Translations under genes and position numbers: made by a program | Notes under the pieces: generated by a model | What the model was told of the DNA's origin: nothing | The model's database searches: none | The model's input: only the letters and a program-made list of their open reading frames with translations | Assembly (NCBI RefSeq): GCF_000203915.1 | Contig: NC_008391.1 | Location: 1,178,001 to 1,242,000 of the forward strand | Direction of reading: 5' to 3' | Source of the DNA: Burkholderia ambifaria AMMD | GTDB taxonomy: Bacteria > Pseudomonadota > Gammaproteobacteria > Burkholderiales > Burkholderiaceae | Length of the DNA stretch: 64,000 bases | In this document: piece by piece, positions 1 through 64,000 of the stretch | Position numbering within the stretch: position 1 is the first letter of the stretch | Layout of the letters: each line of letters starts with the position of its first letter

Positions 1-1
1 C

Positions 2-166
2 GGCGAGGACAATCAGTCGGCGCCGGTGCTCGTGCTCGGCGACGGGCGCACGCCGAAGGACGACGCGGTCGCGATTCGCGAACACGACGGCCGCCGCTTC
101 ATCGATTCGCCGGCCGACATCCGGCGCTATCTGTCCTCGCAATACGGCGTCGCGCACGTCGCGTAA
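2..166 (+). CDS. DUF3088-type protein, C-terminal part (5' end outside window)
   Basis: The reading frame is open from the left edge and ends at TAA 164-166, giving the last 54 residues of a protein that begins upstream. The tail reads as a short thioredoxin-fold-like end, with NQSAPVLVLGDG followed by HDGRRFIDSPADIRRYL. This pattern (a cis-Pro-like 'P' before VLVL, then a final helix) matches what I recall of the DUF3088 family. The family is uncharacterised, so no reaction is assigned. A strong intrinsic terminator follows about 90 nt downstream. The family call rests on a partial sequence and memory of the family. Confidence 0.6.
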   Translation, partial: GEDNQSAPVLVLGDGRTPKDDAVAIREHDGRRFIDSPADIRRYLSSQYGVAHVA

Positions 167-607
167 GCACGCCGCGGCTGATTCACCGCCGGCAGGCGAT
201 CGGTACCTTGATCGCACTCGACACATTCGAGCAACACGCGTTCGGCGGCAGCAACGCCAACGGCCAGGCTTGCCGCTGCCGGCAAGCCTGGCCGTTGTGT
301 TTTTCGGCGCGGCGCAGGCGTGCTGCTCGACGACACATGAAGCACGCCGTCGAAGTTGCCAAGCCTTCATGCGCAGTCGCACGACGCATGCGCGTCGCGT
401 GACGCCGCCGCACATCCTGCGCCGCCTGCGTCGGCCGCATCCGGCGCCTGCTTCCCGGGTGTTCGGTCACACCGATGGCCATGACTTCCGCCGCATTGTT
501 CACCCGCCGCGCGCCGCGCACAGTGGCCACACGGCTGCGCGTCCGCTTCGATCCGCGCGCCGTCTCGACGGCCGAGCGACGCCGGGTTATCGACAGGAGT
601 GGACATC
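167..607. other. Intergenic stretch with one terminator
   Basis: About 440 nt lie between the left-edge gene and the next start. Apart from the terminator at 259-305 I see no coding frame with a convincing start, ribosome site and protein character. Several overlapping open frames on both strands are Arg/Ala-rich and typical of GC-rich noncoding DNA. The promoter for the unit at 608 must lie here, but no clear -35/-10 pair stands out. Confidence 0.6.
259..305 (+). terminator. Intrinsic terminator of the left-edge gene
   Basis: A perfect 16-bp inverted repeat (259-274 with 281-296, 6-nt loop) is followed by a T-rich tract at 297-304. It lies 92 nt after the stop of the left-edge gene. No plus-strand gene begins before 608, so it isolates that gene from the next unit. 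Confidence 0.85.
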
Positions 608-943
608 GTGCAACTTCGACTCACCACCGGCAGTGACTACCAGGACGATCTCGCGGCGCTCCGCGACACGATCCGTCGGAACGGCACGCGCGCGACGCGG
701 CATGCCGTCGACCTCGTGATCGATGACGACGCCGGCGCGCCGCGCGTGTCGCTGCTGCTGAACCTCGCATGGCAAGCCGCGAAGAACAGCAAAGTCGTCG
801 TGTTCGCGGTCGACCGCACGCGAACGCGCTGGCAGCGCGTCGCCGAAGCGCCGTGCGTGCGTTACCTGTCGAGCTCGGATCGCGAACGCGTCGCAATCCA
901 CGCGTTCGACGTGGACGTGCCGGGCGCGGACGGTACACCGTGA
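608..943 (+). CDS. Hypothetical protein, 111 aa
   Basis: Unrecognised small protein. A GTG at 599 would sit directly against the AGGAG sequence (594-598), whereas the in-frame GTG at 608 has a 9-nt spacer, so 608 is preferred. The protein is soluble and mixed alpha/beta, with a central segment VSLLLNLAWQAAKNSKVVVF and a conserved-looking C-terminal FDVDVPG. There is no signal peptide or membrane segment. Its stop lies one base before the ATG of the next gene, so the two are surely co-transcribed and probably translationally coupled. I cannot assign a function. The gene is judged real from its start context, coupling and codon bias. Confidence 0.6.
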   Translation: MQLRLTTGSDYQDDLAALRDTIRRNGTRATRHAVDLVIDDDAGAPRVSLLLNLAWQAAKNSKVVVFAVDRTRTRWQRVAEAPCVRYLSSSDRERVAIHAFDVDVPGADGTP

Positions 944-944
944 C

Positions 945-1985
945 ATGGGCGCCTCGCGCTTCGGCCGCTGGCGCGCGCGGCAGGCGATGCCGGCGGCGCC
1001 ACGCGCACCGGACGATCTCGCCGCGCAGCTGTGCGACGAATGCGAGGCGATGGCGCGCTATGCGCTCCATCACGGGCTGCCGATCGAGCCCGAACTCGTC
1101 GCGCGGCTCGCGGCGCTGATCGCGGCCGCCTGTTCGGCCGGCGCATCGGCCGCCACGCCGCTGGCGCCCGCGCAGCAGCACGCGCTCGCCGCGATCCACC
1201 GCAAGCTCGCGACGCTCGTCGCGCCCGCGACGCCGCAAGCGGTCGCGCTGCTCGACATGCACCGGCGCCAGGCGCACCCGTTCGCGTGGCTCGGCCCGGT
1301 GCCGCTGATCCGGCTGCTGACTGGCTCGGCGCTCGGCTTCCTGCTCGCGGTCGTGCTGACGAGCCTGTCGCCGCAGGTGTCGGGCGAGAACATCGAGCGC
1401 GGCTTCCTGCAATCCAACGGCACGCAGCTGCTGTGGAACACGACTTTCCTGCTGTGCTGCGCAGGCCTCGGCGCCTCGTTCGCGACGCTGTTCCAGGCGC
1501 ACCACTATGTCGCCGCGTCAACCTACGATCCGAAGTACGACGCATCGTACGGTGCACGGCTGATTCTCGGCGTGATCGCCGGCCTGATCCTCGTCGAGAT
1601 GCTGCCGGCGCAGCTGTTCGCGCAGGGCAGCATGCACAGCTTCGGGCGGCCGGCGCTCGCGATGCTCGGCGGCTTCTCGGCGACGGCCGTGCACCGCGTG
1701 CTGCAGCGGCTCGTCGAAACGCTCGAGACGCTCGTGCAGGGCGATCGCTCGGCCGAGGTCGGCGCGACGCTCGCCGCGAATCGCGCGCGCGCGGCCGGCG
1801 AACGCGCGCAATGGCAGGGCGAACTGGCGGCGAGGCTGCTCGACCTGCAGCAATCGCTCGACGGTGCGGCGTCCGCCGACGTCGTCCGGGCGCGCCTCGC
1901 CGAGTTCACGCGCGCGATGCTCGCGGCCCATCCCGTCCCCTCGGCCGCGGACGATCCGCTCCCGCCCGACGCGCCCCGCCAATAG
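945..1985 (+). CDS. Multipass membrane protein of unknown function, 346 aa
   Basis: The N-terminal ~100 residues are Ala-rich, helical and probably cytoplasmic. Four hydrophobic segments follow at about residues 115-137 (LTGSALGFLLAVVLTSL), 155-180 (LLWNTTFLLCCAGLGASF), 204-222 (LILGVIAGLILVEML) and 232-247. The last ~90 residues (LVETLETLVQGDRSAEV onward) are charged and predicted coiled-coil. This architecture suggests an inner-membrane anchor or scaffold with a helical cytoplasmic tail, but I recognise no family. It follows the previous gene by one base and is convergent with the LuxR-type regulator at 2036. No enzymatic motif is visible. Confidence 0.65.
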   Translation: MGASRFGRWRARQAMPAAPRAPDDLAAQLCDECEAMARYALHHGLPIEPELVARLAALIAAACSAGASAATPLAPAQQHALAAIHRKLATLVAPATPQAVALLDMHRRQAHPFAWLGPVPLIRLLTGSALGFLLAVVLTSLSPQVSGENIERGFLQSNGTQLLWNTTFLLCCAGLGASFATLFQAHHYVAASTYDPKYDASYGARLILGVIAGLILVEMLPAQLFAQGSMHSFGRPALAMLGGFSATAVHRVLQRLVETLETLVQGDRSAEVGATLAANRARAAGERAQWQGELAARLLDLQQSLDGAASADVVRARLAEFTRAMLAAHPVPSAADDPLPPDAPRQ

Positions 1986-2035
1986 CGCGACGCCGAACTC
2001 GCGCGCCGGCCCGGCCGGTGCGCCCGTCACACGCA

Positions 2036-2719
2036 TCAGCCGGGCGGATGGCAGGCCGGCGCAAACGGGAAGCCGGCTGAATCGGACGACACGTGGCGCG
2101 CGAGCCACAATGCGGCCTCGGTCCGGTTGCTCACGCCGATCTGGCGAAACAGCGCATACAGGTGGTTCTTGATCGTGCCCTCCGCGACGTTCAGCACGCG
2201 GCAGATCTGCTTGTTCGACTTGCCTTCGGCCAACAGGCGCAGCACGTCGCGCTGGCGCGGCGTGAGGCGCTCGAACGCGCGATCGTCGCCGGCCGGCACG
2301 CCGCCCGGGCGTGCCTGCGTCGCGCCGCCGTCGTTCGGCGGCACGTAGATCGCACCGGCTGCCACCCGGCCGAGCGCATCCGCGAACTCGTCGGCGCTCG
2401 CGTGCCGGTCGATGATGCCGGCGGCCCCCGCCAGCAGCGCATCGGCAATCGTGCGGCGGCACACGGCCGTCGCCACGCACAGCCACGGCGCGCCGGCGAA
2501 CGTCTCGTGCAGCACGTTCGGCCAGCTCGGCCGCGCGGCGTGCTCGTCGCATTCGATCGTGATTGCCTCCACCGTCTCGGGCAGCAACGCATCGCGCAGG
2601 CGCAAGACGTCCTCGGGACAGCGAGCCGACCACACATGCCAGTTGACATCGCGTTTACACAGTACGTCCGCCACACCCGCGACGAATAACGGCGGGCTAT
2701 CGATCATTAGAACGTTCAT
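2036..2719 (-). CDS. LuxR/NarL-type transcriptional regulator with degenerate receiver
   Basis: The C-terminal residues 151-208 form a typical LuxR (GerE) helix-turn-helix: LTPRQRDVLRLLAEGKSNKQI, then GTIKNHLYALFRQIGVSNRTEA. The N-terminal half has receiver-like alternating strands and helices (MNVLMIDSPPLFVAGVADVL), but the usual paired acidic residues are reduced to Asp7-Ser8. I see no canonical phospho-acceptor Asp followed by the MP motif near residue 54. It may therefore be an orphan, phosphorylation-independent regulator. A GAGGA ribosome site precedes ATG 2719. The gene is divergent from the cluster starting at 3002, so it is the natural candidate regulator of that cluster. The target assignment is inference. 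Confidence 0.85.
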   Translation of the reverse strand: MNVLMIDSPPLFVAGVADVLCKRDVNWHVWSARCPEDVLRLRDALLPETVEAITIECDEHAARPSWPNVLHETFAGAPWLCVATAVCRRTIADALLAGAAGIIDRHASADEFADALGRVAAGAIYVPPNDGGATQARPGGVPAGDDRAFERLTPRQRDVLRLLAEGKSNKQICRVLNVAEGTIKNHLYALFRQIGVSNRTEAALWLARHVSSDSAGFPFAPACHPPG

Positions 2720-2826
2720 TGCGCGGTTTCCTCGAAATCGGGCTGCTCGGTTTGTTTTTTTTACTTCCCTACCCGGCGTTTTTTTACCGCTGTTTCACCC
2801 ACCGCGCACTAGGCTCGTCGCTCCGT

Positions 2827-2846
2827 GACGAATGGCCTAATTCGTC
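2827..2846. promoter_or_regulatory. Candidate operator (7-bp inverted repeat) between LuxR gene and DUF2589 cluster
   Basis: GACGAAT at 2827-2833 and ATTCGTC at 2840-2846 form a perfect dyad with a 6-nt spacer, 20 bp overall, which is the usual size for a LuxR/NarL-type site. It lies in the divergent intergenic region, about 110 nt from the regulator start and 155 nt from the DUF2589 start. A second, shorter dyad (5-bp arms) is at 2908-2919. Binding is not shown. Confidence 0.4.
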
Positions 2847-2921
2847 CGCGCCGGGCCCCCGCCACGCGCGCCGATGCCCGTCGCGGGCCGGCCCGGGCCG
2901 CCGGCCGTGACGGACGTCATA

Positions 2922-2994
2922 TTGGGTAACCGTTTTAAATTTCCTAACGTGAATAACGACAGCGAATTTCCGTTGTCTTCGACACGAAGAGGAG
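2922..2994 (+). promoter_or_regulatory. Probable promoter and ribosome site of the DUF2589 cluster
   Basis: TTGGGT (2922-2927) and TAACGT (2945-2950) are separated by 17 nt in an AT-rich patch that contrasts with the very GC-rich DNA just upstream. The strong AGAGGAG ribosome site is at 2988-2994, 7 nt before ATG 3002. The match to the sigma-70 consensus is only moderate, and the small dyad at 2908-2919 sits just upstream of the -35 box. Confidence 0.35.
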
Positions 2995-3001
2995 TTTATT
3001 C

Positions 3002-3694
3002 ATGGACGCGAATTTCATCGGCTCGGTCATTAACGCTTTACCCATGGACCAAATGATCGCCGGCCCTTTAAAGGCGATGATCAGCGCGCAGACGCAGGCC
3101 GCGAAGAGCTACGCGGATTTCCTGATGCAGGTCTGCATCCAGGGCGGCAAGGCCGTGGCCGTCCAGTTCGACTACGACGAGACGCTGGTGGACGAAAGCG
3201 GCGTGTCGAAAGGCGTCGTGCAAAAGACCATGCGCATCCCGCTGCTCGCGGCGATCGTCCACCCGATCATCGCGATCGAGGAGGGCACGATCGACTTCGA
3301 GATGGAAATCACGCAGTCGGAGAAGTCGTCGTCGTCGACCGAGGCTGGCGGCGAATTCCAGGCGAAGCTCGGCTGGGGGCCGATCAGCGTCAGCGTGTCG
3401 GGGCGCGTGTCGCACAAGGCGGAGCAGACGCGCAGCACCGACACGCGCGCGAAATACTCGATCCATACGCAGGTGAAGCGCCAGTCGCCGCCCGAAGCGC
3501 TGATGCGCGTGATCGACTTCCTGACCGAAGCCGCGACCAAGCCGGTGGTCACCGAAGGCAACGCGAAGGACGTGAAGCCGCTGCCGGCGACGCCGACCGA
3601 CGGCAAGCTGGTCGGCGACGCGTCCGGATCGCGCGGCAGCGCGGCCGCGCCGGCCGCTGCCGGTGCGGATGCCCGGCAGCCGGCGCACGCGTAA
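3002..3694 (+). CDS. DUF2589 domain-containing protein (first copy), 230 aa
   Basis: The arrangement matches the DUF2589 family: a helical N-terminus (SAQTQAAKSYADFLMQVC), a beta-rich centre with IPLLAAIVHPIIAIEEGTIDFEMEI, a Ser-rich linker, then a second strand-rich block ending in PPEALMRVIDFLTEA. The last ~40 residues are Ala/Gly/Pro-rich and probably disordered. There is no signal peptide and no certain membrane segment. The family is conserved in bacteria but has no known function. It heads a plus-strand cluster and is followed 15 nt later by a longer paralogue that shares the PPEAxMRVID ending. The start is fixed by a strong AGAGGAG ribosome site. Confidence 0.8.
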   Translation: MDANFIGSVINALPMDQMIAGPLKAMISAQTQAAKSYADFLMQVCIQGGKAVAVQFDYDETLVDESGVSKGVVQKTMRIPLLAAIVHPIIAIEEGTIDFEMEITQSEKSSSSTEAGGEFQAKLGWGPISVSVSGRVSHKAEQTRSTDTRAKYSIHTQVKRQSPPEALMRVIDFLTEAATKPVVTEGNAKDVKPLPATPTDGKLVGDASGSRGSAAAPAAAGADARQPAHA

Positions 3695-3709
3695 GCGCGT
3701 GGACCGGCC

Positions 3710-4612
3710 ATGTTCAGGCTCTTCAGACGGTCGCGCCGCGCGGGCGGCGGCATGCACGGCGACGGGAATCCGCGTCCGGGCGGCGGCAATGCCCGGCAGG
3801 AATCCGACGGGCCGGTCCCGCCGCCGACCGCGCCGGCAGCGGGCCATGCCGGCGCGGATGCTGGCCCGAGCGCGGGTGCCGCTGCACCGGCGGCGATAGG
3901 CGCCGATCCCGCGCGCCACGTGCCGCCCGATGGCGCCGGCTGGCCGGCCGGCGCCGCCGCGGGCACGCATGACGCAGCGGCCACCACGCCCGACGCGTCC
4001 GCTGGCAGCCTGCCGCCTGCCCCACCTGCCCCGCCAGCGCCACCCGCCGCTCCGCCCGGCATGCCGGCCGACGACGCGCGCCCGCCGCCGCGCGGCATCG
4101 CGCTCGACGAGATCGCGCGCGGGATGCAGCACGCCGCCGCCGCCGCGAACCAGTTGCTCGCGCACCAGTACACGGCCGTGCTCGACCAGTTCTTCGACCT
4201 GCGCGACGACGGCCTGCTCGCGCCGCGCGAGGTCACGGTCGCGCTCGACGCGGAGCACACGATGCCGGTGCCGCTCGTCGCGCTCGCCACGCCGCGCGGG
4301 CTCGCGCTCGACCGGATGATCGTGCACCTGACCGTGCGCGGCGACTTCACCGAAGCGCTGCCGGCCGGCGGCGTCGCGGGCGACGACGACCAGCGCAGCC
4401 GCTTCTACGTGACGTTCGCGCCGCGTTCGGCGAAAAAGGACGCGCAGGGCAACGCGCGGCAGCGCGACACCGAGCATATCGACATCGAAATGCAGTTCGT
4501 GGCGCTGGCGCCGCCCGAAGCGATCATGCGCGTGATCGACGAATACACGCATCGCCTGGTGCCGCGCGCACGGCCGGGCAGCAAGGAGAACGACGATGGC
4601 GAACCAGCCTGA
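3710..4612 (+). CDS. DUF2589-related protein (second copy) with long disordered N-terminus, 300 aa
   Basis: After a basic start (MFRLFRRSRRAGGG), about 110 residues are almost only Pro, Ala, Gly and Asp and are presumably disordered. From about residue 120 the protein follows the first DUF2589 copy: a helical segment (LDEIARGMQHAAAAANQLL), a beta-rich core (TVRGDFTEALP, RFYVTFAP), and the same ending PPEAIMRVIDEYTHRL. The two copies therefore look like a diverged tandem pair, possibly two subunits of one assembly. Function is unknown. Its last 17 nt overlap the lysozyme gene start, indicating co-translation. Confidence 0.72.
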   Translation: MFRLFRRSRRAGGGMHGDGNPRPGGGNARQESDGPVPPPTAPAAGHAGADAGPSAGAAAPAAIGADPARHVPPDGAGWPAGAAAGTHDAAATTPDASAGSLPPAPPAPPAPPAAPPGMPADDARPPPRGIALDEIARGMQHAAAAANQLLAHQYTAVLDQFFDLRDDGLLAPREVTVALDAEHTMPVPLVALATPRGLALDRMIVHLTVRGDFTEALPAGGVAGDDDQRSRFYVTFAPRSAKKDAQGNARQRDTEHIDIEMQFVALAPPEAIMRVIDEYTHRLVPRARPGSKENDDGEPA

Positions 4613-5042
4613 ACGTACCGGTGCGCAGGGCATCGCGCTGATCAAGCAGTTCGAGGGGCTGCGCCTCGCTCGCTATCTCGACGCGGTCGGCAAGCCGACG
4701 ATCGGCTACGGGCACCTGATCCTGCCGAACGAGCGCTTCACGCGCCCGCTCACGCCCGCCGAAGCGGAGGCGCTGCTGCGCCGCGACCTGCGCGGCGCCG
4801 AGCTGAACCTGCGCAAGCTGCTGCATGTGCCGGTCACGCAGCAGCAGTTCGACGCGCTGATGTCGTTCGTCTTCAATCTCGGCGCGGGGCGGCTGCGCTC
4901 GTCGACGCTGCTGCGCTACCTGAACGCCGGCGCGCGCACGCGTGCGGCCGACCAGTTCCTCGTCTGGAACAAGGCCGGCGGCAAGCCGCTCGCGGGGCTC
5001 ACGAAGCGCCGCCAGGCCGAGCGCGCGCTGTTTCTGTCATGA
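4596..5042 (+). CDS. GH24 (T4-type) lysozyme without signal peptide
   Basis: A 148-residue glycoside hydrolase family 24 muramidase, which cleaves the MurNAc-GlcNAc bond of peptidoglycan. The catalytic triad has exactly the T4 lysozyme spacing: Glu20, Asp29 and Thr35, within IKQFEGLRLARYLDAVGKPT and IGYGH. The length is that of a bare catalytic domain. There is no signal peptide or SAR-type N-terminus, so it needs a holin-like partner or another route to reach the wall. No holin, endopeptidase Rz or phage structural gene is nearby, which argues against a simple prophage remnant. The start overlaps the end of the second DUF2589 gene by 17 nt. Its job may therefore be tied to the DUF2589 proteins. 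Confidence 0.9.
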   Translation: MANQPERTGAQGIALIKQFEGLRLARYLDAVGKPTIGYGHLILPNERFTRPLTPAEAEALLRRDLRGAELNLRKLLHVPVTQQQFDALMSFVFNLGAGRLRSSTLLRYLNAGARTRAADQFLVWNKAGGKPLAGLTKRRQAERALFLS

Positions 5043-5217
5043 GCGCCGTGACGCCGCACCGGCCGAACGGCACGGGTCGCCGCGCATGCCGTTCGCGCCA
5101 TTTCGCAGGTCGTCGCGGGCCCGTAAGCTGAAACCGTCGCTGAAGTCCGGTCTTGCCGCACCCGATCCGTTACAACGATTCGTCATCCGCCATTCGCCAC
5201 GACAACAGGAGCCTCGA

Positions 5218-6342
5218 ATGAACATCACTCGCTCGCCCGGCCGCACGATGCCGCCCCGCTTCGCCGTTTCGCTTGCCATGCGCCGCGCGCTGCGCACTGC
5301 CTGCGTCGCGTTCGCCGCCGCGGCTGCCGTGGCTTCGGGCGCGCCGCAAGCCGTCGCCGCTTCCGCCGATACGTTGCCCGCCTATGCGGCCGACCTGCAG
5401 CGCACGTCGGTGTCGGGATTGTCGTCCGGCGGCTTCATGGCCGCGCAGTTCGACGTCGCGTTCTCGAGCCGGGTGATCGGCGCGGGCATCGTCGCGGGAG
5501 GCCCGTTCTATTGCGCGGGCGTGAACCCGCTGATCCCGCCGGCGGTGGCCGCGACCACGCTCTGCATGCAGCCGATCGGCCCCGCGCCGTCCGCGACCGA
5601 TGCGTGGCGCGCCGCGCGCACCTTCGCGCAGCGTGGCGAGATCGACGATCCGGCCGCGCTGCGCGGCCAGCGCATCTACGTGTTCAGCGGCGCGAAGGAT
5701 ACGGTGGTGTCGACACGCGTCGTCGACCAGACCGCGCGCTTCTACACGCTCGCGCAGGTGCCGGCCGCGAACCTCCAGTACCGCGCATCGCCGGATGCCG
5801 GGCATGCGTTCATCACGAACCGTCCCGAGGACAACGCGTGCAGCGCGAACGCGAGCCCGTATATCGACAACTGCGGCTTCGAACAGGCGCACGACATCGT
5901 GCGCTGGATCTACGGCACGCCCGACAAGCCGCTCAATCCGCCGGCCGCGCAGGCAGGCGGCAAGCTGCTGGCGTTCGACCAGCGCGCGTTCGATCCGCGG
6001 CGCGCGGCGTCGCTCGGCGATACCGGCTATGCGTACGTGCCGGCCGATTGCGAGCGCGTGACGTGTGCTGTGCACGTGGTATTCCACGGCTGCGTGCAGA
6101 ACGTCGCGGCGGTCGGCGAGAGGATGATTCGCGGCGTCGGCTACAACGAGATCGCCGATACGAACCGGCTGATCGTGCTCTATCCGCAGGTCGAGAAATC
6201 GGCCGTCAATCCGCTCGGCTGCTGGGATTTCTGGGGCTATACGAGCGCCAATCCGCTCAACCCGGGCTTCTACCGCCGCGACGCGCCGCAAATGGCCGCC
6301 GTGATGCGGATGGTGCAGCGCCTCGGCGCCGCGCGCCAGTAA
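5218..6342 (+). CDS. Secreted poly(3-hydroxybutyrate) depolymerase-like hydrolase, 374 aa
   Basis: The start at 5218 follows an AGGAG site and gives a long signal peptide ending near VAASA (residues 45-50). The catalytic domain carries the lipase box GLSSG with nucleophile Ser69, an Asp in AKDTVVS and a His in DAGHAF. This is the Ser-Asp-His order of the PHB depolymerase / polyester esterase superfamily. The C-terminal third (CWDFWGYTSANPLNPGFY) matches PHB depolymerase-family proteins of Burkholderia and of Rhodospirillum-type periplasmic enzymes. It likely acts in the periplasm or outside the cell on PHB or another ester polymer; the substrate is inferred. It follows the lysozyme after 175 nt and precedes a phasin-like gene. 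Confidence 0.85.
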   Translation: MNITRSPGRTMPPRFAVSLAMRRALRTACVAFAAAAAVASGAPQAVAASADTLPAYAADLQRTSVSGLSSGGFMAAQFDVAFSSRVIGAGIVAGGPFYCAGVNPLIPPAVAATTLCMQPIGPAPSATDAWRAARTFAQRGEIDDPAALRGQRIYVFSGAKDTVVSTRVVDQTARFYTLAQVPAANLQYRASPDAGHAFITNRPEDNACSANASPYIDNCGFEQAHDIVRWIYGTPDKPLNPPAAQAGGKLLAFDQRAFDPRRAASLGDTGYAYVPADCERVTCAVHVVFHGCVQNVAAVGERMIRGVGYNEIADTNRLIVLYPQVEKSAVNPLGCWDFWGYTSANPLNPGFYRRDAPQMAAVMRMVQRLGAARQ

Positions 6343-6397
6343 TCCGCGTATCGGCCGCCATCGCACCGACATTGCTCCTTCATCACGAGGAATCGCC

Positions 6398-6940
6398 ATG
6401 TTCTCCACGTTCATCGCCCAATGGGAACGCGCGCACGCCGACGCGCTCCAGCTGTTCGGCAAGCTCGCCGCGCAGACGACCAGCACCGGCGGCACGCCCG
6501 GCGCCCCCGCGTGGCGCGCGTTCGCGCACACCGCGCTGCTCGCCGGCCACCGCTATTCGGATACCTGCCAGGCCGCGACCGACGCGTTGTGGCGCGGTCA
6601 GCTCGAACGGTTCGGGCTCGGCAGTTCGGCCGCCGCGGTCAAGGAGTTGGCGGCGCTGAACGCGGATCTCGCCACGCGCTTCACGCAGAGCCACCTGCAG
6701 CATGCGGGCGCGATGGCGGATGCGGCCGCGCAATACCTCGACGATCTCGGCCGCACGCGCGGGCCGGCCGATGCCGCGATGGCGCTCGGCCGCTTCGCCG
6801 GCGACCTGCAGGCGCAGGCGCGTGCGCATGCGCTGCACGTCGCGTCGCTCGCGAACGGCGTCCCGCCCGCGCTTGCACAGTGGGCCGACCGCACGCTGCG
6901 TGACGAACGCGGCACGCCCGATCAGGAGCAAGCGCTATGA
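6398..6940 (+). CDS. Phasin-like helical protein, 180 aa
   Basis: The protein is almost wholly alpha-helical and Ala-rich, with amphipathic heptad-like stretches (FIAQWERAHADALQLFGKLAAQ, AALNADLATRFTQSHLQHAGAM) and no signal peptide. Size, composition and the neighbouring PHB-depolymerase-like gene resemble phasins, the coat proteins of PHB granules, but I see no defining phasin motif. A generic helical bundle, for instance a chaperone for the following proteins, is equally possible. It ends in an ATGA overlap with the next gene (start 6937), so the two are translationally coupled. This links it to the three-paralogue family downstream. Confidence 0.55.
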   Translation: MFSTFIAQWERAHADALQLFGKLAAQTTSTGGTPGAPAWRAFAHTALLAGHRYSDTCQAATDALWRGQLERFGLGSSAAAVKELAALNADLATRFTQSHLQHAGAMADAAAQYLDDLGRTRGPADAAMALGRFAGDLQAQARAHALHVASLANGVPPALAQWADRTLRDERGTPDQEQAL

Positions 6941-7557
6941 ACATCAAGCTGCGCTTCATCAATCGCTCGAACGACCTCGGCAACAGCGAAGTCGTGCTGT
7001 TCCAGCGCGACGTGATTCCCGATCTCGACGCATTCGCGATCGCGTGGAAGGTGATTCGCTACTGCGGGCGCGACTGCTTTCATCCGTTCGACTACTCGAC
7101 CGACATCGACGTCGCGCTCGGCGACGAGCACGGCAACTTCTCGCCGCGCGTCACGGCGCCCGCCGGCGTGCGCTTCGTCGTGGACCCGCAGCCGACCGGA
7201 CGCGGCCGGCTCGTGCCCGACCCGGCCGATGCAGCGGGCGGCGACATCGAGGTCGTCAACCGGATGCGGCGCGGCGCGGTGAACGTCAACGCGTTCAGCG
7301 CGGGCCGGCTGATCGCGGTGAAGGAAGCGGTCGCGCCCGGGCAGAAGGCCGTGTTCCGCTTCACGCCCACGTTGTGGATCGGCGTGGCGTCGCAGGTGCA
7401 GGAAAGCCGCGCGCTGCACGCGGCGGTGATGTCGAGCGCGAACACGCAGCTGCCGCTCGCGGGCGTGGCCGCGGCAGACATCGTGATGACGGGCGGCGGC
7501 ACCGGCGCCGACGCGCAGCCGTTCGCGTTCGCGCTCGAGCACATCGTGCGCGCGTAG
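6937..7557 (+). CDS. Unknown tandem-paralogue family, copy A (206 aa)
   Basis: First and most divergent of three adjacent paralogues. Shared landmarks are the N-terminal NxSNDxxNSxVVxFQ block (here INRSNDLGNSEVVLFQRDV), an AIAWKVI-x-CG-x-x-x-x-HPF segment, PGQKAVFxFxPTxWIGVASQ, and the C-terminal ADIVMTGGG. It is a soluble, beta-rich protein with no signal peptide and no metal or nucleotide motif that I can see. I do not recognise a named family. The start overlaps the previous gene by 4 nt (ATGA). A hairpin with a T run lies 85 nt after its stop, which may reduce read-through to copies B and C. Confidence 0.75.
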   Translation: MNIKLRFINRSNDLGNSEVVLFQRDVIPDLDAFAIAWKVIRYCGRDCFHPFDYSTDIDVALGDEHGNFSPRVTAPAGVRFVVDPQPTGRGRLVPDPADAAGGDIEVVNRMRRGAVNVNAFSAGRLIAVKEAVAPGQKAVFRFTPTLWIGVASQVQESRALHAAVMSSANTQLPLAGVAAADIVMTGGGTGADAQPFAFALEHIVRA

Positions 7558-7625
7558 CGCCGCCCGATACCGTTTGGACCGGCTTGACGGCACGGCCTCG
7601 CGGCCGGGCCGGCGGGAAAGGTGTG

Positions 7626-7649
7626 CGGCAGACCGACTGCCGTTTTTTT
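7626..7649 (+). terminator. Terminator or attenuator between paralogues A and B
   Basis: CGGCAG (7626-7631) pairs with CTGCCG (7637-7642) around a 5-nt loop and is followed directly by seven T residues (7643-7649). The stem is short but all G-C but one. The AAGGAG ribosome site of the next gene lies just downstream, so this could set the ratio of copy A to copies B and C. Confidence 0.55.
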
Positions 7650-7669
7650 CAAACTCAAGGAGCAACGAC

Positions 7670-8287
7670 GTGGATATCCAACTGAACCTGATCAACCGCT
7701 CGAACGACGCGAACAACTCGAGCGTCGTGATCTTCCAGAAGAACGTGGCGACCGATTTCGACGAACTCGCGATCGCGTGGAAGGTGATCCGCAATTGCGG
7801 CCAGGGCGACAACCATCCGTTCAAGTTCCCGATGACGATGAGCGTCAGCGCGAGCGACAGCTGGGGCAACTACATGCCGCAGCAGATCGCGAACAACGGC
7901 CAGGTGTTCCAGGTCGTGCGCTCCAGCTCGGGCGACGTGCTGCAGCTCGGCGGCGATCCGGGCGCGAGCGCCGAGGTGCAGGTGCGCAACGACCTGCCGG
8001 CCGGCGCGATCAACGCGACGATCTACAAGGACGGCAGCGCGCTCGCGCGCAAGACGTCCGTCGCGCCGGGCCAGAAGGCCGTGTTCCAGTTCAAGCCGAC
8101 GATCTGGATCGGCGTCGCGTCGCAGATCGAACAGGGCGCGCTGATGAATTCCGCCGTGATCTCCGACATCAACACGGAACTGTCGCTGCTCGGCATCGCG
8201 AGCGCCGACATCGTGATGACCGGCGGCGGCCCGGGCCCGCGCTCGCTGCCGTTCACGTTCCGGCTGGAAAACGTGGTGATGGCGTAA
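7670..8287 (+). CDS. Unknown tandem-paralogue family, copy B (205 aa)
   Basis: Starts at GTG 7670, after an AAGGAG site with suitable spacing and at the exact position of the family's conserved MDIxLN start; further upstream the frame runs through the terminator. By eye it is about two-thirds identical to copy C. Shared blocks include NNSSVVIFQKNV, TDFDELAIAWKVI, GDNHPF, GNYMPQ, PGQKAVFQFKP, ASQIEQGALMNSAV and INTELSLLGI. No signal peptide, cysteine pattern or known catalytic motif is seen. The strict conservation of whole blocks suggests a structural protein, perhaps a homo- or hetero-oligomer formed with the other copies. That is inference; the function is unknown. Confidence 0.78.
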   Translation: MDIQLNLINRSNDANNSSVVIFQKNVATDFDELAIAWKVIRNCGQGDNHPFKFPMTMSVSASDSWGNYMPQQIANNGQVFQVVRSSSGDVLQLGGDPGASAEVQVRNDLPAGAINATIYKDGSALARKTSVAPGQKAVFQFKPTIWIGVASQIEQGALMNSAVISDINTELSLLGIASADIVMTGGGPGPRSLPFTFRLENVVMA

Positions 8288-8295
8288 CGGTTCGT

Positions 8296-8319
8296 GCGCC
8301 GGCAACGCATGGCCGGCGC
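8296..8319 (+). repeat. Hairpin between paralogues B and C
   Basis: GCGCCGGC (8296-8303) and GCCGGCGC (8312-8319) form a perfect 8-bp stem with an 8-nt loop in the 70-nt gap between copies B and C. There is no T tract, so it is more likely an mRNA-stabilising or pausing hairpin than a terminator. Confidence 0.45.
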
Positions 8320-8357
8320 CCTATCAATCAGTTATCCGAATCGAATCAAGGTGACTC

Positions 8358-8975
8358 ATGGACATCAATCTCAACTTCGTCAACCTGTCGAACGACGTCA
8401 ACAACAGCCAGATCGTGATCTTCCAGAAGAACGTGTCGACGGACTTCGACGAGCTCGCGATCGCGTGGAAGGTCATCACCAACTGCGGACGCGGCGACAA
8501 CCATCCGTTCGTGTTCCCGTTGCTGACGACCGTCTCCGCGAGCGATGCCGACGGGAACTACATGCCGCAAAAGCGCGCGGACAACGGACAGCTCTTCAAC
8601 GTGTCGCGCTCGACGTCGGGCAACGTGCTCGCGCTGGCCGGCCCGGCGCCGACGTCGCGCGAGATCCAGCTGCGCAACGACCTGAGCCAGGGGGCGATCA
8701 CCGCGTCGGTCTTCAAGGACAACCGGCTGCTCGCGCACAAGACCGGCATCGTGCCGGGCCAGAAGGCCGTGTTCGAGTTCAAGCCGACGCTGTGGATCGG
8801 CACCGCGTCGCAGATCGAACAGGGCGCGGTGATGAATTCGGCCGTGCTGTCCGACATCAACACCGAACTGTCGCTGCTCGGGATCAAGCGTGCCGACATC
8901 GTGATGACGGGCGGCGGCGGCGGCACCACCGCGACCGCGTACCAGTTCCGGCTCGCGAACGTCGTGATGGGGTAA
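8358..8975 (+). CDS. Unknown tandem-paralogue family, copy C (205 aa)
   Basis: Third paralogue, same length as copy B, with ATG 8358 preceded by AAGGTGA. It keeps all family blocks: NLSNDVNNSQIVIFQKNV, FDELAIAWKVITNCG, GDNHPF, PGQKAVFEFKPTLWIG, NSAVLSDINTELSLLGI and ADIVMTGGG. The variable regions relative to B are residues ~50-60, 75-115 and the C-terminal 15, suggesting surface variation on a conserved core. It is the last gene of the cluster and is convergent with the EamA exporter at 9034. No function can be assigned. The GC content matches its neighbours, so recent foreign origin is not evident. Confidence 0.78.
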   Translation: MDINLNFVNLSNDVNNSQIVIFQKNVSTDFDELAIAWKVITNCGRGDNHPFVFPLLTTVSASDADGNYMPQKRADNGQLFNVSRSTSGNVLALAGPAPTSREIQLRNDLSQGAITASVFKDNRLLAHKTGIVPGQKAVFEFKPTLWIGTASQIEQGAVMNSAVLSDINTELSLLGIKRADIVMTGGGGGTTATAYQFRLANVVMG

Positions 8976-8978
8976 GCC

Positions 8979-9032
8979 GCGCACGCGCGACGGCGAACGG
9001 GCAGCACCCGTCACGTCGTCGCGCGCATGCGC
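8979..9032. terminator. Probable bidirectional terminator between convergent genes
   Basis: Arms 8979-8991 and 9018-9032 form a long imperfect GC-rich stem, 13 bp with a small bulge, in the 58-nt gap between copy C and the convergent EamA gene. There is no clear T tract on either strand. Placement between two converging stops is the main support. Confidence 0.35.
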
Positions 9033-9033
9033 G

Positions 9034-9921
9034 TCAGCCCGCGCGCTGCACGGGCGCCATCTTCGAGAAATATTTCGCACCCGCCACACACGCGACCACC
9101 ACGACCGTCACGACGAGCATCGACGGCGGCACCGTCTCATGCAGCAGTCCGGCCGCGAGCAGGAAGCCGAAGAACGGCTGCAGCAGCTGCAACTGGCCGA
9201 CGCCCGCGATTCCGCCGAGCGCGAGGCCGCGATACCAGAACACGAAGCCGATCAGCATGCTGAACAACGACACGTACGCGAGCCCCCACAGCGCGGCGGC
9301 GTCGACGCCGTCGAACGTCGCGGGCCACGTGAACCCCGTGAGCGGCAGCATCACCGGCAGCGACAGCACCAGCGCCCACGAGATCACCTGCCAGCCGCCG
9401 AGCTGGCGCGACAGCCGCGCGCCTTCCGCGTAGCCGAGCCCGCACGCGACGATCGCGGCCAGCATCAGCGCATCGCCCACCACCGACGCGCTGCCGCCGT
9501 TGCGCAGCGCGAACGCGGCCACCGCGCCGCTGCCGACCAGCGAGAAGATCCAGAACGGCAGCCGCGGCCGTTCGCCGCCGCGCCAGACGCCGAACAGCGC
9601 GGTCGCGAGCGGCAGCAGCCCGACGAACACGATCGCATGCGCGGACGTCACATGCTTGAGCGCGAGCGCGGTCAGCAACGGAAACCCGACCACGACCCCG
9701 AGCGCGACGATGACGAGCGACACGGTCTCGGCGCGCGTCGGCCGCTTCTGCTTCAGCGCGACGAGCAGCATCAGGCCGAGCACGCCGGCGATCGTCGCGC
9801 GCGCGAACGTGAGGAACAGCGGGTCGAGCCCCTGCACCGCGATGCGCGTCGCCGGCAGCGAGCCACTGAAGATGATCACGCCCAGCAGGCCGCTGAGCCA
9901 TCCGTCGGTCGTCTTTTGCAC
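9034..9921 (-). CDS. EamA/DMT-family exporter, 295 aa
   Basis: A ten-helix drug/metabolite transporter with two EamA repeats of five membrane segments each, for example WLSGLLGVIIFSGSLPATRIAV at the start and VWRGG / IGFVFWYRGLALGG near the C-terminus. Family members export amino acids or other metabolites across the inner membrane. The start is placed at GTG 9921, with AGGA at proper spacing, because upstream codons translate to non-membrane, Arg-rich sequence. It is divergent from a MocR-type PLP regulator across a clear operator. MocR regulators commonly control a neighbouring transporter gene, so control by the product at 10049 is likely. The substrate is unknown. Confidence 0.88.
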   Translation of the reverse strand: MQKTTDGWLSGLLGVIIFSGSLPATRIAVQGLDPLFLTFARATIAGVLGLMLLVALKQKRPTRAETVSLVIVALGVVVGFPLLTALALKHVTSAHAIVFVGLLPLATALFGVWRGGERPRLPFWIFSLVGSGAVAAFALRNGGSASVVGDALMLAAIVACGLGYAEGARLSRQLGGWQVISWALVLSLPVMLPLTGFTWPATFDGVDAAALWGLAYVSLFSMLIGFVFWYRGLALGGIAGVGQLQLLQPFFGFLLAAGLLHETVPPSMLVVTVVVVACVAGAKYFSKMAPVQRAG

Positions 9922-10009
9922 GGGAAATCCTGGTCGAAAAATGGGTGGATGACCGATGATCCGCCGTGGGCGAAAAGCGCGTAAGCTACAGCCCAATACA
10001 ATTCGGACA

Positions 10010-10038
10010 AACTGTACTGGACAACCCACCGTACAGTT
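10010..10038. promoter_or_regulatory. Inverted-repeat operator between EamA and MocR genes
   Basis: AACTGTAC (10010-10017) and GTACAGTT (10031-10038) are perfect reverse complements separated by 13 nt. The half-site centres are 21 bp apart, about two helical turns, which suits a dimeric winged-helix regulator. The site overlaps the likely MocR promoter and leader, which points to autoregulation as well as control of the divergent exporter. Confidence 0.65.
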
Positions 10039-10048
10039 CCTTCCCGCC

Positions 10049-11506
10049 ATGAGCCGTTCCGTGCAAAGCCCTGCTCCGCCCGCGCCGTCGCGCACGCGCG
10101 TGGAAACCGTGATGGACACGCTGCGCGCGCGGATCGCGAGCCGCGCGCTGATGCCCGGCGCGCGCGTGCCGTCGATCCGGATGATGGCCGATGGGCTGCA
10201 CGTGTCGAAATCGACCGTCGTCGATGCATACGAGCGGCTCGCGAGCGAAGGCGTGCTGGTCGCGCGGCGCGGCTCCGGCTTCTACGTGTCGGGCCATGCG
10301 CCGCCGCTCGCGCTCGCCGAGCTCGGCCCGCGCCTCGACCGCGAACTCGATCCGCTGTGGCTGTCGCGCCAGTCGCTCGAGGCGGCGCCGAATTCCGTGA
10401 AGCCCGGCTGCGGCTGGCTGCCGTCGTCGTGGCTACCGGACGAGAGCCTGCGCCGCGCGCTGCGCGCGGTATCGCGCGACGAACCCGACGCGCTGACCGA
10501 CTACGCGACGCCGCTCGGGCTGCCCGCGTTGCGCCAGCAGCTCGCGTGGCGGCTCGCGCAGCACGGCGTCCAGGCGGAGCCCGCGCAGATCATGCTGACC
10601 GACGGCGGCACGCATGCGCTCGATCTCGTGTGCCGGCTGCTGCTGGAGCCGGGCGACACCGTCGTGCTCGACGATCCGTGCTACTTCAACTTCCAGGCGC
10701 TGCTGCGCGCGCATCGCGCGCGGATCGTCAGCGTGCCGTACACGCCGAACGGCCCCGATCTCGCGCGCTTCGAACAGGTGCTCGCCGAGCACCGGCCGCG
10801 CCTGTACATCACCAACTCGGCGCTGCACAACCCGACCGGCGCGACGCTCGCGCCGCCGGTCGCGCACCGGCTGCTGACGCTGGCGGCCGAGCACGGCCTG
10901 CTGATCGTCGAGGACGACATCTTCGCGGATTTCGAAAGCACGCCCGCGCCGCGCCTCGCCGCGTTCGACGGGCTGTCGCGCGTCGTGTCGATCGGCAGCT
11001 TCTCGAAAACGCTGTCGGCCGCGATCCGCTGCGGCTATGTCGCCGCACGCCCCGAGTGGATCGACGCGCTCGTCGACCTGAAGCTCGCGACGTCGTTCGG
11101 CAACGCGCAGATCGGCGCGAACGTCGTGCATCGGCTGCTGGTCGACGGCACGTATCGGCGCCATCTCGACAGCCTGCGTGCGCAACTGGCCGATGCGATG
11201 GGCGAAACGATCCGGCGGCTCGCGCGCGCCGGGCTCGGGATCTGGACGGAGCCGCGCGGCGGCCTGTTCGTGTGGGCGGAGCTGCCGGACGGGCTCGATG
11301 CGGCGCGCGTCGCGCGTCATGCGCTCGATCATGATGTCGTGCTCGCGCCAGGCGATGTGTTCAGCGCGTCGCACAGCGCGACGTCGTTCATGCGCTTCAA
11401 CGTGTCGCGCTGCAAGGGGCCGGCCGTATTCGATGCGCTGGCGCGGGCGATGGACGCGGCGCGGGTGGCCGAACGCCACGGCCGCACGCTGGCCGACCAA
11501 CGATGA
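10049..11506 (+). CDS. MocR-family (GntR-aminotransferase) transcriptional regulator, 485 aa
   Basis: The N-terminal winged helix-turn-helix of GntR type covers about residues 15-85 (TLRARIASRALMPGARVPS, then LHVSKSTVVDAYERLASEG). It is joined to a full-length fold-type I aminotransferase domain from about residue 115. That domain shows LTDGGTHALDLVCRLL, NPTGATLAPPVA, EDDIFADFE and the PLP lysine in GSFSKTLSAAIRCGYV. MocR regulators use the PLP domain as an effector sensor. ATG 10049 is chosen over upstream frames because it precedes the HTH at family-typical distance. It is divergent from the EamA exporter and probably regulates it through the repeat at 10010-10038. It ends close to the convergent nadV. 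Confidence 0.92.
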   Translation: MSRSVQSPAPPAPSRTRVETVMDTLRARIASRALMPGARVPSIRMMADGLHVSKSTVVDAYERLASEGVLVARRGSGFYVSGHAPPLALAELGPRLDRELDPLWLSRQSLEAAPNSVKPGCGWLPSSWLPDESLRRALRAVSRDEPDALTDYATPLGLPALRQQLAWRLAQHGVQAEPAQIMLTDGGTHALDLVCRLLLEPGDTVVLDDPCYFNFQALLRAHRARIVSVPYTPNGPDLARFEQVLAEHRPRLYITNSALHNPTGATLAPPVAHRLLTLAAEHGLLIVEDDIFADFESTPAPRLAAFDGLSRVVSIGSFSKTLSAAIRCGYVAARPEWIDALVDLKLATSFGNAQIGANVVHRLLVDGTYRRHLDSLRAQLADAMGETIRRLARAGLGIWTEPRGGLFVWAELPDGLDAARVARHALDHDVVLAPGDVFSASHSATSFMRFNVSRCKGPAVFDALARAMDAARVAERHGRTLADQR

Positions 11507-11516
11507 ACACCGAACT

Positions 11517-11542
11517 CGGCGGGGCGAATGGCCGCCCCGCCG
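11517..11542. terminator. Hairpin between convergent MocR and nadV genes
   Basis: A perfect 10-bp GC stem (11517-11526 with 11533-11542, 6-nt loop) fills the 42-nt gap between the two converging stop codons. It lacks a T run but is well placed as a shared terminator. Confidence 0.55.
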
Positions 11543-11548
11543 CCGCTC

Positions 11549-12982
11549 TCATCGCTCCGCGGCGTGCGCCCTCGCCCGCACCTCGGCGAACGTCGTATCG
11601 ACCAGCATCCGCCCCGTGTCGAACACCGTTTCGAGCGCGTCGTCCCACTCGCCTTCGAGCGCACGATCGTCCCACGCGACCGGCAGCGCGACCGTCCGGT
11701 ACTCGCCCGTGCGCCGATTGCGCAGCAACGTGAGCCGCCCCTTCTTCGAGCGCTTGCCCTGATCGGTGACCGGATCCTTGCGGACGTCGTGCCAGACGCC
11801 GTCGCGCCGGATCGCCGAGCACTTCATCGCGAAGCGCTGCGTATCGCGATTCACCTGCTGCAGCAGCGCGCCGCCCATCCCGAACACGACGTTGCCGGCC
11901 GCATAGCCCGCGTCGTCGAGCGCGGCGAGGATCGCGCCGATCGACAGCTCGTCGACGCCGTCGCCCTGAATCACGCGCACGCGGTTCAACACGCGCCGCC
12001 CCTTGCCGTTTACAGTCGAACCGAACGATGCGTCGAGCGCGCGCACGGTCTGCAGCACGATCGTCACCGGGTCGCCCGAATCGGGACGCACGACGAGCGT
12101 CGCGCCCGAATCGATCACCGCCTGGCGCAGCGGACCGCCCCACATTTCAAGGGCGGCGAACAGATCGTAGGAGTCCGACACGACCGACACGATCGCGCCG
12201 GGCAGACCGAAGCGGCTGATCATGTTCCGATACGCATCGGCCTCGTGCTCACGCCCCCACGACGTGATCGTGCTGTGCTCGGCCGCCGGCACCGAGTACG
12301 CGGCCATCGGCTCGCGATAGAAGCGGTTCGCGGCCAGCACGCCGAGCACCGTATCGGAACCCATGAAGCTCACGAGGTGCGCGGCGCCGCCGATCGCGGC
12401 CGATTCCGCGCTCGATACGCCGCGCGCGCCGAAGTCGTGCAGCTTGAACGGCAACTGCGCGAGATCGTCGTCGGTCTTCTCGAGAAAGTGGCGGATGGTC
12501 TGCCGCAAGTGCCAGCTGCGCGTCGCGACCGTCACCGGGTACCACACGCGCAGCAGCATCGTCTCGAGATACGACGCGAGCCAGAACACCTTCGGATCGT
12601 CGCATTCGACGGTCATCAGCACGTTGTGCACCGGAACGATCGAACCCTCGGGCACCGCGCGAATCTTCACGGGCAGGTAGCCGTCGTAGTGCTCGACGAC
12701 ATGACGCCAGCCGTCCTCGTTGAACGGCTCGCCGTGCACCGCGAAGAAGTCGCGCGCGTCGTCGATCATCGCGTGCGTGACGGGCCGGCACAGATATTCC
12801 TTCAGCAGCATCTGCAGGCCGAAGAACAGCGTGCGGTCGTAGCGGCCGCCGCGCGATTCGACGTACGAGAACATCGCCTGCGCGTCGGGCGGATATTGCA
12901 GGAAGTGGGAAGCCTTGTACGAATCCGTATTGAGAATCGGATTGGCGAGAACCGCGGCAAAGCCGCAGGGATCGTTTTGCAT
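11549..12982 (-). CDS. nadV: Nicotinamide phosphoribosyltransferase (NAMPT type), 477 aa
   Basis: Converts nicotinamide and PRPP to NMN. The length and sequence follow the NadV/NAMPT family rather than the nicotinate enzyme: NTDSYKASHFLQYPP at the N-terminus, GSDTVLG holding the substrate Asp, AAEHSTITSWG holding the catalytic His, and VRPDSGDPV supplying the Arg/Asp pair that contacts PRPP. It lies 74 nt downstream of the NMN adenylyltransferase gene on the same strand, giving a two-step salvage operon from nicotinamide to NAD without deamidation. An AGGAG-type site precedes ATG 12982. No frame damage is seen. Confidence 0.95.
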   Translation of the reverse strand: MQNDPCGFAAVLANPILNTDSYKASHFLQYPPDAQAMFSYVESRGGRYDRTLFFGLQMLLKEYLCRPVTHAMIDDARDFFAVHGEPFNEDGWRHVVEHYDGYLPVKIRAVPEGSIVPVHNVLMTVECDDPKVFWLASYLETMLLRVWYPVTVATRSWHLRQTIRHFLEKTDDDLAQLPFKLHDFGARGVSSAESAAIGGAAHLVSFMGSDTVLGVLAANRFYREPMAAYSVPAAEHSTITSWGREHEADAYRNMISRFGLPGAIVSVVSDSYDLFAALEMWGGPLRQAVIDSGATLVVRPDSGDPVTIVLQTVRALDASFGSTVNGKGRRVLNRVRVIQGDGVDELSIGAILAALDDAGYAAGNVVFGMGGALLQQVNRDTQRFAMKCSAIRRDGVWHDVRKDPVTDQGKRSKKGRLTLLRNRRTGEYRTVALPVAWDDRALEGEWDDALETVFDTGRMLVDTTFAEVRARAHAAER

Positions 12983-13056
12983 GGCTAGAGCTCCTCTAGG
13001 CCGTTGAAGTGCCGCCGCGTCTGTCGCAGCGGACCGGTATCCGGGGAATCAGCGGA

Positions 13057-14097
13057 TCACAGCTTCCCCAGGAAGTGATACGCGATCTCGAAGTGATCCT
13101 CGAACATCACGTTGCGCATCTGCGCGAATTCGTTGAGCGGCACCCAGCGCGCCTTGTCGGCGTCGTCGCTGCCCTTCACGCGCGGCAGCTCGCCGGTCGG
13201 GAAGTTGAACAGGCACGCGTGCGTGATCGTGCGGCCGCGCAGCGAGCGCGTGGGATGATCGAACACCTGGCGATCCTTGATCGAGCCGCGCAGTACGGGC
13301 TCCGGCAGCTTCAGGCCGGTTTCCTCGCGCAGTTCGCGGATGCACGCCGCGTCGAGCCGTTCGTCCTGCTCCACGAAGCCGCCCGGCAGCGCCCACAGGC
13401 CGCGGCCCGGTTCGCTGCGCCGGCGCACGAGCAGGATATGGCCCGAGTGCACGACCACCGCGTCGACCGTCACGAACGTGACCGGATACGGTGCGGCCGC
13501 CCATGCCTTGCGATACGCGGCGATGAACTCGGCCTCGGCCTTCAGCTGCGCGAATTCCGGCTGCGTGCGGAAACGCTCGAGCCAGCCGAACACGGGTTCC
13601 GGCACCGCCCATTGCACGAAGCTGTTGCTGCGTTCGGCGAAATACTGGTCGCGGATTTCGGTGGCGGAAATGTCTTCGGTCGCGTCGACGTCGACGAGCT
13701 CCCATTGCGGGAACATCCGCAGGTAATACGACGTGGCGTCCTTCTCGTGGCCGATCAGCCCGACCTTGCGCTGCGCGATGCTGCCGAGTGCGTCGGCCAC
13801 GGCATCCTGCACCCAGCGCACCCAGTCGCCGTCGTTGTACGTCGAATCCTGCACGGGCGCGATCGTCACGCGCTCGCGTTCGGACGCATCGAGCAGCGAG
13901 GCCAGCATCTGGCGGCGCTCGTCGAACGAGAACGGATCCTTGATGGTGCGGGGCTTGTCGGTCGAGCCGATCAGCACGCACACGCGCTCGGCCCGGCTCA
14001 ATGCCGACTTCAGCACGTTCAGGTGACCACGATGCGGAGGCTGGAAACGACCAATGAAAACGAGCGCGTCGAAGCGCCGGTTCTGTTGCGTACTCAT
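13057..14097 (-). CDS. nadM: Bifunctional NMN adenylyltransferase / Nudix hydrolase, 346 aa
   Basis: The N-terminal ~180 residues are a nucleotidyltransferase of NadM type, with IGRFQPPHRGHLNVLKSAL carrying the HxGH motif, and an ISATEIR-like block near residue 145. They join NMN and ATP to NAD. The C-terminal ~150 residues are a Nudix domain with a full Nudix box: GGFVEQDERLDAACIRELRE followed by ETGL. The fused Nudix domain in this family acts on ADP-ribose-type compounds. First gene of the minus-strand pair with nadV. No NrtR-type repressor gene is adjacent, so regulation is not evident from context, though a small dyad lies upstream at 14216-14236. Confidence 0.93.
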   Translation of the reverse strand: MSTQQNRRFDALVFIGRFQPPHRGHLNVLKSALSRAERVCVLIGSTDKPRTIKDPFSFDERRQMLASLLDASERERVTIAPVQDSTYNDGDWVRWVQDAVADALGSIAQRKVGLIGHEKDATSYYLRMFPQWELVDVDATEDISATEIRDQYFAERSNSFVQWAVPEPVFGWLERFRTQPEFAQLKAEAEFIAAYRKAWAAAPYPVTFVTVDAVVVHSGHILLVRRRSEPGRGLWALPGGFVEQDERLDAACIRELREETGLKLPEPVLRGSIKDRQVFDHPTRSLRGRTITHACLFNFPTGELPRVKGSDDADKARWVPLNEFAQMRNVMFEDHFEIAYHFLGKL

Positions 14098-14215
14098 GAG
14101 GCTCCCTCAAGAGATTGAAACGCTTCGGGTCTTTCCCGAAGGCATGGAATCGATCGTAGGGGAATTCCCGGAGAAGGTCAATCGAGCACGCACTCGACTT
14201 GACGAAGTCTGACGA

Positions 14216-14241
14216 AACGCGCGGTTTTGGCGCGTTACACT
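14216..14241. promoter_or_regulatory. Small inverted repeat in the nadM / SRPBCC divergent region
   Basis: AACGCGC (14216-14222) and GCGCGTT (14230-14236) form a 7-bp dyad that runs into TACACT (14236-14241), a possible -10 box for the plus-strand gene. It could be an operator in the 185-nt divergent region. The evidence is only the symmetry and position. Confidence 0.3.
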
Positions 14242-14282
14242 CGATTTCATCCTAATCTGCGCCGGCGCACCCGCCATCCATC

Positions 14283-14735
14283 ATGAGAATTTCAGTGAGT
14301 CGGATCGTTGGCGTCGATCGCAGGCGCCTCTTCACGTGGTCGCAGGACTACGCGCGGCGGCTCGTGTGGGACAGCTTTCTCGCCGACGCCTATCTGCCCG
14401 ACGGGATGACGGCCGACGTCGGCGTCGACGCGTTCTGCCGCAGCCAGTCGGGCGCGACGATGGTGTCGCGCTATATCTCGTACCGTCCGCCGCAGGTCGC
14501 GGCCGTCGAAATGATCGACGGGCCGAAGGTGCTCGAACGCTTCAGCGGCAGCTGGAACTTCACCGAGCGCACCCCGGACACGACCGAAGTGAAGTTCACG
14601 TACCACTTCCGCGCACAGCCGGCATGGCTGCGCTGGCTGCTCGAACCGCTGATCGGCGCGTTCTATCTCGTGCACACGCGCCGGCGTCTCGACTCGTTCA
14701 AGCGCTGGGCCGAGGCCGAAGCGCTGCCGCGCTGA
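14283..14735 (+). CDS. SRPBCC (START-like) family protein, 150 aa
   Basis: A helix-grip-fold protein of the polyketide-cyclase / RatA-like group. The N-terminal IVGVDRRRLFTWSQDYARR, the central strand series ending in FTERTPDTTEVKFTYHF, and the long C-terminal helix (RRLDSFKRWAEAEAL) are typical. Members bind small hydrophobic ligands or ubiquinone-related molecules in a cavity; the ligand here cannot be inferred. A hydrophobic stretch near residue 120 (WLLEPLIGAFYLVH) probably belongs to the cavity helix. It converges with speD with only 7 nt between stops and shows no link to the NAD genes except a shared divergent region. Confidence 0.8.
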   Translation: MRISVSRIVGVDRRRLFTWSQDYARRLVWDSFLADAYLPDGMTADVGVDAFCRSQSGATMVSRYISYRPPQVAAVEMIDGPKVLERFSGSWNFTERTPDTTEVKFTYHFRAQPAWLRWLLEPLIGAFYLVHTRRRLDSFKRWAEAEALPR

Positions 14736-14742
14736 GCGCCGC

Positions 14743-15120
14743 TCACGCGACGCCGCGTGCGACCTGCTGCCGGACCTGCGCGTGCGTGCCGAGCGCGGCG
14801 GCAATCGCGTCGACCGCATCGGCCGCGCGCGCCGCACCGCACATGAATGCGTCGACGGCTGCGAAGCCATGCTCGGGCCACGTATGAATCGTGATGTGCG
14901 ACTCCGCGAGCAGCACGACACCCGTCACGCCGTGCTCGCCGCCGAAATGATGGAAATGCGCGCCGATCACGCGCGCGCCGGCGCGCTGCGCGGCGTCCGC
15001 GAGAATCGCTTCGAGCCGCACGGCATCGCGCAACAGCGCCGCGTCGATGCCGGCGAGATCGGCCAGCACGTGCGAACCGAGCGTCGCGCGCGGCGGGGCG
15101 ATACACTCGCGCGCCGTCAT
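14743..15120 (-). CDS. speD: S-adenosylmethionine decarboxylase proenzyme (bacterial class), 125 aa
   Basis: Makes decarboxylated SAM, the aminopropyl donor for spermidine synthesis. The self-cleavage site is in LAESHITIHTWPEHG: Ser74 becomes the pyruvoyl group, and His79 and Cys94 lie at the 5- and 20-residue spacings of the Thermotoga enzyme. The length fits the short prokaryotic class. ATG 15120 overlaps the stop of the preceding lipoprotein gene (ATGA), so it is translationally coupled as the last gene of the SPFH/DUF350 operon. Its partner, a membrane-fused aminopropyltransferase, is transcribed divergently at 18413. The coupling ties polyamine supply to this membrane locus. Confidence 0.93.
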   Translation of the reverse strand: MTARECIAPPRATLGSHVLADLAGIDAALLRDAVRLEAILADAAQRAGARVIGAHFHHFGGEHGVTGVVLLAESHITIHTWPEHGFAAVDAFMCGAARAADAVDAIAAALGTHAQVRQQVARGVA

Positions 15121-15263
15121 TTGTGCGACCCGTACGACGAGTAGCCGCTGCGCGCCGACGAACTGCCCCACCCGCTGCCGACCGAACTCACGCCGCCCAG
15201 CGACGTGCAGCTGAACAACGTGACGACGATCAGCCCGTAGAGTCCATAGAGGATGTGACGCAT
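15117..15263 (-). CDS. Small lipoprotein-like protein, 48 aa
   Basis: Short but well supported by overlaps at both ends: its ATG shares one base with the DUF4178 stop (TGATG), and its stop overlaps the speD start (ATGA). The protein has a hydrophobic N-terminus (ILYGLYGLIVVTLFSC) ending in a lipobox-like LFSC with Cys19. A Ser/Gly-rich tail of about 30 residues follows, with repeated GSS/YGS patterns. Low-complexity Ser/Gly tails like this occur in small lipoproteins encoded in YjfL/YgiB-type loci. It is probably exported and lipidated, with unknown role. Confidence 0.7.
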   Translation of the reverse strand: MRHILYGLYGLIVVTLFSCTSLGGVSSVGSGWGSSSARSGYSSYGSHK

Positions 15264-16783
15264 CAGGTGTTGCCCCCATCCGATGCGAAGCCTTTCCACA
15301 GCCATTCAGGCAGCCACAGCACGAGCAGGCCGACCAGCACGAAGACGGAGCGGCCGCTGAACGAGAACAGCGAGCCGATGTTGAAGATCACGAGCAACGC
15401 GCTGAACACGAACGGCAGCGGCGCGAAGCTGTGCGGGTACTTTTCATCGAAGAGGCCCGTCGACTTCCCGGCCGAACCCGTTGCGGGCACAACGGCCGTC
15501 GTCTTGAGCGCCGGCGTGGCGAAGCGTTCGGCCAGCGCGCTGGCCGACAGCGGGCGCGCGCGCGACCACACGATCTCGGCGGCGCTGCGCTCGCGCGTGA
15601 GCTTGTCCTTCTGCCAGCCGTAGTCGGCGATCGACGTGCGGTCGCCGACCTGTACGCGCCAATTGAACGCGCCGACCACGTACACGACTTCCGAGTCGTA
15701 CGTGTCGCGCAGTCGATAGGTCTTGCCGTCGTCGGTCACGTCGGACTCGCCGCCGATCGTCGGCCAGTGATCGAGCACCTGCACGCGCTCCCAGCGCCCT
15801 TCGCTCTGCACGAGCCACAGGAAGCCGCGCTTCGGGTTCAGCAGCAAGTACTCGTCCCACGTCTCGTCGTCGCCCGGCACGCGGCAACGCATCATGCCGA
15901 TCACCGTGTACTTCACGCCGTCGAACGTGCCGGTCGCACCGAGCTCCAGTGCGCCCTTCACCGCATCGAGCCTGCGCTGCGCGGCGAAGACGGTCTGCTG
16001 CTCGGCCGTGCATTGCACGCCCGCGTGGCAGCTGCCGCACACGACGTAGTCGGCGAGGTTCGGCGCATACGACAGCGGCGCGCCGCAGCTCGGGCACGCG
16101 AACGGCACCATCGCCGCGCCGCGTTTCTCGCGCGTATCGGTTTCGATATCGCGCAGCCCGGTGAACGCGAGCGCGTCGAACTCCAGTGCCTCGCCCGTAT
16201 AGACGGCGGGGCGCCCGCCGTTCGCATCGGCGTCGGAATAGTCGTAGGTCGCGAACGCGTTGCCGGTGCGCAGGTCGACGACGCGCGCCTCCCAGCCCGC
16301 ATCGACGCGGAACGGCAACTCGCCGTCGCCGCCCGTACAGCGTGCGGTGCGCACGTCGGACACGAGATACGCGCGGCCGCCGTGATCGATCCGCATGCCG
16401 GGTTCGAGCGTGCCGAACGCCGGCCACGCGCCGCCGGACGCATCGTCGGGCTCGCGCACCGTGATCGCGTACTGGCCCGACGCATCCGACAGCCAGCCGA
16501 ACGCGCCGTCGTCGAACACGACGTACCACTCGCTCCACGTGCCGGCGTCGTAGGTCATCTGGATGCGGCCGAGCACGGTGAACGCGCGCTTGCCGTAGCG
16601 TCCGGCCGTGCCGATCTGGATCGGCGACGCGTCGTCGAGCACCGTGGCGAGCTCGCCGATGCGTTCGACGTCAGCGCCGCGCTTGAGCAGCGTGCTGCGA
16701 CAGAACGCGCAGACGGCCATTACCGCCGCCGCCGAGCGAAACTCGACCGGCGCGCCGCACTGGGGGCACGAAGTACTGAACAT
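15263..16783 (-). CDS. DUF4178 protein with two zinc ribbons and C-terminal membrane segment, 506 aa
   Basis: Two modules repeat: a CxxC...CxxC zinc ribbon (CPQCGAP near residue 6 and CAFCRS near 26; CPSCGAP near 232 and CGSCHA near 249), each followed by a beta-rich DUF4178 domain. The latter contain phrases such as YDAGTWSEWYVVFDDGAFGWLSD and DETWDEYLLLNPKRGFLWLV. Two hydrophobic segments close the protein (LPFVFSALLVIFNIGSLF and SVFVLVGLLVLWLPEW), anchoring it in the inner membrane with the zinc modules probably cytoplasmic. DUF4178 genes commonly sit beside SPFH/YdjI, DUF350 and polyamine genes, as here. Role unknown; an adaptor in a membrane complex is likely. Confidence 0.85.
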   Translation of the reverse strand: MFSTSCPQCGAPVEFRSAAAVMAVCAFCRSTLLKRGADVERIGELATVLDDASPIQIGTAGRYGKRAFTVLGRIQMTYDAGTWSEWYVVFDDGAFGWLSDASGQYAITVREPDDASGGAWPAFGTLEPGMRIDHGGRAYLVSDVRTARCTGGDGELPFRVDAGWEARVVDLRTGNAFATYDYSDADANGGRPAVYTGEALEFDALAFTGLRDIETDTREKRGAAMVPFACPSCGAPLSYAPNLADYVVCGSCHAGVQCTAEQQTVFAAQRRLDAVKGALELGATGTFDGVKYTVIGMMRCRVPGDDETWDEYLLLNPKRGFLWLVQSEGRWERVQVLDHWPTIGGESDVTDDGKTYRLRDTYDSEVVYVVGAFNWRVQVGDRTSIADYGWQKDKLTRERSAAEIVWSRARPLSASALAERFATPALKTTAVVPATGSAGKSTGLFDEKYPHSFAPLPFVFSALLVIFNIGSLFSFSGRSVFVLVGLLVLWLPEWLWKGFASDGGNT

Positions 16784-16792
16784 GCGTGACGC

Positions 16793-17863
16793 TTACCGGG
16801 TGAGCTTCGCGAGGATTTCCGCCTTCGCGCGCGAATAGTCTTCTTCGGTCACGAGACCCTTGTCGAGCAGGGCCTTCAATTGCTCGAGACGCTGCACGTA
16901 GTCGGTCCCTTCGGTCGATGCCGCCGGTGCGGTCGGGGCGGCCGGCTGCGCAGCCGCAACCGGTGCCGCGACGGGCGCGGGCGGCGCCGCTTGCGCCGCG
17001 TGCGCGGCGCCCGCGATCTGGCCGGCCATCGCCTGGCCGATCACCGCGCCGGCCGCGAGCCCCGCGCCGACTCCCGCGATGCCGCCCGGGTTCTGCGCGG
17101 CCAGCGGGATCGCCTGCGCGGTCTGGTATTGCGTCGCGCGGCCGAGATCGCCGGCCATCCCCGCGCCAATCCGCAGGTCGAGCGCCTTCTGCAGCTCGGC
17201 CGGCAGCGACACGCTTTCGACCGCGAATGCATCGAGCGCGAGGCCGTAGCGCGTGAACACCGGCACCAGCGCCTCGGCGACGCGTTGCGACAGCAGCGTC
17301 TGGTTCGCGGCCATGTCGACGAACGGCACGTCGGCCGAGCCGAACGTCGTGCTCATCGCGGTGACGACCAGGTTGCGCAGCTGCTGTTCGAGATCGTCGA
17401 CCGTGTACTGCGCGCGCGTGCCGCTCACCTCGCGGTGGAACGCGGCCGCATCGACGATCCGGTACGAGTAGATGCCGAACGCGCGCAGCTGCACGAAGCC
17501 GAATTCGCGATCGCGGATCGTCACCGGCTGCGCGGTGCCCCAGCGCCGGCCGAGCTGCAGCCGCGTGCTGAAGAAGTAGACGTCCGACTTGAAAGGAGAC
17601 TGAAAGAACTTGTCCCAGTTCTTCAGGTACGTGAGCACCGGCAGCGTGCGCGTTTCCAGCTTGTACAGCCCGGGCTGGAACACGTCGGCGACCTTGCCTT
17701 CGTTGACGAAGATCGCGACCTGCGTTTCGCGCACGGTCAGCTGGCCGCCGTACTGGATCTCCTGGTCTTCCATCGGATAGCGCCAGGCCAGCACGCCGTC
17801 GGTGTCTTCCGTCCATTGCAGGACGTCGATGAACTGCTTGCGGATAAACGAACCCAGACTCAT
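16793..17863 (-). CDS. SPFH/Band-7 (YdjI-like) protein with C-terminal SHOCT domain, 356 aa
   Basis: The N-terminal two-thirds is an SPFH domain of the 'virion core protein'/YdjI type (LGSFIRKQFIDVLQWTEDTDG, then QLTVRETQVAIFVNEGKVAD). A helical stretch follows, then a Gly/Ala-rich hydrophobic region (GGIAGVGAGLAAGAVIGQAM), a Pro/Ala linker, and a SHOCT domain (RLEQLKALLDKGLVTEEDYS). SHOCT domains mediate oligomerisation or membrane placement. Proteins of this class form ring-like scaffolds at the membrane. ATG 17863 has a GGAG site; upstream codons run into the DUF350 gene in another frame. It is 9 nt upstream of the DUF4178 gene in a tight operon. Confidence 0.88.
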   Translation of the reverse strand: MSLGSFIRKQFIDVLQWTEDTDGVLAWRYPMEDQEIQYGGQLTVRETQVAIFVNEGKVADVFQPGLYKLETRTLPVLTYLKNWDKFFQSPFKSDVYFFSTRLQLGRRWGTAQPVTIRDREFGFVQLRAFGIYSYRIVDAAAFHREVSGTRAQYTVDDLEQQLRNLVVTAMSTTFGSADVPFVDMAANQTLLSQRVAEALVPVFTRYGLALDAFAVESVSLPAELQKALDLRIGAGMAGDLGRATQYQTAQAIPLAAQNPGGIAGVGAGLAAGAVIGQAMAGQIAGAAHAAQAAPPAPVAAPVAAAQPAAPTAPAASTEGTDYVQRLEQLKALLDKGLVTEEDYSRAKAEILAKLTR

Positions 17864-17889
17864 GTCGGTCTCCTCGAACGCGTGGCGCG

Positions 17890-18276
17890 TCAGGTCAGGC
17901 AGGCGGCATTGATGATGCCGACGACGAGCGACGCGGTGCCCATCAGGCCGCCCATCGCGACGTTGCGATCCTCGATCGCATGGTTCATACCGGAAATCAG
18001 GCGGGTCAGCACCGCGTAGGTGACGAGCTGCACGGCCATCGCGCCGATGGCCCACAGCACGACTTCGCCGAGTGTCGAATTGTGCGCGATGCTGGAGGCG
18101 AGCGTCAGGCAGAAACCGATCAGCGCGCCGCCGAACGACAGCGTCGCGGCCGGGTTGCCGTCGCGGATCAGTGCCAGTTCGTCGAACGGGGTGACCTTCA
18201 GGTACACTGCCGCGAACACAAAAAGCAGCACGAACGCCGACAGTAAATGGACCGCATAAAGATAGGCACTATTCAT
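17890..18276 (-). CDS. DUF350 (YjfL-like) inner-membrane protein, 128 aa
   Basis: Four hydrophobic segments arranged as two repeats: about residues 5-25 (YLYAVHLLSAFVLLFVFAAV), 47-65 (LSFGGALIGFCLTLASSI), 73-95 (VVLWAIGAMAVQLVTYAVL) and 108-127 (GGLMGTASLVVGIINAA). This is the usual DUF350/YjfL architecture and length. The start is ATG 18276, because upstream sequence is Gly/Arg-rich and non-membrane. It is the first gene of the minus-strand operon and divergent from the speE-like gene 136 nt away. Known relatives occur with PspA/IM30-, SPFH- and glutathionylspermidine- or spermidine-related genes, but biochemical function is unproven. Confidence 0.88.
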   Translation of the reverse strand: MNSAYLYAVHLLSAFVLLFVFAAVYLKVTPFDELALIRDGNPAATLSFGGALIGFCLTLASSIAHNSTLGEVVLWAIGAMAVQLVTYAVLTRLISGMNHAIEDRNVAMGGLMGTASLVVGIINAACLT

Positions 18277-18412
18277 TCTTTTCCTCGGATTTTGTGCTCG
18301 CTTCGCCGCCCCCTCTCCGGTCGGCCCATGGAGCGCCGCCCCGCGCCCGGCCGCCCCACGGATAGCCGCGCCAGTATATCCACATTGACGAACACTGCAC
18401 AACGGACGCGCC

Positions 18413-19927
18413 ATGCTGCATAAGCGCGCGCTCGTCCTGTCGATCCTCGTGCTCGCGTCGTGCGGGCTCGGCTACGAACTGATCAGCAGCGCGCTGGCGA
18501 GCTACCTGCTCGGCGATTCGATCCTGCAGTTCTCGTCGGTGATCGGCTGCTACCTGTTCGCGATGGGGATCGGCTCGTGGCTCGCGAAGTTCGTCGAGGA
18601 CGACGACGTGCTCGACCGCTTCGTCGACATCGAGCTGCTCGTGGGCCTGCTCGGCGGCGTGTCGGCCGCGCTGCTGTTCGCGGTGTTCGGCTGGCTGGCC
18701 GCGCCGTTTCGCGCGGCGCTCTACGCGCTCGTGCTCGCGCTCGGCCTGCTGATCGGGATGGAGATCCCGCTCGTGATGCGTGCGTTCCAGCAGCGCCGCC
18801 AGGCGTTCCGCCATACCGTCAGCGAGGTGCTGACCTTCGACTATCTCGGCTCGCTCGCCGTGTCGCTGATCTTCCCGCTCGTGCTCGCGCCGCGTCTCGG
18901 CCTGTTGCGCACGAGCTTCCTGTTCGGGCTGCTCAACGCGTTCGTCGCGCTGTGGACGACGCACCTGTTCCGCGACGAGATCCGCAACGTGCGCGGCAAG
19001 CTGATGCGCGCGTCGCTCGTGATCGGGCTGCTCGTCGCCGGCTTCGCGCTGTCGGAGCGCATCACGCACTGGGCCGAACACGGCGTGTACGGCGACGAGA
19101 CGGTCTATTCGGAAACCACACCCTATCAGCGCATCGTGCTCACGCAGTGGCACGACGACATGCGGCTGTACCTGAACGGCAACCTGCAGTTCTCGTCGCG
19201 CGACGAGCATCGCTATCACGAGGCGCTGATCCATCCGACGATCGAAGCGCTGCCGTGGGCGAAGCGCGTGCTCGTGCTCGGCGGCGGTGACGGCCTCGCG
19301 GTGCGCGAACTGCTCAAGCACCGCAACCTCGAACAGATCACGCTCGTCGATCTCGATCCGGCGATGACGAAGCTGTTCTCCACCTCCGTGCCGCTCGTGA
19401 AGCTGAACCAGGGTTCGCTGAAGGACCCGCGCGTGCAGGTGATCAACGCCGACGCGGTGCGCTGGCTCGAATCGAGCGCCGACGTGTACGACGCGATCGT
19501 CGTCGACTTCCCCGACCCGACCAACTTCGGGCTCGGCCGGCTGTATTCGGTGCCGGTGTTCCGGCTGCTCGCGCGCCACCTGTCGGAGAACGGCTATACG
19601 GTGATCCAGTCGACGTCGCCGTATTTCGCGCCGCACGCGTACTGGACGATCGTCGCGACGCTGCACGAAGCCGGACTCAACACGTGGCCGTACCACTGCT
19701 ACGTGCCGTCGTTCGGCGACTGGGGTTTCGTGATCGCCGGCAAGCGCCGCGACTTCACCGTGCCGACGCACTATTCGGTGCCGACGCGCTGGCTCGACGC
19801 GCAGACGGCCGTCGAGATGTTCCACTTCCCGGCCGACATGCCGGCGCGGCCGATGTCGCCGAACGAACTCAACGACCAGCCGCTCGTGCGCCGCTTCGAC
19901 GACGACTGGAAGCACGTGCTGCGCTGA
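18413..19927 (+). CDS. speE: Membrane-fused polyamine aminopropyltransferase (spermidine synthase), 504 aa
   Basis: Residues 1-210 contain about six membrane helices in the MFS-like arrangement found in some SpeE proteins. Residues 225-480 form the aminopropyltransferase domain, with TPYQRIVLTQW at the substrate entrance, VLVLGGGDGLAVRELLKH (SAM-type nucleotide site), a DLDPAM loop, and the catalytic Asp in VVDFPDPTN. It transfers the aminopropyl group from decarboxylated SAM (made by the nearby SpeD) to putrescine or another amine. The membrane domain suggests synthesis at, or coupled to, the inner membrane. The stop overlaps the next gene's ATG by one base. Confidence 0.9.
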   Translation: MLHKRALVLSILVLASCGLGYELISSALASYLLGDSILQFSSVIGCYLFAMGIGSWLAKFVEDDDVLDRFVDIELLVGLLGGVSAALLFAVFGWLAAPFRAALYALVLALGLLIGMEIPLVMRAFQQRRQAFRHTVSEVLTFDYLGSLAVSLIFPLVLAPRLGLLRTSFLFGLLNAFVALWTTHLFRDEIRNVRGKLMRASLVIGLLVAGFALSERITHWAEHGVYGDETVYSETTPYQRIVLTQWHDDMRLYLNGNLQFSSRDEHRYHEALIHPTIEALPWAKRVLVLGGGDGLAVRELLKHRNLEQITLVDLDPAMTKLFSTSVPLVKLNQGSLKDPRVQVINADAVRWLESSADVYDAIVVDFPDPTNFGLGRLYSVPVFRLLARHLSENGYTVIQSTSPYFAPHAYWTIVATLHEAGLNTWPYHCYVPSFGDWGFVIAGKRRDFTVPTHYSVPTRWLDAQTAVEMFHFPADMPARPMSPNELNDQPLVRRFDDDWKHVLR

Positions 19928-21546
19928 TGGATCGCCGCACTTTCCTCGTCGCGTCCGCCGCCGCGTCGCTCGCCGCATGCGGTCGCACCGGCTGGATCGA
20001 GACGACGCCGCGCATCGCCTACCCCGGCATGCGCGAAGGCCACGCGCTGCGCGACCACGCGGCGCTGCCGCCGCCGTCCGGCACGATCGAGACCGACGTC
20101 GCGATTCTCGGCGCCGGCGCGGCCGGCCTGTCGTGCGCGTGGCAGCTCGCGCGCGCCGGTCACACGCGCTTCGTCGTGCTCGCGGGCCCCGAATTCGGCG
20201 GCAATGCGGCCGGCGGCCGCTTCGGCGAGCTCGGCTATCCGAAAGGCGCGCACTACCTGCCGCTGCCTTCGCTCGAATCTACGCATCTGCGCGACATGCT
20301 CGCCGATCTCGGCGTGATCGAGTCGGCGCCGTTCTCCGCGCAACCCGTGTACGACGAACGCGTGCTCGTGCACGCGCCCGACGAACGGCTGTTCATCCGC
20401 GGCGAGTGGCAGGACGGCATCGTGCCGGCGACCGGCCTCGACGCCGACGCGCTCGCACAGCAAACGCGCTTTTTCGCGTACACGGACGGCCTGCGCACCG
20501 CGCGTGGCGCGGATGGCCGCAAGGTGTTCTGCATCCCGATCGCGGAATCGTCACGCGACGCGCGCTGGCGTGCGCTCGACCGGCGCTCGTTCAAGCAGTG
20601 GCTGCTCGACGAGGGTTACACCGCGAGCGCGCTGCACTGGTACCTGAACTACTGCTGCCGCGACGACTACGGCGCGGGCTACGAGCATGTGTCGGCGTGG
20701 GCCGGGCTCCACTATTTCTCGGCACGCGGCGGCCATGCGCGCAATGCGAGCGACGGCGCGGTGCTGACCTGGCCCGACGGGCTGCATACGATGGTGACGA
20801 AGCTGAGCGATTCGATCACCGCGCGCACCGGTTCGAATGCGTGGTCGCGGGACGGCTTCGCCGTTCGCGCGACCGAACGCGCGGGCGGCGTCGACGTGCT
20901 GTGTGCTCGCGTCGCCGACGACGGTACGCTGTCGACCTTCACGCTGAAGGCGCGACGCGTCGTCAGCGCGATGCCGCTGTTCGTCGCGGCGCGCGTGTTT
21001 TCGCAGCTTCACGCGTACGGCTTCGATCCCGCGCGCGACCTGCCGCCGCGCGCGCCGTGGCTCGTGTCCAACTTCCTGCTCGACGGGATGCCGGCCGAGG
21101 AGGCCGGCGTGCCGCTCGCGTGGGACAACGTCGTCTACGACGGCGCGGGGCTCGGCTATGTCGTGTCGACGCACCAGCTGATCCGGATGTCGCCGCCGAC
21201 GCGCTCGGTGTTCTCCGCTTACCAGGCGCTGAGCACGCGCACGCCGGACGACACGCGCCGCTGGCTCGCGCAGGCGCAGCCCGACGCGTTGCGCGAGCAG
21301 GCGGCGATCGACCTGCAGGCCGTGTACGGACGCGAGCTGTGGAAGCATGCGAGCGCGCTCGAGATCACCGTGCGCGGTCATGCAATGGCGACACCCGACG
21401 TCGGCTTCCTGAGCCGGCCGGGGCTGCTCGCGCTGCGCGAGGCCGACGGCCCCGTCGTGTTCGCGCATGCGGATCTGTCCGGGCTGTCGCTGTTCGAGGA
21501 AGCGTCGTACTGGGGCGTACTCGCGGCCCGGCGCGTGCTCGCCTGA
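19927..21546 (+). CDS. Exported FAD-dependent oxidoreductase (Tat/lipoprotein signal), 539 aa
   Basis: The N-terminus MDRRTFLVASAAASLAAC has a twin-arginine motif (RRTFL) and a lipobox (LAAC), so it is probably folded with cofactor, exported by Tat and lipidated at Cys18. A Rossmann FAD motif lies at about residues 58-75 (DVAILGAGAAGLSCAWQLARAG), and a second FAD contact near the C-terminus (DGPVVFAHADLSGLSLFEEA). It resembles NAD(P)-binding amine-oxidase-like flavoproteins found next to this type of SpeE. The one-base overlap with speE (TGATG) implies stoichiometric expression. A polyamine or a SpeE product is the obvious candidate substrate, but this is inference. Confidence 0.82.
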   Translation: MDRRTFLVASAAASLAACGRTGWIETTPRIAYPGMREGHALRDHAALPPPSGTIETDVAILGAGAAGLSCAWQLARAGHTRFVVLAGPEFGGNAAGGRFGELGYPKGAHYLPLPSLESTHLRDMLADLGVIESAPFSAQPVYDERVLVHAPDERLFIRGEWQDGIVPATGLDADALAQQTRFFAYTDGLRTARGADGRKVFCIPIAESSRDARWRALDRRSFKQWLLDEGYTASALHWYLNYCCRDDYGAGYEHVSAWAGLHYFSARGGHARNASDGAVLTWPDGLHTMVTKLSDSITARTGSNAWSRDGFAVRATERAGGVDVLCARVADDGTLSTFTLKARRVVSAMPLFVAARVFSQLHAYGFDPARDLPPRAPWLVSNFLLDGMPAEEAGVPLAWDNVVYDGAGLGYVVSTHQLIRMSPPTRSVFSAYQALSTRTPDDTRRWLAQAQPDALREQAAIDLQAVYGRELWKHASALEITVRGHAMATPDVGFLSRPGLLALREADGPVVFAHADLSGLSLFEEASYWGVLAARRVLA

Positions 21547-21585
21547 GCGCCGGCTGCCGGCGCACGCGGCGGCGCGCATTCCGTC

Positions 21586-21614
21586 ATTGCGGCGCCGCCC
21601 GCAACCGCTATAAT
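21586..21614 (+). promoter_or_regulatory. Probable sigma-70 promoter for the exported amidase gene
   Basis: A perfect TATAAT is at 21609-21614. A partial -35 box, TTGCGG at 21587-21592, lies 16 nt upstream. The start codon of the amidase gene is about 80 nt downstream. The -10 match is notable in such GC-rich DNA. Confidence 0.55.
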
Positions 21615-21694
21615 CGCGCGACATTCCGACTGCATTGAGCAGGCCGACGGTGCCGGGCCATTCGCCGCGCCGCATCCCCTCCTCGACAACAACA

Positions 21695-22456
21695 ATGACA
21701 CACCGAACCGTTCGACGCCTTCGCCCGTTCGCTCGCGCCGCCGCGCGCCTGCTCGCGTGCGCCCCGCTGCTGGCCGCGCCGCCGGCGCTGCATGCGGCCG
21801 ATGCCGCCAGCCCGGACGCGCAGCCCGCGTCCGGCCGCTACATCGTCGTCGACACCGGCCATACGCCGGCCCGCCCGGGTGCAACCGGCGCGAGCGGCCG
21901 CGTCGAATACCGGTACAACCTCGATCTGTCCACCGCCGTCGCCGAGAAGCTCGCCACGCACGGCGACCGCGTGCTGCGTACGTCGGCCGACGGCCGCGAG
22001 ATCACGCTCGACCAGCGTTCGACGCAGGCGCCCGACGCGAACCTGTTCGTGTCGATCCATCACGATTCGATGCAGCAGCAGTTCATCGACGCGGGGCGGC
22101 AACGCGAATTCCGCGGTTTCGCCGTGTTCGTGTCGGAACGCAATCCGCACTATGCGGAAAGCCTGCGTTGCGCGAAGTCGATCGCCGAGCGGCTGATCGC
22201 GGCCGGCGAACGGCCGTCGCTGTATCACGCGCAGCCGATCAAGGGCGAGAACCGCCCGCTGATCGATCCGCAACTCGGCATCCATCGCTTCGACGATCTC
22301 GTCGTGCTGCGCACCGCACCGATTCCGGCCGTGCTGGTCGAGGCCGGCGTGATCGTCAATCCCGACGAGGAAAAGCGTCTCGCGCAGCGCGAGACGATCC
22401 AGCGTCTCGCCACCGCGATCGCGGGCGGGATCGATGCGTGTACGGCGGCAAGGTAG
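21695..22456 (+). CDS. Exported N-acetylmuramoyl-L-alanine amidase (Amidase_3), 253 aa
   Basis: A basic, hydrophobic N-terminus (RLRPFARAAARLLACAPLLAA) ending near LHAADA is a signal peptide. The catalytic domain shows the zinc ligands of the AmiC/Amidase_3 fold in order: His in VDTGHTPARPG, Glu in RVEYRYNLDLS, His in SIHHDSM, and the catalytic Glu in VLVEAGVIVN. It cleaves the amide between MurNAc and the stem peptide in the periplasm. There is no AMIN or LysM targeting domain, so localisation is not evident. ATG 21695 is preferred over an upstream frame because it gives the normal signal peptide. Confidence 0.9.
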   Translation: MTHRTVRRLRPFARAAARLLACAPLLAAPPALHAADAASPDAQPASGRYIVVDTGHTPARPGATGASGRVEYRYNLDLSTAVAEKLATHGDRVLRTSADGREITLDQRSTQAPDANLFVSIHHDSMQQQFIDAGRQREFRGFAVFVSERNPHYAESLRCAKSIAERLIAAGERPSLYHAQPIKGENRPLIDPQLGIHRFDDLVVLRTAPIPAVLVEAGVIVNPDEEKRLAQRETIQRLATAIAGGIDACTAAR

Positions 22457-22505
22457 AGGCTGGCGCCGGTCGATTTCAACGGTTTTCACCCAGAGGAGCC
22501 CCACC

Positions 22506-22895
22506 ATGAAGAAAAAGAATCTGCTTGCATCCTTTGCGCTGCTCGGGCTTGCCGTTCCGTTTGCCGCGCAGGCGGCCGGGTGCGGGAAACCGCGCAGCGC
22601 GTTTGATCAGGTGTACTGCAGCAGCAACGAGTTCTCGCAGCTCGACCGCGAACTGAACGATCAGTACGGCCGCGTGCGCAAGCACCTGAGCGGCGACCAG
22701 CAGGCGAAGCTCAAGACGAGCCAGCTCGCGTGGATGAAGCAGCGCGACGACCGCTGCAGCGAAACGCGCGACGACGGCTACCTCGTGAACCTCCAGTGCG
22801 CGATCGACGCGACGCAATCGCGCCTGTCGTTCCTGCGCGAACGCGAGCGCGAATGCTCGAGCACCGGGTGCGTGACGGCGAAGCTCGGGGAGTAA
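22506..22895 (+). CDS. LprI-family (DUF1311) periplasmic protein, 129 aa
   Basis: ATG 22506 follows an AGAGGAG site. A clear signal peptide (KKKNLLASFALLGLAVPFAAQA, cleaved near AQA-AG) precedes a small Cys-containing domain: GCGKPRSAFDQVYCSSNEF, a helical LNDQYGRVRKHL, then LKTSQLAWMKQRDDRCSE. The AWMKQRDxxC pattern is typical of the LprI/DUF1311 family, some members of which inhibit lysozyme. It follows the amidase after 49 nt on the same strand. A shared envelope role, protection of or modulation at peptidoglycan, is plausible. Inhibition of the lysozyme at 4596 is possible but only speculative, given the distance. Confidence 0.85.
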   Translation: MKKKNLLASFALLGLAVPFAAQAAGCGKPRSAFDQVYCSSNEFSQLDRELNDQYGRVRKHLSGDQQAKLKTSQLAWMKQRDDRCSETRDDGYLVNLQCAIDATQSRLSFLRERERECSSTGCVTAKLGE

Positions 22896-22973
22896 GCGCT
22901 GCGCGGGTGTCGTGCCGTGAATCGCTTCGCGGCGCGGCACCCGCTTTCGCGCCATATTCGTTGCGGAGTACGC

Positions 22974-23498
22974 ATGGCATCGAATACGACGATCGACATC
23001 CGCGCCGCCACGTCCGCCGACGCGCCGATCATCGCCGACATCCACGTCGCATCGTGGCAAGCGACGTACCCGGGCATCATGCCTGCGTCATTCCTCGCGG
23101 CGCTGTCCATCGAACAGCGCACCGCCGCGTGGCGCAATGCGCTCGATGCGGGGCGGCCGCGTGTCGCACTCGCCTTCACGCAAGACACGCCATCGGGCTG
23201 GATCGCCTATGGCCCGACACGCGACGCCGACAAGGACGCGACCTGGGGCGAGATCGAAGCGATCTACCTGCATCCGTCGCATTGCGGACAGGGAATCGGC
23301 GCCGCGCTGATCGCTCACGCATGCCGATCGCTGCATGACGCCGGCCACGAATGGGTGTCGCTGTGGGTGCTGGTCGAAAATCGTCGCGCGAAGGCGTTCT
23401 ACGAACGCGAGGGCTTCGTCGCCGAGCGCGACGTCAAGACGTTCGAGATCGACGGCATGCCGATCGAAGAGGTCCGCTATTGGCGTGCGCTACCGTAG
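22974..23498 (+). CDS. GNAT-family N-acetyltransferase, 174 aa
   Basis: GNAT fold with motif A clearly present: IYLHPSHCGQGIGAALIAHA supplies the acetyl-CoA pyrophosphate loop (QGIGAA, the usual Q/RxxGxG/A). The later WVLVENRRAKAFYEREGFVA is motif B and the terminal strand. The N-terminus IRAATSADAPIIADIHVASWQATYPGIMP matches members annotated as RimI-like or as small-molecule acetyltransferases. The acceptor is unknown. It starts at ATG 22974 and appears independent of its neighbours. Diamines and polyamines are possible acceptors given the region, but no specific motif supports this. Confidence 0.87.
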   Translation: MASNTTIDIRAATSADAPIIADIHVASWQATYPGIMPASFLAALSIEQRTAAWRNALDAGRPRVALAFTQDTPSGWIAYGPTRDADKDATWGEIEAIYLHPSHCGQGIGAALIAHACRSLHDAGHEWVSLWVLVENRRAKAFYEREGFVAERDVKTFEIDGMPIEEVRYWRALP

Positions 23499-23845
23499 CC
23501 GGGCCATTCATCCCGTGCCGCCCTCCCCGTAACGCCCCGCAGACTTTCGGTCCATTTCCCCCCGCGTTCGACGCCGATATCGTGCTCGTGTCCACTCCCA
23601 TCGCGGACACATCCAGACCGATCGATATCGAACCGGAGGCACATCATGCAATACGCATATCGTGGTGAAGACAGTCGGTACGCCCGACCGCACTGCTGAT
23701 CATGACGCCGGTCGCGACGCCGGCCATCGACGTGAAAGACGGCGATCGCTGGATCCCGCTGTCCGAGTATTGAGCGCATTCGATCGCGACGACGCATGCC
23801 ATGCCGATCGCGCGTGACCCCGCTGCGGGGTCACGCGTCATGCGC
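23499..23845. other. Intergenic stretch with a perfect hairpin
   Basis: About 350 nt between the GNAT gene and the convergent glutamine synthetase-like gene. Near the right end, 23811-23822 and 23826-23837 form a perfect 12-bp stem with a 3-nt loop and no T tract. It is placed as a terminator for the minus-strand gene ending at 23846. Between 23646 and 23773 short open frames in different registers (one ending DGDRWIPLSEY) hint at a degraded small gene, but nothing recognisable remains. Confidence 0.45.
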
Positions 23846-25192
23846 TCACAGAAACCACCGATATTCCCGCGCACCGATCTCGTTGCGAAAATCCAGTTCC
23901 TCCTGCCGCTTGTTCTCGCAATACACCATCACGAACTCGCTGCCGAGCCCGTCGCGCACGGCCGCATGATCCTGCATCGCCGCGACGGCCGACAGCATCT
24001 CCTTCGGAAAATCGATCCCGCTGCCGCGATCGTCGTTGAGCGGCGCGATCGGCTCGAGCCGCGCATCGAGCCCGTGCTCCATCCCGGCCAGGATCGCCGC
24101 GAGCACGAGGTACGGATTCGCGTCCGCGCTCGCGAGCCGATGCTCGATGCGCAGATTGCGCGCATCCGAATCCGGAATCCTGATGCACGCGTCGCGATCC
24201 TCGAAGCCCCAGCTTGCACGGCTCGCCGCGTTCACCATCGATCCGTAGCGGCGAAACGCATTGTGATTCGGCGCGAACACCGGCATGCAGTGCGGCAGCA
24301 GCGCGAGGCAGCCCGCCACCGCGTGCAGCAGCGGCCGCTGCCCGTCCGCGGCGAGCAGGTTGCGACCCGCATCGTCGTACAGGCTCACGTGCACATGCAT
24401 CCCGCTGCCCGGCGCATGCAGGTACGGCTTGCCCATGAAGCTCGCGCGATAGCCGTGCTGCAACGCGACGCCGCGCGTGCTGCGGCAGAACAGCGCCGAC
24501 CAGTCGGCCGCGCGCAACGCGTCGTCGGTATGGCCGAAGTTGATCTCGAACTGGCCGGGCCCGAGCTCGGCCGTGATCACCGTCGCGTCGACACCTTGCT
24601 CGCGCGCCGCCTCGACCATCTCGTGCAGCACGTCGGAAAACCGCGACAGCCGTTCGATATGCATGTTCGGCTGATCGTCGCGGTCGTCGCTCAGGCGGTC
24701 GCGCGGATACTGCGGCATCCCGTCCGCGAGCTGCGCGGCAAACAGATAGAACTCGAGTTCGAACGCGACGACCGGCCGGACCCCGCGCGCCGCGAACCGC
24801 CGCAGCACGCGCGCGAGCACCTCGCGCGGCTCGAACTCGATCGGCGCATCGGTACCGTCGGAACTGATCAGCATCTGCGCGAGCGGCTGCCGCTCCCAGC
24901 GCACCGGCTTCAGCGTGCCGGGGATCAGACGGCGCGGCGCGTCGGGGTCGCCGTCGTTGAAGCAGTAATCGCCGATCTTGTAGAGGCCGCCCTGTGTGCC
25001 GAGCAGCACGCAGTTCTGCGGCAGCTTCAGCAGCGCACCGGACGCGACCTTCTCCAGCGCATCGATCGGATAGCGCTTGCCGTAGAAGTGGCCCGGCAGG
25101 TCGAGACAGATCAGGTCGACATAACGGATCTCGGGATGCGCCTGCCGGAATGCGCGGACTTCATCGACCAGCACGGGAACGACGTCAGCCAT
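23846..25192 (-). CDS. puuA: Glutamine synthetase-family gamma-glutamylpolyamine ligase, 448 aa
   Basis: A type I glutamine synthetase fold of the PuuA branch: ligation of glutamate to an amine such as putrescine using ATP. Metal and ATP-site motifs are present: AFELEFYLF, TAELGPGQFEINFGH, GSGMHVHVSLYD, NHNAFRR and IEHRLASADANPYL. The length matches PuuA rather than the assimilatory enzyme, and the adenylylation loop Tyr region of GlnA is not evident. Downstream on the same strand of an XRE-cupin regulator and an FAD amine-type oxidase, the PuuA-PuuR-PuuB set of the gamma-glutamylated putrescine pathway. PuuC and PuuD are not in the window. Other amines, such as isopropylamine or spermidine, are possible substrates. 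Confidence 0.83.
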   Translation of the reverse strand: MADVVPVLVDEVRAFRQAHPEIRYVDLICLDLPGHFYGKRYPIDALEKVASGALLKLPQNCVLLGTQGGLYKIGDYCFNDGDPDAPRRLIPGTLKPVRWERQPLAQMLISSDGTDAPIEFEPREVLARVLRRFAARGVRPVVAFELEFYLFAAQLADGMPQYPRDRLSDDRDDQPNMHIERLSRFSDVLHEMVEAAREQGVDATVITAELGPGQFEINFGHTDDALRAADWSALFCRSTRGVALQHGYRASFMGKPYLHAPGSGMHVHVSLYDDAGRNLLAADGQRPLLHAVAGCLALLPHCMPVFAPNHNAFRRYGSMVNAASRASWGFEDRDACIRIPDSDARNLRIEHRLASADANPYLVLAAILAGMEHGLDARLEPIAPLNDDRGSGIDFPKEMLSAVAAMQDHAAVRDGLGSEFVMVYCENKRQEELDFRNEIGAREYRWFL

Positions 25193-25338
25193 GTCTCATC
25201 CTTTCCATGTCTTGTATGGCGGTGCCGCATCGCGGCGAACCGGACCCATCGGCATGCGGCACTCACATGCCCGATGTCGATCAGTACTGCAAACCGCTGG
25301 CACGGCGTGACGGCCCGTCAGGCCGACGCGCCAATGAC

Positions 25339-25896
25339 TCAGGTGAACACCCAGATCACGCGCGTGAGCGTGTCGCCCAGGTTCGCGTAACGAAACCGCT
25401 GGTGCGCGGGCAACTGGAACGCGTCGTTCGGGCCCAGCGTGACGGGCGTGTCGTCACCGTCGATCCAGATCGTCAGCTCGCCTTCGAGCACGAAGCCGCC
25501 CTGCTCGTCGCTGTCGTCGACGGAGCGCTCGCCGCTGTTCGCGCCGGGTGCGAGATGGCTCTCGAGGATCGAGAAGCGCGAACGCATGTTCGGCGACACG
25601 AGGATGTCCGTGATGCCGGCCGCGTAATACACGGTGCGCCGCTCGTCGGGCCGCGTGACCCACGGCACGCTGCGCGGCTTGCTCAGGCTATAGAAGTACG
25701 TGGTCGGCACGCCGAGCGCCTCGCCGATCGCGGTGAGATCGGCCACCGTCGGGCGCGACAGCCCGCGCTCGACCTGCGACAGAAAGCCGACCGAGCGGCC
25801 GATCCGTTCCGCGAGATCGTTGAGCGTGACCTTGCGATGCTTGCGCAGGTCGCGGATCAGGATCGCCAGACTTTCTATCTCTTCCTGTTCGTTCAT
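25339..25896 (-). CDS. puuR: XRE-type HTH / cupin regulator (PuuR-like), 185 aa
   Basis: The N-terminal HTH (about residues 12-66: LRKHRKVTLNDLAERIGRSVG, then LSQVERGLSRPTVADLTAIGEAL) is joined to a C-terminal cupin (about 110-180: ANSGERSVDDSDEQGGFVLEGE, then LGPNDAFQLPAHQRFRY). This is the exact layout of PuuR, the repressor of putrescine catabolism. It lies between the oxidase gene (25 nt upstream) and the GS-like gene (146 nt downstream) on the same strand, so it is probably an autoregulated local repressor. The effector is presumably the amine substrate. The exact substrate is inferred from the family. Confidence 0.85.
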   Translation of the reverse strand: MNEQEEIESLAILIRDLRKHRKVTLNDLAERIGRSVGFLSQVERGLSRPTVADLTAIGEALGVPTTYFYSLSKPRSVPWVTRPDERRTVYYAAGITDILVSPNMRSRFSILESHLAPGANSGERSVDDSDEQGGFVLEGELTIWIDGDDTPVTLGPNDAFQLPAHQRFRYANLGDTLTRVIWVFT

Positions 25897-25921
25897 GTTG
25901 GATTCCGTGCGTCAGACGGTG

Positions 25922-27247
25922 TCAGACGGTATCGCGCAGACGGTACCAAACCTTGCCGAGCGCTTCCAGCGGCGCGGCGAGGCGGTCGCCGCCGGGGAAG
26001 CGCGGGTTGCGGATGCGCTGGTACTGCGCGAGCAGGCGATCGTCGCCGAGCACCGCATCGGCGACCGCGCGGGCACCGGCGAGTGTCGGCAGCACGCCGT
26101 GTCCCGAGAAGCCCTGCAGCCAGAAGCGCTGGCCGCAGCGGCCGATGTCCGGCGTGCGTCGCATGCTGATGTCGATGTGGCCGCCCCACGCGTAGTCGAG
26201 CGGCACGCCGCTCAGTTGCGGAAACACGCGTTCGAGGTGCGGGCGTGTCGCCGCCGCGATGTCGGCAGGTATGCCGCCGAGATACGTGCAGCCGCCGCCG
26301 AACAGCAGGCGGTGGTCGGGGCTCAGGCGGAAGTAATCGGGCACGAACTGGTTGTCGATCACGCAACTGTTCCGCGGCAGCAGCGAGCGTGCGACGTCCG
26401 GCGCGAGCGGCGCGGTCGCGACCTGATAGGTGCCGACCGGCAGCAGCCGGCGCGACAGTTCCGGATCGAGCCGGTCGACGTACGCGTTGCATGCGAGCAC
26501 CAGCACGTCCGCGCGCACTTCGCCGTGCGCGGTGCGGGCGACGTGGCCGCCGGCCGTCTCGCGACAATCGAGCACGCGGCTTTGCTCGAAGATGCGGCCG
26601 CCGGCCCGTTCGATCGTCTGCGCGAGACCGAGCGCGAGCTTCAGCGGATTCAGATGGCCGGCCTCGGGATCGTAGAGCGCGGCGAGATAGCGCGCGCTGC
26701 CGATCCACTCGCGCATCTCGTCCTGCCCGATCACGCGCAGCCGGTCATAGCCCCAGCGCTGCGCCGCTTCGTCTCGCGCCTGCGCGAGCATCTCGACGCG
26801 TCGCGGGCGCACCGCGGCCCACAGGCTGCCGGGCCGGTAGTCGATATCGAAGCCGTGACGCGCGGGCAGTTCGCGCACTTCGGCAGCGGCCCAGCGCATG
26901 CTGTCCCACAGCAGGCGCGCGCCGTCGCGGCCGAGCGAATCCTCGAGCGGCTGCATGTCGCACGACCAGCCGAGCAACGCCTGACCGCCGTTGCGGCCCG
27001 ATGCGGCCCACGCGACGCGGCTCGCTTCGAGCACGACCACGCGCTTGCCCGCGAGCGCCAGGCGCAACGCCGTGTGCAGCCCGCTGAAGCCCGCGCCGAC
27101 GACCAGCACGTCGGCGTCGATGCGTTCGTCCAGTTCGGGACGCAGCGGGATCGGCGCCGGGTAGGTGCCGGCGTAGTAGCTTGCGACGTGACGGTCGGAC
27201 TGCACGAACATGCGGGCTTCCGTGAAATTTTCGCCGGTTAATTTCAT
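25922..27247 (-). CDS. puuB: FAD-dependent amine oxidase (gamma-glutamylputrescine oxidase-like), 441 aa
   Basis: A D-amino-acid oxidase-type flavoenzyme. The FAD motif is at about residues 48-66 (DVLVVGAGFSGLHTALRLALAG), followed by VVVLEASRVAWAASGRNGGQ, typical of PuuB/OrdL. The C-terminal contacts are in RTPDIGRCGQRFWLQGFSGHGVLPT. It would oxidise the gamma-glutamylated amine to the aldehyde with release of ammonia and H2O2. It heads a minus-strand set with a PuuR-like regulator and a PuuA-like ligase. ATG 27247 gives the family N-terminus (DRHVASYYAGT). The AT-richer region upstream, 27248-27420, is the probable promoter. Confidence 0.84.
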   Translation of the reverse strand: MKLTGENFTEARMFVQSDRHVASYYAGTYPAPIPLRPELDERIDADVLVVGAGFSGLHTALRLALAGKRVVVLEASRVAWAASGRNGGQALLGWSCDMQPLEDSLGRDGARLLWDSMRWAAAEVRELPARHGFDIDYRPGSLWAAVRPRRVEMLAQARDEAAQRWGYDRLRVIGQDEMREWIGSARYLAALYDPEAGHLNPLKLALGLAQTIERAGGRIFEQSRVLDCRETAGGHVARTAHGEVRADVLVLACNAYVDRLDPELSRRLLPVGTYQVATAPLAPDVARSLLPRNSCVIDNQFVPDYFRLSPDHRLLFGGGCTYLGGIPADIAAATRPHLERVFPQLSGVPLDYAWGGHIDISMRRTPDIGRCGQRFWLQGFSGHGVLPTLAGARAVADAVLGDDRLLAQYQRIRNPRFPGGDRLAAPLEALGKVWYRLRDTV

Positions 27248-27500
27248 GAAAAATTAGCACGGCAATTTCACGGAGGCAAGGGGGATTGGGCGGGGGGCGA
27301 ACTGGCAATACAGCCCGACGAACTAAAGTTCCTATAGTTACTACAGACTTTCCGGCGTCAGTGTTAATTGTGTAAAGCCTTGCGCACGACGGATCCCCCA
27401 CTCCAATCAAGCTTCTATCTCGCCCCCAATTGAGCCATCAAGCAATGGAAGAAACCGATGTCATCCACGTTACCTTCCCTTCCCCATTGCGCCGGTTGAT

Positions 27501-27938
27501 TCACCGCTTGTGAACGATTGAATCAAGCACGAAGCTGGTCGTCATATTTTGCACACCGTCCATCGCACTGATCGTCGCCCAGATATCGCTGATGCGCTCG
27601 TGCGTGGGCGCCTCTATCTGCACCAGCAAATCGACCTCGCCGCTGAGCACCGCGCAATCGCGCACCTCGGCGATCCGCTCCAGTGCGGCAAGCACGTCCG
27701 CGCCCCGCATCCGGTCCTTGCGGTAAACGAGCATGACGGCGCGCACCGGCACGACATCGTCGGGCAATGCGAGTCGCACCGTATAGCCTGCAATGATGTT
27801 CAGCGCTTCGAGCCGGTCGATCCGGTTTCGAACCGCCTGCCTGGACAGACCGATCCTGTCGGCCAGCACCGCGAGCGGAACCCGCGCATCCGCGGACAAC
27901 GCGTCGATGATCTTCTGGTCCAGGCTGTCGATCTTCAT
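27501..27938 (-). CDS. Lrp/AsnC-family regulator, 145 aa
   Basis: An HTH in the first ~60 residues (LDQKIIDALSADARVPLAVLADR, IGLSRQAVRNRIDRLE) and a RAM (ligand-binding) domain after it (AVMLVYRKDRMRGADVLAAL, CAVLSGEVDLLVQIEAPT). ATG 27938 overlaps the stop of the homocysteine S-methyltransferase gene by 4 nt (ATGA), so this regulator is the last gene of the sulfur/homoserine amino-acid operon. It probably senses an amino acid processed by that operon. A second Lrp/AsnC gene lies at the other end of the operon (35987). Having two Lrp regulators bracket one operon is unusual. Confidence 0.9.
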   Translation of the reverse strand: MKIDSLDQKIIDALSADARVPLAVLADRIGLSRQAVRNRIDRLEALNIIAGYTVRLALPDDVVPVRAVMLVYRKDRMRGADVLAALERIAEVRDCAVLSGEVDLLVQIEAPTHERISDIWATISAMDGVQNMTTSFVLDSIVHKR

Positions 27939-28864
27939 TCCCCAAACCCGGGGTGCAGGGCGCCGCGTGCATCGACCGCGTCGCGCAATGCCGCGATGTG
28001 GCCGGGACCGATTCCGCAGCACCCACCGACGATCTGCGCGCCCAGCGCAAGCCACTGCTCCGCCCATCTTGCATAGCCGGGTGGATCGATGTCGCCACGC
28101 AAACCGTGGAGTTCCTCGTTAGCGCGCGCATCGGCGCGCTGAGGCGGAAACGCGTTCGCATAGGCGCCGACCGCGAGCGGCGTTCCCATTTGCGCGAGCG
28201 TGCGCTGCACCATCTCGATCGCCGCACCCATCGACTCCGGCTGGCTGCAGTTGAACAGCAGCGCAGTTGCGCCCGCGGACACGGCAGCGTCGATCGCTTC
28301 GTTGAGCGGCTGCCCCGATCGCAGTACCGGTGTGGCGCCTGGCTCGACGTCGTCGCGCAGCGTGAACGAGACCCACAGCGGTTTCGGATTGTCACCGAGC
28401 GCTCGCCTGACCGCGCCGATTTCGTCGGTCAGGCTCTGCGTCTCGGCCAGCCACAAGTCGACGTAGGAATCGAGCCCATCGACGAGTGTCGCCAAGATGG
28501 CATCGGCGCGCGCCGCATCGAACAGGTCGGGTCGGTAGGAGCCGCCCGTCGGCGGAAGCGATCCGGCGACGCGCACGGGCCGCCCCGCACGGTCCGCCGC
28601 TTGCCGCGCGAGTTGCCCGGCAAGGGACGCGAGCGCGACGCCGTCACGACGGAACCGCTCCTCGCCGATATGGAACGGTACGACCGCATAGCTGTTCGCG
28701 GTGATCACATCGGCGCCCGCCGCAACGAACGCGTCGTGTGCGAGACCGACGTAATGCGGCGCTTCCATCAGCGCGAGCGCCGACCACTCCGGCTGCCTGA
28801 ACGGCGCTCCGATCCGCGCCAGTTCGCGCCCCATGCCGCCGTCGAGTACTGTGATGTCATGCAT
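27935..28864 (-). CDS. mmuM: Homocysteine S-methyltransferase (MmuM-like), 309 aa
   Basis: A zinc-dependent methyltransferase of the BHMT/MmuM family. It transfers a methyl group from S-methylmethionine, or another sulfonium/betaine donor, to homocysteine, making methionine. The barrel starts with VLDGGMGRELARIGAPF. The three zinc cysteines are present, one in LLFNCSQPES and the pair in GGCCGIGPGHI. The length is that of the single-domain enzyme. It is downstream of the trans-sulfuration PLP enzyme in the same operon, which can supply homocysteine. The donor cannot be told from sequence. An overlap of 4 nt with the following Lrp gene is seen. Confidence 0.88.
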   Translation of the reverse strand: MHDITVLDGGMGRELARIGAPFRQPEWSALALMEAPHYVGLAHDAFVAAGADVITANSYAVVPFHIGEERFRRDGVALASLAGQLARQAADRAGRPVRVAGSLPPTGGSYRPDLFDAARADAILATLVDGLDSYVDLWLAETQSLTDEIGAVRRALGDNPKPLWVSFTLRDDVEPGATPVLRSGQPLNEAIDAAVSAGATALLFNCSQPESMGAAIEMVQRTLAQMGTPLAVGAYANAFPPQRADARANEELHGLRGDIDPPGYARWAEQWLALGAQIVGGCCGIGPGHIAALRDAVDARGALHPGFGE

Positions 28865-28967
28865 AGTCCGTGCTCCATGGTTGCAATCCGTGCATCAAGT
28901 GCCCGAATCGATTCAAAGGTCGGCGCAACGCACACGGCATCCATCGATACGTAAGCGCCGATCCGAG

Positions 28968-30137
28968 TCAGATCTGCTCCAGCGCCTGCGCGATATCGCA
29001 TTTCAGATCGTCGATGTGCTCGATGCCGACCGAATAGCGGATGAAATTGAGCGGAATGTCGGCTGCTCGCATTTGCTCCGCCGACATCGTGCCTGCCCAC
29101 ATGGACGCCGTGTGGATCGCGAGCGAATCGACGCCGCCGAGATTGCCTGCATTCATCGGCAAGCGCAGCGCCTCGACAAAGCGTTGCGCTTCGCCGTAGC
29201 CTCCGCGCACGCCGAACGCCACCACGCCGCCGAAACCGCGCATCTGCCGGCATGCGAGCCCATGCTGGGGATGGCTGCGCAGGCCCGGATAGAACACGCG
29301 CTCGATCTTCGCGTGAGCTTCGAGGAATTCGGCGAGCGCCTGAGCGTTCGCATTGATCCGCTCGACGCGCATCGGCAGCGTGCGCAGCCCTCGCAGCAGC
29401 AGCCACGCGTCCATCGGCGACAGCACCGAGCCAAGCGTGATGTGCGTATGCCAGATCTGCTCGGCGAGTACGCGGCTCGTGCAGATCACGCCGCCCGTCA
29501 GGTCATGATGGCCGCCGAGATACTTGGTCGCGCTATGCACGACGATGTCGACACCGAGCCGGTGCGGCTGCTGGTTGACCGGCGACGCGAACGTGTTGTC
29601 CGCGAGCGTCAGGATGCCGCGGGCTCTTGCGATTTCAGTCACCGCCCCGATGTCGGTCACGAGCAGCAGCGGATTGACCGGCGACTCGAGTACGATCAGC
29701 CGTGTGTTCGGCCGGATCGCGCGATCGAACGCGGCCACGTCGGTCTGATCGACGAACGTCACCTCGACGCCGAACCGGCGCAGCATGTCGTCGAGCATCT
29801 TCGTGGTGCTCATGTAATGACGGGTCTGGCCGACGACGTGATCGCCGGCCTTCACGACACTGAGGATCGCGGTTGCGATCGCGCCCATTCCGGATGCCGT
29901 AACGAGCGCGGTCTCGGTGCCCTCGAGCTCCGCCATGATCGCCTTCACGCGCTCGTGAACCGGATTGCCGTAGCGGGTGTAGTTGCGCGGATGCTGCGCC
30001 ACGCTCGACATCTCCGCGAATTCCTCGCTGCCGGCTGCCTTGAATACCGCCGAATAGTGGATCGCCGGCGCGACCGACTTCTCGTCGGTCACGTCGCGGT
30101 CCGCAGCGAGCGCCAGCGTTTCAAGCTTGTATCCCAT
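28968..30137 (-). CDS. Trans-sulfuration-family PLP enzyme (cystathionine/methionine lyase-like), 389 aa
   Basis: A fold-type I Cys/Met-metabolism PLP enzyme. The PLP lysine is Lys205 in HSATKYLGGHHD. The YTRYGNPV tyrosine motif (about residue 56), SGMGAIATA and ESPVNPLLLVTDI are family landmarks. Members include cystathionine gamma-synthase, cystathionine beta/gamma-lyase, methionine gamma-lyase and O-succinylhomoserine sulfhydrylase; sequence alone does not separate them safely. The context (homoserine dehydrogenase, homocysteine methyltransferase, amino-acid importer) favours a degradative lyase or an exchange enzyme giving homocysteine. It is 44 nt downstream of the permease genes in the operon. 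Confidence 0.85.
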   Translation of the reverse strand: MGYKLETLALAADRDVTDEKSVAPAIHYSAVFKAAGSEEFAEMSSVAQHPRNYTRYGNPVHERVKAIMAELEGTETALVTASGMGAIATAILSVVKAGDHVVGQTRHYMSTTKMLDDMLRRFGVEVTFVDQTDVAAFDRAIRPNTRLIVLESPVNPLLLVTDIGAVTEIARARGILTLADNTFASPVNQQPHRLGVDIVVHSATKYLGGHHDLTGGVICTSRVLAEQIWHTHITLGSVLSPMDAWLLLRGLRTLPMRVERINANAQALAEFLEAHAKIERVFYPGLRSHPQHGLACRQMRGFGGVVAFGVRGGYGEAQRFVEALRLPMNAGNLGGVDSLAIHTASMWAGTMSAEQMRAADIPLNFIRYSVGIEHIDDLKCDIAQALEQI

Positions 30138-30181
30138 GTCGTCCTCGGATCGTTCGTTGTGTCGCGTTCATGCGGCGCCCG

Positions 30182-30877
30182 TCAAGCACGCACGCTGCCC
30201 AGATGGCGATTCAGCAAACCTTCGACGCGCTTGAGCACGGTCGAAAGCACAGCCGTGATACCGACGTACACGATGCCGGCCAGCATCAGCGCGTCGGTCG
30301 TATAGGTTTCGATCGAGATGCGTCGCGCGACACCGGTCAGGTCGAGCACGGTGATCGTGCTGGCAAGCGCGGTCGACTTCAGTTGCAGCACGATCTCATT
30401 GCCGAGCGTCGGTGCGACGATGCCGATCGCGCGCGGCACGATCACGAACCAGGTGAGCATGAAGCGGCTCATCCCGAACGCGAGCGCGGCCTCCTTCTCG
30501 CCGGCGGGAACGCCGGCGATCCCGCCGCGGATGTCTTCAGCCATGTACGCCGCGAGATTGAGCGTCAGCGCGCACAACGCACACGAGAACGATCCGCCGA
30601 CCAGCAGCCACAGAGGCGACGCGCGCACGATCGAGAACTGCGCGAGCCCGTAATACAGCACGAAAATCTGCACCAGCAGCGGCGTGCCGCGAAACACCGA
30701 CATGAACAGGCGGGTCGGTGTCGACAGCCACCGGCATGCCGACGTGCGCGCGACAGCCAGCGGCACCGCGAGCGCGAACGCGAGCGTGCATGACAGCACC
30801 AGCAGTTCGAGCGTGATCCATATGCCGCGCGCGACGTCCGGGCCGGACTGCACGATGAGGGAAAGAAAGTCGTTCAT
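30182..30877 (-). CDS. Polar amino-acid ABC transporter permease (second), 231 aa
   Basis: A HisM-type inner-membrane permease with about five helices. The PAAT signature is present: FRGTPLLVQIFVLYYGL in the N-terminal half, and the EAA loop (GVPAGEKEAALAFGMSRFM, then PRAIGIVAPTLGNEI) that contacts the ATPase. ATG 30877 is 13 nt after the first permease stop, so the two form the usual heterodimer. Upstream in-frame codons overlap the first permease and are not membrane-like. The binding protein (31640) and ATPase (32451) lie upstream in the same operon, making a complete importer. Confidence 0.9.
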   Translation of the reverse strand: MNDFLSLIVQSGPDVARGIWITLELLVLSCTLAFALAVPLAVARTSACRWLSTPTRLFMSVFRGTPLLVQIFVLYYGLAQFSIVRASPLWLLVGGSFSCALCALTLNLAAYMAEDIRGGIAGVPAGEKEAALAFGMSRFMLTWFVIVPRAIGIVAPTLGNEIVLQLKSTALASTITVLDLTGVARRISIETYTTDALMLAGIVYVGITAVLSTVLKRVEGLLNRHLGSVRA

Positions 30878-30890
30878 CACGTAGCCCCCG

Positions 30891-31568
30891 TCAGATGCGT
30901 TTTGCGTAACCGCGGCCCGCGATGCGCTCGAGCCATGCGAACACGGGGTTGGATACAACGAGAAATCCGAAATAGACGATGCCGACCGTCACGTAGAAGA
31001 CGAATGGCTGCTTGGTGAACTGCGCGGCGATATTGGCCTTGCGCAGCATGTCCTCGAGCCCGACGATCGACACCAGCGACGTGTCCTTCAGCAAGTTCTG
31101 CCACATGTTGTTCAGGCTCGGCAGGCAGATGCGCCACGCCTGCGGCAGGCGCACGTGCCACAGTGTCTGCAGGCGTGTCATCCCGTACGCGCGCGCGGCC
31201 TCGATCTGTCCGGCCGGCACCGCGATGAACGCGCCGCGGAACATCTCCGAGGAGTAGGCGCCGAACACCACGGCGAGCGCGATCACGCCGGCGGAGAACG
31301 GGCTGATGACAAAGGCGCCATCGAATTGCGCGTTGAGCAGATGCGACAGCCCGAAGTAGCAGATCAACAGGATCAGGAACTCGGGAATGCCGCGCAGGAA
31401 ATTGGTCAACGCATAGGTCGCATGTCTGAGCCACCCCAGGCTCGACAGTTTTGCCGATGCACCGGCGATGCCGAGCAGCATGCCGACGCACAGCGCGGCG
31501 ACTGCAAGCTCCAGCGTGACGAGCGCGCCAGCCGCGATCTGCGCGCCGTAGTTCACCAAGATGTCCAT
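30891..31568 (-). CDS. Polar amino-acid ABC transporter permease (first), 225 aa
   Basis: A HisQ-type permease with a hydrophobic N-terminus (IAAGALVTLELAVAALCVGMLLGI), the conserved FLRGIPEFLILLICYFGL segment, and the EAA loop VPAGQIEAARAYGMTRLQT followed by PQAWRICLPSLNNMWQNLLKDTSL. It pairs with the permease at 30182. The gene starts 71 nt after the binding-protein gene. The EAA loop is intact, so the transporter should be functional. Substrate specificity lies with the binding protein at 31640. Confidence 0.9.
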   Translation of the reverse strand: MDILVNYGAQIAAGALVTLELAVAALCVGMLLGIAGASAKLSSLGWLRHATYALTNFLRGIPEFLILLICYFGLSHLLNAQFDGAFVISPFSAGVIALAVVFGAYSSEMFRGAFIAVPAGQIEAARAYGMTRLQTLWHVRLPQAWRICLPSLNNMWQNLLKDTSLVSIVGLEDMLRKANIAAQFTKQPFVFYVTVGIVYFGFLVVSNPVFAWLERIAGRGYAKRI

Positions 31569-31639
31569 CGTAATATCGCTCCTTGTGAGCCCGATTCGCG
31601 CAGGCCGCCGTCCGGCGCCCGCGCGGTACCGATGCGCAG

Positions 31640-32419
31640 TTATTGCGGCGCGATGCTGAACGGGAAATAGCGCTTGTTGGCTGCGGCGAACGTGCCATCC
31701 GCCTGCACCTGCGCGATGCCTTTGTCGAACAGCGCCTTCAGCGGCGCGTCGCCCTTGCGTACCGCGATCGCCGTACCGTCGCCGAAGATCTCCGCATCGG
31801 CGATCGGCTTGCCGACGAAGTCGAAGCCTTCCTTCCTGCCGGCCTTCGTCAGCCAGTCGTACGCGACCGTGTTGTCGGCAAACACCGCATCGACGCGTCC
31901 GGCCTCGAGATCGAGCCAGGCTTCGTCGAGCGTCTGATAGACCTTCACGTTGATCCCCGACTTGCTCGCCGGCAGGCGGCGGCGCAGATAGGATTCGTGC
32001 GTCGACGCCGTCTGAACGCCGATCGTCTTGCCGCGCAGCGTGGCGGCGTTGTCCGTGACGCCCGAGCCCTGCTTCGCGACGAACTGCACGGGCGCCGTCG
32101 TGAAGATGCGCGTGAAGTCCACCGACTGCTCACGCTCCGGCGTCTTCGACATTTGCGCGAGCACCGCATCGATCTGCTTCGCCTTGAGTGCCGGAATCAG
32201 CGCGTCGAAATCCATCGTCACCCACTGGCACTTGACCTTCATCGTGTCGCACATCTTCTTGCCGATATCGATCTCCATGCCCTGCAGCTTGCCTGATGCA
32301 TCCTTGTATTCGAACGGCGCGTAATCGGCGAGCGTGCCGACCCGCACGACCTGCTCGGCATGCGCGACCGATCCGAGCAATGCCGCGCCCACGCACAGCG
32401 ACTGAAGCAGCTTCTTCAT
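31640..32419 (-). CDS. Amino-acid ABC transporter substrate-binding protein (family 3), 259 aa
   Basis: ATG 32419 starts a clear signal peptide (KKLLQSLCVGAALLGSVAHA, cleaved after AHA). The mature protein is a bilobal SBP_bac_3 domain: VRVGTLADYAPFEYKDASGK, MEIDIGKKMCDTMKVKCQW, and GKTIGVQTASTHESYLRRRL. It captures a polar amino acid in the periplasm for the two permeases. The cluster context (homoserine and homocysteine enzymes) points to a sulfur amino acid, homoserine or a related compound. The presence of extra Cys residues (CDTMKVKC) is common in this family. The gene lies 32 nt downstream of the ATPase gene. Confidence 0.9.
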   Translation of the reverse strand: MKKLLQSLCVGAALLGSVAHAEQVVRVGTLADYAPFEYKDASGKLQGMEIDIGKKMCDTMKVKCQWVTMDFDALIPALKAKQIDAVLAQMSKTPEREQSVDFTRIFTTAPVQFVAKQGSGVTDNAATLRGKTIGVQTASTHESYLRRRLPASKSGINVKVYQTLDEAWLDLEAGRVDAVFADNTVAYDWLTKAGRKEGFDFVGKPIADAEIFGDGTAIAVRKGDAPLKALFDKGIAQVQADGTFAAANKRYFPFSIAPQ

Positions 32420-32450
32420 GATGTCCTCTCCGGTTGGCATTGAATCCGCA

Positions 32451-33248
32451 TCAAATGATGCTGGACAGAAACTTCTGGAAACGCGGTGATTTCTGGCTCG
32501 CGAACACCTCATCGGGACTGCCGTCTTCCTCGATTCGTCCCTGGTGGACGAACACGACGCGGTTCGCGACTTCGCGCGCAAACCCCATCTCGTGTGTGAC
32601 GACGAGCATCGTGCGTCCCTCGTCGGCCAGCGAGCGCATCACTTTCAATACTTCGCCGACGAGCTCCGGATCGAGTGCCGACGTCGGCTCGTCGAACAGC
32701 ATCACGTCGGGGTCGGTCGCGAGCGCTCGTGCAATCGCAACGCGCTGCTGCTGGCCGCCCGACAGCTGGTTCGGATAGTGTTCGCACTTGCCGGCGAGCC
32801 CGACGCGTTCGAGCATCGCAATCGCCTTGTCGCGGGCGTCGCGCTTCGGCACGCCGAGCACGCGCACCGGCACGAACATCACGTTCTGCAGCACGGTCAT
32901 GTGTGCCCAGAGATTGAACTGCTGGAACACCATCGCGAGCTTGCGGCGCACGCGCATCACCTGCCGCGCGTCGGCCGCGACGAGCGCGCCGTCGCGGCCC
33001 GCCTGTTTCAGCGCGAGCGTTTCGCCATTCACGCAGATCCGGCCACGGTCGGGCATTTCCAGCAAGTTGATGCACCTGAGGAACGTACTTTTGCCCGACC
33101 CGCTGCTGCCGAGGATCGACACAACCTCGTGATTCCTCGCGGTCAACGAGATGCCCTTCAGCACCTCGACACCGCCAAACGACTTGTGAATATCCTCGAC
33201 CACCAGCGCGTCAGCCGCCGGTTTGCATGCAGGAATTGCTGCTGGCAT
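32451..33248 (-). CDS. Amino-acid ABC transporter ATP-binding protein, 265 aa
   Basis: A HisP/GlnQ-type ATPase with all motifs: Walker A in [20 protein letters not shown]-loop in [20 protein letters not shown], signature [15 protein letters not shown], Walker [15 protein letters not shown], and the His switch in [16 protein letters not shown] 33248 follows AAGGAG; the frame upstream of it runs back through the aldehyde dehydrogenase gene and is not ATPase-like. It energises the importer encoded by the three genes downstream. It lies about 80 nt downstream of the aldehyde dehydrogenase stop. Confidence 0.92.
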
Positions 33249-33328
33249 CCTCGACTCCTTCTTCGATACGTTGCTCACACCGCTCCGGTTCGCGCCGCGC
33301 CGGCCCGCGAGGGGCCCGCGCTTGCGCA

Positions 33329-34759
33329 TCAGCTCGACAGCCACCGGTTGCGCCTGAAGCAGACCACCTTCGGCTGCGTCATTTCCGTCATCGCGAACCG
33401 AACGCCTTCGCGGCCCAGCGACCCATGCTTGAATCCGCCGAACGGCATGCCGTCGAAGCGGTAATCGGACGAATCGTTGATCATCACGCCGCCCGCCTGC
33501 AGGCGCTCGGCCGCGCCGAGCGCCACCTCCAGGCTGCCGGTGAACACGCCTGCATGCAGGCAGCTCTCCGACGCGTTGGCCGCGTCGAACGCCTGCTGCA
33601 GGTCGGCGAATTTCTCGATCGTCACGACCGGCGCGAATACCTCGTCGGTCCATACGCGCGCGTCGTGCGGCACGTCCGCGAGCACCGTCGGTTCGTACAG
33701 TGCCCCGCGCCGCCGATGGCCGGTCAGCACTGTCGCGCCACACGACACGGCTTCGTCGACCCAGCGTTCGATACGGATCGCCTGTTCCTCGCCGATCATC
33801 GGCCCCATGTCGGTCGCGTCGTCCAGCGGATCGCCGACGACCATCCTGCCGGTCAGTTCGACGAAATACCGGACGAACGGCTCGTACGCGGCTTCGGCGA
33901 CGAAGATTCGCTGCGTGCCGATGCAGTTCTGTCCTGCGGCCCAGAATGCGCCCGACACGCACGATTCGGCGGCATCCTTCAGGTCGCAGTCGGCCATGAC
34001 GATCACGGGCGCATTTCCGCCCAGGTCCATCGCGATCTTCTTGAGGCCGGCATCGCGTGTGATGGCTTCGCCGGTCTGCGGGCCGCCCGTGAAGGTCACC
34101 ATCCGGATCCGCCGGTCGCGCACCAGAGCGGATGCGATCTCCGCGCCGCCGTGCACAACCTGCAGCGCGTCGCGCGGCGCACCGGCTTCCCACAGCACCT
34201 CGACGAGCGCCTGTGCGGACAGCGGCGCGAGCAACGAGGGCTTCAGGATGACCGCGTTGCCGGTCGCAATCGCAGGTCCAAGCTTGTGTGCAACGAGGTT
34301 CAGCGGGTCGTTGAACGGTGTGATCGCGAGAATTACGCCCAGCGGTTCCAGCGTGTAATAGCCGCTGCGATCCTCGGAGCCGGGATACCCGTCGAACGGG
34401 ATCGTCTCGCCGGTGAGTCGTTTCGCTTCCTCGCCCGACAGGCGCAGCGTGTTCACGCAGCGCGCGACTTCCTTGCGGGCCTGCCGCAGCGGCTTGCCCG
34501 CTTCGAGCGCGATCGTGCGTGCAAATGTCTCCGCTTGTGCCTCCACGCTCGCGGCCGCGCGAAACAGGATGTCGGCGCGCTGGCTACGTGGCATGGCTGC
34601 GGCTGCACGCGCGCCATCGAGCGCGCGCTCGACGAGGGCCGGCGCCGCGTCGGCACGCGACAGACGGACCTGGCCGACGATCGAGCCGTCATAGGGCGAC
34701 CGAACCTCGGCTACGCCGGCTCCCGTGCAGTCGGTCATCACCGCATCGCGCGCGCTCAT
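33329..34759 (-). CDS. NAD(P)-dependent aldehyde dehydrogenase with Asp at the general-base position, 476 aa
   Basis: ALDH superfamily. The cofactor loop is [14 protein letters not shown]. The catalytic cysteine is Cys279 in [13 protein letters not shown]. The residue 34 positions before it, normally the Glu of ELGG, is Asp245 in [14 protein letters not shown]; some ALDH branches carry this change. The N-terminus [14 protein letters not shown] and the C-terminal [18 protein letters not shown] are family-typical. ATG 34759 overlaps the homoserine dehydrogenase stop (ATGA), so the pair is coupled. This suggests that the aldehyde is aspartate 4-semialdehyde or a close relative, made by oxidation of homoserine. 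An alternative start MTDCTG lies 7 codons in. Confidence 0.87.
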
Positions 34760-35835
34760 GCGGCCACCTCGTGCGAGGCTGCACCAATCCTGTCGGCGAG
34801 TTCGATCAGATCGGAGAGGATCGCAAACGCCGTTTCCTCGCGCCCCGCACCGGGCCCGCTGATCGTCACCCCGCCGAGCACGTCGGTGTCGAACGTGATC
34901 GCGTTCGTCACGCCGCTCGCGGCAAGCAACGGATGCCCGGCAGGCAGCTTGCGCGGTTCGACGCTCGCGGTGACGGTGCCGTCCGGATGGCGGACGGCAG
35001 AACCGATCAGCCGCCAGGACATGCGCTCCGCCGCCGCTGCGCGCACGTCGTGCTCGGTCAGTTCGACGATGCCGCGGCACGTCACATCGCCCCGCTTGAG
35101 GCCGGCATTCCACAGCGCGTTCGCCAGAATGACGACTTTCAGCTGTACGTCCGAACCGTTGACGTCGGCCGCCGGGTTCGCCTCCGCATAGCCGCGCTGC
35201 TGCGCATCCCGGATCGCCGCATCGAAGCTCGCGCCGGCCTCGACCTCACCGAGCACGTAATTCGACGTGCCGTTCAGGATGCCGGCGAAGCCGTTGATGT
35301 CGCAGCCGCGCAGCGAGGTCGCGAGTTGCCGCAGCACCGGCGTGCCGCTCATCACCGTGCCCTCGTACATCACGCAAGCACCCGATTGCGCGGCGATCCG
35401 CGCCAGCGCCGGCTGCGCGAGCGCGATCGGCCCCTTGTTGGTCGTGATCACGTGCTTGCCGCATTCGAGCGCGGTACGGCAATGCGACAGCGCAGGCTCA
35501 CCGGTGTTCGGATCAGTGAAGGTCGCCTCGATGACGACATCCACGTGTTCCGACGCGATGGCCTTCAGCACCGCACCGAGGCCGACGTCCGGCGACACCA
35601 GCGTGCCGGGATCGCGACGTAGCGCTTCCGCGTCGACGCCCCGCCGCGCGGTTTCGTCGAGGACGTCCAGCGCAATGCCGCGAGGATTCGTCGCGATCCC
35701 GAGCCGCAGGTCGGCGACCACCGTCACCGATACGTCGAGTCCCGCCGCACCCAGCATCGCACGCTTCTTTTTGAGCAGTTCCACCAGTCCCTGATTGACT
35801 CCGCCGAAACCGACCAGTGCCAGTTTGAGTTCCAT
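34756..35835 (-). CDS. Homoserine dehydrogenase without ACT domain, 359 aa
   Basis: Interconverts homoserine and aspartate 4-semialdehyde with NAD(P). The nucleotide motif [13 protein letters not shown] is at the N-terminus, [12 protein letters not shown] is the catalytic-lysine region, and [14 protein letters not shown] is the homoserine dehydrogenase signature. The protein ends after the catalytic domain, so the C-terminal ACT domain used for threonine feedback in biosynthetic Hom is missing. With an importer and a coupled aldehyde dehydrogenase, a catabolic role (homoserine oxidation) is likely. ATG 35835 has AGGAG nine bases upstream; an ATG nine bases earlier lies directly against that site and is rejected. 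Confidence 0.88.
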
Positions 35836-35986
35836 CTTGATCATCTCCTGTTCATTGACTACATGGCACAGGTTAGTCATGCGAATCGATTTTCAAATTA
35901 GTCGTTTCGCCCGATTCAGGTAGTCACCCGTTGCGGTTTGTCATGCGGGACGGGCGGATCGCCAGTTCCCGCGCGAGACAAGTACG

Positions 35987-36484
35987 TCAGGTGGTCGGCG
36001 GTTCGTCGTCGCCGTCCTTGTCGACCGGCACGAACAGTCCGACCTTGACCGCGCTCAGCACGACGTTCGTGTTGATCCGGCGGATCATCGGGTTGCTCTG
36101 CATGATCCGCGCGGACAGCCGGTCGTACGCCTCGACGTCGTGTGCGGTGATGATCGCGATCAGGTCGACGGAGCCGGTCACGTAGTAGATCTGCTGGATT
36201 TCGTCATGCGCCTTCGACCATTCGCGGAACCTGGCGACCGTCTCGTAGTTTTCGCGTTCGATCTCGATTGCCGCAATGAACGTCATCGGCCTGCCGACCG
36301 CCGCGCGATCGACCACCGCGATTTCCGCCGAAATGATCTTTTCGGTGCGCATGCGCTTCAGCCGCTTTTGCACGGCCGACGTGGACAGACCGATCCGTTC
36401 GGCAATGGCATCCGCAGTCGCGGTGCAGTCGCGCTGGACGATATTCAGGATCTTGCGGTCGAAGGAGTCGAGTGCGTCGGTCAT
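35987..36484 (-). CDS. Lrp/AsnC-family regulator, 165 aa
   Basis: HTH in residues 1-60 (LDSFDRKILNIVQRDCTATAD, IGLSTSAVQKRLKRMR) and a RAM domain after (MTFIAAIEIERENYETVARF, QIYYVTGSVDLIAIITAHDV). ATG 36484 was chosen for its match to the family N-terminus; the upstream frame is not HTH-like. It lies about 150 nt upstream of the homoserine dehydrogenase gene on the same strand, and is the likely activator or repressor of the amino-acid operon. It overlaps nothing but sits just 31 nt after the stop of the unknown gene at 36516. It is one of two Lrp-type genes bracketing this operon. Confidence 0.9.
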   Translation of the reverse strand: MTDALDSFDRKILNIVQRDCTATADAIAERIGLSTSAVQKRLKRMRTEKIISAEIAVVDRAAVGRPMTFIAAIEIERENYETVARFREWSKAHDEIQQIYYVTGSVDLIAIITAHDVEAYDRLSARIMQSNPMIRRINTNVVLSAVKVGLFVPVDKDGDDEPPTT

Positions 36485-36515
36485 GGCGTGGTCTGCCGGA
36501 GAACGGGTGCTTGCG

Positions 36516-37226
36516 TCAAAGATAGAAAGGCCGGGCCGATCTGAGCCCGACCAGATGCCGGACACGGTCGAACGCGGTGACGAGCGTTTCGCGCCACTGC
36601 GCGACCGGCCCGCAGATACACACGGGTGCGAAATGGATCGTATCCACACCCGCAGGAATACGGAACGGACGCTCGATGCCATCGTCCGATTCGGTCACGA
36701 GTGCGGTCCCGTCGACTTCGGTCAGGCTCATCAGCAGATGGGCGCGGGCAGTCGCGCCAAGCATGTCGCGCAGGGGCGACTCGTGCGCGGACAATTGCTC
36801 GAGCAGCGGCAGTTCGTACGCGCCGGGCCACCAGGTGTCGTGCTCGTCGAGCCAGGGGCCGACGCCCGGCATTCCGACCATCTCGAGGGTCCGGTCCGCG
36901 CCGAGATGCGCATAGGCACGACACCGGCCGCCCCCGTCGGACGAAGAGCGCGCCAGCCAGCCGCCGGCGCTCGGGACCGGGTCCGTCAACACGACGTTCG
37001 CAGGCTTCAGTCGGCCGAGCATTTCAGCCGCGCTTGCAGCGGATCGGTGCCCTGCGTGGGACCTCTGTGCGTGATCCGGGACGATCCTGTCCGGGACGAT
37101 CCTGTCCGGGACGATCCTGCACACCCACTTGGGACCATCCTGCAAGGCGGCGGGGACGTCGCCGGCCCGGACTTGAGCGGTTCGCCTGCGGGCGTGTTCA
37201 ACGATGGCGATTGGCATGTCCGGCAT
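36516..37226 (-). CDS. Unknown protein with N-terminal RIVPD repeats, 236 aa
   Basis: Residues ~70-236 read as a coherent soluble protein (GRLKPANVVLTDPVPSAGGW, AHLGADRTLEMVGMPGVGPW, TALVTESDDGIERPFRIPAG), but I recognise no family. The N-terminal ~60 residues are Arg-rich and contain three identical pentapeptides, RIVPD, encoded by a 15-bp triplication at 37076-37120. The true start could be further inside if the repeat-bearing part is not conserved. It is in line with the Lrp gene and the amino-acid operon, so it may belong with them. ATG 37226 is preceded by a GAGAGAG site. Confidence 0.5.
   Translation of the reverse strand: MPDMPIAIVEHARRRTAQVRAGDVPAALQDGPKWVCRIVPDRIVPDRIVPDHAQRSHAGHRSAASAAEMLGRLKPANVVLTDPVPSAGGWLARSSSDGGGRCRAYAHLGADRTLEMVGMPGVGPWLDEHDTWWPGAYELPLLEQLSAHESPLRDMLGATARAHLLMSLTEVDGTALVTESDDGIERPFRIPAGVDTIHFAPVCICGPVAQWRETLVTAFDRVRHLVGLRSARPFYL
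37076..37120. repeat. Three tandem 15-bp repeats inside the unknown gene
   Basis: The unit CCGGGACGATCCTGT occurs three times head to tail (37076-37090, 37091-37105, 37106-37120, the last with C for the final T). Being a multiple of three, it preserves the frame and adds RIVPD units. Such exact repeats are prone to copy-number change by slippage. Confidence 0.9.
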
Positions 37227-37719
37227 ACAACTCTCTCGTGCTTGCGGGGCGCGTCGTAGGGATCCTGGCGCGCTTCGTGGATCGACTGACGATGTTGGCG
37301 GTTGAAGAAATAATATCGCGCGGATGCGACCAAAAAAATCTCAACAGCCAGGCATTTCGACGTAAATCGTCGAAAAAATCAGACGCCTGGATGTTTTGCA
37401 TCCATCCAGGTTCCCGGCAGGTCCGGTGACGGGTGCGGGCGGGAAGACGACAGCATCGCGGTTACAGGCCAACACGCTCCGCGGATGCTCGATGTCTCGA
37501 GGCGAATCTGCTATCGGCCACGGGGGTTCACACCACGACGCCACCCCGACGAGCACGGTGATCGCTTGAACATCGAATCGCCGACGGAGCCCGCGATCAT
37601 GAAGGAGACGGGCGCGCCCAGGGGGCCGATGACTCGAACCCACCGCAGGCGATCCATCGAACACGCGTATCGGCAATGAATTGACGCGTTATTCCGTTGA
37701 TCTACGTCGATGCGCCGAG
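37227..37719. other. Intergenic stretch, AT-richer than surroundings, with two inverted repeats
   Basis: About 490 nt without a credible gene. At 37356-37362 / 37368-37374 a 7-bp dyad (TTCGACG/CGTCGAA, 5-nt loop) and at 37386-37393 / 37403-37410 an 8-bp dyad (CCTGGATG/CATCCAGG, 9-nt loop) lie close together with several A and T runs. This looks like a regulatory region for the unknown gene reading leftward from 37226. The part from 37440 to 37719 shows nothing recognisable; short open frames there lack ribosome sites. Confidence 0.5.
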
Positions 37720-38064
37720 CTAGACGCCTTCCTGCAGTTGCAAACCCACGATGCCCACGACGACGAGAGCCATGCAGACCAGCCGCCCGAGGACGGCGGG
37801 CTCATGAAACCAGACGATGCCGACCAACGCCGTTCCCGCTGCACCAATTCCTGCCCAGACAGCGTAAGCGTCTCCCAGCGGGAGGACTGTCAATGTGAGA
37901 CTCATTAGCCACACGCTCAGTACGGCTGCCACGATCGATATCCCGCCGGGCAGTACTTTTGTGTAGCTGTCGGAGAGCTTCATCGTCACGGAGAAGACGA
38001 CTTCCAATACACCGGAAGCCACAACGATCGACCAGGCAACAAGCGGACTGGAGGCGACAAACAT
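37720..38064 (-). CDS. Small multidrug resistance (SMR) transporter, Gdx/SugE-like, 114 aa
   Basis: Four helices in the usual SMR size. The proton/substrate Glu is in helix 1 (ASGVLEVVFSVTMKLSD). The sequence GDAYAVWAGIGAAGTALVGI in helix 3 resembles the SugE/Gdx subgroup more than EmrE. Gdx proteins export guanidinium, while EmrE-type members export quaternary cations; the sub-assignment is tentative because flanking residues differ. Only one SMR gene is present, so it should be a homodimer. ATG 38064 is preferred over GTG 38073, which overlaps the ribosome site. It follows the GMC oxidoreductase gene by 61 nt and may be co-transcribed. Confidence 0.83.
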   Translation of the reverse strand: MFVASSPLVAWSIVVASGVLEVVFSVTMKLSDSYTKVLPGGISIVAAVLSVWLMSLTLTVLPLGDAYAVWAGIGAAGTALVGIVWFHEPAVLGRLVCMALVVVGIVGLQLQEGV

Positions 38065-38125
38065 GGGTCTCACCTTCAGGTTGGATGTGGTCGACAGAGG
38101 GTATCAAAGTATTTCCACCTATTCT

Positions 38126-39829
38126 TCATGTCGACAATACTCCGCCGCGAATTGTCTCCGCCAACCGGCCTTCCCGCTTTCGATCTGCACGAATCATCTC
38201 GCTAGCGCGCTCCGCGATCATCAGCGTCGGCGAATTAGTGTTGCCGGATGTGATCGTCGGCATGACCGACGCATCGACAACCCGCAAGCCGCTCACGCCA
38301 CGCACGCGAAGCCTGGAATCGACGACCGAGCCCGGATCGTCCGCCCTACCCATCCGGCAGGTTCCAACCGGATGAAAGATGGTTGTTCCGACGTTGCCGG
38401 CCGCATACTGCAACTCCTCCTCAGTCTGGAATTGAATGCCGGGCAATATTTCCTGCGGGTGAAACCGCTCGAGCGCGGGTGCCGCAACAATGCGCCGCGT
38501 CAGCCGCAGCGCGTTGGCCGCGACGTGGCGGTCTTCCTCCGTGGACAGATAGTTGGGCGCAATACTCGGCGCGATCAGCGGATCATTGGACGTGATGTGC
38601 ACGCTACCGCGCGACGACGGTCGCAATTGACAAACGGACGCTGTAAATGCGTCGAACGGATGCAGCGGTTCGCCGAACCGTTCGAGCGACAGCGGCTGCA
38701 CGTGGTACTGAACGTCGGGGCGCGTCAGCGTCTTATCGTTCGGGTCCGACTTCGCAAACACGCCGAGCTGCGACGGCGCCATCGCCATCGGCCCGCTTCT
38801 GAACAGCCCATATTCGAGGCCGATCATCAGTTTGCCCCACCAGTAAGCACTGAGTGTGTTCAGGGTCCGCACACCTTCTACCTTGAAGGCCATGCGCAAT
38901 TGCAGATGATCCTGCAGATTCTCGCCGACACCGCACAGATCTTGCACCACCTCGATTCCGAGCTTCGCCAGACGCTCGGCACTCCCGATTCCCGACAATT
39001 CGAGCAATTGCGGAGAATTGACGGCGCCGGCACACAGGATCACTTCACGCTTTGCCTTGGCAATGCGCGGTTCGTCGCCGAGACGAAACTCGATTCCGGC
39101 GCAGCGCTTGTTGTCGAACAGGAGTCGACGGGTCTGCGCGTTCGTCAGAATCGTCAGGTTCCCCCGCTTCGATACTGGCCGAAGATAACCTTTCGACGCA
39201 TTCCAGCGAATGCCGTGCTTCTGATTGACGTCGAAATATCCGACGCCGGTGTTGTCGCCTCGATTGAAATCGTCCGTTGCGGGTATGCCGGTCTGTTCGG
39301 CGGCTTGCGCGAACGTTTCGAGAATGTCCCATTTCAGCCGCTGCTTTTCTACGCGCCACGGGCCGCCGGCACCATGAACATCACTTGCACCGCCGTGATA
39401 GTCCTCGCTCTTCTTGAACGTTTCGAGCACCGAGTCCCATTGCCAGGACGAATCGCCCGTCACTCGCGCCCATTCGTCGTAATCCTCACGCTGACCTCGC
39501 ATATAGATCATGCCGTTGATCGACGAGCATCCACCCAGAACCCGGCCTCTCGGATAGGACAGCGCCCTGCCGTTCAGTCCCGCCTCGTCACGGGTTTTGT
39601 AACGCCAGTCGGTCCGTGGGTTTCCGATGCAATAGAGGTACCCCACCGGAATGTGAATCCAGTGGTAGTTATCCTTCCCACCCGCCTCGATCAGCAGCAC
39701 GGATACGTCGTCGTCCTCGCTCAAGCGATTCGCGACCGCGCAGCCAGCCGTACCCGCTCCGACCACGATATAGTCGAACTCGCCAACCGACCGCGTCGCC
39801 CGGGCTTCGTTGATCTCTCCTGCCGACAT
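38126..39829 (-). CDS. GMC-family FAD oxidoreductase (alcohol/choline dehydrogenase-like), 567 aa
   Basis: A glucose-methanol-choline oxidoreductase. FAD motif near the N-terminus (DYIVVGAGTAGCAVANRLSE), GMC signature 1 in GRVLGGCSSINGMIYMRG, signature 2 in GAVNSPQLLELSGIG, and the catalytic His region in FHPVGTCRMG, with C-terminal SGNTNSPTLMIAERASEMI. It oxidises an alcohol to an aldehyde or ketone using FAD. The start ATG 39829 has a strong AGGAGG. The upstream genes encode a polyamine-type ABC importer and a CoA-transferase, so it likely acts on the imported compound or its derivative; the substrate is unknown. Confidence 0.88.
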   Translation of the reverse strand: MSAGEINEARATRSVGEFDYIVVGAGTAGCAVANRLSEDDDVSVLLIEAGGKDNYHWIHIPVGYLYCIGNPRTDWRYKTRDEAGLNGRALSYPRGRVLGGCSSINGMIYMRGQREDYDEWARVTGDSSWQWDSVLETFKKSEDYHGGASDVHGAGGPWRVEKQRLKWDILETFAQAAEQTGIPATDDFNRGDNTGVGYFDVNQKHGIRWNASKGYLRPVSKRGNLTILTNAQTRRLLFDNKRCAGIEFRLGDEPRIAKAKREVILCAGAVNSPQLLELSGIGSAERLAKLGIEVVQDLCGVGENLQDHLQLRMAFKVEGVRTLNTLSAYWWGKLMIGLEYGLFRSGPMAMAPSQLGVFAKSDPNDKTLTRPDVQYHVQPLSLERFGEPLHPFDAFTASVCQLRPSSRGSVHITSNDPLIAPSIAPNYLSTEEDRHVAANALRLTRRIVAAPALERFHPQEILPGIQFQTEEELQYAAGNVGTTIFHPVGTCRMGRADDPGSVVDSRLRVRGVSGLRVVDASVMPTITSGNTNSPTLMIAERASEMIRADRKREGRLAETIRGGVLST

Positions 39830-39922
39830 CTTGCCTCCTGGATTGTGTGCATAACGTCTGCGCGTCGTTCCGGACATTTGCCTCTACCAAGGCAGATCCG
39901 ATCATCGCCAGTGCAGACGACG

Positions 39923-40762
39923 TCAGGTCGACGCCTGCCTCGCGACGGATCGGGAACGCAGCCATTCCATGGTGATCAGCAGCAGACTTGAGAAGACGAT
40001 GAAAATGGACGCGAGCGCAGCGACCGTGGGCGTAATGTTTTCGCGAATCCCGATGAACATCTGAAGCGGAAGCGTTCCCTGCGTCGGACCGGCGATGAAC
40101 ATCGTGATCACGACGTCGTCCAGCGATGTAGCGAACGCAAACAGCGCACCGGAAATCACCCCTGGCGCAATGATCGGCAACGTAACGGCAAAGAATGTTC
40201 GCACCGGCGATGCCCCCAGGCTCAGGCTCGCTCGCACATAGTTCTGGTTGAAGCCGGCAAGCGTCGCATTGACCGTGATCACGACGAACGGCGCGGCGAT
40301 CACCGTATGCCCGAATATCAGGCCGGTATACGTTCCAGCCAGTCCCCATCGTGCAAACAGCAGGTACATCCCGACACCGGTGACGATGACCGGGACGATC
40401 ATCGGCGAGATCAGGATCGCGACCAGCAAACCCTTGCCCCTGAACGACGCCTTGTTCAATCCCAATGCCGCCAGCGTTCCCAGGACGGTCGCAACGATCG
40501 TCGCGATCGGCGTCACGATGAAACTGTTTGCGCCGGCGCGCGCCCAGTCCGTGGACGTGAACAGATTGTGATACCACCTGAACGAGAATCCGTGTATCGG
40601 ATAGACGAGAAATGAGTTCTCGTTGAACGAAAGCGGAATGATCGCCAGGATCGGCAAAATCAAGAACAGTAGCACCACGACGTTTGCCGATCGCAGTGCG
40701 TAATGCCATACGATTTCCGGCGTCGACATGTAGGGTGCGAAACGCGGCACGTGAGTTTTCAT
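39923..40762 (-). CDS. ABC transporter permease, PotC-like, 279 aa
   Basis: A six-helix permease of the spermidine/putrescine (PotC) group: VVVLLFLILPILAIIPLSF at the start, and the EAA loop near GASPVRTFFAVTLPIIAPGVISG. It ends with a final helix at SIFIVFSSLLLITMEWL. It pairs with the larger permease at 40767 (stop five bases before this start) to form the membrane channel. The PotC-type relatives transport polyamines, opines, phosphonates or small organic cations, so its own cargo is open. Confidence 0.88.
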   Translation of the reverse strand: MKTHVPRFAPYMSTPEIVWHYALRSANVVVLLFLILPILAIIPLSFNENSFLVYPIHGFSFRWYHNLFTSTDWARAGANSFIVTPIATIVATVLGTLAALGLNKASFRGKGLLVAILISPMIVPVIVTGVGMYLLFARWGLAGTYTGLIFGHTVIAAPFVVITVNATLAGFNQNYVRASLSLGASPVRTFFAVTLPIIAPGVISGALFAFATSLDDVVITMFIAGPTQGTLPLQMFIGIRENITPTVAALASIFIVFSSLLLITMEWLRSRSVARQAST

Positions 40763-40766
40763 GATG

Positions 40767-42029
40767 CTAGGCCACCTTGATTTCCGAACCGACGATCCTT
40801 CGATAGAGCGCGAAGAGCACCAGCGTCACCAGGAGAAGGACCGCACCGAGCGCGCAGGCCATCCCCCAGTTCAGGGCCACGTTGGTGAAATAAGCGATGT
40901 AGTAACTGACCATCTGGTCGCCGGCGCCACCGAGCAGCGCCGGGGTGATGTAGTAGCCCAGCGAGGTAATGAATACCAGCAACCCGCCCGCGCAGACACC
41001 GGGAAGCGTCTGCGGCACATAGACTTTCCAGAATGCCCCGAAAGGATGACTGCCGAGGGAAATTGCCGCTTTCGTGTAACTCGAAGGAATCGACTTCATC
41101 ACGCTGTAGAGTGGCAGGATCATGAACGGCAGCAAGATGTGCGTCATCGCGATCAACACCCCCGTCCGGTTGAACAGGAGCGACAGGGGCGTCGAAATCA
41201 CCTGCAGCGCCATTAACGCCTTGTTGACGAGGCCCGCCCCCTGGAGAATGACGATCCACGCCGAGATCCGCACGAGAATCGACGTCCAGAACGGCAGAAG
41301 TACCAGGATCATGACGAGATTCGCCTTTCGAGCCGGCAGAATCGAGATCCAGTAGGCAAGCGGATAACCCAGCACCAGCGCCGCAAGCGTCACAAGCCCG
41401 CTGATCACGAAGGTCCGCATGAACACCGCGCGGTATGCGGACGCGCCGTTCTCGACCGACACGATGCGGCCGTCCGCGCCCTCACGATAGTCGATCGTGG
41501 CAAGGAGATACTGGCTCGTGTAACGGGACGATACGCTTGCGATCGCCTGCCAGTAGCTCGTATCGGCCCAGCGCGGGTCCACTTCGATCAGCCGCTTTTG
41601 CATATCCTGCGCGGAAATCGCCACATCGTTGTCGGTGAAAGGAAGCGCACTGGTCGTCTTGTAAAACAACGACCGGAATCCATCCTTCAGCCCGTTCAGC
41701 CGACCGGCCGCGGTACCGGTATCGTTGTCGCCACCGTTGCTCTCCACGTCGAGCACCAGCGCACGGTAAGCCTCGGCAGGAACGGAGGACTTGCCATCCC
41801 AGTGGCGCAATGCGGAGGTCGTCTTCGGCAATGCATCGACCACCTCGGGACTTTGGATCGATCGAGAAATCATCGATGCGACCGGCATCACGAACACAAG
41901 CAGGATGAACAGAACGAGGGGCGCCACCAGTCCTAACGCCACGATCTCCTTTCGAAACTGAACGGCTCGCAGCGACCGCTTGAGCTGGCGTGTATGCCAG
42001 CTCTGTTGCCGAGAAGTTATGGTGCTCAT
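40767..42029 (-). CDS. ABC transporter permease, PotB-like with large periplasmic insert, 420 aa
   Basis: PotB-type permease with an unusually long first periplasmic loop. Helix 1 is about residues 33-55 (ALGLVAPLVLFILLVFVMPVA). About 130 polar residues then precede helix 2 (FMRTFVISGLVTLAALVLGYPL), and the EAA loop is in GSHPFGAFWKVYVPQTLPGV. Normal PotB is about 285 residues; the excess is this insert, which may aid docking of the binding protein. ATG 42029 is 18 nt downstream of the binding-protein stop; upstream frame sequence runs antiparallel to that gene and is excluded. Confidence 0.85.
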   Translation of the reverse strand: MSTITSRQQSWHTRQLKRSLRAVQFRKEIVALGLVAPLVLFILLVFVMPVASMISRSIQSPEVVDALPKTTSALRHWDGKSSVPAEAYRALVLDVESNGGDNDTGTAAGRLNGLKDGFRSLFYKTTSALPFTDNDVAISAQDMQKRLIEVDPRWADTSYWQAIASVSSRYTSQYLLATIDYREGADGRIVSVENGASAYRAVFMRTFVISGLVTLAALVLGYPLAYWISILPARKANLVMILVLLPFWTSILVRISAWIVILQGAGLVNKALMALQVISTPLSLLFNRTGVLIAMTHILLPFMILPLYSVMKSIPSSYTKAAISLGSHPFGAFWKVYVPQTLPGVCAGGLLVFITSLGYYITPALLGGAGDQMVSYYIAYFTNVALNWGMACALGAVLLLVTLVLFALYRRIVGSEIKVA

Positions 42030-42046
42030 GCTTCTTCCCCCGGTCG

Positions 42047-43084
42047 TTACTTCGCGGCCCAAGCCGTAAAGCGCTGCTCCAGTGCGTCGCCGTGGTCCGT
42101 CCAGAACTCGACACTGTTGGGAATGGCGGTTTTGCCATTCTTCGCTGAATTGGGAAGCGCTGCCTGTGTTGCCGCATCGAGCATTTTCAGCGCTGCCTTG
42201 TTGGTCGGACCATACGGAATCTTCTGCGCGAACGCGACTTGTGCCTGGGGCTTGAGCACATACGAGATGTATTTTTCGGCCGCTTCCTTGTTCTTCGATC
42301 CCTTCGGAATGACGAAGAAATCGAGTTCGTAAATACTCTGATCCCACGCTATACCGAGATTCTTGTTTCCTTCACGCACTGCCGCGTCGATGCGACCGTT
42401 ATATGCGGTCGACATCGCGACGTCACCCGCAATCAGGAATTGTGGCGGCTGCGCGCCAGCCTCCCACCACTGGATGTAGGGTTTGAGCTCGTCCATCTTC
42501 TTGAACGCGCGTTCGACACCCGCGGACGTGCCGAGCACCGTGTAGACGTCCTTCGGCGCCACCCCGTCAGCCATCAGCGCGAACTCCAGGTTATAACGTG
42601 CCTCCTTCTTCAACCCCCGCTTTCCCGGAAATTTCTTGACGTCCCAGAAATCCTTCCAGCCTTGCGGCGCACCCTTGGTCAGCGCGGGGTTGTACGCGAG
42701 CACGGTCGACCACACGAACGTGCCGGCCGCGCAAGGTGTGGCAGCTCCGGCCATCAGGTCGCTCTTGTTGGCGATCCTGGGCCAATCGAGTTTCTCGAAG
42801 AGACCATCCTGGCATCCGCGACCGACGTCCGCCGCTTCCACCTCCAAGACATCCCAGGTGACATTTCTGGCTTCGACCATGGCTTTGACCTTGGCCATGT
42901 CACCCGTGTACTGGATGGCATGCGTCGCTATGCCGCTTTCCTTCGCGAACGGGTCCACCCACGCCGCCTTTTGGGCATTCCCCGCCGCGCCACCATAGTT
43001 GACGGTCGTGAGACCATCGGCGAAAGCTGCCATCGACAGGGACGCGAGCAACGCGGCGCAAATCGTCTTCGAATTCGATTTCAT
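42047..43084 (-). CDS. Extracellular substrate-binding protein of the polyamine-type ABC transporter, 345 aa
   Basis: Signal peptide SKTICAALLASLSMAAFADG. The mature protein is a PotD/PotF-like SBP: LTTVNYGGAAGNAQKAAWV at the N-terminus, DVLEVEAADVGRGCQDGL, KFPGKRGLKKEARYNLEFAL, and NGRIDAAVREGNKNLGIAWD in the second lobe. It delivers ligand to the permease pair. Length and motifs match the family of PotD-like binding proteins in Burkholderia that are adjacent to CoA-transferase or GMC genes. The ligand cannot be deduced; small organic cations and opine-like compounds are the family range. Confidence 0.88.
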   Translation of the reverse strand: MKSNSKTICAALLASLSMAAFADGLTTVNYGGAAGNAQKAAWVDPFAKESGIATHAIQYTGDMAKVKAMVEARNVTWDVLEVEAADVGRGCQDGLFEKLDWPRIANKSDLMAGAATPCAAGTFVWSTVLAYNPALTKGAPQGWKDFWDVKKFPGKRGLKKEARYNLEFALMADGVAPKDVYTVLGTSAGVERAFKKMDELKPYIQWWEAGAQPPQFLIAGDVAMSTAYNGRIDAAVREGNKNLGIAWDQSIYELDFFVIPKGSKNKEAAEKYISYVLKPQAQVAFAQKIPYGPTNKAALKMLDAATQAALPNSAKNGKTAIPNSVEFWTDHGDALEQRFTAWAAK

Positions 43085-43118
43085 TGTCTCCTCCTACTGA
43101 GTGATAAAAACTGGAAAG

Positions 43119-44213
43119 TCAGCTCAAGATCTTCAGGTGGTCCTCACGGAACGACAGCGCAATCCTGTTTCCCTGACGAACATGCGACCGCCAATCGTGT
43201 TCGAGGGGAACCTTGACGAAACACTCGGCTTGCCCCGGGCCACGGCAACGCAGTCGGACGTGGTCGCCGAAATAAATTGCGTCGAGCGTTTCGGTGTCGA
43301 TGACATTGCCCTCGTGGGTCGTAAACTTCGATTCGACGGAGAGCCGTTCCGGTCGAATAACCGCCGTCGCCTGGTTGCCGACGTCAACGGAAGCCACATT
43401 CAGTGCGTTCACCGTCGTTCCATCTGCGAGCCGAAGCTGGCAACGGTCACCGTTCCTTGCTACGACCGTGCCGCTCATCCGATTGTTATCGCCGATGAAA
43501 TTCGCGACGAAGAGATTCGTCGGTGATTCGTACAAGCGATCCACGGTATCGAGCTGCTGAATCACGCCCTGGTCGAACACGGCAACACGATCGGACATCG
43601 TGAGTGCTTCGCTCTGGTCGTGCGTGACGTAGACGAAAGTCAGCCCGAGCTCCTCGTGAAGCGCCTTCAGTTCGAGCTGCATGTGTTCGCGCAATTGTTT
43701 GTCGAGCGCACCGAGCGGTTCGTCCATCAGCACGAGCCCAGGGTTGAATACGAGTGCTCGTGCCAGCGCAACGCGCTGCTGCTGACCGCCGGACAGCTGG
43801 CTGGGCATCCGTTTGCTCAGCTTCTCCATGCCGACCATGTCGAGCGCTCGCTTGACCTTTGCGTCTCGTTCAGCGGGCGGCATTTTCCGAACCTTGAGCG
43901 GGTATTCCAGATTTTGCGCGACAGTTAGATGCGGAAAGAGCGCGTAGTTCTGGAACACCATCCCGATATTGCGTTTATGCGGCGGGATCCGATTCAGCAA
44001 TTGACCATCGAGCCAGATCTCGCCATCGGTTGGATACTCGAATCCTGCGAGCATCATCAGACAGGTCGTCTTTCCTGAGCCGGATGGGCCGAGTAAAGTC
44101 AGGAATTCGCCCTTTTGGATTTCAAGATTGAGATCCTTGACGACCAGCGTCTCGCCGTCGTAGGTTTTTTTGACGTGACGAAAGCTCACGAGAGCCTGGG
44201 TCGGATCGTGCAT
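43119..44213 (-). CDS. ABC transporter ATP-binding protein, PotA-like, 364 aa
   Basis: PotA-type ATPase: Walker A LLGPSGSGKTTCLMMLAG, Q-loop MVFQNYALFPHLTVAQNL, signature [15 protein letters not shown], Walker B LVLMDEPLGALD, switch His in VYVTHDQSEALT. A C-terminal TOBE domain follows (NRMSGTVVARNGDRCQLRLA, then AVIRPERLSV), which is common in sugar and polyamine importers and serves regulation. ATG 44213 is the start matching the family; upstream codons are Arg/Asp-rich and not ATPase-like. It is separated from the CoA-transferase stop by 180 nt, and the binding-protein gene follows after 34 nt. Confidence 0.92.
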   Translation of the reverse strand: MHDPTQALVSFRHVKKTYDGETLVVKDLNLEIQKGEFLTLLGPSGSGKTTCLMMLAGFEYPTDGEIWLDGQLLNRIPPHKRNIGMVFQNYALFPHLTVAQNLEYPLKVRKMPPAERDAKVKRALDMVGMEKLSKRMPSQLSGGQQQRVALARALVFNPGLVLMDEPLGALDKQLREHMQLELKALHEELGLTFVYVTHDQSEALTMSDRVAVFDQGVIQQLDTVDRLYESPTNLFVANFIGDNNRMSGTVVARNGDRCQLRLADGTTVNALNVASVDVGNQATAVIRPERLSVESKFTTHEGNVIDTETLDAIYFGDHVRLRCRGPGQAECFVKVPLEHDWRSHVRQGNRIALSFREDHLKILS

Positions 44214-44392
44214 GGCTGTCTCCAATGTAAGAATATTCACATCCCGCCGTAGCCTTGCGCACGTCGGCTGTGTGTCGCGTTGATTCATCCGGCGAAGCGC
44301 CGGCACGACTGTCTCGTCGCCGCGGCGTTCGTTTGGCACCGCGCTTCATGTGGAAATGCTCGACTGGTCGCGCGACTCGACAAGACACGCAA

Positions 44393-46891
44393 CTAGCTGG
44401 GCAAATACTCTTCGGACCAGCTATCGCCGACCGCATGTCGGGCAATCAGTATCTCGATCTCGGCATCGCTGTATCCGAACTCGCGCAGGACGGCGTAGGT
44501 CGATGCGCCGAATTTTTCGGCCGGTGCCAAGGCGCGAATCCGGGCATGGCGCGGACGAATCGCGAAAGGATCGAGCTGCGTGACGCATCGACCGCTAGGA
44601 TGGTTCGCATAGACGCTGAACGAATAGCTGCCGTTGTCGATACCTGGGCGATCGTCGCAGGGCCGACTATTGTGCCGGCGGAGGTTGACGATGTTGTCAG
44701 GCACCGCCGCCGCGATATTGGCGGCCTGCAACCGGGTCTGCCAAGACGCGGCGGACGCGGTGCCAAGCGCAGACGCGAGGAATGCAGCCGGGTCCTTGGC
44801 TGCCGCAATTCCGGCCAGACCTTCTACTCGATCCAGTTCGTCCAGCTCATTCTCGCTGGTGTGCACATAGATCCAGTCGTCCGCGGCCCGGAAGAATCGG
44901 GACATCGCGCCATAGCCGATCGCCTCGCGGCCGGACGGCTCGTCGAATGGCGGGCGATTCGCATAGTCATACGAGAACGGGATCTGCACCAGATTGCCAA
45001 GCGCCGACAAGGAAGTTCTCGCGCGGCCGACCTCGCCTGTTTTCGCCTTGCGGTAAAGCGCGGCAGCCACACCCAGTGCAGCCGCGAATCCACACATGAC
45101 GTCGATCGTTCCGACATGCGCATGCTCCTCCGGCGTCTCCATGCCGCCACCGAATCGCACCATGATTCCGGTGCACGCCTGGATCAGATCGTCGTAGCCA
45201 AGGTAGTCGGTCCGCGGCCCGCGTCGAGGACCGCCGAAGCAGTCGAGCTGGCAGAAGATCACGCCGGGATTGATGGAACGGAGGGTCGCCTCGTCCAGCC
45301 CCAGCGGTTCAAGCTGACGATCCGGGGCATTCATGACGATCACATCGACAGACCGCGCGAGTCGAGCGAACACCTCGCGTCCATCCGGATGGTTCAGATC
45401 GACGAGCACGCTCCGCTTCCCTCGCGCCGACGACATCCCGAAGACCACCGTATTCCACGGATCATAATTCGGCACGACGGGGTCGAGTTTGATGACATCG
45501 GCACCAAACCGGCCGAGAAACGACGCCGAGTGGGGCCCGGCGATCACGTTCGTCAGGTCGAGCACACGCACCCCGTCGAGCCACCCCTGTGTGGGCGTTC
45601 CCGACGGAGCAGGCAGCTCAGTACGCTCCTGCTCATCCAGAATGGCTAACGCATCCCGGAAGGTCACCGGATGGCGGGACGCCGGCGAGAGCATGGATTC
45701 GGCACAGTCTTCAAGCCATGCGACCGGCCCAGGCTGCTTCATCACACCATATTCGAGATCGTCGACATTCACGACCAGGCCGGCAGTATTCGCGTGGTCG
45801 TCATGCAGCCACTCCCGCGTGGTCCGGTGTGCCGCTCCAGGGAAACCTCCTTCGCCGAAAATCTTTTCCCACTCGGCTGCTGTTTTCGTACGAAAAACTT
45901 CCTTCATACGCGCGGAAATCCGCTTCGCCCACTGCTCGGGTAACGGATAGACCCCTAGCGACGCGTTCCCTTCCCATTCGGAAATCGGCAGGTACGGATC
46001 GTCGATCCGCGGCAAGCCGGCTTCCAGCATTTCCTCGTACAGCCCCATCGCCTGCAGGCAGCGGCGTGCATGCGAGCGATGTGACGGGCACACTGCATAA
46101 AACTTGCGGCCGTCAGCACACTCATAGGTCCGGTAGAACGGATCCAGATATTCCTGCAGCGCTTCGTACGACAGATCCATCGGTAGATTGTTGGAGCGCC
46201 GCCGCTCGATTTCCTTTTCGCGCAGGGTCTTGTATCGCTCGGGGTAGTTCTCGATATGGATCGAGTTGTAGGAGAGCCCCTCCATCACAGCCGATGCCAG
46301 AGGGACCTCGATTTCATCTCCCACGCCTGTGCGCTGCCGCGCCTGCAACGCAAGCGCGACAGCCGAGACGGCCAGCATGGTGCCGTAGGCGGACGCGAGC
46401 GGCAAAGGCGAGAAACTCGGATTGATGCCCATCAGCACGCGGTTCTGCCCCATGTCCGTAAATACGCCCGAAGCGGACGCGATGATCGGCTCGAACGCGC
46501 GCCATTCGCGACGTAACTGGTCGTTGCTGGCAAAGCCTGGCATCGAGAGCGTGATCAGTTGCGGGCGTGCTTCACGCAACTTCGCGAAATCAAGACCCAG
46601 CCGCGCCATCACGCCCGGCCGAAAGTTCTCGATGACAACGTCCGCGCGCCGAATCAGATCTTTGGCTTCTTCCAGGCCTTTGTCGGTCTTCAGGTCGAGC
46701 CGCAGGCAATGCTTGCCGCGGTTGAGCACCGCATTGGCCGGGCTATCCCAAAGCGGCCCGGCTGGAGGATCGACGTGAATGACGGTCGCACCCAGATCCG
46801 CGAGGATCATCGCGACCGCTGGCCCCGCAATGTACTGGCCGAAATCGATGACTTTCACACCGCTGAACGGCAATTGATTGCTCTTTCCCAT
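44393..46891 (-). CDS. Tandem two-domain class III CoA-transferase (CaiB/BaiF), 832 aa
   Basis: Two full CaiB/BaiF domains in one chain, each normally ~400 residues: domain 1 from GVKVIDFGQYIAGPAVAMIL (residue 11) and domain 2 from GVRVLDLTNVIAGPHSASFL (about residue 430). Class III CoA-transferases move CoA between carboxylates, with an Asp as acyl carrier. Domain 2 keeps this Asp in LGYDDLIQACTG. In domain 1 the aligned position is Glu134 (RAFEPIIASASG), so it may be altered or structural. The gene heads the operon with a polyamine-type importer and GMC oxidase. CoA activation of an imported or oxidised acid is the simplest reading. ATG 46891 gives the family N-terminus. Confidence 0.88.
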   Translation of the reverse strand: MGKSNQLPFSGVKVIDFGQYIAGPAVAMILADLGATVIHVDPPAGPLWDSPANAVLNRGKHCLRLDLKTDKGLEEAKDLIRRADVVIENFRPGVMARLGLDFAKLREARPQLITLSMPGFASNDQLRREWRAFEPIIASASGVFTDMGQNRVLMGINPSFSPLPLASAYGTMLAVSAVALALQARQRTGVGDEIEVPLASAVMEGLSYNSIHIENYPERYKTLREKEIERRRSNNLPMDLSYEALQEYLDPFYRTYECADGRKFYAVCPSHRSHARRCLQAMGLYEEMLEAGLPRIDDPYLPISEWEGNASLGVYPLPEQWAKRISARMKEVFRTKTAAEWEKIFGEGGFPGAAHRTTREWLHDDHANTAGLVVNVDDLEYGVMKQPGPVAWLEDCAESMLSPASRHPVTFRDALAILDEQERTELPAPSGTPTQGWLDGVRVLDLTNVIAGPHSASFLGRFGADVIKLDPVVPNYDPWNTVVFGMSSARGKRSVLVDLNHPDGREVFARLARSVDVIVMNAPDRQLEPLGLDEATLRSINPGVIFCQLDCFGGPRRGPRTDYLGYDDLIQACTGIMVRFGGGMETPEEHAHVGTIDVMCGFAAALGVAAALYRKAKTGEVGRARTSLSALGNLVQIPFSYDYANRPPFDEPSGREAIGYGAMSRFFRAADDWIYVHTSENELDELDRVEGLAGIAAAKDPAAFLASALGTASAASWQTRLQAANIAAAVPDNIVNLRRHNSRPCDDRPGIDNGSYSFSVYANHPSGRCVTQLDPFAIRPRHARIRALAPAEKFGASTYAVLREFGYSDAEIEILIARHAVGDSWSEEYLPS

Positions 46892-47053
46892 AATCCGCCG
46901 AGTCGCCTCCAGACTGGCCGCATTGCGCGACCGTCGATCATCGTGTTGTGGACAATCCCCCGTCACCGCCGGCCGGCCGCGTCGAGTCGCGGTTGGATGA
47001 CGGTCAAACGGGATGGAAGCAACTTTCGGCGAGAAGCCGTGGTGGGTAAAGCA

Positions 47054-47087
47054 ATAAAAAAAACGAGGATGGGTACGTTTTTTTTAT
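47054..47087. repeat. AT-rich 12-bp inverted repeat between LysR gene and CoA-transferase operon
   Basis: 47054-47065 (AT, eight A, CG) and 47076-47087 (CG, eight T, AT) are perfect reverse complements around a 10-nt spacer. It lies 76 nt after the LysR stop and about 160 nt before the CoA-transferase start on the minus strand. Its A-run/hairpin/T-run form fits a bidirectional terminator for LysR, but the mostly A-T stem is weak; a regulatory palindrome is the other option. Confidence 0.6.
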
Positions 47088-47162
47088 GACTCGAGCAAAT
47101 GATGGGCCGGTCAGAGATCGCATCCCGGCAAGCCGACTCGCATACGCAAACCACATGCGAGA

Positions 47163-48068
47163 TCAGAATTTCGCGTGGGCCCCCTGAACCTGTGCGCTGA
47201 GCCATTCGACGAACGCAGCCGCATGAGGATTGACGATACTGTGCGGGGAATAGACGAGGTAGAACGCCTCACTGGTTGGAAGGCGTGGTTTCAGTGGCGC
47301 AATCAACTGGCCGGAAATCAACATGTGCTCGACGAGGGACGACCTTGCAAGCGCAACGCCCTGACCGAGTTCAGCCGCCTTCAGGGCCGAAATCAGCGTG
47401 TCGAATTGCATCCCCTTCGACGAATCGACCTTCGATGCACCCGCCTTTTTGAGCCAGTATCCCCAGCCTTCCTCGTAGCCGAGCACATGGAGCAGCTCGT
47501 AATGCGCTAGGTCCTTCGGCACCGAAAGAGGCGCTTTGGGAGACAGCAACCCGGGAGCACAGACCGGCAGCAGCGTGTCCCAGGTCAGTCGCTCAGCACG
47601 CAGCCCCGTCCATTTTCCGTGCCCGTAGCGGATCTCCAGATCGGCTTCGACATCAGTGACGCTGCTATCGCCTCCCCAGATATTGCTCGTAATGCGTAGA
47701 TTGACGTTCGGATACCGCTTGCGAAAGTCCGGTATACGCCATGCGAGCCAATGCGTGAAAAACACCAGACTCACTCGCACTGTCAGCACCTTCAGATGCC
47801 CTTGCCCAAAAATCTCGTCGGTGGCGGCAGCAAGCCGCTCTATCGCTTCATGCACGACTGGCAGGTAGGCGAGTCCGGCCTCGGTCAACTCGATGCCGCG
47901 CGGCAGGCGCTTGAATAACGCCGTACCGAGCTGGGATTCAAGTCCTTTCACCTGCTGGCTGATTGCGGCCTGAGTCAGATTCAACTCGGTCGCCGCGTGC
48001 GTGAAACTCAGGTGCCGGGCTGACGATTCGAATGCACGTAGCCAATTGAGCGGTGGAAGTCGTTTCAT
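47163..48068 (-). CDS. LysR-family regulator, GcvA-like, 301 aa
   Basis: The HTH is at residues ~5-62 (LPPLNWLRAFESSARHLSFT, AATELNLTQAAISQQVKGLE), typical of the GcvA/AmpR/TrpI branch. The effector domain follows from about residue 90 (LTVRVSLVFFTHWLAWRIPD, RITSNIWGGDSSVTDVEADL). Start ATG 48068 fits the conserved MKRLPPLNWLRAFE N-terminus. It is directly upstream of, and in the same direction as, the CoA-transferase operon, with the AT-rich palindrome between. Regulation of that operon is likely but not shown. LysR genes are more often divergent from their targets, which lowers certainty. Confidence 0.9.
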   Translation of the reverse strand: MKRLPPLNWLRAFESSARHLSFTHAATELNLTQAAISQQVKGLESQLGTALFKRLPRGIELTEAGLAYLPVVHEAIERLAAATDEIFGQGHLKVLTVRVSLVFFTHWLAWRIPDFRKRYPNVNLRITSNIWGGDSSVTDVEADLEIRYGHGKWTGLRAERLTWDTLLPVCAPGLLSPKAPLSVPKDLAHYELLHVLGYEEGWGYWLKKAGASKVDSSKGMQFDTLISALKAAELGQGVALARSSLVEHMLISGQLIAPLKPRLPTSEAFYLVYSPHSIVNPHAAAFVEWLSAQVQGAHAKF

Positions 48069-48254
48069 CGTGCGAATCGTTGCAATAGATCGGGTGGGCA
48101 AACGAGAATACCGGCATTCTATTGCACCGATGCGATCAGAATCGGGCGCGGGGCGCCGCGGCGGATGTCGAGAGACAACGACAAGTTACTCGCCAACGCG
48201 ACATCATATGAGGGGTCGGCAATCCATATCGACCGCACTCCGGTTGATCCTCGA

Positions 48255-50264
48255 CTATCTCTCATAGACAAGACCAAAGCCAATCGGATAAAGAGGATGT
48301 GCCGTGTCGTGCGGCACATCTGGGCGCTGACGCGCCACCTCGGCCATTGACGAGGGCAGTTCGAAAGGCAATTTGCCTGCGGGGCTAAGCTTTCCCGTGA
48401 GAACGTCGAACAACGCAGCGTCACTGACTCCAAAGTTACCGATCAGAGCGGTCGCTTTAGAGCGTACGTTGGTAAGAATCGCTGGGCGATCGAGGTAGAC
48501 CGTCACGATTGTCGGCACACGTCGGCTTACCGCTTCAATGGCGGCATAGTCGGGATTGCTTTCGCCAAACGCGAGATCGCCTTCGTTGTAGCGTGCGCCG
48601 AAGAAATAGTTGGCATGCGGGCGCTCGAATGGCGTCGTCACGCGCAAGATCGCCAGATCGGCGTCTTCCAGCTTGTCCACCGGTTTAAAGCCGGCTCGGC
48701 GAGCGGCGTCAGCGTCCACGTGATACAGGAACACTCGCTGTGCAGACGGGCGCAAGGGCAAGAAATTTCCCTTGTTCTCGAGCAGTACGAGCGAACGAGC
48801 CTGAGTCTCCTTTGCTTTTTCCGCAAAGGCGGCATTGCCCACCACTCTCGAAGCCCGCTCCGGATCGACGTAGGGATTCTCGAAAAGCCCAAGCTTGAAT
48901 TTCAGCTCGAGAATTCGAGTCACCGAGGCATCCAGACGAGTTTCGGACAGTCGTCCTGACTTCACAAGCTCAACGATCGGCGTCGGGTCGTCGATTCCGC
49001 CGAACTGATTGACACCCGCATTCAGCGCCTTCAAAAAGCGCTCGGCTTTCGGCAGATTCTCAACGCCCCACGGCATCGCGATGTCGGCTGGCGTGGCCTT
49101 TTTGCCTGGAGCGGCTCCATGCAGGCAAACCTCGTCGCAGTCGTCGACGATTCCCCAATCGGTCAGGATGATGCCACCGAATCCAAAACGACCGCGGAGC
49201 AGCTCAGTCAGCATCTGTCGGCCAAAACCGGCACCGACTTGTTCCAGCGGACCCTCTACTCCGCGGACATTCAGATCTTTTGGAGGCATGCTGTACGTTG
49301 GCATCACCGCCGCGACTCCCGCGTCAAACGCGCCTTTGAATGGCGTCAAGTGGCTTTCGAGCGTTTCAGTCGACAGATCGGTGAAGCGACCATAGTGGTT
49401 GTGCCCGTCGTAGCCGTTCACGGATGCGCCATAGCCAACCCAATGCTTGACGACTGTCGCAACGCTCGTATCGTCTATGCCGTGAGCACCCTGGAAGCCG
49501 AGAATGTACGCATTGACCAGCCGCCGGGCCGTTGCTGGATCCTCGCCGAAGGTGCCCTTGATACGTCCCCACCGCGGCTCGGTCGCGAGGTCCGCCTGGG
49601 GAGACAGCGCCATGCGAATTCCGATAGCGCCGTACTCCTGCCGAGCGATATCCGCAAACTGTCGCACCAGGCCAGCATCGCCGATCGCGGCAAAGCCTGG
49701 GGGATCGGGCCACTGAGAGAAGCGACCCGCTGCGACGCTTGCCCCAGCCTGGTAGTCGAATCCATTGCGCGGGTCCGAACTGATCGTAAGCGGAATACCA
49801 AGGCGCGAATGTTCGGCGATCGCCTGTGCCTCGTTGTACTCCCTCGCGAGATCAGCGGGATTCCCGCTCAGGCGCGTGATGAAAGAACTGACATGTGAGC
49901 GTTCAATCAGGTTTCCGAGTCGATCGAAATCCCAACGATCCCCGGCACCCGGAACCGGAGCGTGACCCAATGACGGAGCGGTACCATGCATCATGGTCCC
50001 GGCCTTTTCCTCAAGTGTCATCCGCGCGGTCAGATCGCGTGCGCGCGTCTCGGCACTCAGTCTCCAGTCTTCGTACGGATGCAAAACTCCATCATGTGCG
50101 AGATCTTTGAAGACCAGGCCGTCCACATGAATCAGTGAATCGGAGCGAGCGCCTATGAAAGGCTGCCTCGTTGAACCGCTTGGAGGCGTCGTGCAAGCGG
50201 CGGCTGCGATTGCGCACGCGCACACGACGAACGTTGCGGGAAAACGAATGTCAGGAATATGCAC
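48255..50264 (-). CDS. Glycoside hydrolase family 3 lipoprotein (beta-glucosidase-like), 669 aa
   Basis: An exported GH3 enzyme. The N-terminus has a signal with a lipobox-like AAAC (FVVCACAIAAAACTT), so it is probably a lipoprotein. The catalytic barrel includes GAHGIDDTSVATVVKHWVGY with the KHW motif, and FGGIILTDWGIVDD, the nucleophile Asp in the GH3 TDW motif. A C-terminal alpha/beta sandwich follows (SLVLLENKGNFLPL, IVTVYLDRPAILTN). It hydrolyses beta-linked oligosaccharides. GTG 50264 is preferred, because AAGGA sits seven bases upstream, over an earlier frame start at 50315. It is downstream of a porin in one transcription unit: uptake and hydrolysis. Confidence 0.85.
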   Translation of the reverse strand: MHIPDIRFPATFVVCACAIAAAACTTPPSGSTRQPFIGARSDSLIHVDGLVFKDLAHDGVLHPYEDWRLSAETRARDLTARMTLEEKAGTMMHGTAPSLGHAPVPGAGDRWDFDRLGNLIERSHVSSFITRLSGNPADLAREYNEAQAIAEHSRLGIPLTISSDPRNGFDYQAGASVAAGRFSQWPDPPGFAAIGDAGLVRQFADIARQEYGAIGIRMALSPQADLATEPRWGRIKGTFGEDPATARRLVNAYILGFQGAHGIDDTSVATVVKHWVGYGASVNGYDGHNHYGRFTDLSTETLESHLTPFKGAFDAGVAAVMPTYSMPPKDLNVRGVEGPLEQVGAGFGRQMLTELLRGRFGFGGIILTDWGIVDDCDEVCLHGAAPGKKATPADIAMPWGVENLPKAERFLKALNAGVNQFGGIDDPTPIVELVKSGRLSETRLDASVTRILELKFKLGLFENPYVDPERASRVVGNAAFAEKAKETQARSLVLLENKGNFLPLRPSAQRVFLYHVDADAARRAGFKPVDKLEDADLAILRVTTPFERPHANYFFGARYNEGDLAFGESNPDYAAIEAVSRRVPTIVTVYLDRPAILTNVRSKATALIGNFGVSDAALFDVLTGKLSPAGKLPFELPSSMAEVARQRPDVPHDTAHPLYPIGFGLVYER

Positions 50265-50296
50265 GTTCGAGTCCTTAAGAGCCAACGCGATCTGCG

Positions 50297-50320
50297 CACA
50301 GGTGATATAGATCACCTGTG
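50297..50320 (-). repeat. Hairpin between porin and GH3 genes
   Basis: CACAGGTGAT (50297-50306) and ATCACCTGTG (50311-50320) form a perfect 10-bp stem with a 4-nt loop within the 74-nt gap. With no T tract it is not a strong terminator; it may protect the upstream porin mRNA, giving more porin than enzyme. Confidence 0.6.
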
Positions 50321-50338
50321 TACGTAGATCGAGTTCAG

Positions 50339-51940
50339 TTAGAAGCGGAAGACGGCACGTGCAGTGATAACGTCACCACGATCGCTCGGGCTGCCGGACG
50401 TCGCGGTCGTTGCCTTGTCGCTGTGCGCAACAAAATGGTCATATGTCATCTGCAACTGCATGCCTTTCCACAGCGTGTATGCCGCACCCAGTTCGTACAC
50501 GCGCAACGTCCGTGCACCGGGGAGTGTCATTTGTCCCGGATCCTGTCCGTAGCGATATGCGCCGCCTACGACCCACCGACCAAAGCGGTACTGAGCTTCG
50601 AGCGAATAGTTGTAGGTATTCGCGTTATAGATCGGGGAGCTTGCCGTGCCATGCTTTTGCTGGGCGCTCTTGCCCAGATAGAGCACGGACGGTCCGATTG
50701 CAAAGCCGCCGTACTCGACGCGGAATGCGGCCTGATAGGCCCTGAGATCGTAGAACGTGCCGCCCACGGTCGTCGCCGTTGGAACGGACTTGCCAGTCAT
50801 ATAAACGAAGTTACCCAACAGTCTCACGTCACCGAATTTCTGATCGTAGTCGAAACCGACTTCAATCAGATTGCGGAAAACTGCGTCATAACCAGCCCCG
50901 GTGAGCGCGGTAGACGTCGTGTAATTGAGCCGATTGGTACTAATGTCGTACGCGTCGTTCCGGGGCGTCCAATCGAAGCCGAAGCGGAACCCGGCGAAGC
51001 GGGGCGACATGTACATCACCTTGCTCGCATTGTTGTCAACCGCAAGCGCCGGCCAAACGACGCTCGTACCCATCAGTGCCCCCATTACACCGCCGCCGAT
51101 GTCCGCACCCTGGTACCGGCCATTGATCGCATCTACGCCTTGTGCTCCTCCTGTCGTGCCGCCGTTGGGCACCATGAAGCCGAGCGCAGTGTCGAAGCGG
51201 CCGGTAGGCAAGTAATCAAGCGCGAACGGAAAGTAGCTCTCGTCGCCATAGCCATTGCGAACGCCAGCGCTGAAATCACCATAGGGTCCTCGCGCGTATA
51301 GAAACGTGCGGTCTGGTGCGTTGACGCTCTGATCGCCCTTCGCGACAACGTAACGAACGAGACCGCCATAACTGAATCCGCCGTTAGCCTGCACTTCAGG
51401 GTTGACGATAAATCTGAAGCGCTCCCGTACCGCACTCGAGTTGAGATGAGAGTCGTTAGCCTGGCTTACGTATCCCCCCTCGACAACCACATCACCGCGC
51501 AACCGCGTGACTACGCGGCCGAGTGTCAAATCCGGGATCATGCCTGAATAGAGTGCCGGAGGCGCGATCGTGTCGAGTGCGCCCGACGGTGTCACGCTAG
51601 CGACCTCCGCTCCTGGAGCCGTATCGGCTTTGCGGCGCGCGATGGCTTCGGCCTTGCGCGACGAGTTCCCGGATTCAGGGAAGTCAGTACTCGTCGACGC
51701 CATCGAATCGGTCAATGCGGAACGCGATGCGGGCATTTGCTGGTTAACCTGCATGCGTAGATCGCGCATTTCCGCCTGTAATTGCTCGATTTGCGCATTT
51801 TGCTTCCGGACAAGTTCCATCAATTCCTCGTTGCCACCAGCCCACGCGGGTCCAGTCGCAATACTCAGCGCTATCGCGCCCACCGGAATCAGATTGTCGG
51901 TTCCTATCCTCGAACGACGACTTCTTTTCTGCTCACTCAT
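50339..51940 (-). CDS. Outer-membrane porin with N-terminal coiled coil (DUF3138-like), 533 aa
   Basis: Signal peptide near LIPVGAIALSIATGPAWA. The mature N-terminus has a coiled coil (residues ~38-70, ELMELVRKQNAQIEQLQAEM) that may trimerise in the periplasm, and a disordered segment follows. From about residue 130 many amphipathic beta strands with aromatic ends are seen (LRGDVVVEGGYVSQ, GGFSYGGLVRYVVAKGD, FDYDQKFGDVRLLGNFVYM), finishing in a C-terminal Phe (ITARAVFRF), the outer-membrane insertion signal. It probably admits sugars used by the GH3 enzyme encoded downstream. Upstream, 51941-52080 is strikingly AT-rich and likely carries the promoter. Confidence 0.85.
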   Translation of the reverse strand: MSEQKRSRRSRIGTDNLIPVGAIALSIATGPAWAGGNEELMELVRKQNAQIEQLQAEMRDLRMQVNQQMPASRSALTDSMASTSTDFPESGNSSRKAEAIARRKADTAPGAEVASVTPSGALDTIAPPALYSGMIPDLTLGRVVTRLRGDVVVEGGYVSQANDSHLNSSAVRERFRFIVNPEVQANGGFSYGGLVRYVVAKGDQSVNAPDRTFLYARGPYGDFSAGVRNGYGDESYFPFALDYLPTGRFDTALGFMVPNGGTTGGAQGVDAINGRYQGADIGGGVMGALMGTSVVWPALAVDNNASKVMYMSPRFAGFRFGFDWTPRNDAYDISTNRLNYTTSTALTGAGYDAVFRNLIEVGFDYDQKFGDVRLLGNFVYMTGKSVPTATTVGGTFYDLRAYQAAFRVEYGGFAIGPSVLYLGKSAQQKHGTASSPIYNANTYNYSLEAQYRFGRWVVGGAYRYGQDPGQMTLPGARTLRVYELGAAYTLWKGMQLQMTYDHFVAHSDKATTATSGSPSDRGDVITARAVFRF

Positions 51941-52105
51941 GATCTCCGCCCATGTCGTTATTTAATGAAATATGAATTCAATTACAATCAGTATTGCTAA
52001 CTATAAAATTCGCAAAGGTATGCTTCTATCTTTGAAGTCTCCAAACGGCTATCCTCCCTTCCTATAGAAGCTTTACGTCAGAGAAAAACCGTCGACCGGC
52101 AGCGG
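51941..52105 (-). promoter_or_regulatory. AT-rich upstream region of the porin gene
   Basis: About 140 nt rich in A/T runs lie between the porin start and the remnant chemoreceptor, unlike the rest of the window. On the minus strand, TTGCGA and TACTGA are spaced 16 nt apart as a weak promoter candidate. No palindrome of note was found. A strong promoter or nucleoid-protein binding is plausible. Confidence 0.35.
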
Positions 52106-52417
52106 TTACCTCACCTTCCAAACCGAGACAGTAGACACAAGCTCCCTGGCTCTCTGATTGAGCCCGTCGGCCATCCGAACCGACACTTCAACCAAGGCCG
52201 CGTTGCTCTGGGTGACATGGTCGATCTGCTCAATCGCCGCGCCAATCTCCTCGACGGTGACTCGCTGGTCCGCGGCAGACGCACTCATCTCTGCACTTTG
52301 ACCGGAGGCTCGGCGCGCGGCCGCAACGATACGCCCTAGTACCAAGAGGAGGCTGAAGAGCCAGACGCCCGTAACCAAGGTCAGCGCTGCGGGAATACGA
52401 AGTTTGCTCAGTACCAA
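52106..52417 (-). pseudogene. Internally deleted methyl-accepting chemotaxis protein remnant
   Basis: The 103-residue frame joins the first ~30 residues of a chemoreceptor (LSKLRIPAALTLVTGVWLFSLLLVLG, one membrane helix) directly to the extreme C-terminal part of the signalling hairpin (EMSASAADQRVTVEEIGAAIEQIDHVTQSNAAL, ending ELVSTVSVWKV). A normal MCP has ~500 residues; the sensor domain, second helix, HAMP and the kinase-contact hairpin are all missing. The start codon reads TTG. The precise in-frame junction suggests one internal deletion. It could still make a small membrane protein, but not a working receptor. Confidence 0.75.
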
Positions 52418-52452
52418 CGTCTTCTCTCCGTTGCCATTGCCTCATCCTGAAG

Positions 52453-53859
52453 TCAGTGCGAAGCCCTTCCCGGATCAGGGAGCGAACCCGCGTCACCCTC
52501 GTCGCGCGTGGGCGGTGCATTGGGCGCTGATGTACCGGCCGAAATTGCGGCAATTTCGCGCTGGCCGAGCGAGATCACGGCGGCGGCCAGCGCCAGCGCG
52601 ATCGCGAAGAGCCCGAACGTATAGCCTGACGACGACGTGACCGAAGCAACCGCGCCGACGATGATCGGCCCCATGATCCCGCCGACGCGATTCAGGCCGA
52701 CGGCCACGCCCATCCCGGTGCCGCGCACCTCCGTCCGGTAGCTCATGGCCTGGTAGTTGTTCAGCACGCCTTGCGCGCCGAAGACGAAGAAGCCGGCGGC
52801 GATGATGAACGGCGGCAGCCACAGATGTCCGATGGCGAGACCGATGGCGCCCATCGACACCGCCGCGAACACATAGCCGACGACCATCGCCCGGATGCGG
52901 CTGCGCAGCCGGTCCGCGAGCCAGCCCATGCCGATCCCGCCGAACACGGATGCCACCATGACCGTGGCCCCGTAGGCGAACGCCGACGACACGCCTTCAC
53001 CATGTGCGACCACCAACGTCGGCAGCCAGCCCGTCAGGCCGTGGATGCAAAAGAGGCTCAGAAAGCCGGTGATCCAGTGAACCAGCGTGTTGCGGCGATA
53101 GATCGGCGCCAGCAGCTCAGCGACAGACCCGATCTTCGCCGGCTTGTGCATCGGTGCGAATGCAGCGTCGCGGTACACGTCCGCCCGCTCGGGACGCAGC
53201 GTCGCCAGCAGCTTGCGCACCGGCTCATGACGTTTGCGCAGCATCAGGTACTGGATCGACTCGGGCAGCCAGAAGCCTGCCACGATCGCGACAACGAACG
53301 ACAGCGCGCCGATGAAGTAGAGCGACTGCCAGCCGAAGCTCGGCGTGAGCCAAAGCCCCGCGATGCCCGCAAAGATGCCGCCGGCGGAGAACCCGAGCTG
53401 AAACACCCAGGTTGCGAACAGGTTCGCCTGCTTCGCCGGCGCCCATTCGTTGATGCAGGTGAGCGCGAGCGGCGTGACCATGCCGAGCGCGACACCCATG
53501 ACAAGCCGCAGCAGCGCGAACATCGTCGGCGTGTGAACCACGGTGGCGAGCAAGGCGCTTGCGCCGGTGAGCATCCAGAGCGCCAGCAGCATCGTGCGGC
53601 GGCGGCCAAAGCGGTCCGAGAGCAGCCCCTGCACGACCGATCCGATCGAAAGCCCGACGATGCCGCTCGACAGCATGATGCCGATCATGTTGGGCGACGG
53701 CTGCCAGCTCTTGCGCACGAGCGGGATCACATAAGCGGCGTTGAACAGGTCGTAGCCGTCGAAAAACATGATGATGGTGATGAGCGCCGCGAACCGGAGA
53801 TGAAACGCGCCGATGCGGGCGTGCGCGATTTCCTCGCGTGCGTTGATGGTGATTGCCAC
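52453..53859 (-). CDS. MFS transporter of the aromatic acid:H+ symporter type, 468 aa
   Basis: Twelve membrane helices. The AAHS signature is present: DGYDLFNAAYVIPLV in helix 1 and the GRRRTM motif in SDRFGRRRTMLLALW between helices 2 and 3. A long central loop contains HEPVRKLLATLRPERADVY, and the second half starts near FLSLFCIHGLTGWLPT. AAHS proteins import 4-hydroxybenzoate, 3-(3-hydroxyphenyl)propionate and similar acids with protons. GTG 53859 follows GAGGAG. It is the last gene of the minus-strand aromatic operon (monooxygenase, FAH hydrolase, extradiol dioxygenase, amidohydrolase), so it probably imports their substrate. Confidence 0.88.
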   Translation of the reverse strand: MAITINAREEIAHARIGAFHLRFAALITIIMFFDGYDLFNAAYVIPLVRKSWQPSPNMIGIMLSSGIVGLSIGSVVQGLLSDRFGRRRTMLLALWMLTGASALLATVVHTPTMFALLRLVMGVALGMVTPLALTCINEWAPAKQANLFATWVFQLGFSAGGIFAGIAGLWLTPSFGWQSLYFIGALSFVVAIVAGFWLPESIQYLMLRKRHEPVRKLLATLRPERADVYRDAAFAPMHKPAKIGSVAELLAPIYRRNTLVHWITGFLSLFCIHGLTGWLPTLVVAHGEGVSSAFAYGATVMVASVFGGIGMGWLADRLRSRIRAMVVGYVFAAVSMGAIGLAIGHLWLPPFIIAAGFFVFGAQGVLNNYQAMSYRTEVRGTGMGVAVGLNRVGGIMGPIIVGAVASVTSSSGYTFGLFAIALALAAAVISLGQREIAAISAGTSAPNAPPTRDEGDAGSLPDPGRASH

Positions 53860-53978
53860 TGATGTCTCCTCGTCTTCTCGAACGGGTGCCGGACGTGGTC
53901 CCGGCCGATACTGCTTTTTCCGGTATGACGGTCCGGCGCCGCGCACGGCACCGGTTCCGCGATCGTTTTGCCGGCGTG

Positions 53979-55541
53979 CTAGCGCAGCGCTATTGCGAGC
54001 GTCGAGAGCTGCCGCTCGAGTTCGGCTGCGTCGGCGGCCACGCCCCACACGTAGTGGTCGGGGCGTACGATCGCCGCCTTGCAGCTGTGCGTAACGAACC
54101 AACGGGCCAGCACGCCCTCGCATTCGGTGACGGCGAGCACGCCAGCCGAGGCCTCGCCGCCTGCCGGGCCCACCTGTATGACCGTCGCCGGAATTTCCCG
54201 CGCTGCCGCCAGCGCCGACGCGCCGAGCACGCCCGCCTCCGACGCGACGATGCGCCAGCCCCCGCCCACCACGACATCGAGCAGTTGCGCAGCACCGCCT
54301 TGCGCATCGACAAGCGGCTGCGGAAACAGCGTCCCGCCGACCGGATTGCCGTCTTTGGCGAGCAGCCCCGCCTGCAGCGGCGGCACGATTTCCTGGCGCG
54401 TGACCGTCTTCACAACGCCGCCCGCCTCGCGCAGCAAGCGCGCATCACGCTCGCGCGCCGCCTCGACATCACGTTCGCAGATCACGCGGCCGATGTCCTT
54501 GATGCGCGTCGTGAGGCAGCGCACGTGAGCCTTGCGCTCGACCTCGTAGCTATCGAGCAGCGCATCGGACGACCCGCCGCGCAGCACGCGCTCGAGCTTC
54601 CATGTCAGGTTGACGACGTCGCGCACGCCCTGACACATCCCCTGGCCGATGAACGGCGGCTGCTGATGCGCCGCATCGCCCGCAATGAACACCCGCCCGC
54701 GCCGCCACTGCGCCGCGACGAGCGCATGAAAGCGATAGCTCGCCGCGCGCCAGAGCTCGCCGTCGTCGGGCGTGAGCCAGCGCGACAGCAGCTCCCACAC
54801 CTTCTCTTCCCGCTGCATTTCGCGCGGATCTTCATTGGGCGACAACATGATTTCCCAGCGGCGATGCGAGCCAGGACCGACGATGTACGTGCAGGGACGC
54901 GCAGGTTCGCAATACTGGATCGCCACCTTCGGCAGCTTCGCGAGGCCTCGCTCGTTGACGCGCATGTCGACGACGACCCAGGGCTCGTCGAAGATCAGAT
55001 CGTCGAGCGCGATGCCGAGACGCGTGCGCACGAAGCTCGACGCGCCGTCGCACGCGATCAGATAGCGGCCGGTCACCGTCCTCGTCTCGCCGATATCCGA
55101 GCGAAGCTGTGCCCGCACACGCTCACCGTCGTCCTCGAAATCGACGAGCTCGGTGCCGAGCGCGACCTCGATGCAATCGTAGGTCGCCGCCTGCTCGCGC
55201 AGCGCCGCTTCGACGGGCGGCTGCGTGAAGACCATCGTCGGCGTGTAGCCGAGCGGATAAGGCTGCGGAACAGTATCGATGCGCTTGATCAAGTCGCCGT
55301 CGACGCCGTAGTACTCCGACGGCGGGAACGCCGCAATATGGGACGCGATGCGCTCTGCCAGACCAAGATCCTGGAAGATCCGCATGATCTCGTGATCGAG
55401 CGCGATTGCGCGCGGCTTGTCGTACACCGTGCGCGCCTTGTCGAAGCACAGCGTGCGGATGCCAAGCTTGCCGAGCAGGTTGGCCGCCACCGCGCCCGCA
55501 GGGCCGAAGCCGGAAATGAGAACGTCGAAATCGTCGGTCAT
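53979..55541 (-). CDS. FAD-dependent aromatic hydroxylase (MhpA-like monooxygenase), 520 aa
   Basis: A group A flavoprotein monooxygenase. FAD motif FDVLISGFGPAGAVAANLLGKLG at the N-terminus, the DG motif in YLIACDGASSFVRTRLGIAL, and the GD motif in VFIAGDAAHQQPPFIGQGMC. The thioredoxin-like C-terminal domain of the MhpA/PheA group follows (to residue 520). It hydroxylates a phenolic ring to a catechol with NAD(P)H and O2. Start ATG 55541; a GTG three codons earlier (55550) overlaps the FAH-gene stop as GTGA and is an equally valid coupled start. The product should feed the extradiol dioxygenase at 56419. Confidence 0.9.
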   Translation of the reverse strand: MTDDFDVLISGFGPAGAVAANLLGKLGIRTLCFDKARTVYDKPRAIALDHEIMRIFQDLGLAERIASHIAAFPPSEYYGVDGDLIKRIDTVPQPYPLGYTPTMVFTQPPVEAALREQAATYDCIEVALGTELVDFEDDGERVRAQLRSDIGETRTVTGRYLIACDGASSFVRTRLGIALDDLIFDEPWVVVDMRVNERGLAKLPKVAIQYCEPARPCTYIVGPGSHRRWEIMLSPNEDPREMQREEKVWELLSRWLTPDDGELWRAASYRFHALVAAQWRRGRVFIAGDAAHQQPPFIGQGMCQGVRDVVNLTWKLERVLRGGSSDALLDSYEVERKAHVRCLTTRIKDIGRVICERDVEAARERDARLLREAGGVVKTVTRQEIVPPLQAGLLAKDGNPVGGTLFPQPLVDAQGGAAQLLDVVVGGGWRIVASEAGVLGASALAAAREIPATVIQVGPAGGEASAGVLAVTECEGVLARWFVTHSCKAAIVRPDHYVWGVAADAAELERQLSTLAIALR

Positions 55542-55546
55542 CGCTT

Positions 55547-56422
55547 TCACTGCGCCGCAGCCTCGTCCTGCACGACGTTCGACAGCACGCCGATGCCTTC
55601 GATATCCACTTCCACGCGATCGCCGGCCTTCATCCACACCGGCGGCGTGCGCGCGAAGCCGACGCCCGCGGGCGTGCCCATCACCACCACGTCGCCGGGC
55701 TCGAGCGTGAGGCACTCGGTCAAGAGCTCGATCGTCTCGGCGACGCTCCAGATCATGTCGGCCGTATTCGCGCGCTGCATCGCCTCGCCGTTCAGGCGCA
55801 ATTCGAGCTTCAGGCCCGCCGCGCCCGGCGGCAATTCGTCGGACGTCACGAGCCAGGGGCCGAATGCGCCGGTGCCGTCGAAGTTCTTGCCGATTGTCCA
55901 TTGCGCCGTGCGCTTCTGATAGTCGCGCACCGAGACGTCGTTGAAGCAGGCGTAGCCGAACACGTGGTCGAGCGCGTTTTCGCGCTTCACGTGGCGGCCT
56001 GTCTTGCCGATCACGACGACCAATTCGGCTTCATAGTCGAGCTTTTCGGACACGAACGGACGAATCACGGGATCGCCATGCGCGATCAGCGAGGTCGCGC
56101 CGCGGAAGAAGATCAGCGGATAGACGGGCTTCAGGTTGCCGCCTTCCTTGGCGTGGTCGTAGAAATTGTGGCCCAGACAGACGATCTTGCCGGGCTTCGG
56201 CACCACCGGCGCCAACTCCACTTCGGACAAGGGAATGCGATTGCCCACGTCAGCACGGGTGGCCGCGTTGCGCGCCGCCGCGACGACGTCCACGCCCGCC
56301 TCGAGCGCCGCGCGCAAGTCGGCCGGGACGGCCGGGTCCGCGCGGTTCAGGTCGATGACGTCGCTGCCGTCGAGTACGCCAAGCCGCGTGTCGCCGTTCT
56401 GTTTAAACGTGATCAGTTTCAA
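55547..56422 (-). CDS. Fumarylacetoacetate hydrolase-family protein, 291 aa
   Basis: An FAH-fold hydrolase with the metal-site acidic residues in the family order: KIVCLGHNFYDHAKEGGN, then PLIFFRGATSLIAHGDP, EKLDYEAELVVVIG, and VMGTPAGVGFARTPP. In meta-cleavage pathways such enzymes hydrolyse or hydrate ring-cleavage products (2-hydroxydienoate or acylpyruvate types). The start is TTG 56422, which overlaps the VOC dioxygenase stop (TTGA) and follows GGGAG; no nearby ATG gives the conserved N-terminus KLITFKQNGDTRLG. Third step of the operon after hydroxylation and ring opening. Confidence 0.87.
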   Translation of the reverse strand: MKLITFKQNGDTRLGVLDGSDVIDLNRADPAVPADLRAALEAGVDVVAAARNAATRADVGNRIPLSEVELAPVVPKPGKIVCLGHNFYDHAKEGGNLKPVYPLIFFRGATSLIAHGDPVIRPFVSEKLDYEAELVVVIGKTGRHVKRENALDHVFGYACFNDVSVRDYQKRTAQWTIGKNFDGTGAFGPWLVTSDELPPGAAGLKLELRLNGEAMQRANTADMIWSVAETIELLTECLTLEPGDVVVMGTPAGVGFARTPPVWMKAGDRVEVDIEGIGVLSNVVQDEAAAQ

Positions 56423-57354
56423 TTGAGACTCCCTGGATCGGATGAGTAGTGACGGCCTGCCTCGCCGTGAAAGAAAATCCTCTTTTGCGCTTCCTTGAGC
56501 CGAGGAGACGGCGCACGGCCCACGCCCCACTGGTCGATGCGGCCAGGCGGCCACGTCCAGTCGGCGGGGCCGCCGGTGCGATAGGTGTCGTCGACCTGCT
56601 GGACTTCCGCCGTGTACTCGATCACGAAATCGAACGGCCCGAGGAAATACGCGAAGACGTTGTTGCCGGGACCGTGCCGGCCCACGCCCCATTCGATCGG
56701 ATAGCCGGCGTCGTTCATCCGGCCGCCGCCGCGCATGACCGAATCGAGATCGGGCATCAGGAACGCGATGTGGTTGAGCGTGTTCTCGGTGGCGTCTGCG
56801 AGCGCGATGCTGTGGTGGTCGCTGCTGCAGCGCATGAACGCCATGATCCTGGTCCGGTCGGACAGCTTGAAGCCGAGCGCGTCCTCGAAGAAGCGCTGTG
56901 CCACGGCGACGTCGGCGCTGTTGAGCACCACGTGCGTGATCTTGACCGGACGGTCCTCGACCTCGGCGGTATCGACGTGGCGCTCGTCCCCCGCGATGAA
57001 GCGCAGGATGCGCCCCTGCGGATCGCGAGCGACGAGCTGCGTGCCGCCGCCCGGCTCGCCGGTCGCGTCGGGGCTGCTGACGATCGCGCCGCCGTGCTCG
57101 GGAATCACTTGCGCCAGCGCATGCAGCGCATCGATCGAGGCAACGCTGAAGTCGACCGAGCGCACGTCGGGCTGCTCGCTTCGATGCAACGCCAGAATAT
57201 GGTGAGCCGCGCCGGTGCCGCGCAGATAGACGGCATCGGCGGTGCGCGCGACCACCGCGAGGCGCCACGTTTCCGTATAGAACTGCTCGGCCAGCGCGAG
57301 ATCGGGAACGCCGATCGCGATGCCGCGCAAGGCGGTGACAAGCGGTTGCTTCAT
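56419..57354 (-). CDS. Extradiol ring-cleavage dioxygenase (two-domain VOC), 311 aa
   Basis: Two VOC domains as in BphC/catechol 2,3-dioxygenase. The metal triad is complete in the C-terminal domain: His141 (VKITHVVLN), His195 (NTLNHIAFLM) and Glu246 (DFVIEYTAE). The long RHGPGNNVFAYFLGPFDF segment is typical of Fe(II) or Mn(II) extradiol enzymes. It opens a catechol ring next to the two hydroxyls using O2. It sits between an FAH-type hydrolase (TTGA overlap) and the amidohydrolase (ATGA overlap), so all are translationally coupled. The substrate catechol is not identified. Confidence 0.88.
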   Translation of the reverse strand: MKQPLVTALRGIAIGVPDLALAEQFYTETWRLAVVARTADAVYLRGTGAAHHILALHRSEQPDVRSVDFSVASIDALHALAQVIPEHGGAIVSSPDATGEPGGGTQLVARDPQGRILRFIAGDERHVDTAEVEDRPVKITHVVLNSADVAVAQRFFEDALGFKLSDRTRIMAFMRCSSDHHSIALADATENTLNHIAFLMPDLDSVMRGGGRMNDAGYPIEWGVGRHGPGNNVFAYFLGPFDFVIEYTAEVQQVDDTYRTGGPADWTWPPGRIDQWGVGRAPSPRLKEAQKRIFFHGEAGRHYSSDPGSLN

Positions 57355-58406
57355 GCAAAACTCCTTGAACGCATGCCGAGGAACGTTTCGGCATTCTGAT
57401 GAATAAGGCGTACTTGCGCGGAGGGTTCCAGGCCGGCGCTCAAAATCCGGCCGACCGGGTCCTTGTCACGGAACGCAAACGGATAGTCGGTGCCGAGCAT
57501 GATCTGCGTCTCGCCGAAACGCGACACGAGGTGCGCGAGCGTGGCGTGATCGAAGACGAGCGCGTCGTAATAGAGACGCCGCGCCTGCGCAGAAGGCGAT
57601 TCCACGATCGCCTCGCCGAGCGGCGCGAACACCGAATGCGCCTGCTCGAGACGCGGCAGCAGCGACGCAAGCGTGCCGCCGCCGTGGCTGAACGCGATGC
57701 GCAGGCGCGGCCGGCGCACGATCAGGTTCGTGCAGATGACAGAGGCCGCCGCAAGACCCACGTCGGTCGGATAGCCAAGCGCCTGCAACAAGGGCTTCGG
57801 CCCTACGAGCCGCTCCGTGCCCGCAGGCTTCAGTGCATGGACGAAGATCGCGGCCCCGAGCGCTTCCGCCGCCTCGAAGAACGGATCGAAGCGCGGATCG
57901 CCGATCGGTACGCCGTTGACGTTGCTGCCCACCTCGACGCCGGCGAACTCCGGCACGGCCATCAGCCTGGATAGCTCGGCGATCGCGGCATCGATGTCCT
58001 GCAGCGGCACGGCGCCCAGACCGATCATGCAACCACCGCTTTGGGCGACCATCCCGCCGATTTCATCGTTGATATAGCGCAGCAGAACGGCGGCATCGGC
58101 CACCGGCATCCAATACGAAAGCAGCTCGGGCATCGGCGAAAGCGCCTGAATGCCGACCTGCTGCGCCGTCATGTCGTCGATGCGCTTGCCGATGTCCCAA
58201 CATTGGTCGGACACCGTGCGATAAACGGCACCATCGATCATCACGTGGCGGTGGCACGCGTGAGCCGGTGCCATCAACGGCCACGACGAGGGCGCGTGCG
58301 CCCCCGCATAGCGCGGGAAGTCCGCCGGCACGACGTGGGTGTGCACGTCGATGCCGTGCCCCGCGCAGCAGGAATGGGCGGCATGCCCGCGCGTTGCCTC
58401 ATCCAT
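57351..58406 (-). CDS. Amidohydrolase-family (ACMSD/2-3-dihydroxybenzoate decarboxylase-like) protein, 351 aa
   Basis: A metal-dependent TIM-barrel of the AMDH2 group. The first metal motif HxH is His22-x-His24 (IDVHTHVVP), then His in AIFVHALKP, FSHGGGTLASLL for the next ligand, and GTDYPFAF for the last Asp. Members decarboxylate ring-cleavage or hydroxybenzoate acids (ACMSD, gamma-resorcylate decarboxylase). In this operon it is likely to decarboxylate or hydrolyse an intermediate of the meta-cleavage route; which step cannot be settled. ATG 58406 overlaps the GlcG-like gene by 8 nt. Confidence 0.87.
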   Translation of the reverse strand: MDEATRGHAAHSCCAGHGIDVHTHVVPADFPRYAGAHAPSSWPLMAPAHACHRHVMIDGAVYRTVSDQCWDIGKRIDDMTAQQVGIQALSPMPELLSYWMPVADAAVLLRYINDEIGGMVAQSGGCMIGLGAVPLQDIDAAIAELSRLMAVPEFAGVEVGSNVNGVPIGDPRFDPFFEAAEALGAAIFVHALKPAGTERLVGPKPLLQALGYPTDVGLAAASVICTNLIVRRPRLRIAFSHGGGTLASLLPRLEQAHSVFAPLGEAIVESPSAQARRLYYDALVFDHATLAHLVSRFGETQIMLGTDYPFAFRDKDPVGRILSAGLEPSAQVRLIHQNAETFLGMRSRSFA

Positions 58407-58824
58407 GCTGAAGTCCCGCCGCCGTCACGCCGGCGATGCAGATCATCTCGTCCTCGTCGCCCGTTCCGCCGGAAGCGCCGACCGCGCCGAGCACGTCGCC
58501 CGCCTCGTTGCGGATCACGACGGCACCCGTCTGCGGAATGAATTTGCCGGCATTCATGGCCGACAGCGCGTTGAAGAAAGTCGGGTTGTCCTTCGCCCGC
58601 GCCAGCAGCGCGCGACTCGAGACGCCCATGCTGGCCGACGCCCACGCCTTGCCCTGCGCGATGTCGACGCGGGACATCGACGCCCCGTCTTCGCGCTGCG
58701 CCGCCTTGAGGTGTCCCGCCTCGTCGAGGACCACCACGGCCATCGGCTTGAAGCCGTGCTCGCGCGCCGCCTCGAGCGCGACGCCCACGATCTGGCTGGC
58801 TTGCGCCAGGGTCAAACGGTCCAT
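58399..58824 (-). CDS. GlcG/HbpS-family protein, 141 aa
   Basis: A GlcG/HbpS fold protein: LTLAQASQIVGVALEAAREH at the start, MAVVVLDEAGHLKAAQRED, VDIAQGKAWASASMG, and the C-terminal AVGASGGTGDEDEMICIAG. Members bind haem or small acids and are often in aromatic or glycolate catabolism operons. There is no signal peptide in this copy, so it acts in the cytoplasm. First gene of the six-gene minus-strand operon. Its start is about 50 nt from the palindromic operator shared with the divergent GntR gene. Confidence 0.85.
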   Translation of the reverse strand: MDRLTLAQASQIVGVALEAAREHGFKPMAVVVLDEAGHLKAAQREDGASMSRVDIAQGKAWASASMGVSSRALLARAKDNPTFFNALSAMNAGKFIPQTGAVVIRNEAGDVLGAVGASGGTGDEDEMICIAGVTAAGLQHG

Positions 58825-58870
58825 GGTTTGCCGCTCCCTGCGAACTCTGATGGAGCGGATTATATATATT

Positions 58871-58910
58871 TTTCCCTTGTTTGATCGTTTTTATACACAA
58901 ACAAGGGAAA
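58871..58910. promoter_or_regulatory. 13-bp palindromic operator between aromatic operon and GntR gene
   Basis: TTTCCCTTGTTTG (58871-58883) and CAAACAAGGGAAA (58898-58910) are perfect reverse complements with a 14-nt spacer. The arms' centres are 27 bp apart. The site sits in the 167-nt AT-rich divergent region, overlapping the expected promoters of both units. It is the clear candidate binding site for the GntR protein encoded at 58992. Confidence 0.75.
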
Positions 58911-58991
58911 TCACCTATATTTCACCAACTCTTACGGCGTACGCCACTATCGGATATACTTTCCCGGACAATCCCAACACTAGAGGTCACC

Positions 58992-59723
58992 GTGTCCCGA
59001 CCGAGCGAGCAGCCGTTTCCCGTCACCGTCCCCGCGGCCAACGGCATGGCTTCCAATATCACCCTGGCGACCAGTCTCTACGATCGGCTGCGCACGGACT
59101 TGCTGGCCGGCAAGCTGGAACCCGGCCGTAAATTGCAAATCGAATTTCTCTGCGAGCAGTACCAGGCGGGCCAGACGCCGGTTCGCGAGGCGCTCAACCG
59201 GCTCACCTCCGACGGCCTGGTGGAAAGGCGCGACCAGCGCGGCTTCGCGGTGACGGACATCAGCGCCGACGACCTGCGCGAGATCACCCGAACGCGAATC
59301 CTTCTCGAAGAAGTCGCGCTGCGTGAAGCATTTGCCGCCAACCAGCCCGAGTGGGAAGAAGAACTGGTGCTCGCCTATCACCGGCTGTCCAAAGTGCCGC
59401 GCTCGCTCAACGAGACCGAGTATCTGGAGAACCCAGAGTGGGAGCGGCTCCACCGCGCGTTCCACCGGGCGCTCATCAGCGGCTGCCGGTCGCGCTGGCT
59501 CATGGGCTTTTGCGAGCAACTCGCCGACCAGCTCTACCGCTACCGGCAACTGTCGGTGCGGCGCATCTATCCGAACCGACACGAAAAGGAAGAGCACAAG
59601 GCCATGCTGGACGCGGTCGTCGCCCGAGATTCCCTGCGGGCAATCGAGTTGCTCAAGACGCACTACCAGCAAACGGCCGAAATCATTTTGACCGATACCA
59701 CGCTGTTCCCACGGAACGAATGA
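58992..59723 (+). CDS. GntR-family regulator with FCD domain, 243 aa
   Basis: Winged HTH in about residues 25-90 (LYDRLRTDLLAGKLEPGRKL, VREALNRLTSDGLVERRDQR) and an all-helical FCD ligand domain after (REITRTRILLEEVALREAF, RLHRAFHRALISGCRSRWLM, HEKEEHKAMLDAVVARDSL). The FCD histidine/acid metal ligands appear present (HRAFHRAL, HKAML). It is divergent from the aromatic degradation operon and probably represses it until a pathway acid binds. The start is GTG 58992 after AGAGGT; ATG 59046 (18 codons later) would still keep the HTH. The preceding frame is AT-rich intergenic DNA. Confidence 0.9.
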   Translation: MSRPSEQPFPVTVPAANGMASNITLATSLYDRLRTDLLAGKLEPGRKLQIEFLCEQYQAGQTPVREALNRLTSDGLVERRDQRGFAVTDISADDLREITRTRILLEEVALREAFAANQPEWEEELVLAYHRLSKVPRSLNETEYLENPEWERLHRAFHRALISGCRSRWLMGFCEQLADQLYRYRQLSVRRIYPNRHEKEEHKAMLDAVVARDSLRAIELLKTHYQQTAEIILTDTTLFPRNE

Positions 59724-59727
59724 CCAC

Positions 59728-59952
59728 ATGGGCCGACGCACCCGCAGCCTGATGCAGATCGCGCTGCTGACCGTGGCGGGCCATACCAACGAACTCAAGC
59801 TGCATGTTTAGGGAGTTCTAAACAACGGCGTCAACGTTGAAGGGATCAAGGCAGCCTTGCTGCACGCGACGGCCTATTCAGGCATTCCCCACGGCCTGGG
59901 TGCCTTCAAGGCGGCGCATGAAGTGCTGGTGAGCGAGGGCGCGCTGGACTGA
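59728..59952 (+). pseudogene. Truncated, stop-interrupted carboxymuconolactone decarboxylase copy
   Basis: The frame reads RRTRSLMQIALLTVAGHTNE, LKLHV, stop (TAG 59809-59811), then VLNNGVNVEGIKAALLHATA and YSGIPHGLGAFKAAHEVLVS to TGA 59952. It is a close copy of the C-terminal part of the gene at 63682, which reads through this position with AAG. The first ~30 residues are missing: the copy begins right after the GntR stop. It lies in the opposite orientation to its parent, and similarity continues past the stop to about 60004. Non-functional remnant of a duplication. Confidence 0.9.
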
Positions 59953-60004
59953 CAGGGGGGGCGTCATGTTCGCGCTCCTCCCGCGCGCAGCCCGACAAGC
60001 AGAA
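59731..60004. repeat. Inverted repeat copy 1 (pairs with 63626-63912)
   Basis: Covers the decarboxylase fragment plus ~50 nt downstream, where the block CCCGACAAGCAGAA (59991-60004) is found again in reverse complement at 63626-63639. The two copies bracket about 3.6 kb. The right copy is longer and better preserved, so it is probably the original. Confidence 0.75.
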
Positions 60005-60075
60005 CAAGCGGCGAGCCGGCTAGCCGGTCAGCTAATTCCTGGCGGTTCAACCACTCTGTCATCGAAAGGATTTTC

Positions 60076-60843
60076 ATGTCCTCTGATCTCAAAGCACAAG
60101 TCGTCGCGCTACTCAAGTCCATTGAGACCGGTGAATCAGCACCGGCGGCCGTGATCAACCCCGCCAAGTACATCCAGCACAATCTTGCCGTCGGTGACGG
60201 GCTTGCAGGTTTCGGCGCCGTGCTACAGGCCCTGCCAAAGGGCTCGGCGAAGGTGAACACGATACGGGTGTTCAGAGACGGCGATTTCGTTTTCACGCAC
60301 ACCGACTACAACTTCTTTGGCCCGAAGATCGGCTTCGACATTTTCCGGTTCGAGAATGGCCAGATCGTCGAGCACTGGGACAACCTGCAGCAAACGCCGA
60401 ACACGCCCAACCCGAGCGGACGCACGATGATCGACGGGCCGACGGTGCCGGAGGACCTTGTCAAGACGGAGGTCAACAAGAATCTGGTTGCAGCATTCGT
60501 CGACGACATTCTGGTGAACGGCCGCATGGAGCGCCTTGCGGATTACTTCGACGGCGACAACTACCACCAGCACAACCCGCAGATCGCTGACGGTCTATCC
60601 GGTCTTGGTGACGCGCTGCATGTCATGGCAATGAAAGGCATCACGATGAAGTACCAAAAGGTCCACAAGGTTCTCGGCGAAGGTAACTTCGTGCTTGTCG
60701 CCAGTGAGGGGGAGTTCGCAGGCAAACCGAGCGCGTTCTACGACCTCTTCCGTGTGGCGAACGGCAAGATCGCCGAACACTGGGACACTATTGAAGCCAT
60801 TCCGCCTCAGGCCGATTGGAAGAATACAAACGGAAAATTCTGA
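60076..60843 (+). CDS. Duplicated SnoaL/NTF2-like domain protein, 255 aa
   Basis: Two NTF2/SnoaL-like domains in tandem, at residues ~1-118 and ~130-255. Each has the YIQHNxxxxDGLxGF / YHQHNPQIADGLSGLGDAL motif that carries the active-site His and Asp of SnoaL-like aldolases and cyclases, and each ends in (G)xIxEHWD (GQIVEHWDNLQ; GKIAEHWDTIE). No signal peptide. The substrate is unknown; soluble SnoaL-like proteins often act on polyketide-like or aromatic-derived acids. Its start is 56 nt after the inverted-repeat copy. The next gene follows after 16 nt, so the two form an operon. Confidence 0.87.
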   Translation: MSSDLKAQVVALLKSIETGESAPAAVINPAKYIQHNLAVGDGLAGFGAVLQALPKGSAKVNTIRVFRDGDFVFTHTDYNFFGPKIGFDIFRFENGQIVEHWDNLQQTPNTPNPSGRTMIDGPTVPEDLVKTEVNKNLVAAFVDDILVNGRMERLADYFDGDNYHQHNPQIADGLSGLGDALHVMAMKGITMKYQKVHKVLGEGNFVLVASEGEFAGKPSAFYDLFRVANGKIAEHWDTIEAIPPQADWKNTNGKF

Positions 60844-60859
60844 GGAGGCGGAGCAATAA

Positions 60860-61228
60860 ATGAAAATTTTGAAACTCCTATTGAGCTGCGCTCTCGTAAC
60901 GACGTTCGCAATCCAGCCGGTTGCGGCCGACGAAGTTGCGAACGGCGTTATCGAGATTGTCACGTTCAAGCTAAAGCCCGGCATCTCCATCCGCGCGTTC
61001 GAATCAGTCGACAAAGCTGTGGAGCGTGAACACGTCTCGAAACAGCCGGGTTTTATTTCCCGCGAGAGTGCGCATGGCGCTGACAACGAATGGTTGGTGG
61101 TCGTCCATTGGCGATCCGTGAAGGACGCCGATGCCTCGATGGCGACTTTTCAACGCGCTGGTGCGGCCGGCCAGTTCATGTCGATGATCGATGCTTCCAC
61201 GATGAGCATGAAGCGATACCAGAAGTAA
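60860..61228 (+). CDS. Exported antibiotic-biosynthesis-monooxygenase (ABM)-like protein, 122 aa
   Basis: A signal peptide (KILKLLLSCALVTTFAIQPVAA) precedes a small ferredoxin-like ABM domain: GVIEIVTFKLKPGISIRAFE, HVSKQPGFISRESAHG, WLVVVHWRSVKDADASMATF. ABM domains act as cofactor-free monooxygenases or isomerases or as haem-degrading enzymes. The periplasmic location suggested here is less common. It follows the SnoaL-like gene by 16 nt, and a strong hairpin lies 6 nt after the stop. Together they could act on one small organic molecule. No catalytic residue assignment is possible. Confidence 0.82.
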   Translation: MKILKLLLSCALVTTFAIQPVAADEVANGVIEIVTFKLKPGISIRAFESVDKAVEREHVSKQPGFISRESAHGADNEWLVVVHWRSVKDADASMATFQRAGAAGQFMSMIDASTMSMKRYQK

Positions 61229-61234
61229 TCCCTC

Positions 61235-61260
61235 AGGCAGCGGCCCGCGGGCCGCTGCCT
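61235..61260 (+). terminator. Hairpin after the ABM-like gene
   Basis: A perfect 12-bp stem (61235-61246 with 61249-61260) begins 6 nt after the stop codon. The very short loop means the innermost pairs open. No T tract follows, but position and strength support termination. Confidence 0.6.
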
Positions 61261-61495
61261 TGGATGCGACCGTCCGTTCCTTCTTCATTGGCATATCCAT
61301 GGCTTTTACACCTCATGATATGTATATGGACGCCTCCCGTTTGCGAAGGATTTCGAGCAACCTGACCTGACAGGAACGGCTTGCGCTGTATATCCAGCCG
61401 TATCGCAGCGGATACGTGAATTCGGCGATACCGTGCAAGACCGACGCCTGGATCGGCACCGGGGCCACCGTCACAAGATCAGGACCAGGCCGCCC

Positions 61496-62524
61496 TCAGC
61501 GCCCCTTGCTCGCCGCCGCCACCCACCGATCGAACGTCGCCTTGTTCGCAGCGATCCACTGATCCGCCAGCGTCGTGACGATCGCCGACGAACCATGCGC
61601 CTGGCTGATCGCCAGCTCCCAGTTCGACCAGGTCGACGAGGGAAAGTGGATCTGCTCGACCAGCGCGCGCACCGGCGCATTCGCGGCGATGAAGTCCTTG
61701 TTGGCCACCGCGCTGTAGTTCCACGAGGCCATCGCCATCCGGCACGGGTTCGCCCCGCCCGCGCAGCCCGGCACGTCCTTCACCAGCGCCGAGCCGGCGT
61801 TCGGCACGTTCGGCGGCAGCGCGTCGGCCGGCGTGGGCAGCCAGACCACGTCCTTGCCCGGCACCAGCTCGCTGGTGGTCCACGAGGGGCTCCAGGCATA
61901 GAAGAAGGCCGGCTCGCCGCCCTTGATGCGCGACACTACATCGGCCATCAGCGCCTCGTACTTGCCGGTGACCGGCTTGACGGTCTGCCGGAGCCCGAAC
62001 TTGTCGAGCTGATAATTCACCACGTCGCCGCAACTCCAGCCGGGATCGCAGCTGATCAGCTGCGCCTTGCCGTCATTGCCGAACAGCGCGGCGATCTTCG
62101 GGTCCTTCATCTGCTCGAGGCTGGTGATGTTGTGCGCGAGCGCCGTCTTCCGGTCGATCAGGTAGCCGTTGATACCGCCCCCGTCGATCTGCCCGCGGCC
62201 GACCTGCACCGCGCGGTCCTGCACCGCGCGAAAGTTCGGGTCGCTCTGCGGGAAGTTGACGTCGGTTTCCAGGTCGACGTCCCCCTGCGCGACGGCCTGG
62301 AAGAACAACACCGTGCCCATGGTCTTCAGCTTGACGTCGTAGCCCATCGCCTTGAGCGCCTTGGTCGTGATCTGCACCGATACGTAGTTGGCGCCGAGGC
62401 CGTCGGTCTGCGCATAGTTGATGGTCTTGCCTGCGCCCGGCAGGTCGGCGGCCGACGCAGCGCCTCCGGTAACGAGCGTCGCGACGCACGCCAGTGCGGC
62501 CAGTGCCGGTTTCAGTTTATTCAT
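61496..62524 (-). CDS. Orphan glycine-betaine/choline-type substrate-binding protein (ProX-like), 342 aa
   Basis: Signal peptide KLKPALAALACVATLVTGGAASA. The mature part is an OpuAC/ProX domain: INYAQTDGLGANYVSVQITT, VLFFQAVAQGDVDLETDVNF, DPGWSCGDVVNYQLDKFG, and FFYAWSPSWTTSELVPGKD (aromatic residues of the cation cage). Two cysteine pairs (DPGWSC; GCAGGANPC) may be disulfides. It binds betaine, choline, proline betaine or a relative. No permease or ATPase gene accompanies it, so it must serve a transporter elsewhere. An Lrp-type regulator lies upstream in the same direction. Start ATG 62524 fits the signal. Confidence 0.9.
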   Translation of the reverse strand: MNKLKPALAALACVATLVTGGAASAADLPGAGKTINYAQTDGLGANYVSVQITTKALKAMGYDVKLKTMGTVLFFQAVAQGDVDLETDVNFPQSDPNFRAVQDRAVQVGRGQIDGGGINGYLIDRKTALAHNITSLEQMKDPKIAALFGNDGKAQLISCDPGWSCGDVVNYQLDKFGLRQTVKPVTGKYEALMADVVSRIKGGEPAFFYAWSPSWTTSELVPGKDVVWLPTPADALPPNVPNAGSALVKDVPGCAGGANPCRMAMASWNYSAVANKDFIAANAPVRALVEQIHFPSSTWSNWELAISQAHGSSAIVTTLADQWIAANKATFDRWVAAASKGR

Positions 62525-62642
62525 GATCGATCTCCATGCCTGTTTGGATAGGGTGTGATGCATGCCGGCACGCCACGCGCGCCGGTTTGTTGTTGTATTC
62601 CACCTGCCTCGAACCGCTCGGCTCGCTACGTCGCGAGCCGCT

Positions 62643-63170
62643 TCAGCGGGCCAGCAGGCTCGCGTCGGATGCCCACGACGGCAATCCGTCCACCTTGGTC
62701 TTGACCACCTTCGTCACCACGTAGGTGAAGTAACGCTCGATGCCGAGCTGCGCGCCGAGCAAGCTGTCGATGAACTGCTGGTAATGCTCGATGTCGCGCG
62801 ACAGCACCTGCATGACGTAGTCGACGCCGCCGCCGGTGGCCAGACACTCGACGATCTCCGGCGCCGCCGCGACCCGCTCCTCGAAGCGACGCATGTCCTG
62901 CGCGGTATGCCGAGCCAGCGTCACCTCAACCACCACGCGGCTGCCGGTGAACGCGCCGGCCCAATCCACTTCCGCGCGATAGCCGCGGATCAGGCCCTGG
63001 GCCTCGAGCCGCTTGACGCGCTCCCAGGCCGGCGAGATCGACAGGTTCACCTCCTGCGCGAGCCGCGATTTGGTGATGCGCCCTTCGGTCGAGAGGATGC
63101 GCAGGATCGCGATGTCATAACGATCGAGCTTGATCCGCCCAGCCCCGGCGCCTGCCTGTTCACCCTTCAT
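62643..63170 (-). CDS. Lrp/AsnC-family regulator, 175 aa
   Basis: HTH in about residues 14-65 (KLDRYDIAILRILSTEGRITK-type start, then RLAQEVNLSISPAWERVKRL) and RAM domain after (GSRVVVEVTLARHTAQDMRR, VDYVMQVLSRDIEHYQQFID). It is 118 nt upstream of the orphan ProX-like gene on the same strand and so is its likely regulator. The start MKGEQAG precedes the HTH by a short basic tail. An inverted repeat GGAGGT/ACCTCC (63209-63214, 63226-63231) lies about 40-60 nt upstream and could be its operator, which is tentative. Confidence 0.88.
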   Translation of the reverse strand: MKGEQAGAGAGRIKLDRYDIAILRILSTEGRITKSRLAQEVNLSISPAWERVKRLEAQGLIRGYRAEVDWAGAFTGSRVVVEVTLARHTAQDMRRFEERVAAAPEIVECLATGGGVDYVMQVLSRDIEHYQQFIDSLLGAQLGIERYFTYVVTKVVKTKVDGLPSWASDASLLAR

Positions 63171-63320
63171 GGTCCCCCCCTATCCTCGATTGGATGAACT
63201 ACCTTAGGGGAGGTCAAAAAACCATACCTCCTCTGAAACGAGGAAAGCAGACCGCGGTGCTCCGTCGTTTGCTAGCAGCCCGGCGCGGCGCGCTTCCCCG
63301 TTCCTGCGCGTCATACGGGT

Positions 63321-63533
63321 TTATCTGGCGCCGGCCGCGATGCGATCCGCAACCTGGTCGACTGCCTGCCTCACCTGCGCGACGATCTGCGCCCGATCGA
63401 GTATCGGCACCTGGCCGATCACCGAACGGTCGGCGGGATTGCGCACGTCCAGCGTCGCGCCGCTGTCGCTCGACAGCCAGCGGCCGTCGACATGACATTG
63501 CGAGCGGATCGGGACCGGATGTCCGGTAAGCAT
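63321..63533 (-). pseudogene. N-terminal fragment of an aldehyde dehydrogenase, 70 codons
   Basis: The frame begins like an NAD(P)-dependent succinate-semialdehyde-type dehydrogenase (SQCHVDGRWLSSDSGATLDV, RNPADRSVIGQVPILDRAQI), then ends in a stop after 70 codons (AAGAR, TAA). Full enzymes have ~480 residues, so more than 85% is missing. It lies downstream of the decarboxylase gene at the right edge on the same strand, so the two were probably once one operon, broken by rearrangement near 63320. Confidence 0.75.
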
Positions 63534-63625
63534 GGCATCGACTCCAGAAGGAACGGTATGGCCATTACTATGTCCCCGCGGCCGCCTCGAAACTTTTGGT
63601 TCAGTGGCAGCGGGCTTACGGTTTT

Positions 63626-63912
63626 TTCTGCTTGTCGGGCGGCGCACGGAAAGAACGCAAAACCAGGTCCGCCCGGCACCGTCAGCCCAGCACGCCCTCA
63701 CTCACCAGCACTTCATGCGCCGCCTTGAAGGCACCCAGGCCGTGGGGAATGCCGGAATAGGCCGTCGCGTGCAGCAGGGCCGCCTTGATCTCCTCGACGC
63801 TGACGCCGTTGTTCAAGGCGCCCTTTACATGCAGCTTGAGTTCGTTGGTATGGCCCGCCACAGTCAGCAACGCGATCTGCATCAGGCTGCGGGTGCGGCG
63901 GTCCAGGGTGTC
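63626..63912. repeat. Inverted repeat copy 2 (pairs with 59731-60004)
   Basis: The right-hand, better-preserved copy: the C-terminal part of the decarboxylase gene and about 50 nt of DNA beyond its stop match 59731-60004 in inverse orientation. Identity is high by eye within the coding part and lower beyond the stop codon. Confidence 0.75.
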
Positions 63913-64000
63913 GTCGCCCCAGGCCCATCCCCAAGCCCAGGCCGTAGTCGCGCGCTGAAACGCCATCATGAAATCGTCGGCCTTCGCCAGCGAGGCATCG
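63682..64000 (-). CDS. Carboxymuconolactone decarboxylase-family protein (5' end outside window)
   Basis: The frame is open to the right edge, so the N-terminus lies beyond 64000. The visible part (DASLAKADDFMMAFQRATTA, WGWAWGDDTLDRRTRSLMQI, ELKLHVKGALNNGVSVEEIK, HATAYSGIPHGLGAFKAAHE) is the 4-carboxymuconolactone decarboxylase fold, PcaC-like. A CxxC redox pair of AhpD proteins is absent, so a decarboxylase or related role is likelier. PcaC acts in the beta-ketoadipate pathway; here the adjacent aldehyde dehydrogenase fragment suggests another aromatic route. A degraded inverted copy is at 59728. Confidence 0.85.
   Translation of the reverse strand, partial: DASLAKADDFMMAFQRATTAWAWGWAWGDDTLDRRTRSLMQIALLTVAGHTNELKLHVKGALNNGVSVEEIKAALLHATAYSGIPHGLGAFKAAHEVLVSEGVLG

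Follow-up and report, generated by a model that had tools for sequence, protein, structure and literature searches.

Introduction

The closest described counterparts of the locus reported here are the type 10 secretion/lysis cassettes of Serratia (ChiWXYZ) and Yersinia entomophaga (YenLC), which, in the part of the published account that we draw on (PMC10847048), share with it a signal-less endolysin, a dedicated regulator, a location outside phage and candidate cytoplasmic cargo encoded nearby; in the same part, the lysis cassette of Y. entomophaga stands apart from its toxin island. The two further points of comparison are phage GH24 endolysins and PHA depolymerase/phasin gene sets. For DUF2589, the family that sets our locus apart, a full-text search for the name in a limited library of papers returned a single paper with a passing mention in one sentence, and no function is known; DUF2589-related genes are reported, in a single sentence, in an archaeon.

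Results

A conserved cluster built around a DUF2589 pair and a lysozyme

We analysed a window of 64,000 nucleotides from Burkholderia ambifaria AMMD. All reading frames of the minus-strand regulator and of the eight plus-strand genes facing it are open where an earlier note had placed them (Table 1), and the two overlaps it described are exact, at 17 nt for dufB/lysozyme (4596-4612) and ATGA for the phasin-like gene and copy A (6937-6940). Comparison of the window with two relatives gave dN/dS values of 0.07-0.40 for all nine genes, which argues that the cluster is more than a product of chance, and its gene order is conserved in three genera.

Table 1. Features of the DUF2589 locus, in window coordinates
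Feature	Position	Strand	Evidence or remark
NarL-type orphan regulator (luxR)	2036..2719	-	GerE helix-turn-helix, degenerate receiver
Conserved dyad-like element, possible regulator site	2805..2846		regulator/dufA interval
dufA, DUF2589 protein	3002..3694	+	PF11655 E 5.4e-26
dufB, DUF2589 protein, Pro/Ala-rich N-terminus	3710..4612	+	PF11655 E 3.6e-9
Signal-less GH24 lysozyme	4596..5042	+	PF00959 E 7.4e-42
Extracellular type 2 scl-PHA depolymerase, hydrophobic N-terminus; accessory	5218..6342	+	NF050059 E 6.8e-115
Phasin-like protein; accessory	6398..6940	+	Phasin_2 E 7.2e-4, below cut-off
Copy A, beta-sandwich family, A type	6937..7557	+
Conserved hairpin with T run, copy A/copy B gap	7625..7649	+	terminator-like match
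Copy B, beta-sandwich family, B/C type, GTG start	7670..8287	+
Copy C, beta-sandwich family, B/C type	8358..8975	+	predicted beta-sandwich

Both DUF2589 proteins score above the curated PF11655 cut-off of 23 (dufA 92.2 bits, dufB 37.6 bits) and are the two matches of their genome; dufA is 83-96% identical across 10 aligned relatives. The lysozyme, the only PF00959 match in the genome (143.1 bits against a cut-off of 22.3), carries at residue 20 the pattern E-8-D-5-T, which we take to be the GH24 catalytic motif. Its N-terminus is not hydrophobic, so that the enzyme is, as previously proposed, a signal-less GH24 lysozyme and thus an endolysin of the kind that marks type 10 systems. It resembles phage endolysins (phrog_7, E 7.9e-54), whereas the other cluster proteins have no strong PHROG match and copy C is encoded in no phage record.

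The regulator matches GerE (E 5.3e-18), and the NarL model covers its residues 2-209 with a score below the NCBIfam cut-off. Pfam gave 16 rows for it, each either weak or of a helix-turn-helix-like family, with no autoinducer-binding domain among them. Its description as an orphan LuxR-type gene needs correcting: the protein is NarL-type with a degenerate receiver and not a LuxR of the autoinducer type, and the suggested density control is left unsupported. Between the regulator and dufA lies a dyad-like element that may be a binding site of the regulator. Of the 11 loci aligned, 9 have a similar element, with the Trinickia locus L018 the most diverged, and it was not seen in L150 and L154.

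No curated secretion, phage-structural or defence family was recognised among the cluster proteins, in agreement with the earlier note: nine of ten have no row among the PADLOC defence models, and the regulator aligns, through its DNA-binding region, with no more than the C-terminal part of CARF and Cas-regulator models. The cluster differs from type 10 secretion in its DUF2589 pair and in having no recognised holin or spanin. The ten proteins, including a 346-aa neighbour, matched no holin family, a weak negative given how diverse holins are, and no spanin pair was recognised among the scanned proteins, a scan that covered neither small nor embedded frames. We therefore do not class the locus as a type 10 secretion system.

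The core recurs in independent lineages and the other genes are separable

The regulator, dufA, dufB and GH24 recur together in independent lineages, the joint occurrence that had been anticipated: in g173, another genus of the family (L150, L151 and L154), on the L066-L068 contigs, taken as one lineage, and in genome G1019 (L127). Relatives of the regulator stand next to this core in L150, L151, L154, L067 and L127. The g173 loci hold a minimal set of the core and a small secreted protein, and the three that were read have no copies A-C, phasin-like gene or depolymerase; in L067 and L127, GH24 is followed by two small proteins with hydrophobic segments, which matched no holin family. Given our choice of start codons, dufB runs into the GH24 frame in the window and in L010, L018, L150, L067 and L127.

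The single system of the earlier note thus survives for the regulator, DUF2589 pair and lysozyme and not for the remaining genes. Judged by gene content, the cluster is real but composite, joining a DUF2589-lysozyme core (NarL-type regulator, two DUF2589 proteins and signal-less GH24 lysozyme) to a paralogue module: in Burkholderia, Paraburkholderia and Trinickia, the three-gene beta-sandwich module and the PHA-related enzymes are appended to that core. Among the Paraburkholderia that carry the cluster are P. phenazinium LMG 2247 and P. terricola LMG 20594 (loci L010, L013). The depolymerase passes the type 2 extracellular scl-PHA model (383.6 bits against a cut-off of 280), and the phasin-like protein falls below that of Phasin_2 (20.2 against 24.9 bits). 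Unlike PHA gene sets, the cluster has no PHA synthase among its scanned proteins, and relatives dispense with both of its PHA-related genes: Trinickia L018 and the g173 loci lack them, and Burkholderia L007 has the depolymerase only as a 55-bit remnant and no phasin-like match. Both genes are, on this comparison, accessory, and a PHA-related trait is discarded as the core function. The idea that lysis and the depolymerase make the stored polymer of dead kin available, while DUF2589 proteins and copies A-C sit on granules, is very improbable given these absences, for all that the depolymerase match is strong and a weak phasin match accompanies it.

Copies A-C are unnamed paralogues, as stated before, with no match above Pfam or NCBIfam cut-offs and none in PADLOC; copy B has chance-level rows only (Pfam E 0.11, PHROGs E 0.011). 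Identity to copy C is 69% for copy B and 43% for copy A; copy B is 95% identical in L012 and 89% in L010, and copy C, which has relatives in 23 loci, is predicted to fold as a beta-sandwich (mean pLDDT 88.9). Whatever their phylum, the A-like sequences group on the same side of one branch.

Could the DUF2589-lysozyme core and the paralogue and PHA genes work independently and be merely adjacent in one clade? Colwellia G677 and Bacteroidetes G680 hold both DUF2589 and the paralogues on different contigs, G678, G679 and G701 hold paralogues without DUF2589, and outside the family we found no DUF2589-paralogue association, copies A-C occupying other neighbourhoods. The paralogue-free core of g173 and the hairpin between copies A and B, present in 11 of 11 loci read with a varying T run, point the same way. 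Within the family, however, paralogues occur in 13 of 200 genomes, always as three copies (one A and two B/C types), and all 13 belong to the 27 genomes that carry DUF2589 (hypergeometric P 2e-13, kinship ignored); moreover, gene order is maintained in three genera, and Mor-type regulators lie near DUF2589 (L046, L048) as well as near paralogues (L022, L148). We regard mere adjacency as unlikely.

DUF2589 genes lie beside changing wall hydrolases

Outside the window's own genome, 3 of 13 GH24 genes have DUF2589 within 2 kb, where about 0.04 (0.039, computed for a 12-kb span) would be expected (P 9e-6). Wall hydrolases of seven Pfam families were found near DUF2589 genes, within about 2 kb in at least 11 of 35 DUF2589 genomes; in the other 24, none was recognised among the part of the neighbours scanned. 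This set takes in the window's own genome and G677 and G680, centres picked for holding paralogues, and omits four genomes of Bacteroidota in which the matches were fragments spanning 41-51 profile positions. Excluded as partners were a membrane-anchored GH19+LysM protein (L112), an NlpC protein (L124) and a sub-cut-off PG-binding match (L129), and G254, G715, G893 and G796 were not counted as DUF2589 gene pairs because in each the two matches have equal frame lengths and seem to be a single frame.

A hydrophobic N-terminus is absent from 16 of 17 tested DUF2589-near wall hydrolases, with starts chosen by us and by a crude test that put a patatin-like protein (2.07) level with the lowest secreted control (2.08). 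For L134 and L135, starting at an upstream codon would add a short hydrophobic stretch. The GH24 partner in L115 is without the E-8-D-5-T pattern.

Discussion

Our best guess, to which we give a probability of roughly 0.4, is that the locus acts as a regulated cassette whose opening of the wall lets cytoplasmic proteins escape, working much like a holin/endolysin release cassette. Action of the regulator would yield dufB and lysozyme together, and the lysozyme would gain access to the wall by means of factors encoded elsewhere that either breach the membrane or act as a carrier; in L067 and L127, this role could perhaps fall to the two small membrane proteins encoded in their clusters. By opening the wall locally or by lysing a few cells, the enzyme would free signal-less cytoplasmic proteins, namely DUF2589 assemblies and copies A-C, and the depolymerase would exit by the normal secretory route. 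Wall opening is supported by the recurrence of the core, the overlapping frames, the proximity of GH24 to DUF2589 above chance, the signal-less hydrolases and, in L067 and L127, the small proteins with hydrophobic segments after GH24. The DUF2589-related genes of an archaeon, an organism not known to have the wall that these hydrolases cut, weaken the reading, as do the lack of a recognised holin or spanin among the cluster proteins and the 24 of 35 genomes with no hydrolase recognised among the neighbours scanned.

The main alternative, possible but rather doubtful, is that DUF2589 A and B form a hetero-assembly for carrying or exporting exchangeable hydrolases, which would act as antibacterial effectors, the small secreted protein encoded behind GH24 being a periplasmic protector. 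The hydrolase family changes while DUF2589 stays constant, seven loci (L010, L014, L016, L018, L067, L127 and L150) encode, after GH24, a small protein whose N-terminus is hydrophobic, and other effector-like enzymes lie near DUF2589: a Tle1-like lipase in L039, an RNase A-like protein in L067 and a pesticin-type lysozyme in L116. Against this, none of the cluster proteins was recognised as part of a known delivery device, and the window retains its lysozyme with only 175 bp before the depolymerase, too short for a small secreted protein, so a protector is not essential there. More broadly, DUF2589 A/B pairs, found in several bacterial phyla and reported in an archaeon, might be central to a carrier or assembly that has not been described before. 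Its load would be interchangeable signal-less hydrolases, from seven wall-hydrolase Pfam families to date, joined in Burkholderia and its relatives by a heterotypic beta-sandwich A+B/C set. We put this reading forward tentatively and think it somewhat unlikely.

The comparison sets a widely distributed core apart from PHA and paralogue genes that are accessory to it, so that the minimal five-gene version can serve as a starting point. The set is conserved and hitherto unstudied, and distant bacteria have comparable sets in which other enzymes cut the wall. DUF2589 is almost unstudied, and its recurring link to signal-less wall hydrolases of changing family opens its function to testing and suggests a release route or an effector carrier, either of which would be new.

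The cluster and its gene products

The genome containing the window comprises 7.53 Mb in four contigs. The earlier note had described nine genes here, with the dufB frame overlapping that of the lysozyme gene and the phasin-like gene overlapping copy A; all nine are present at the positions it gave, and both overlaps are exact. Both DufA and DufB score above the Pfam cut-off for DUF2589, the lysozyme belongs to GH24 (Pfam), NCBIfam identifies the esterase as a type 2 extracellular scl-PHA depolymerase, and the Pfam phasin match of the phasin-like protein falls below cut-off. Copies A–C have no match above cut-off in Pfam or NCBIfam and none in PADLOC, and their sole PHROG row, for copy B, is at chance level. 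Comparison with two relatives indicates purifying selection on all nine genes (dN/dS 0.07 to 0.40), and a search of genome_contigs found the closest relatives of copy C in Burkholderia species. The regulator joins a GerE domain to a degenerate receiver that, read by eye, has E-C at the position of the expected aspartate. The 346-aa protein encoded beside it has matches next to the cluster in many Burkholderia, Paraburkholderia and Trinickia loci and none in the loci read from g173, another genus of the family.

Coordinates of features in the window and in other loci (L numbers)
Sequence	Position	Strand	Feature
Window	599–1985		Small protein and 346-aa protein with hydrophobic segments, adjoining regulator
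Window	2036–2719	-	NarL-type regulator
Window	2805–2846		Dyad-like element between regulator and dufA
Window	3002–3694	+	dufA
Window	3710–4612	+	dufB
Window	4596–5042	+	GH24 lysozyme
Window	5218–6342	+	Depolymerase
Window	6398–6940	+	Phasin-like
Window	6937–7557	+	Copy A
Window	7625–7649		Hairpin
Window	7670–8287	+	Copy B
Window	8358–8975	+	Copy C
L022	4865–10254		Paralogues followed by a large unknown protein (825–955 aa in L022, L148 and L024)
L148	7976–12170		As L022
L024	8001–12638		As L022
L038	1771–7041		1756-aa protein adjoining GH19 gene
L039	7466–13317		Divergent response regulator, two DUF2589 genes, Amidase_3 gene, Tle1-like lipase
L067	5198–5728		Secreted-looking RNase A-like protein
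L152	7468–10367		DUF2589 with two accompanying proteins
L153	7981–10856		As L152

The regulator, DUF2589 pair and lysozyme recur together

Within contig limits, the order regulator-dufA-dufB-lysozyme-depolymerase-phasin-A-B-C is conserved in Burkholderia, Paraburkholderia and Trinickia, with two exceptions: firstly, neither the depolymerase nor the phasin-like gene is present in Trinickia L018; secondly, Burkholderia L007 retains only a 55-bit depolymerase remnant and has no phasin-like match. An extra gene encoding a small protein with a hydrophobic N-terminus lies 3' of the lysozyme gene in all four loci examined (L010, L014, L016, L018); the window has no space for it. The earlier note had proposed looking for joint recurrence across genomes, and this was found: the g173 cluster consists of the regulator, dufA, dufB, GH24 and small-protein genes only (three loci read: L150, L151, L154), and dufA-dufB-GH24 also occurs in three similar IMG/VR contigs, counted as one lineage (L066–L068), and in genome G1019 (L127). 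In L067 and L127, the genes after GH24 encode that small secreted protein plus a pair of small proteins that have hydrophobic segments, and a related regulator stands at the cluster's far end; L066–L068 carry an additional GH24 gene upstream of dufA. Because regulator, DUF2589 pair and lysozyme are found together in g173, L066–L068 and G1019, they form a recurring unit. With the start codons that we chose, the reading frame of dufB overlaps that of the lysozyme gene in each of six groups (window, L010, L018, L150, L067, L127). The RNase A-like protein of L067 lies inside the DUF2589-lysozyme cluster and matches the CdiA-CT RNase A domain (E 2.9e-8); this contig also carries an integrase.

DUF2589 neighbours wall hydrolases of several families

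DUF2589 was found in 7/299 genomes of the phylum, 27/200 of the family (two matches in each), 21/345 of the order around a Colwellia genome and 10/198 of the phylum around a Bacteroidetes genome; two further searches gave 2/78 (both already known) and 2/200 (one new), and none of 14 control genomes matched. Its neighbourhoods follow three layouts: dufA-dufB-hydrolase, a DUF2589 pair with a ~90-aa protein, and DUF2589 with two other proteins. L152 and L153, from the window's genus, have a different DUF2589 layout and no paralogues; a wall hydrolase was not recognised near DUF2589 in either.

Judged by the neighbours scanned, at least 11 of 35 DUF2589 genomes have a wall hydrolase within about 2 kb (10/34 without the window's own). 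Over all loci, the wall hydrolases near DUF2589 come from seven Pfam families, of which pesticin-type and GH24 are related to each other (the 11 genomes are given in brackets): GH24 (G000, G688, G884, G1019), GH19 (G163, G170), Amidase_3 (G040), N-acetylmuramidase, pesticin-type (G806, and a pesticin-like match slightly below cut-off in G677), M15 (G1125) and CHAP (G1118). GH24 has 14 matches in the 35-genome set, one the window's own; three of the 13 others lie within 2 kb of DUF2589, with 0.039 expected by chance in a 12-kb span (Poisson P 9e-6). The GH24 catalytic pattern, E-8-D-5-T, is present in six of seven GH24 proteins examined (exception L115), including the window lysozyme. The L039 genome looks zetaproteobacterial, a guessed assignment, and the large protein of L038, at the G170 DUF2589 locus, looks DUF4157-like by eye.

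With start codons of our choosing, 16 of 17 hydrolases tested lack a hydrophobic N-terminus (none scored above 1.50, whereas five secreted proteins and an NlpC lipoprotein reached 2.08 or more) by a crude measure that gave a patatin-like protein 2.07; an upstream start would add a hydrophobic stretch to the L134 and L135 hydrolases.

The three paralogues form a separate module

The paralogue set comprises one gene of A type and two of B/C type. A 23-row tree, several of whose rows are long and unsure, has a branch (support 90/98; recovered in 92% of bootstrap trees) with the A-like members to one side of it. These members belong to Burkholderiaceae, Colwellia, G701, Photobacterium and an acidobacterial genome; the mixed set is therefore probably old. 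A model of good confidence (mean pLDDT 88.9) predicts that copy C is a beta-sandwich, and its structural matches look like a common arrangement.

Paralogues occur in 13/200 family genomes, always as a set of three, and each of these 13 belongs to the 27 that carry DUF2589 (P 2e-13, kinship ignored); the other 14 DUF2589 genomes lack them. Outside the family this link breaks down. Among 345 genomes of the Colwellia order, paralogues occur in G677, which has DUF2589 and was chosen for its paralogues, and in G701, which does not have it; two of 15 other DUF2589 genomes have them (G680, a chosen search centre, and G1118, a weak match). DUF2589 is present in two of the four non-Burkholderiaceae paralogue genomes, on other contigs. 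L022, L148 and L024 represent a paralogue locus of a different kind from the window's: a Mor-type regulator precedes the paralogues in L022 and L148, and a tail-collar-domain protein follows the large protein in L024; L022 has a similar one.

Two candidate regulatory elements

The dyad-like element is similar in 9/11 aligned loci. The hairpin, immediately 5' of the copy B ribosome-binding site, is present in 11/11 loci read (window, L003, L006, L009, L010, L011, L012, L014, L018, L019, L020), with a paired stem change: GGCAG/CTGCC in the window versus GGCAA/TTGCC in most relatives. Because its T run varies among loci, it is a candidate terminator only; the hairpin may determine how much copy A is made relative to copies B and C.

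A possible role in protein release

By the crude hydrophobicity test, no export signal was found in the lysozyme, the DUF2589 proteins or copies A–C. We guess, at a probability of roughly 0.4, that the regulator would trigger production of the cluster proteins, the wall would then be opened, and cytoplasmic proteins would thereby be released. Such release would resemble type 10 secretion, in which, as outlined in passages of PMC10847048, an endolysin reaches the periplasm via a holin and spanins act last; because we recognised neither a holin nor a spanin in the protein set of the cluster, we do not file the cluster as such a system. The main competing explanation is an armed carrier whose hydrolases can be swapped and which is accompanied by a periplasmic protector, yet the window has kept its lysozyme without the small secreted protein, which argues against the protector being essential. 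The core function cannot be a PHA trait; the Trinickia L018 and g173 clusters contain neither the depolymerase gene nor the phasin-like gene.

The earlier note was right in its observation and in part in its interpretation: of the single system it proposed, the regulator, DUF2589 pair and lysozyme do recur together and the paralogues stand apart. We conclude that the locus is made up of two units, a DUF2589-hydrolase module that is widespread and unstudied, and a paralogue module separate from it.
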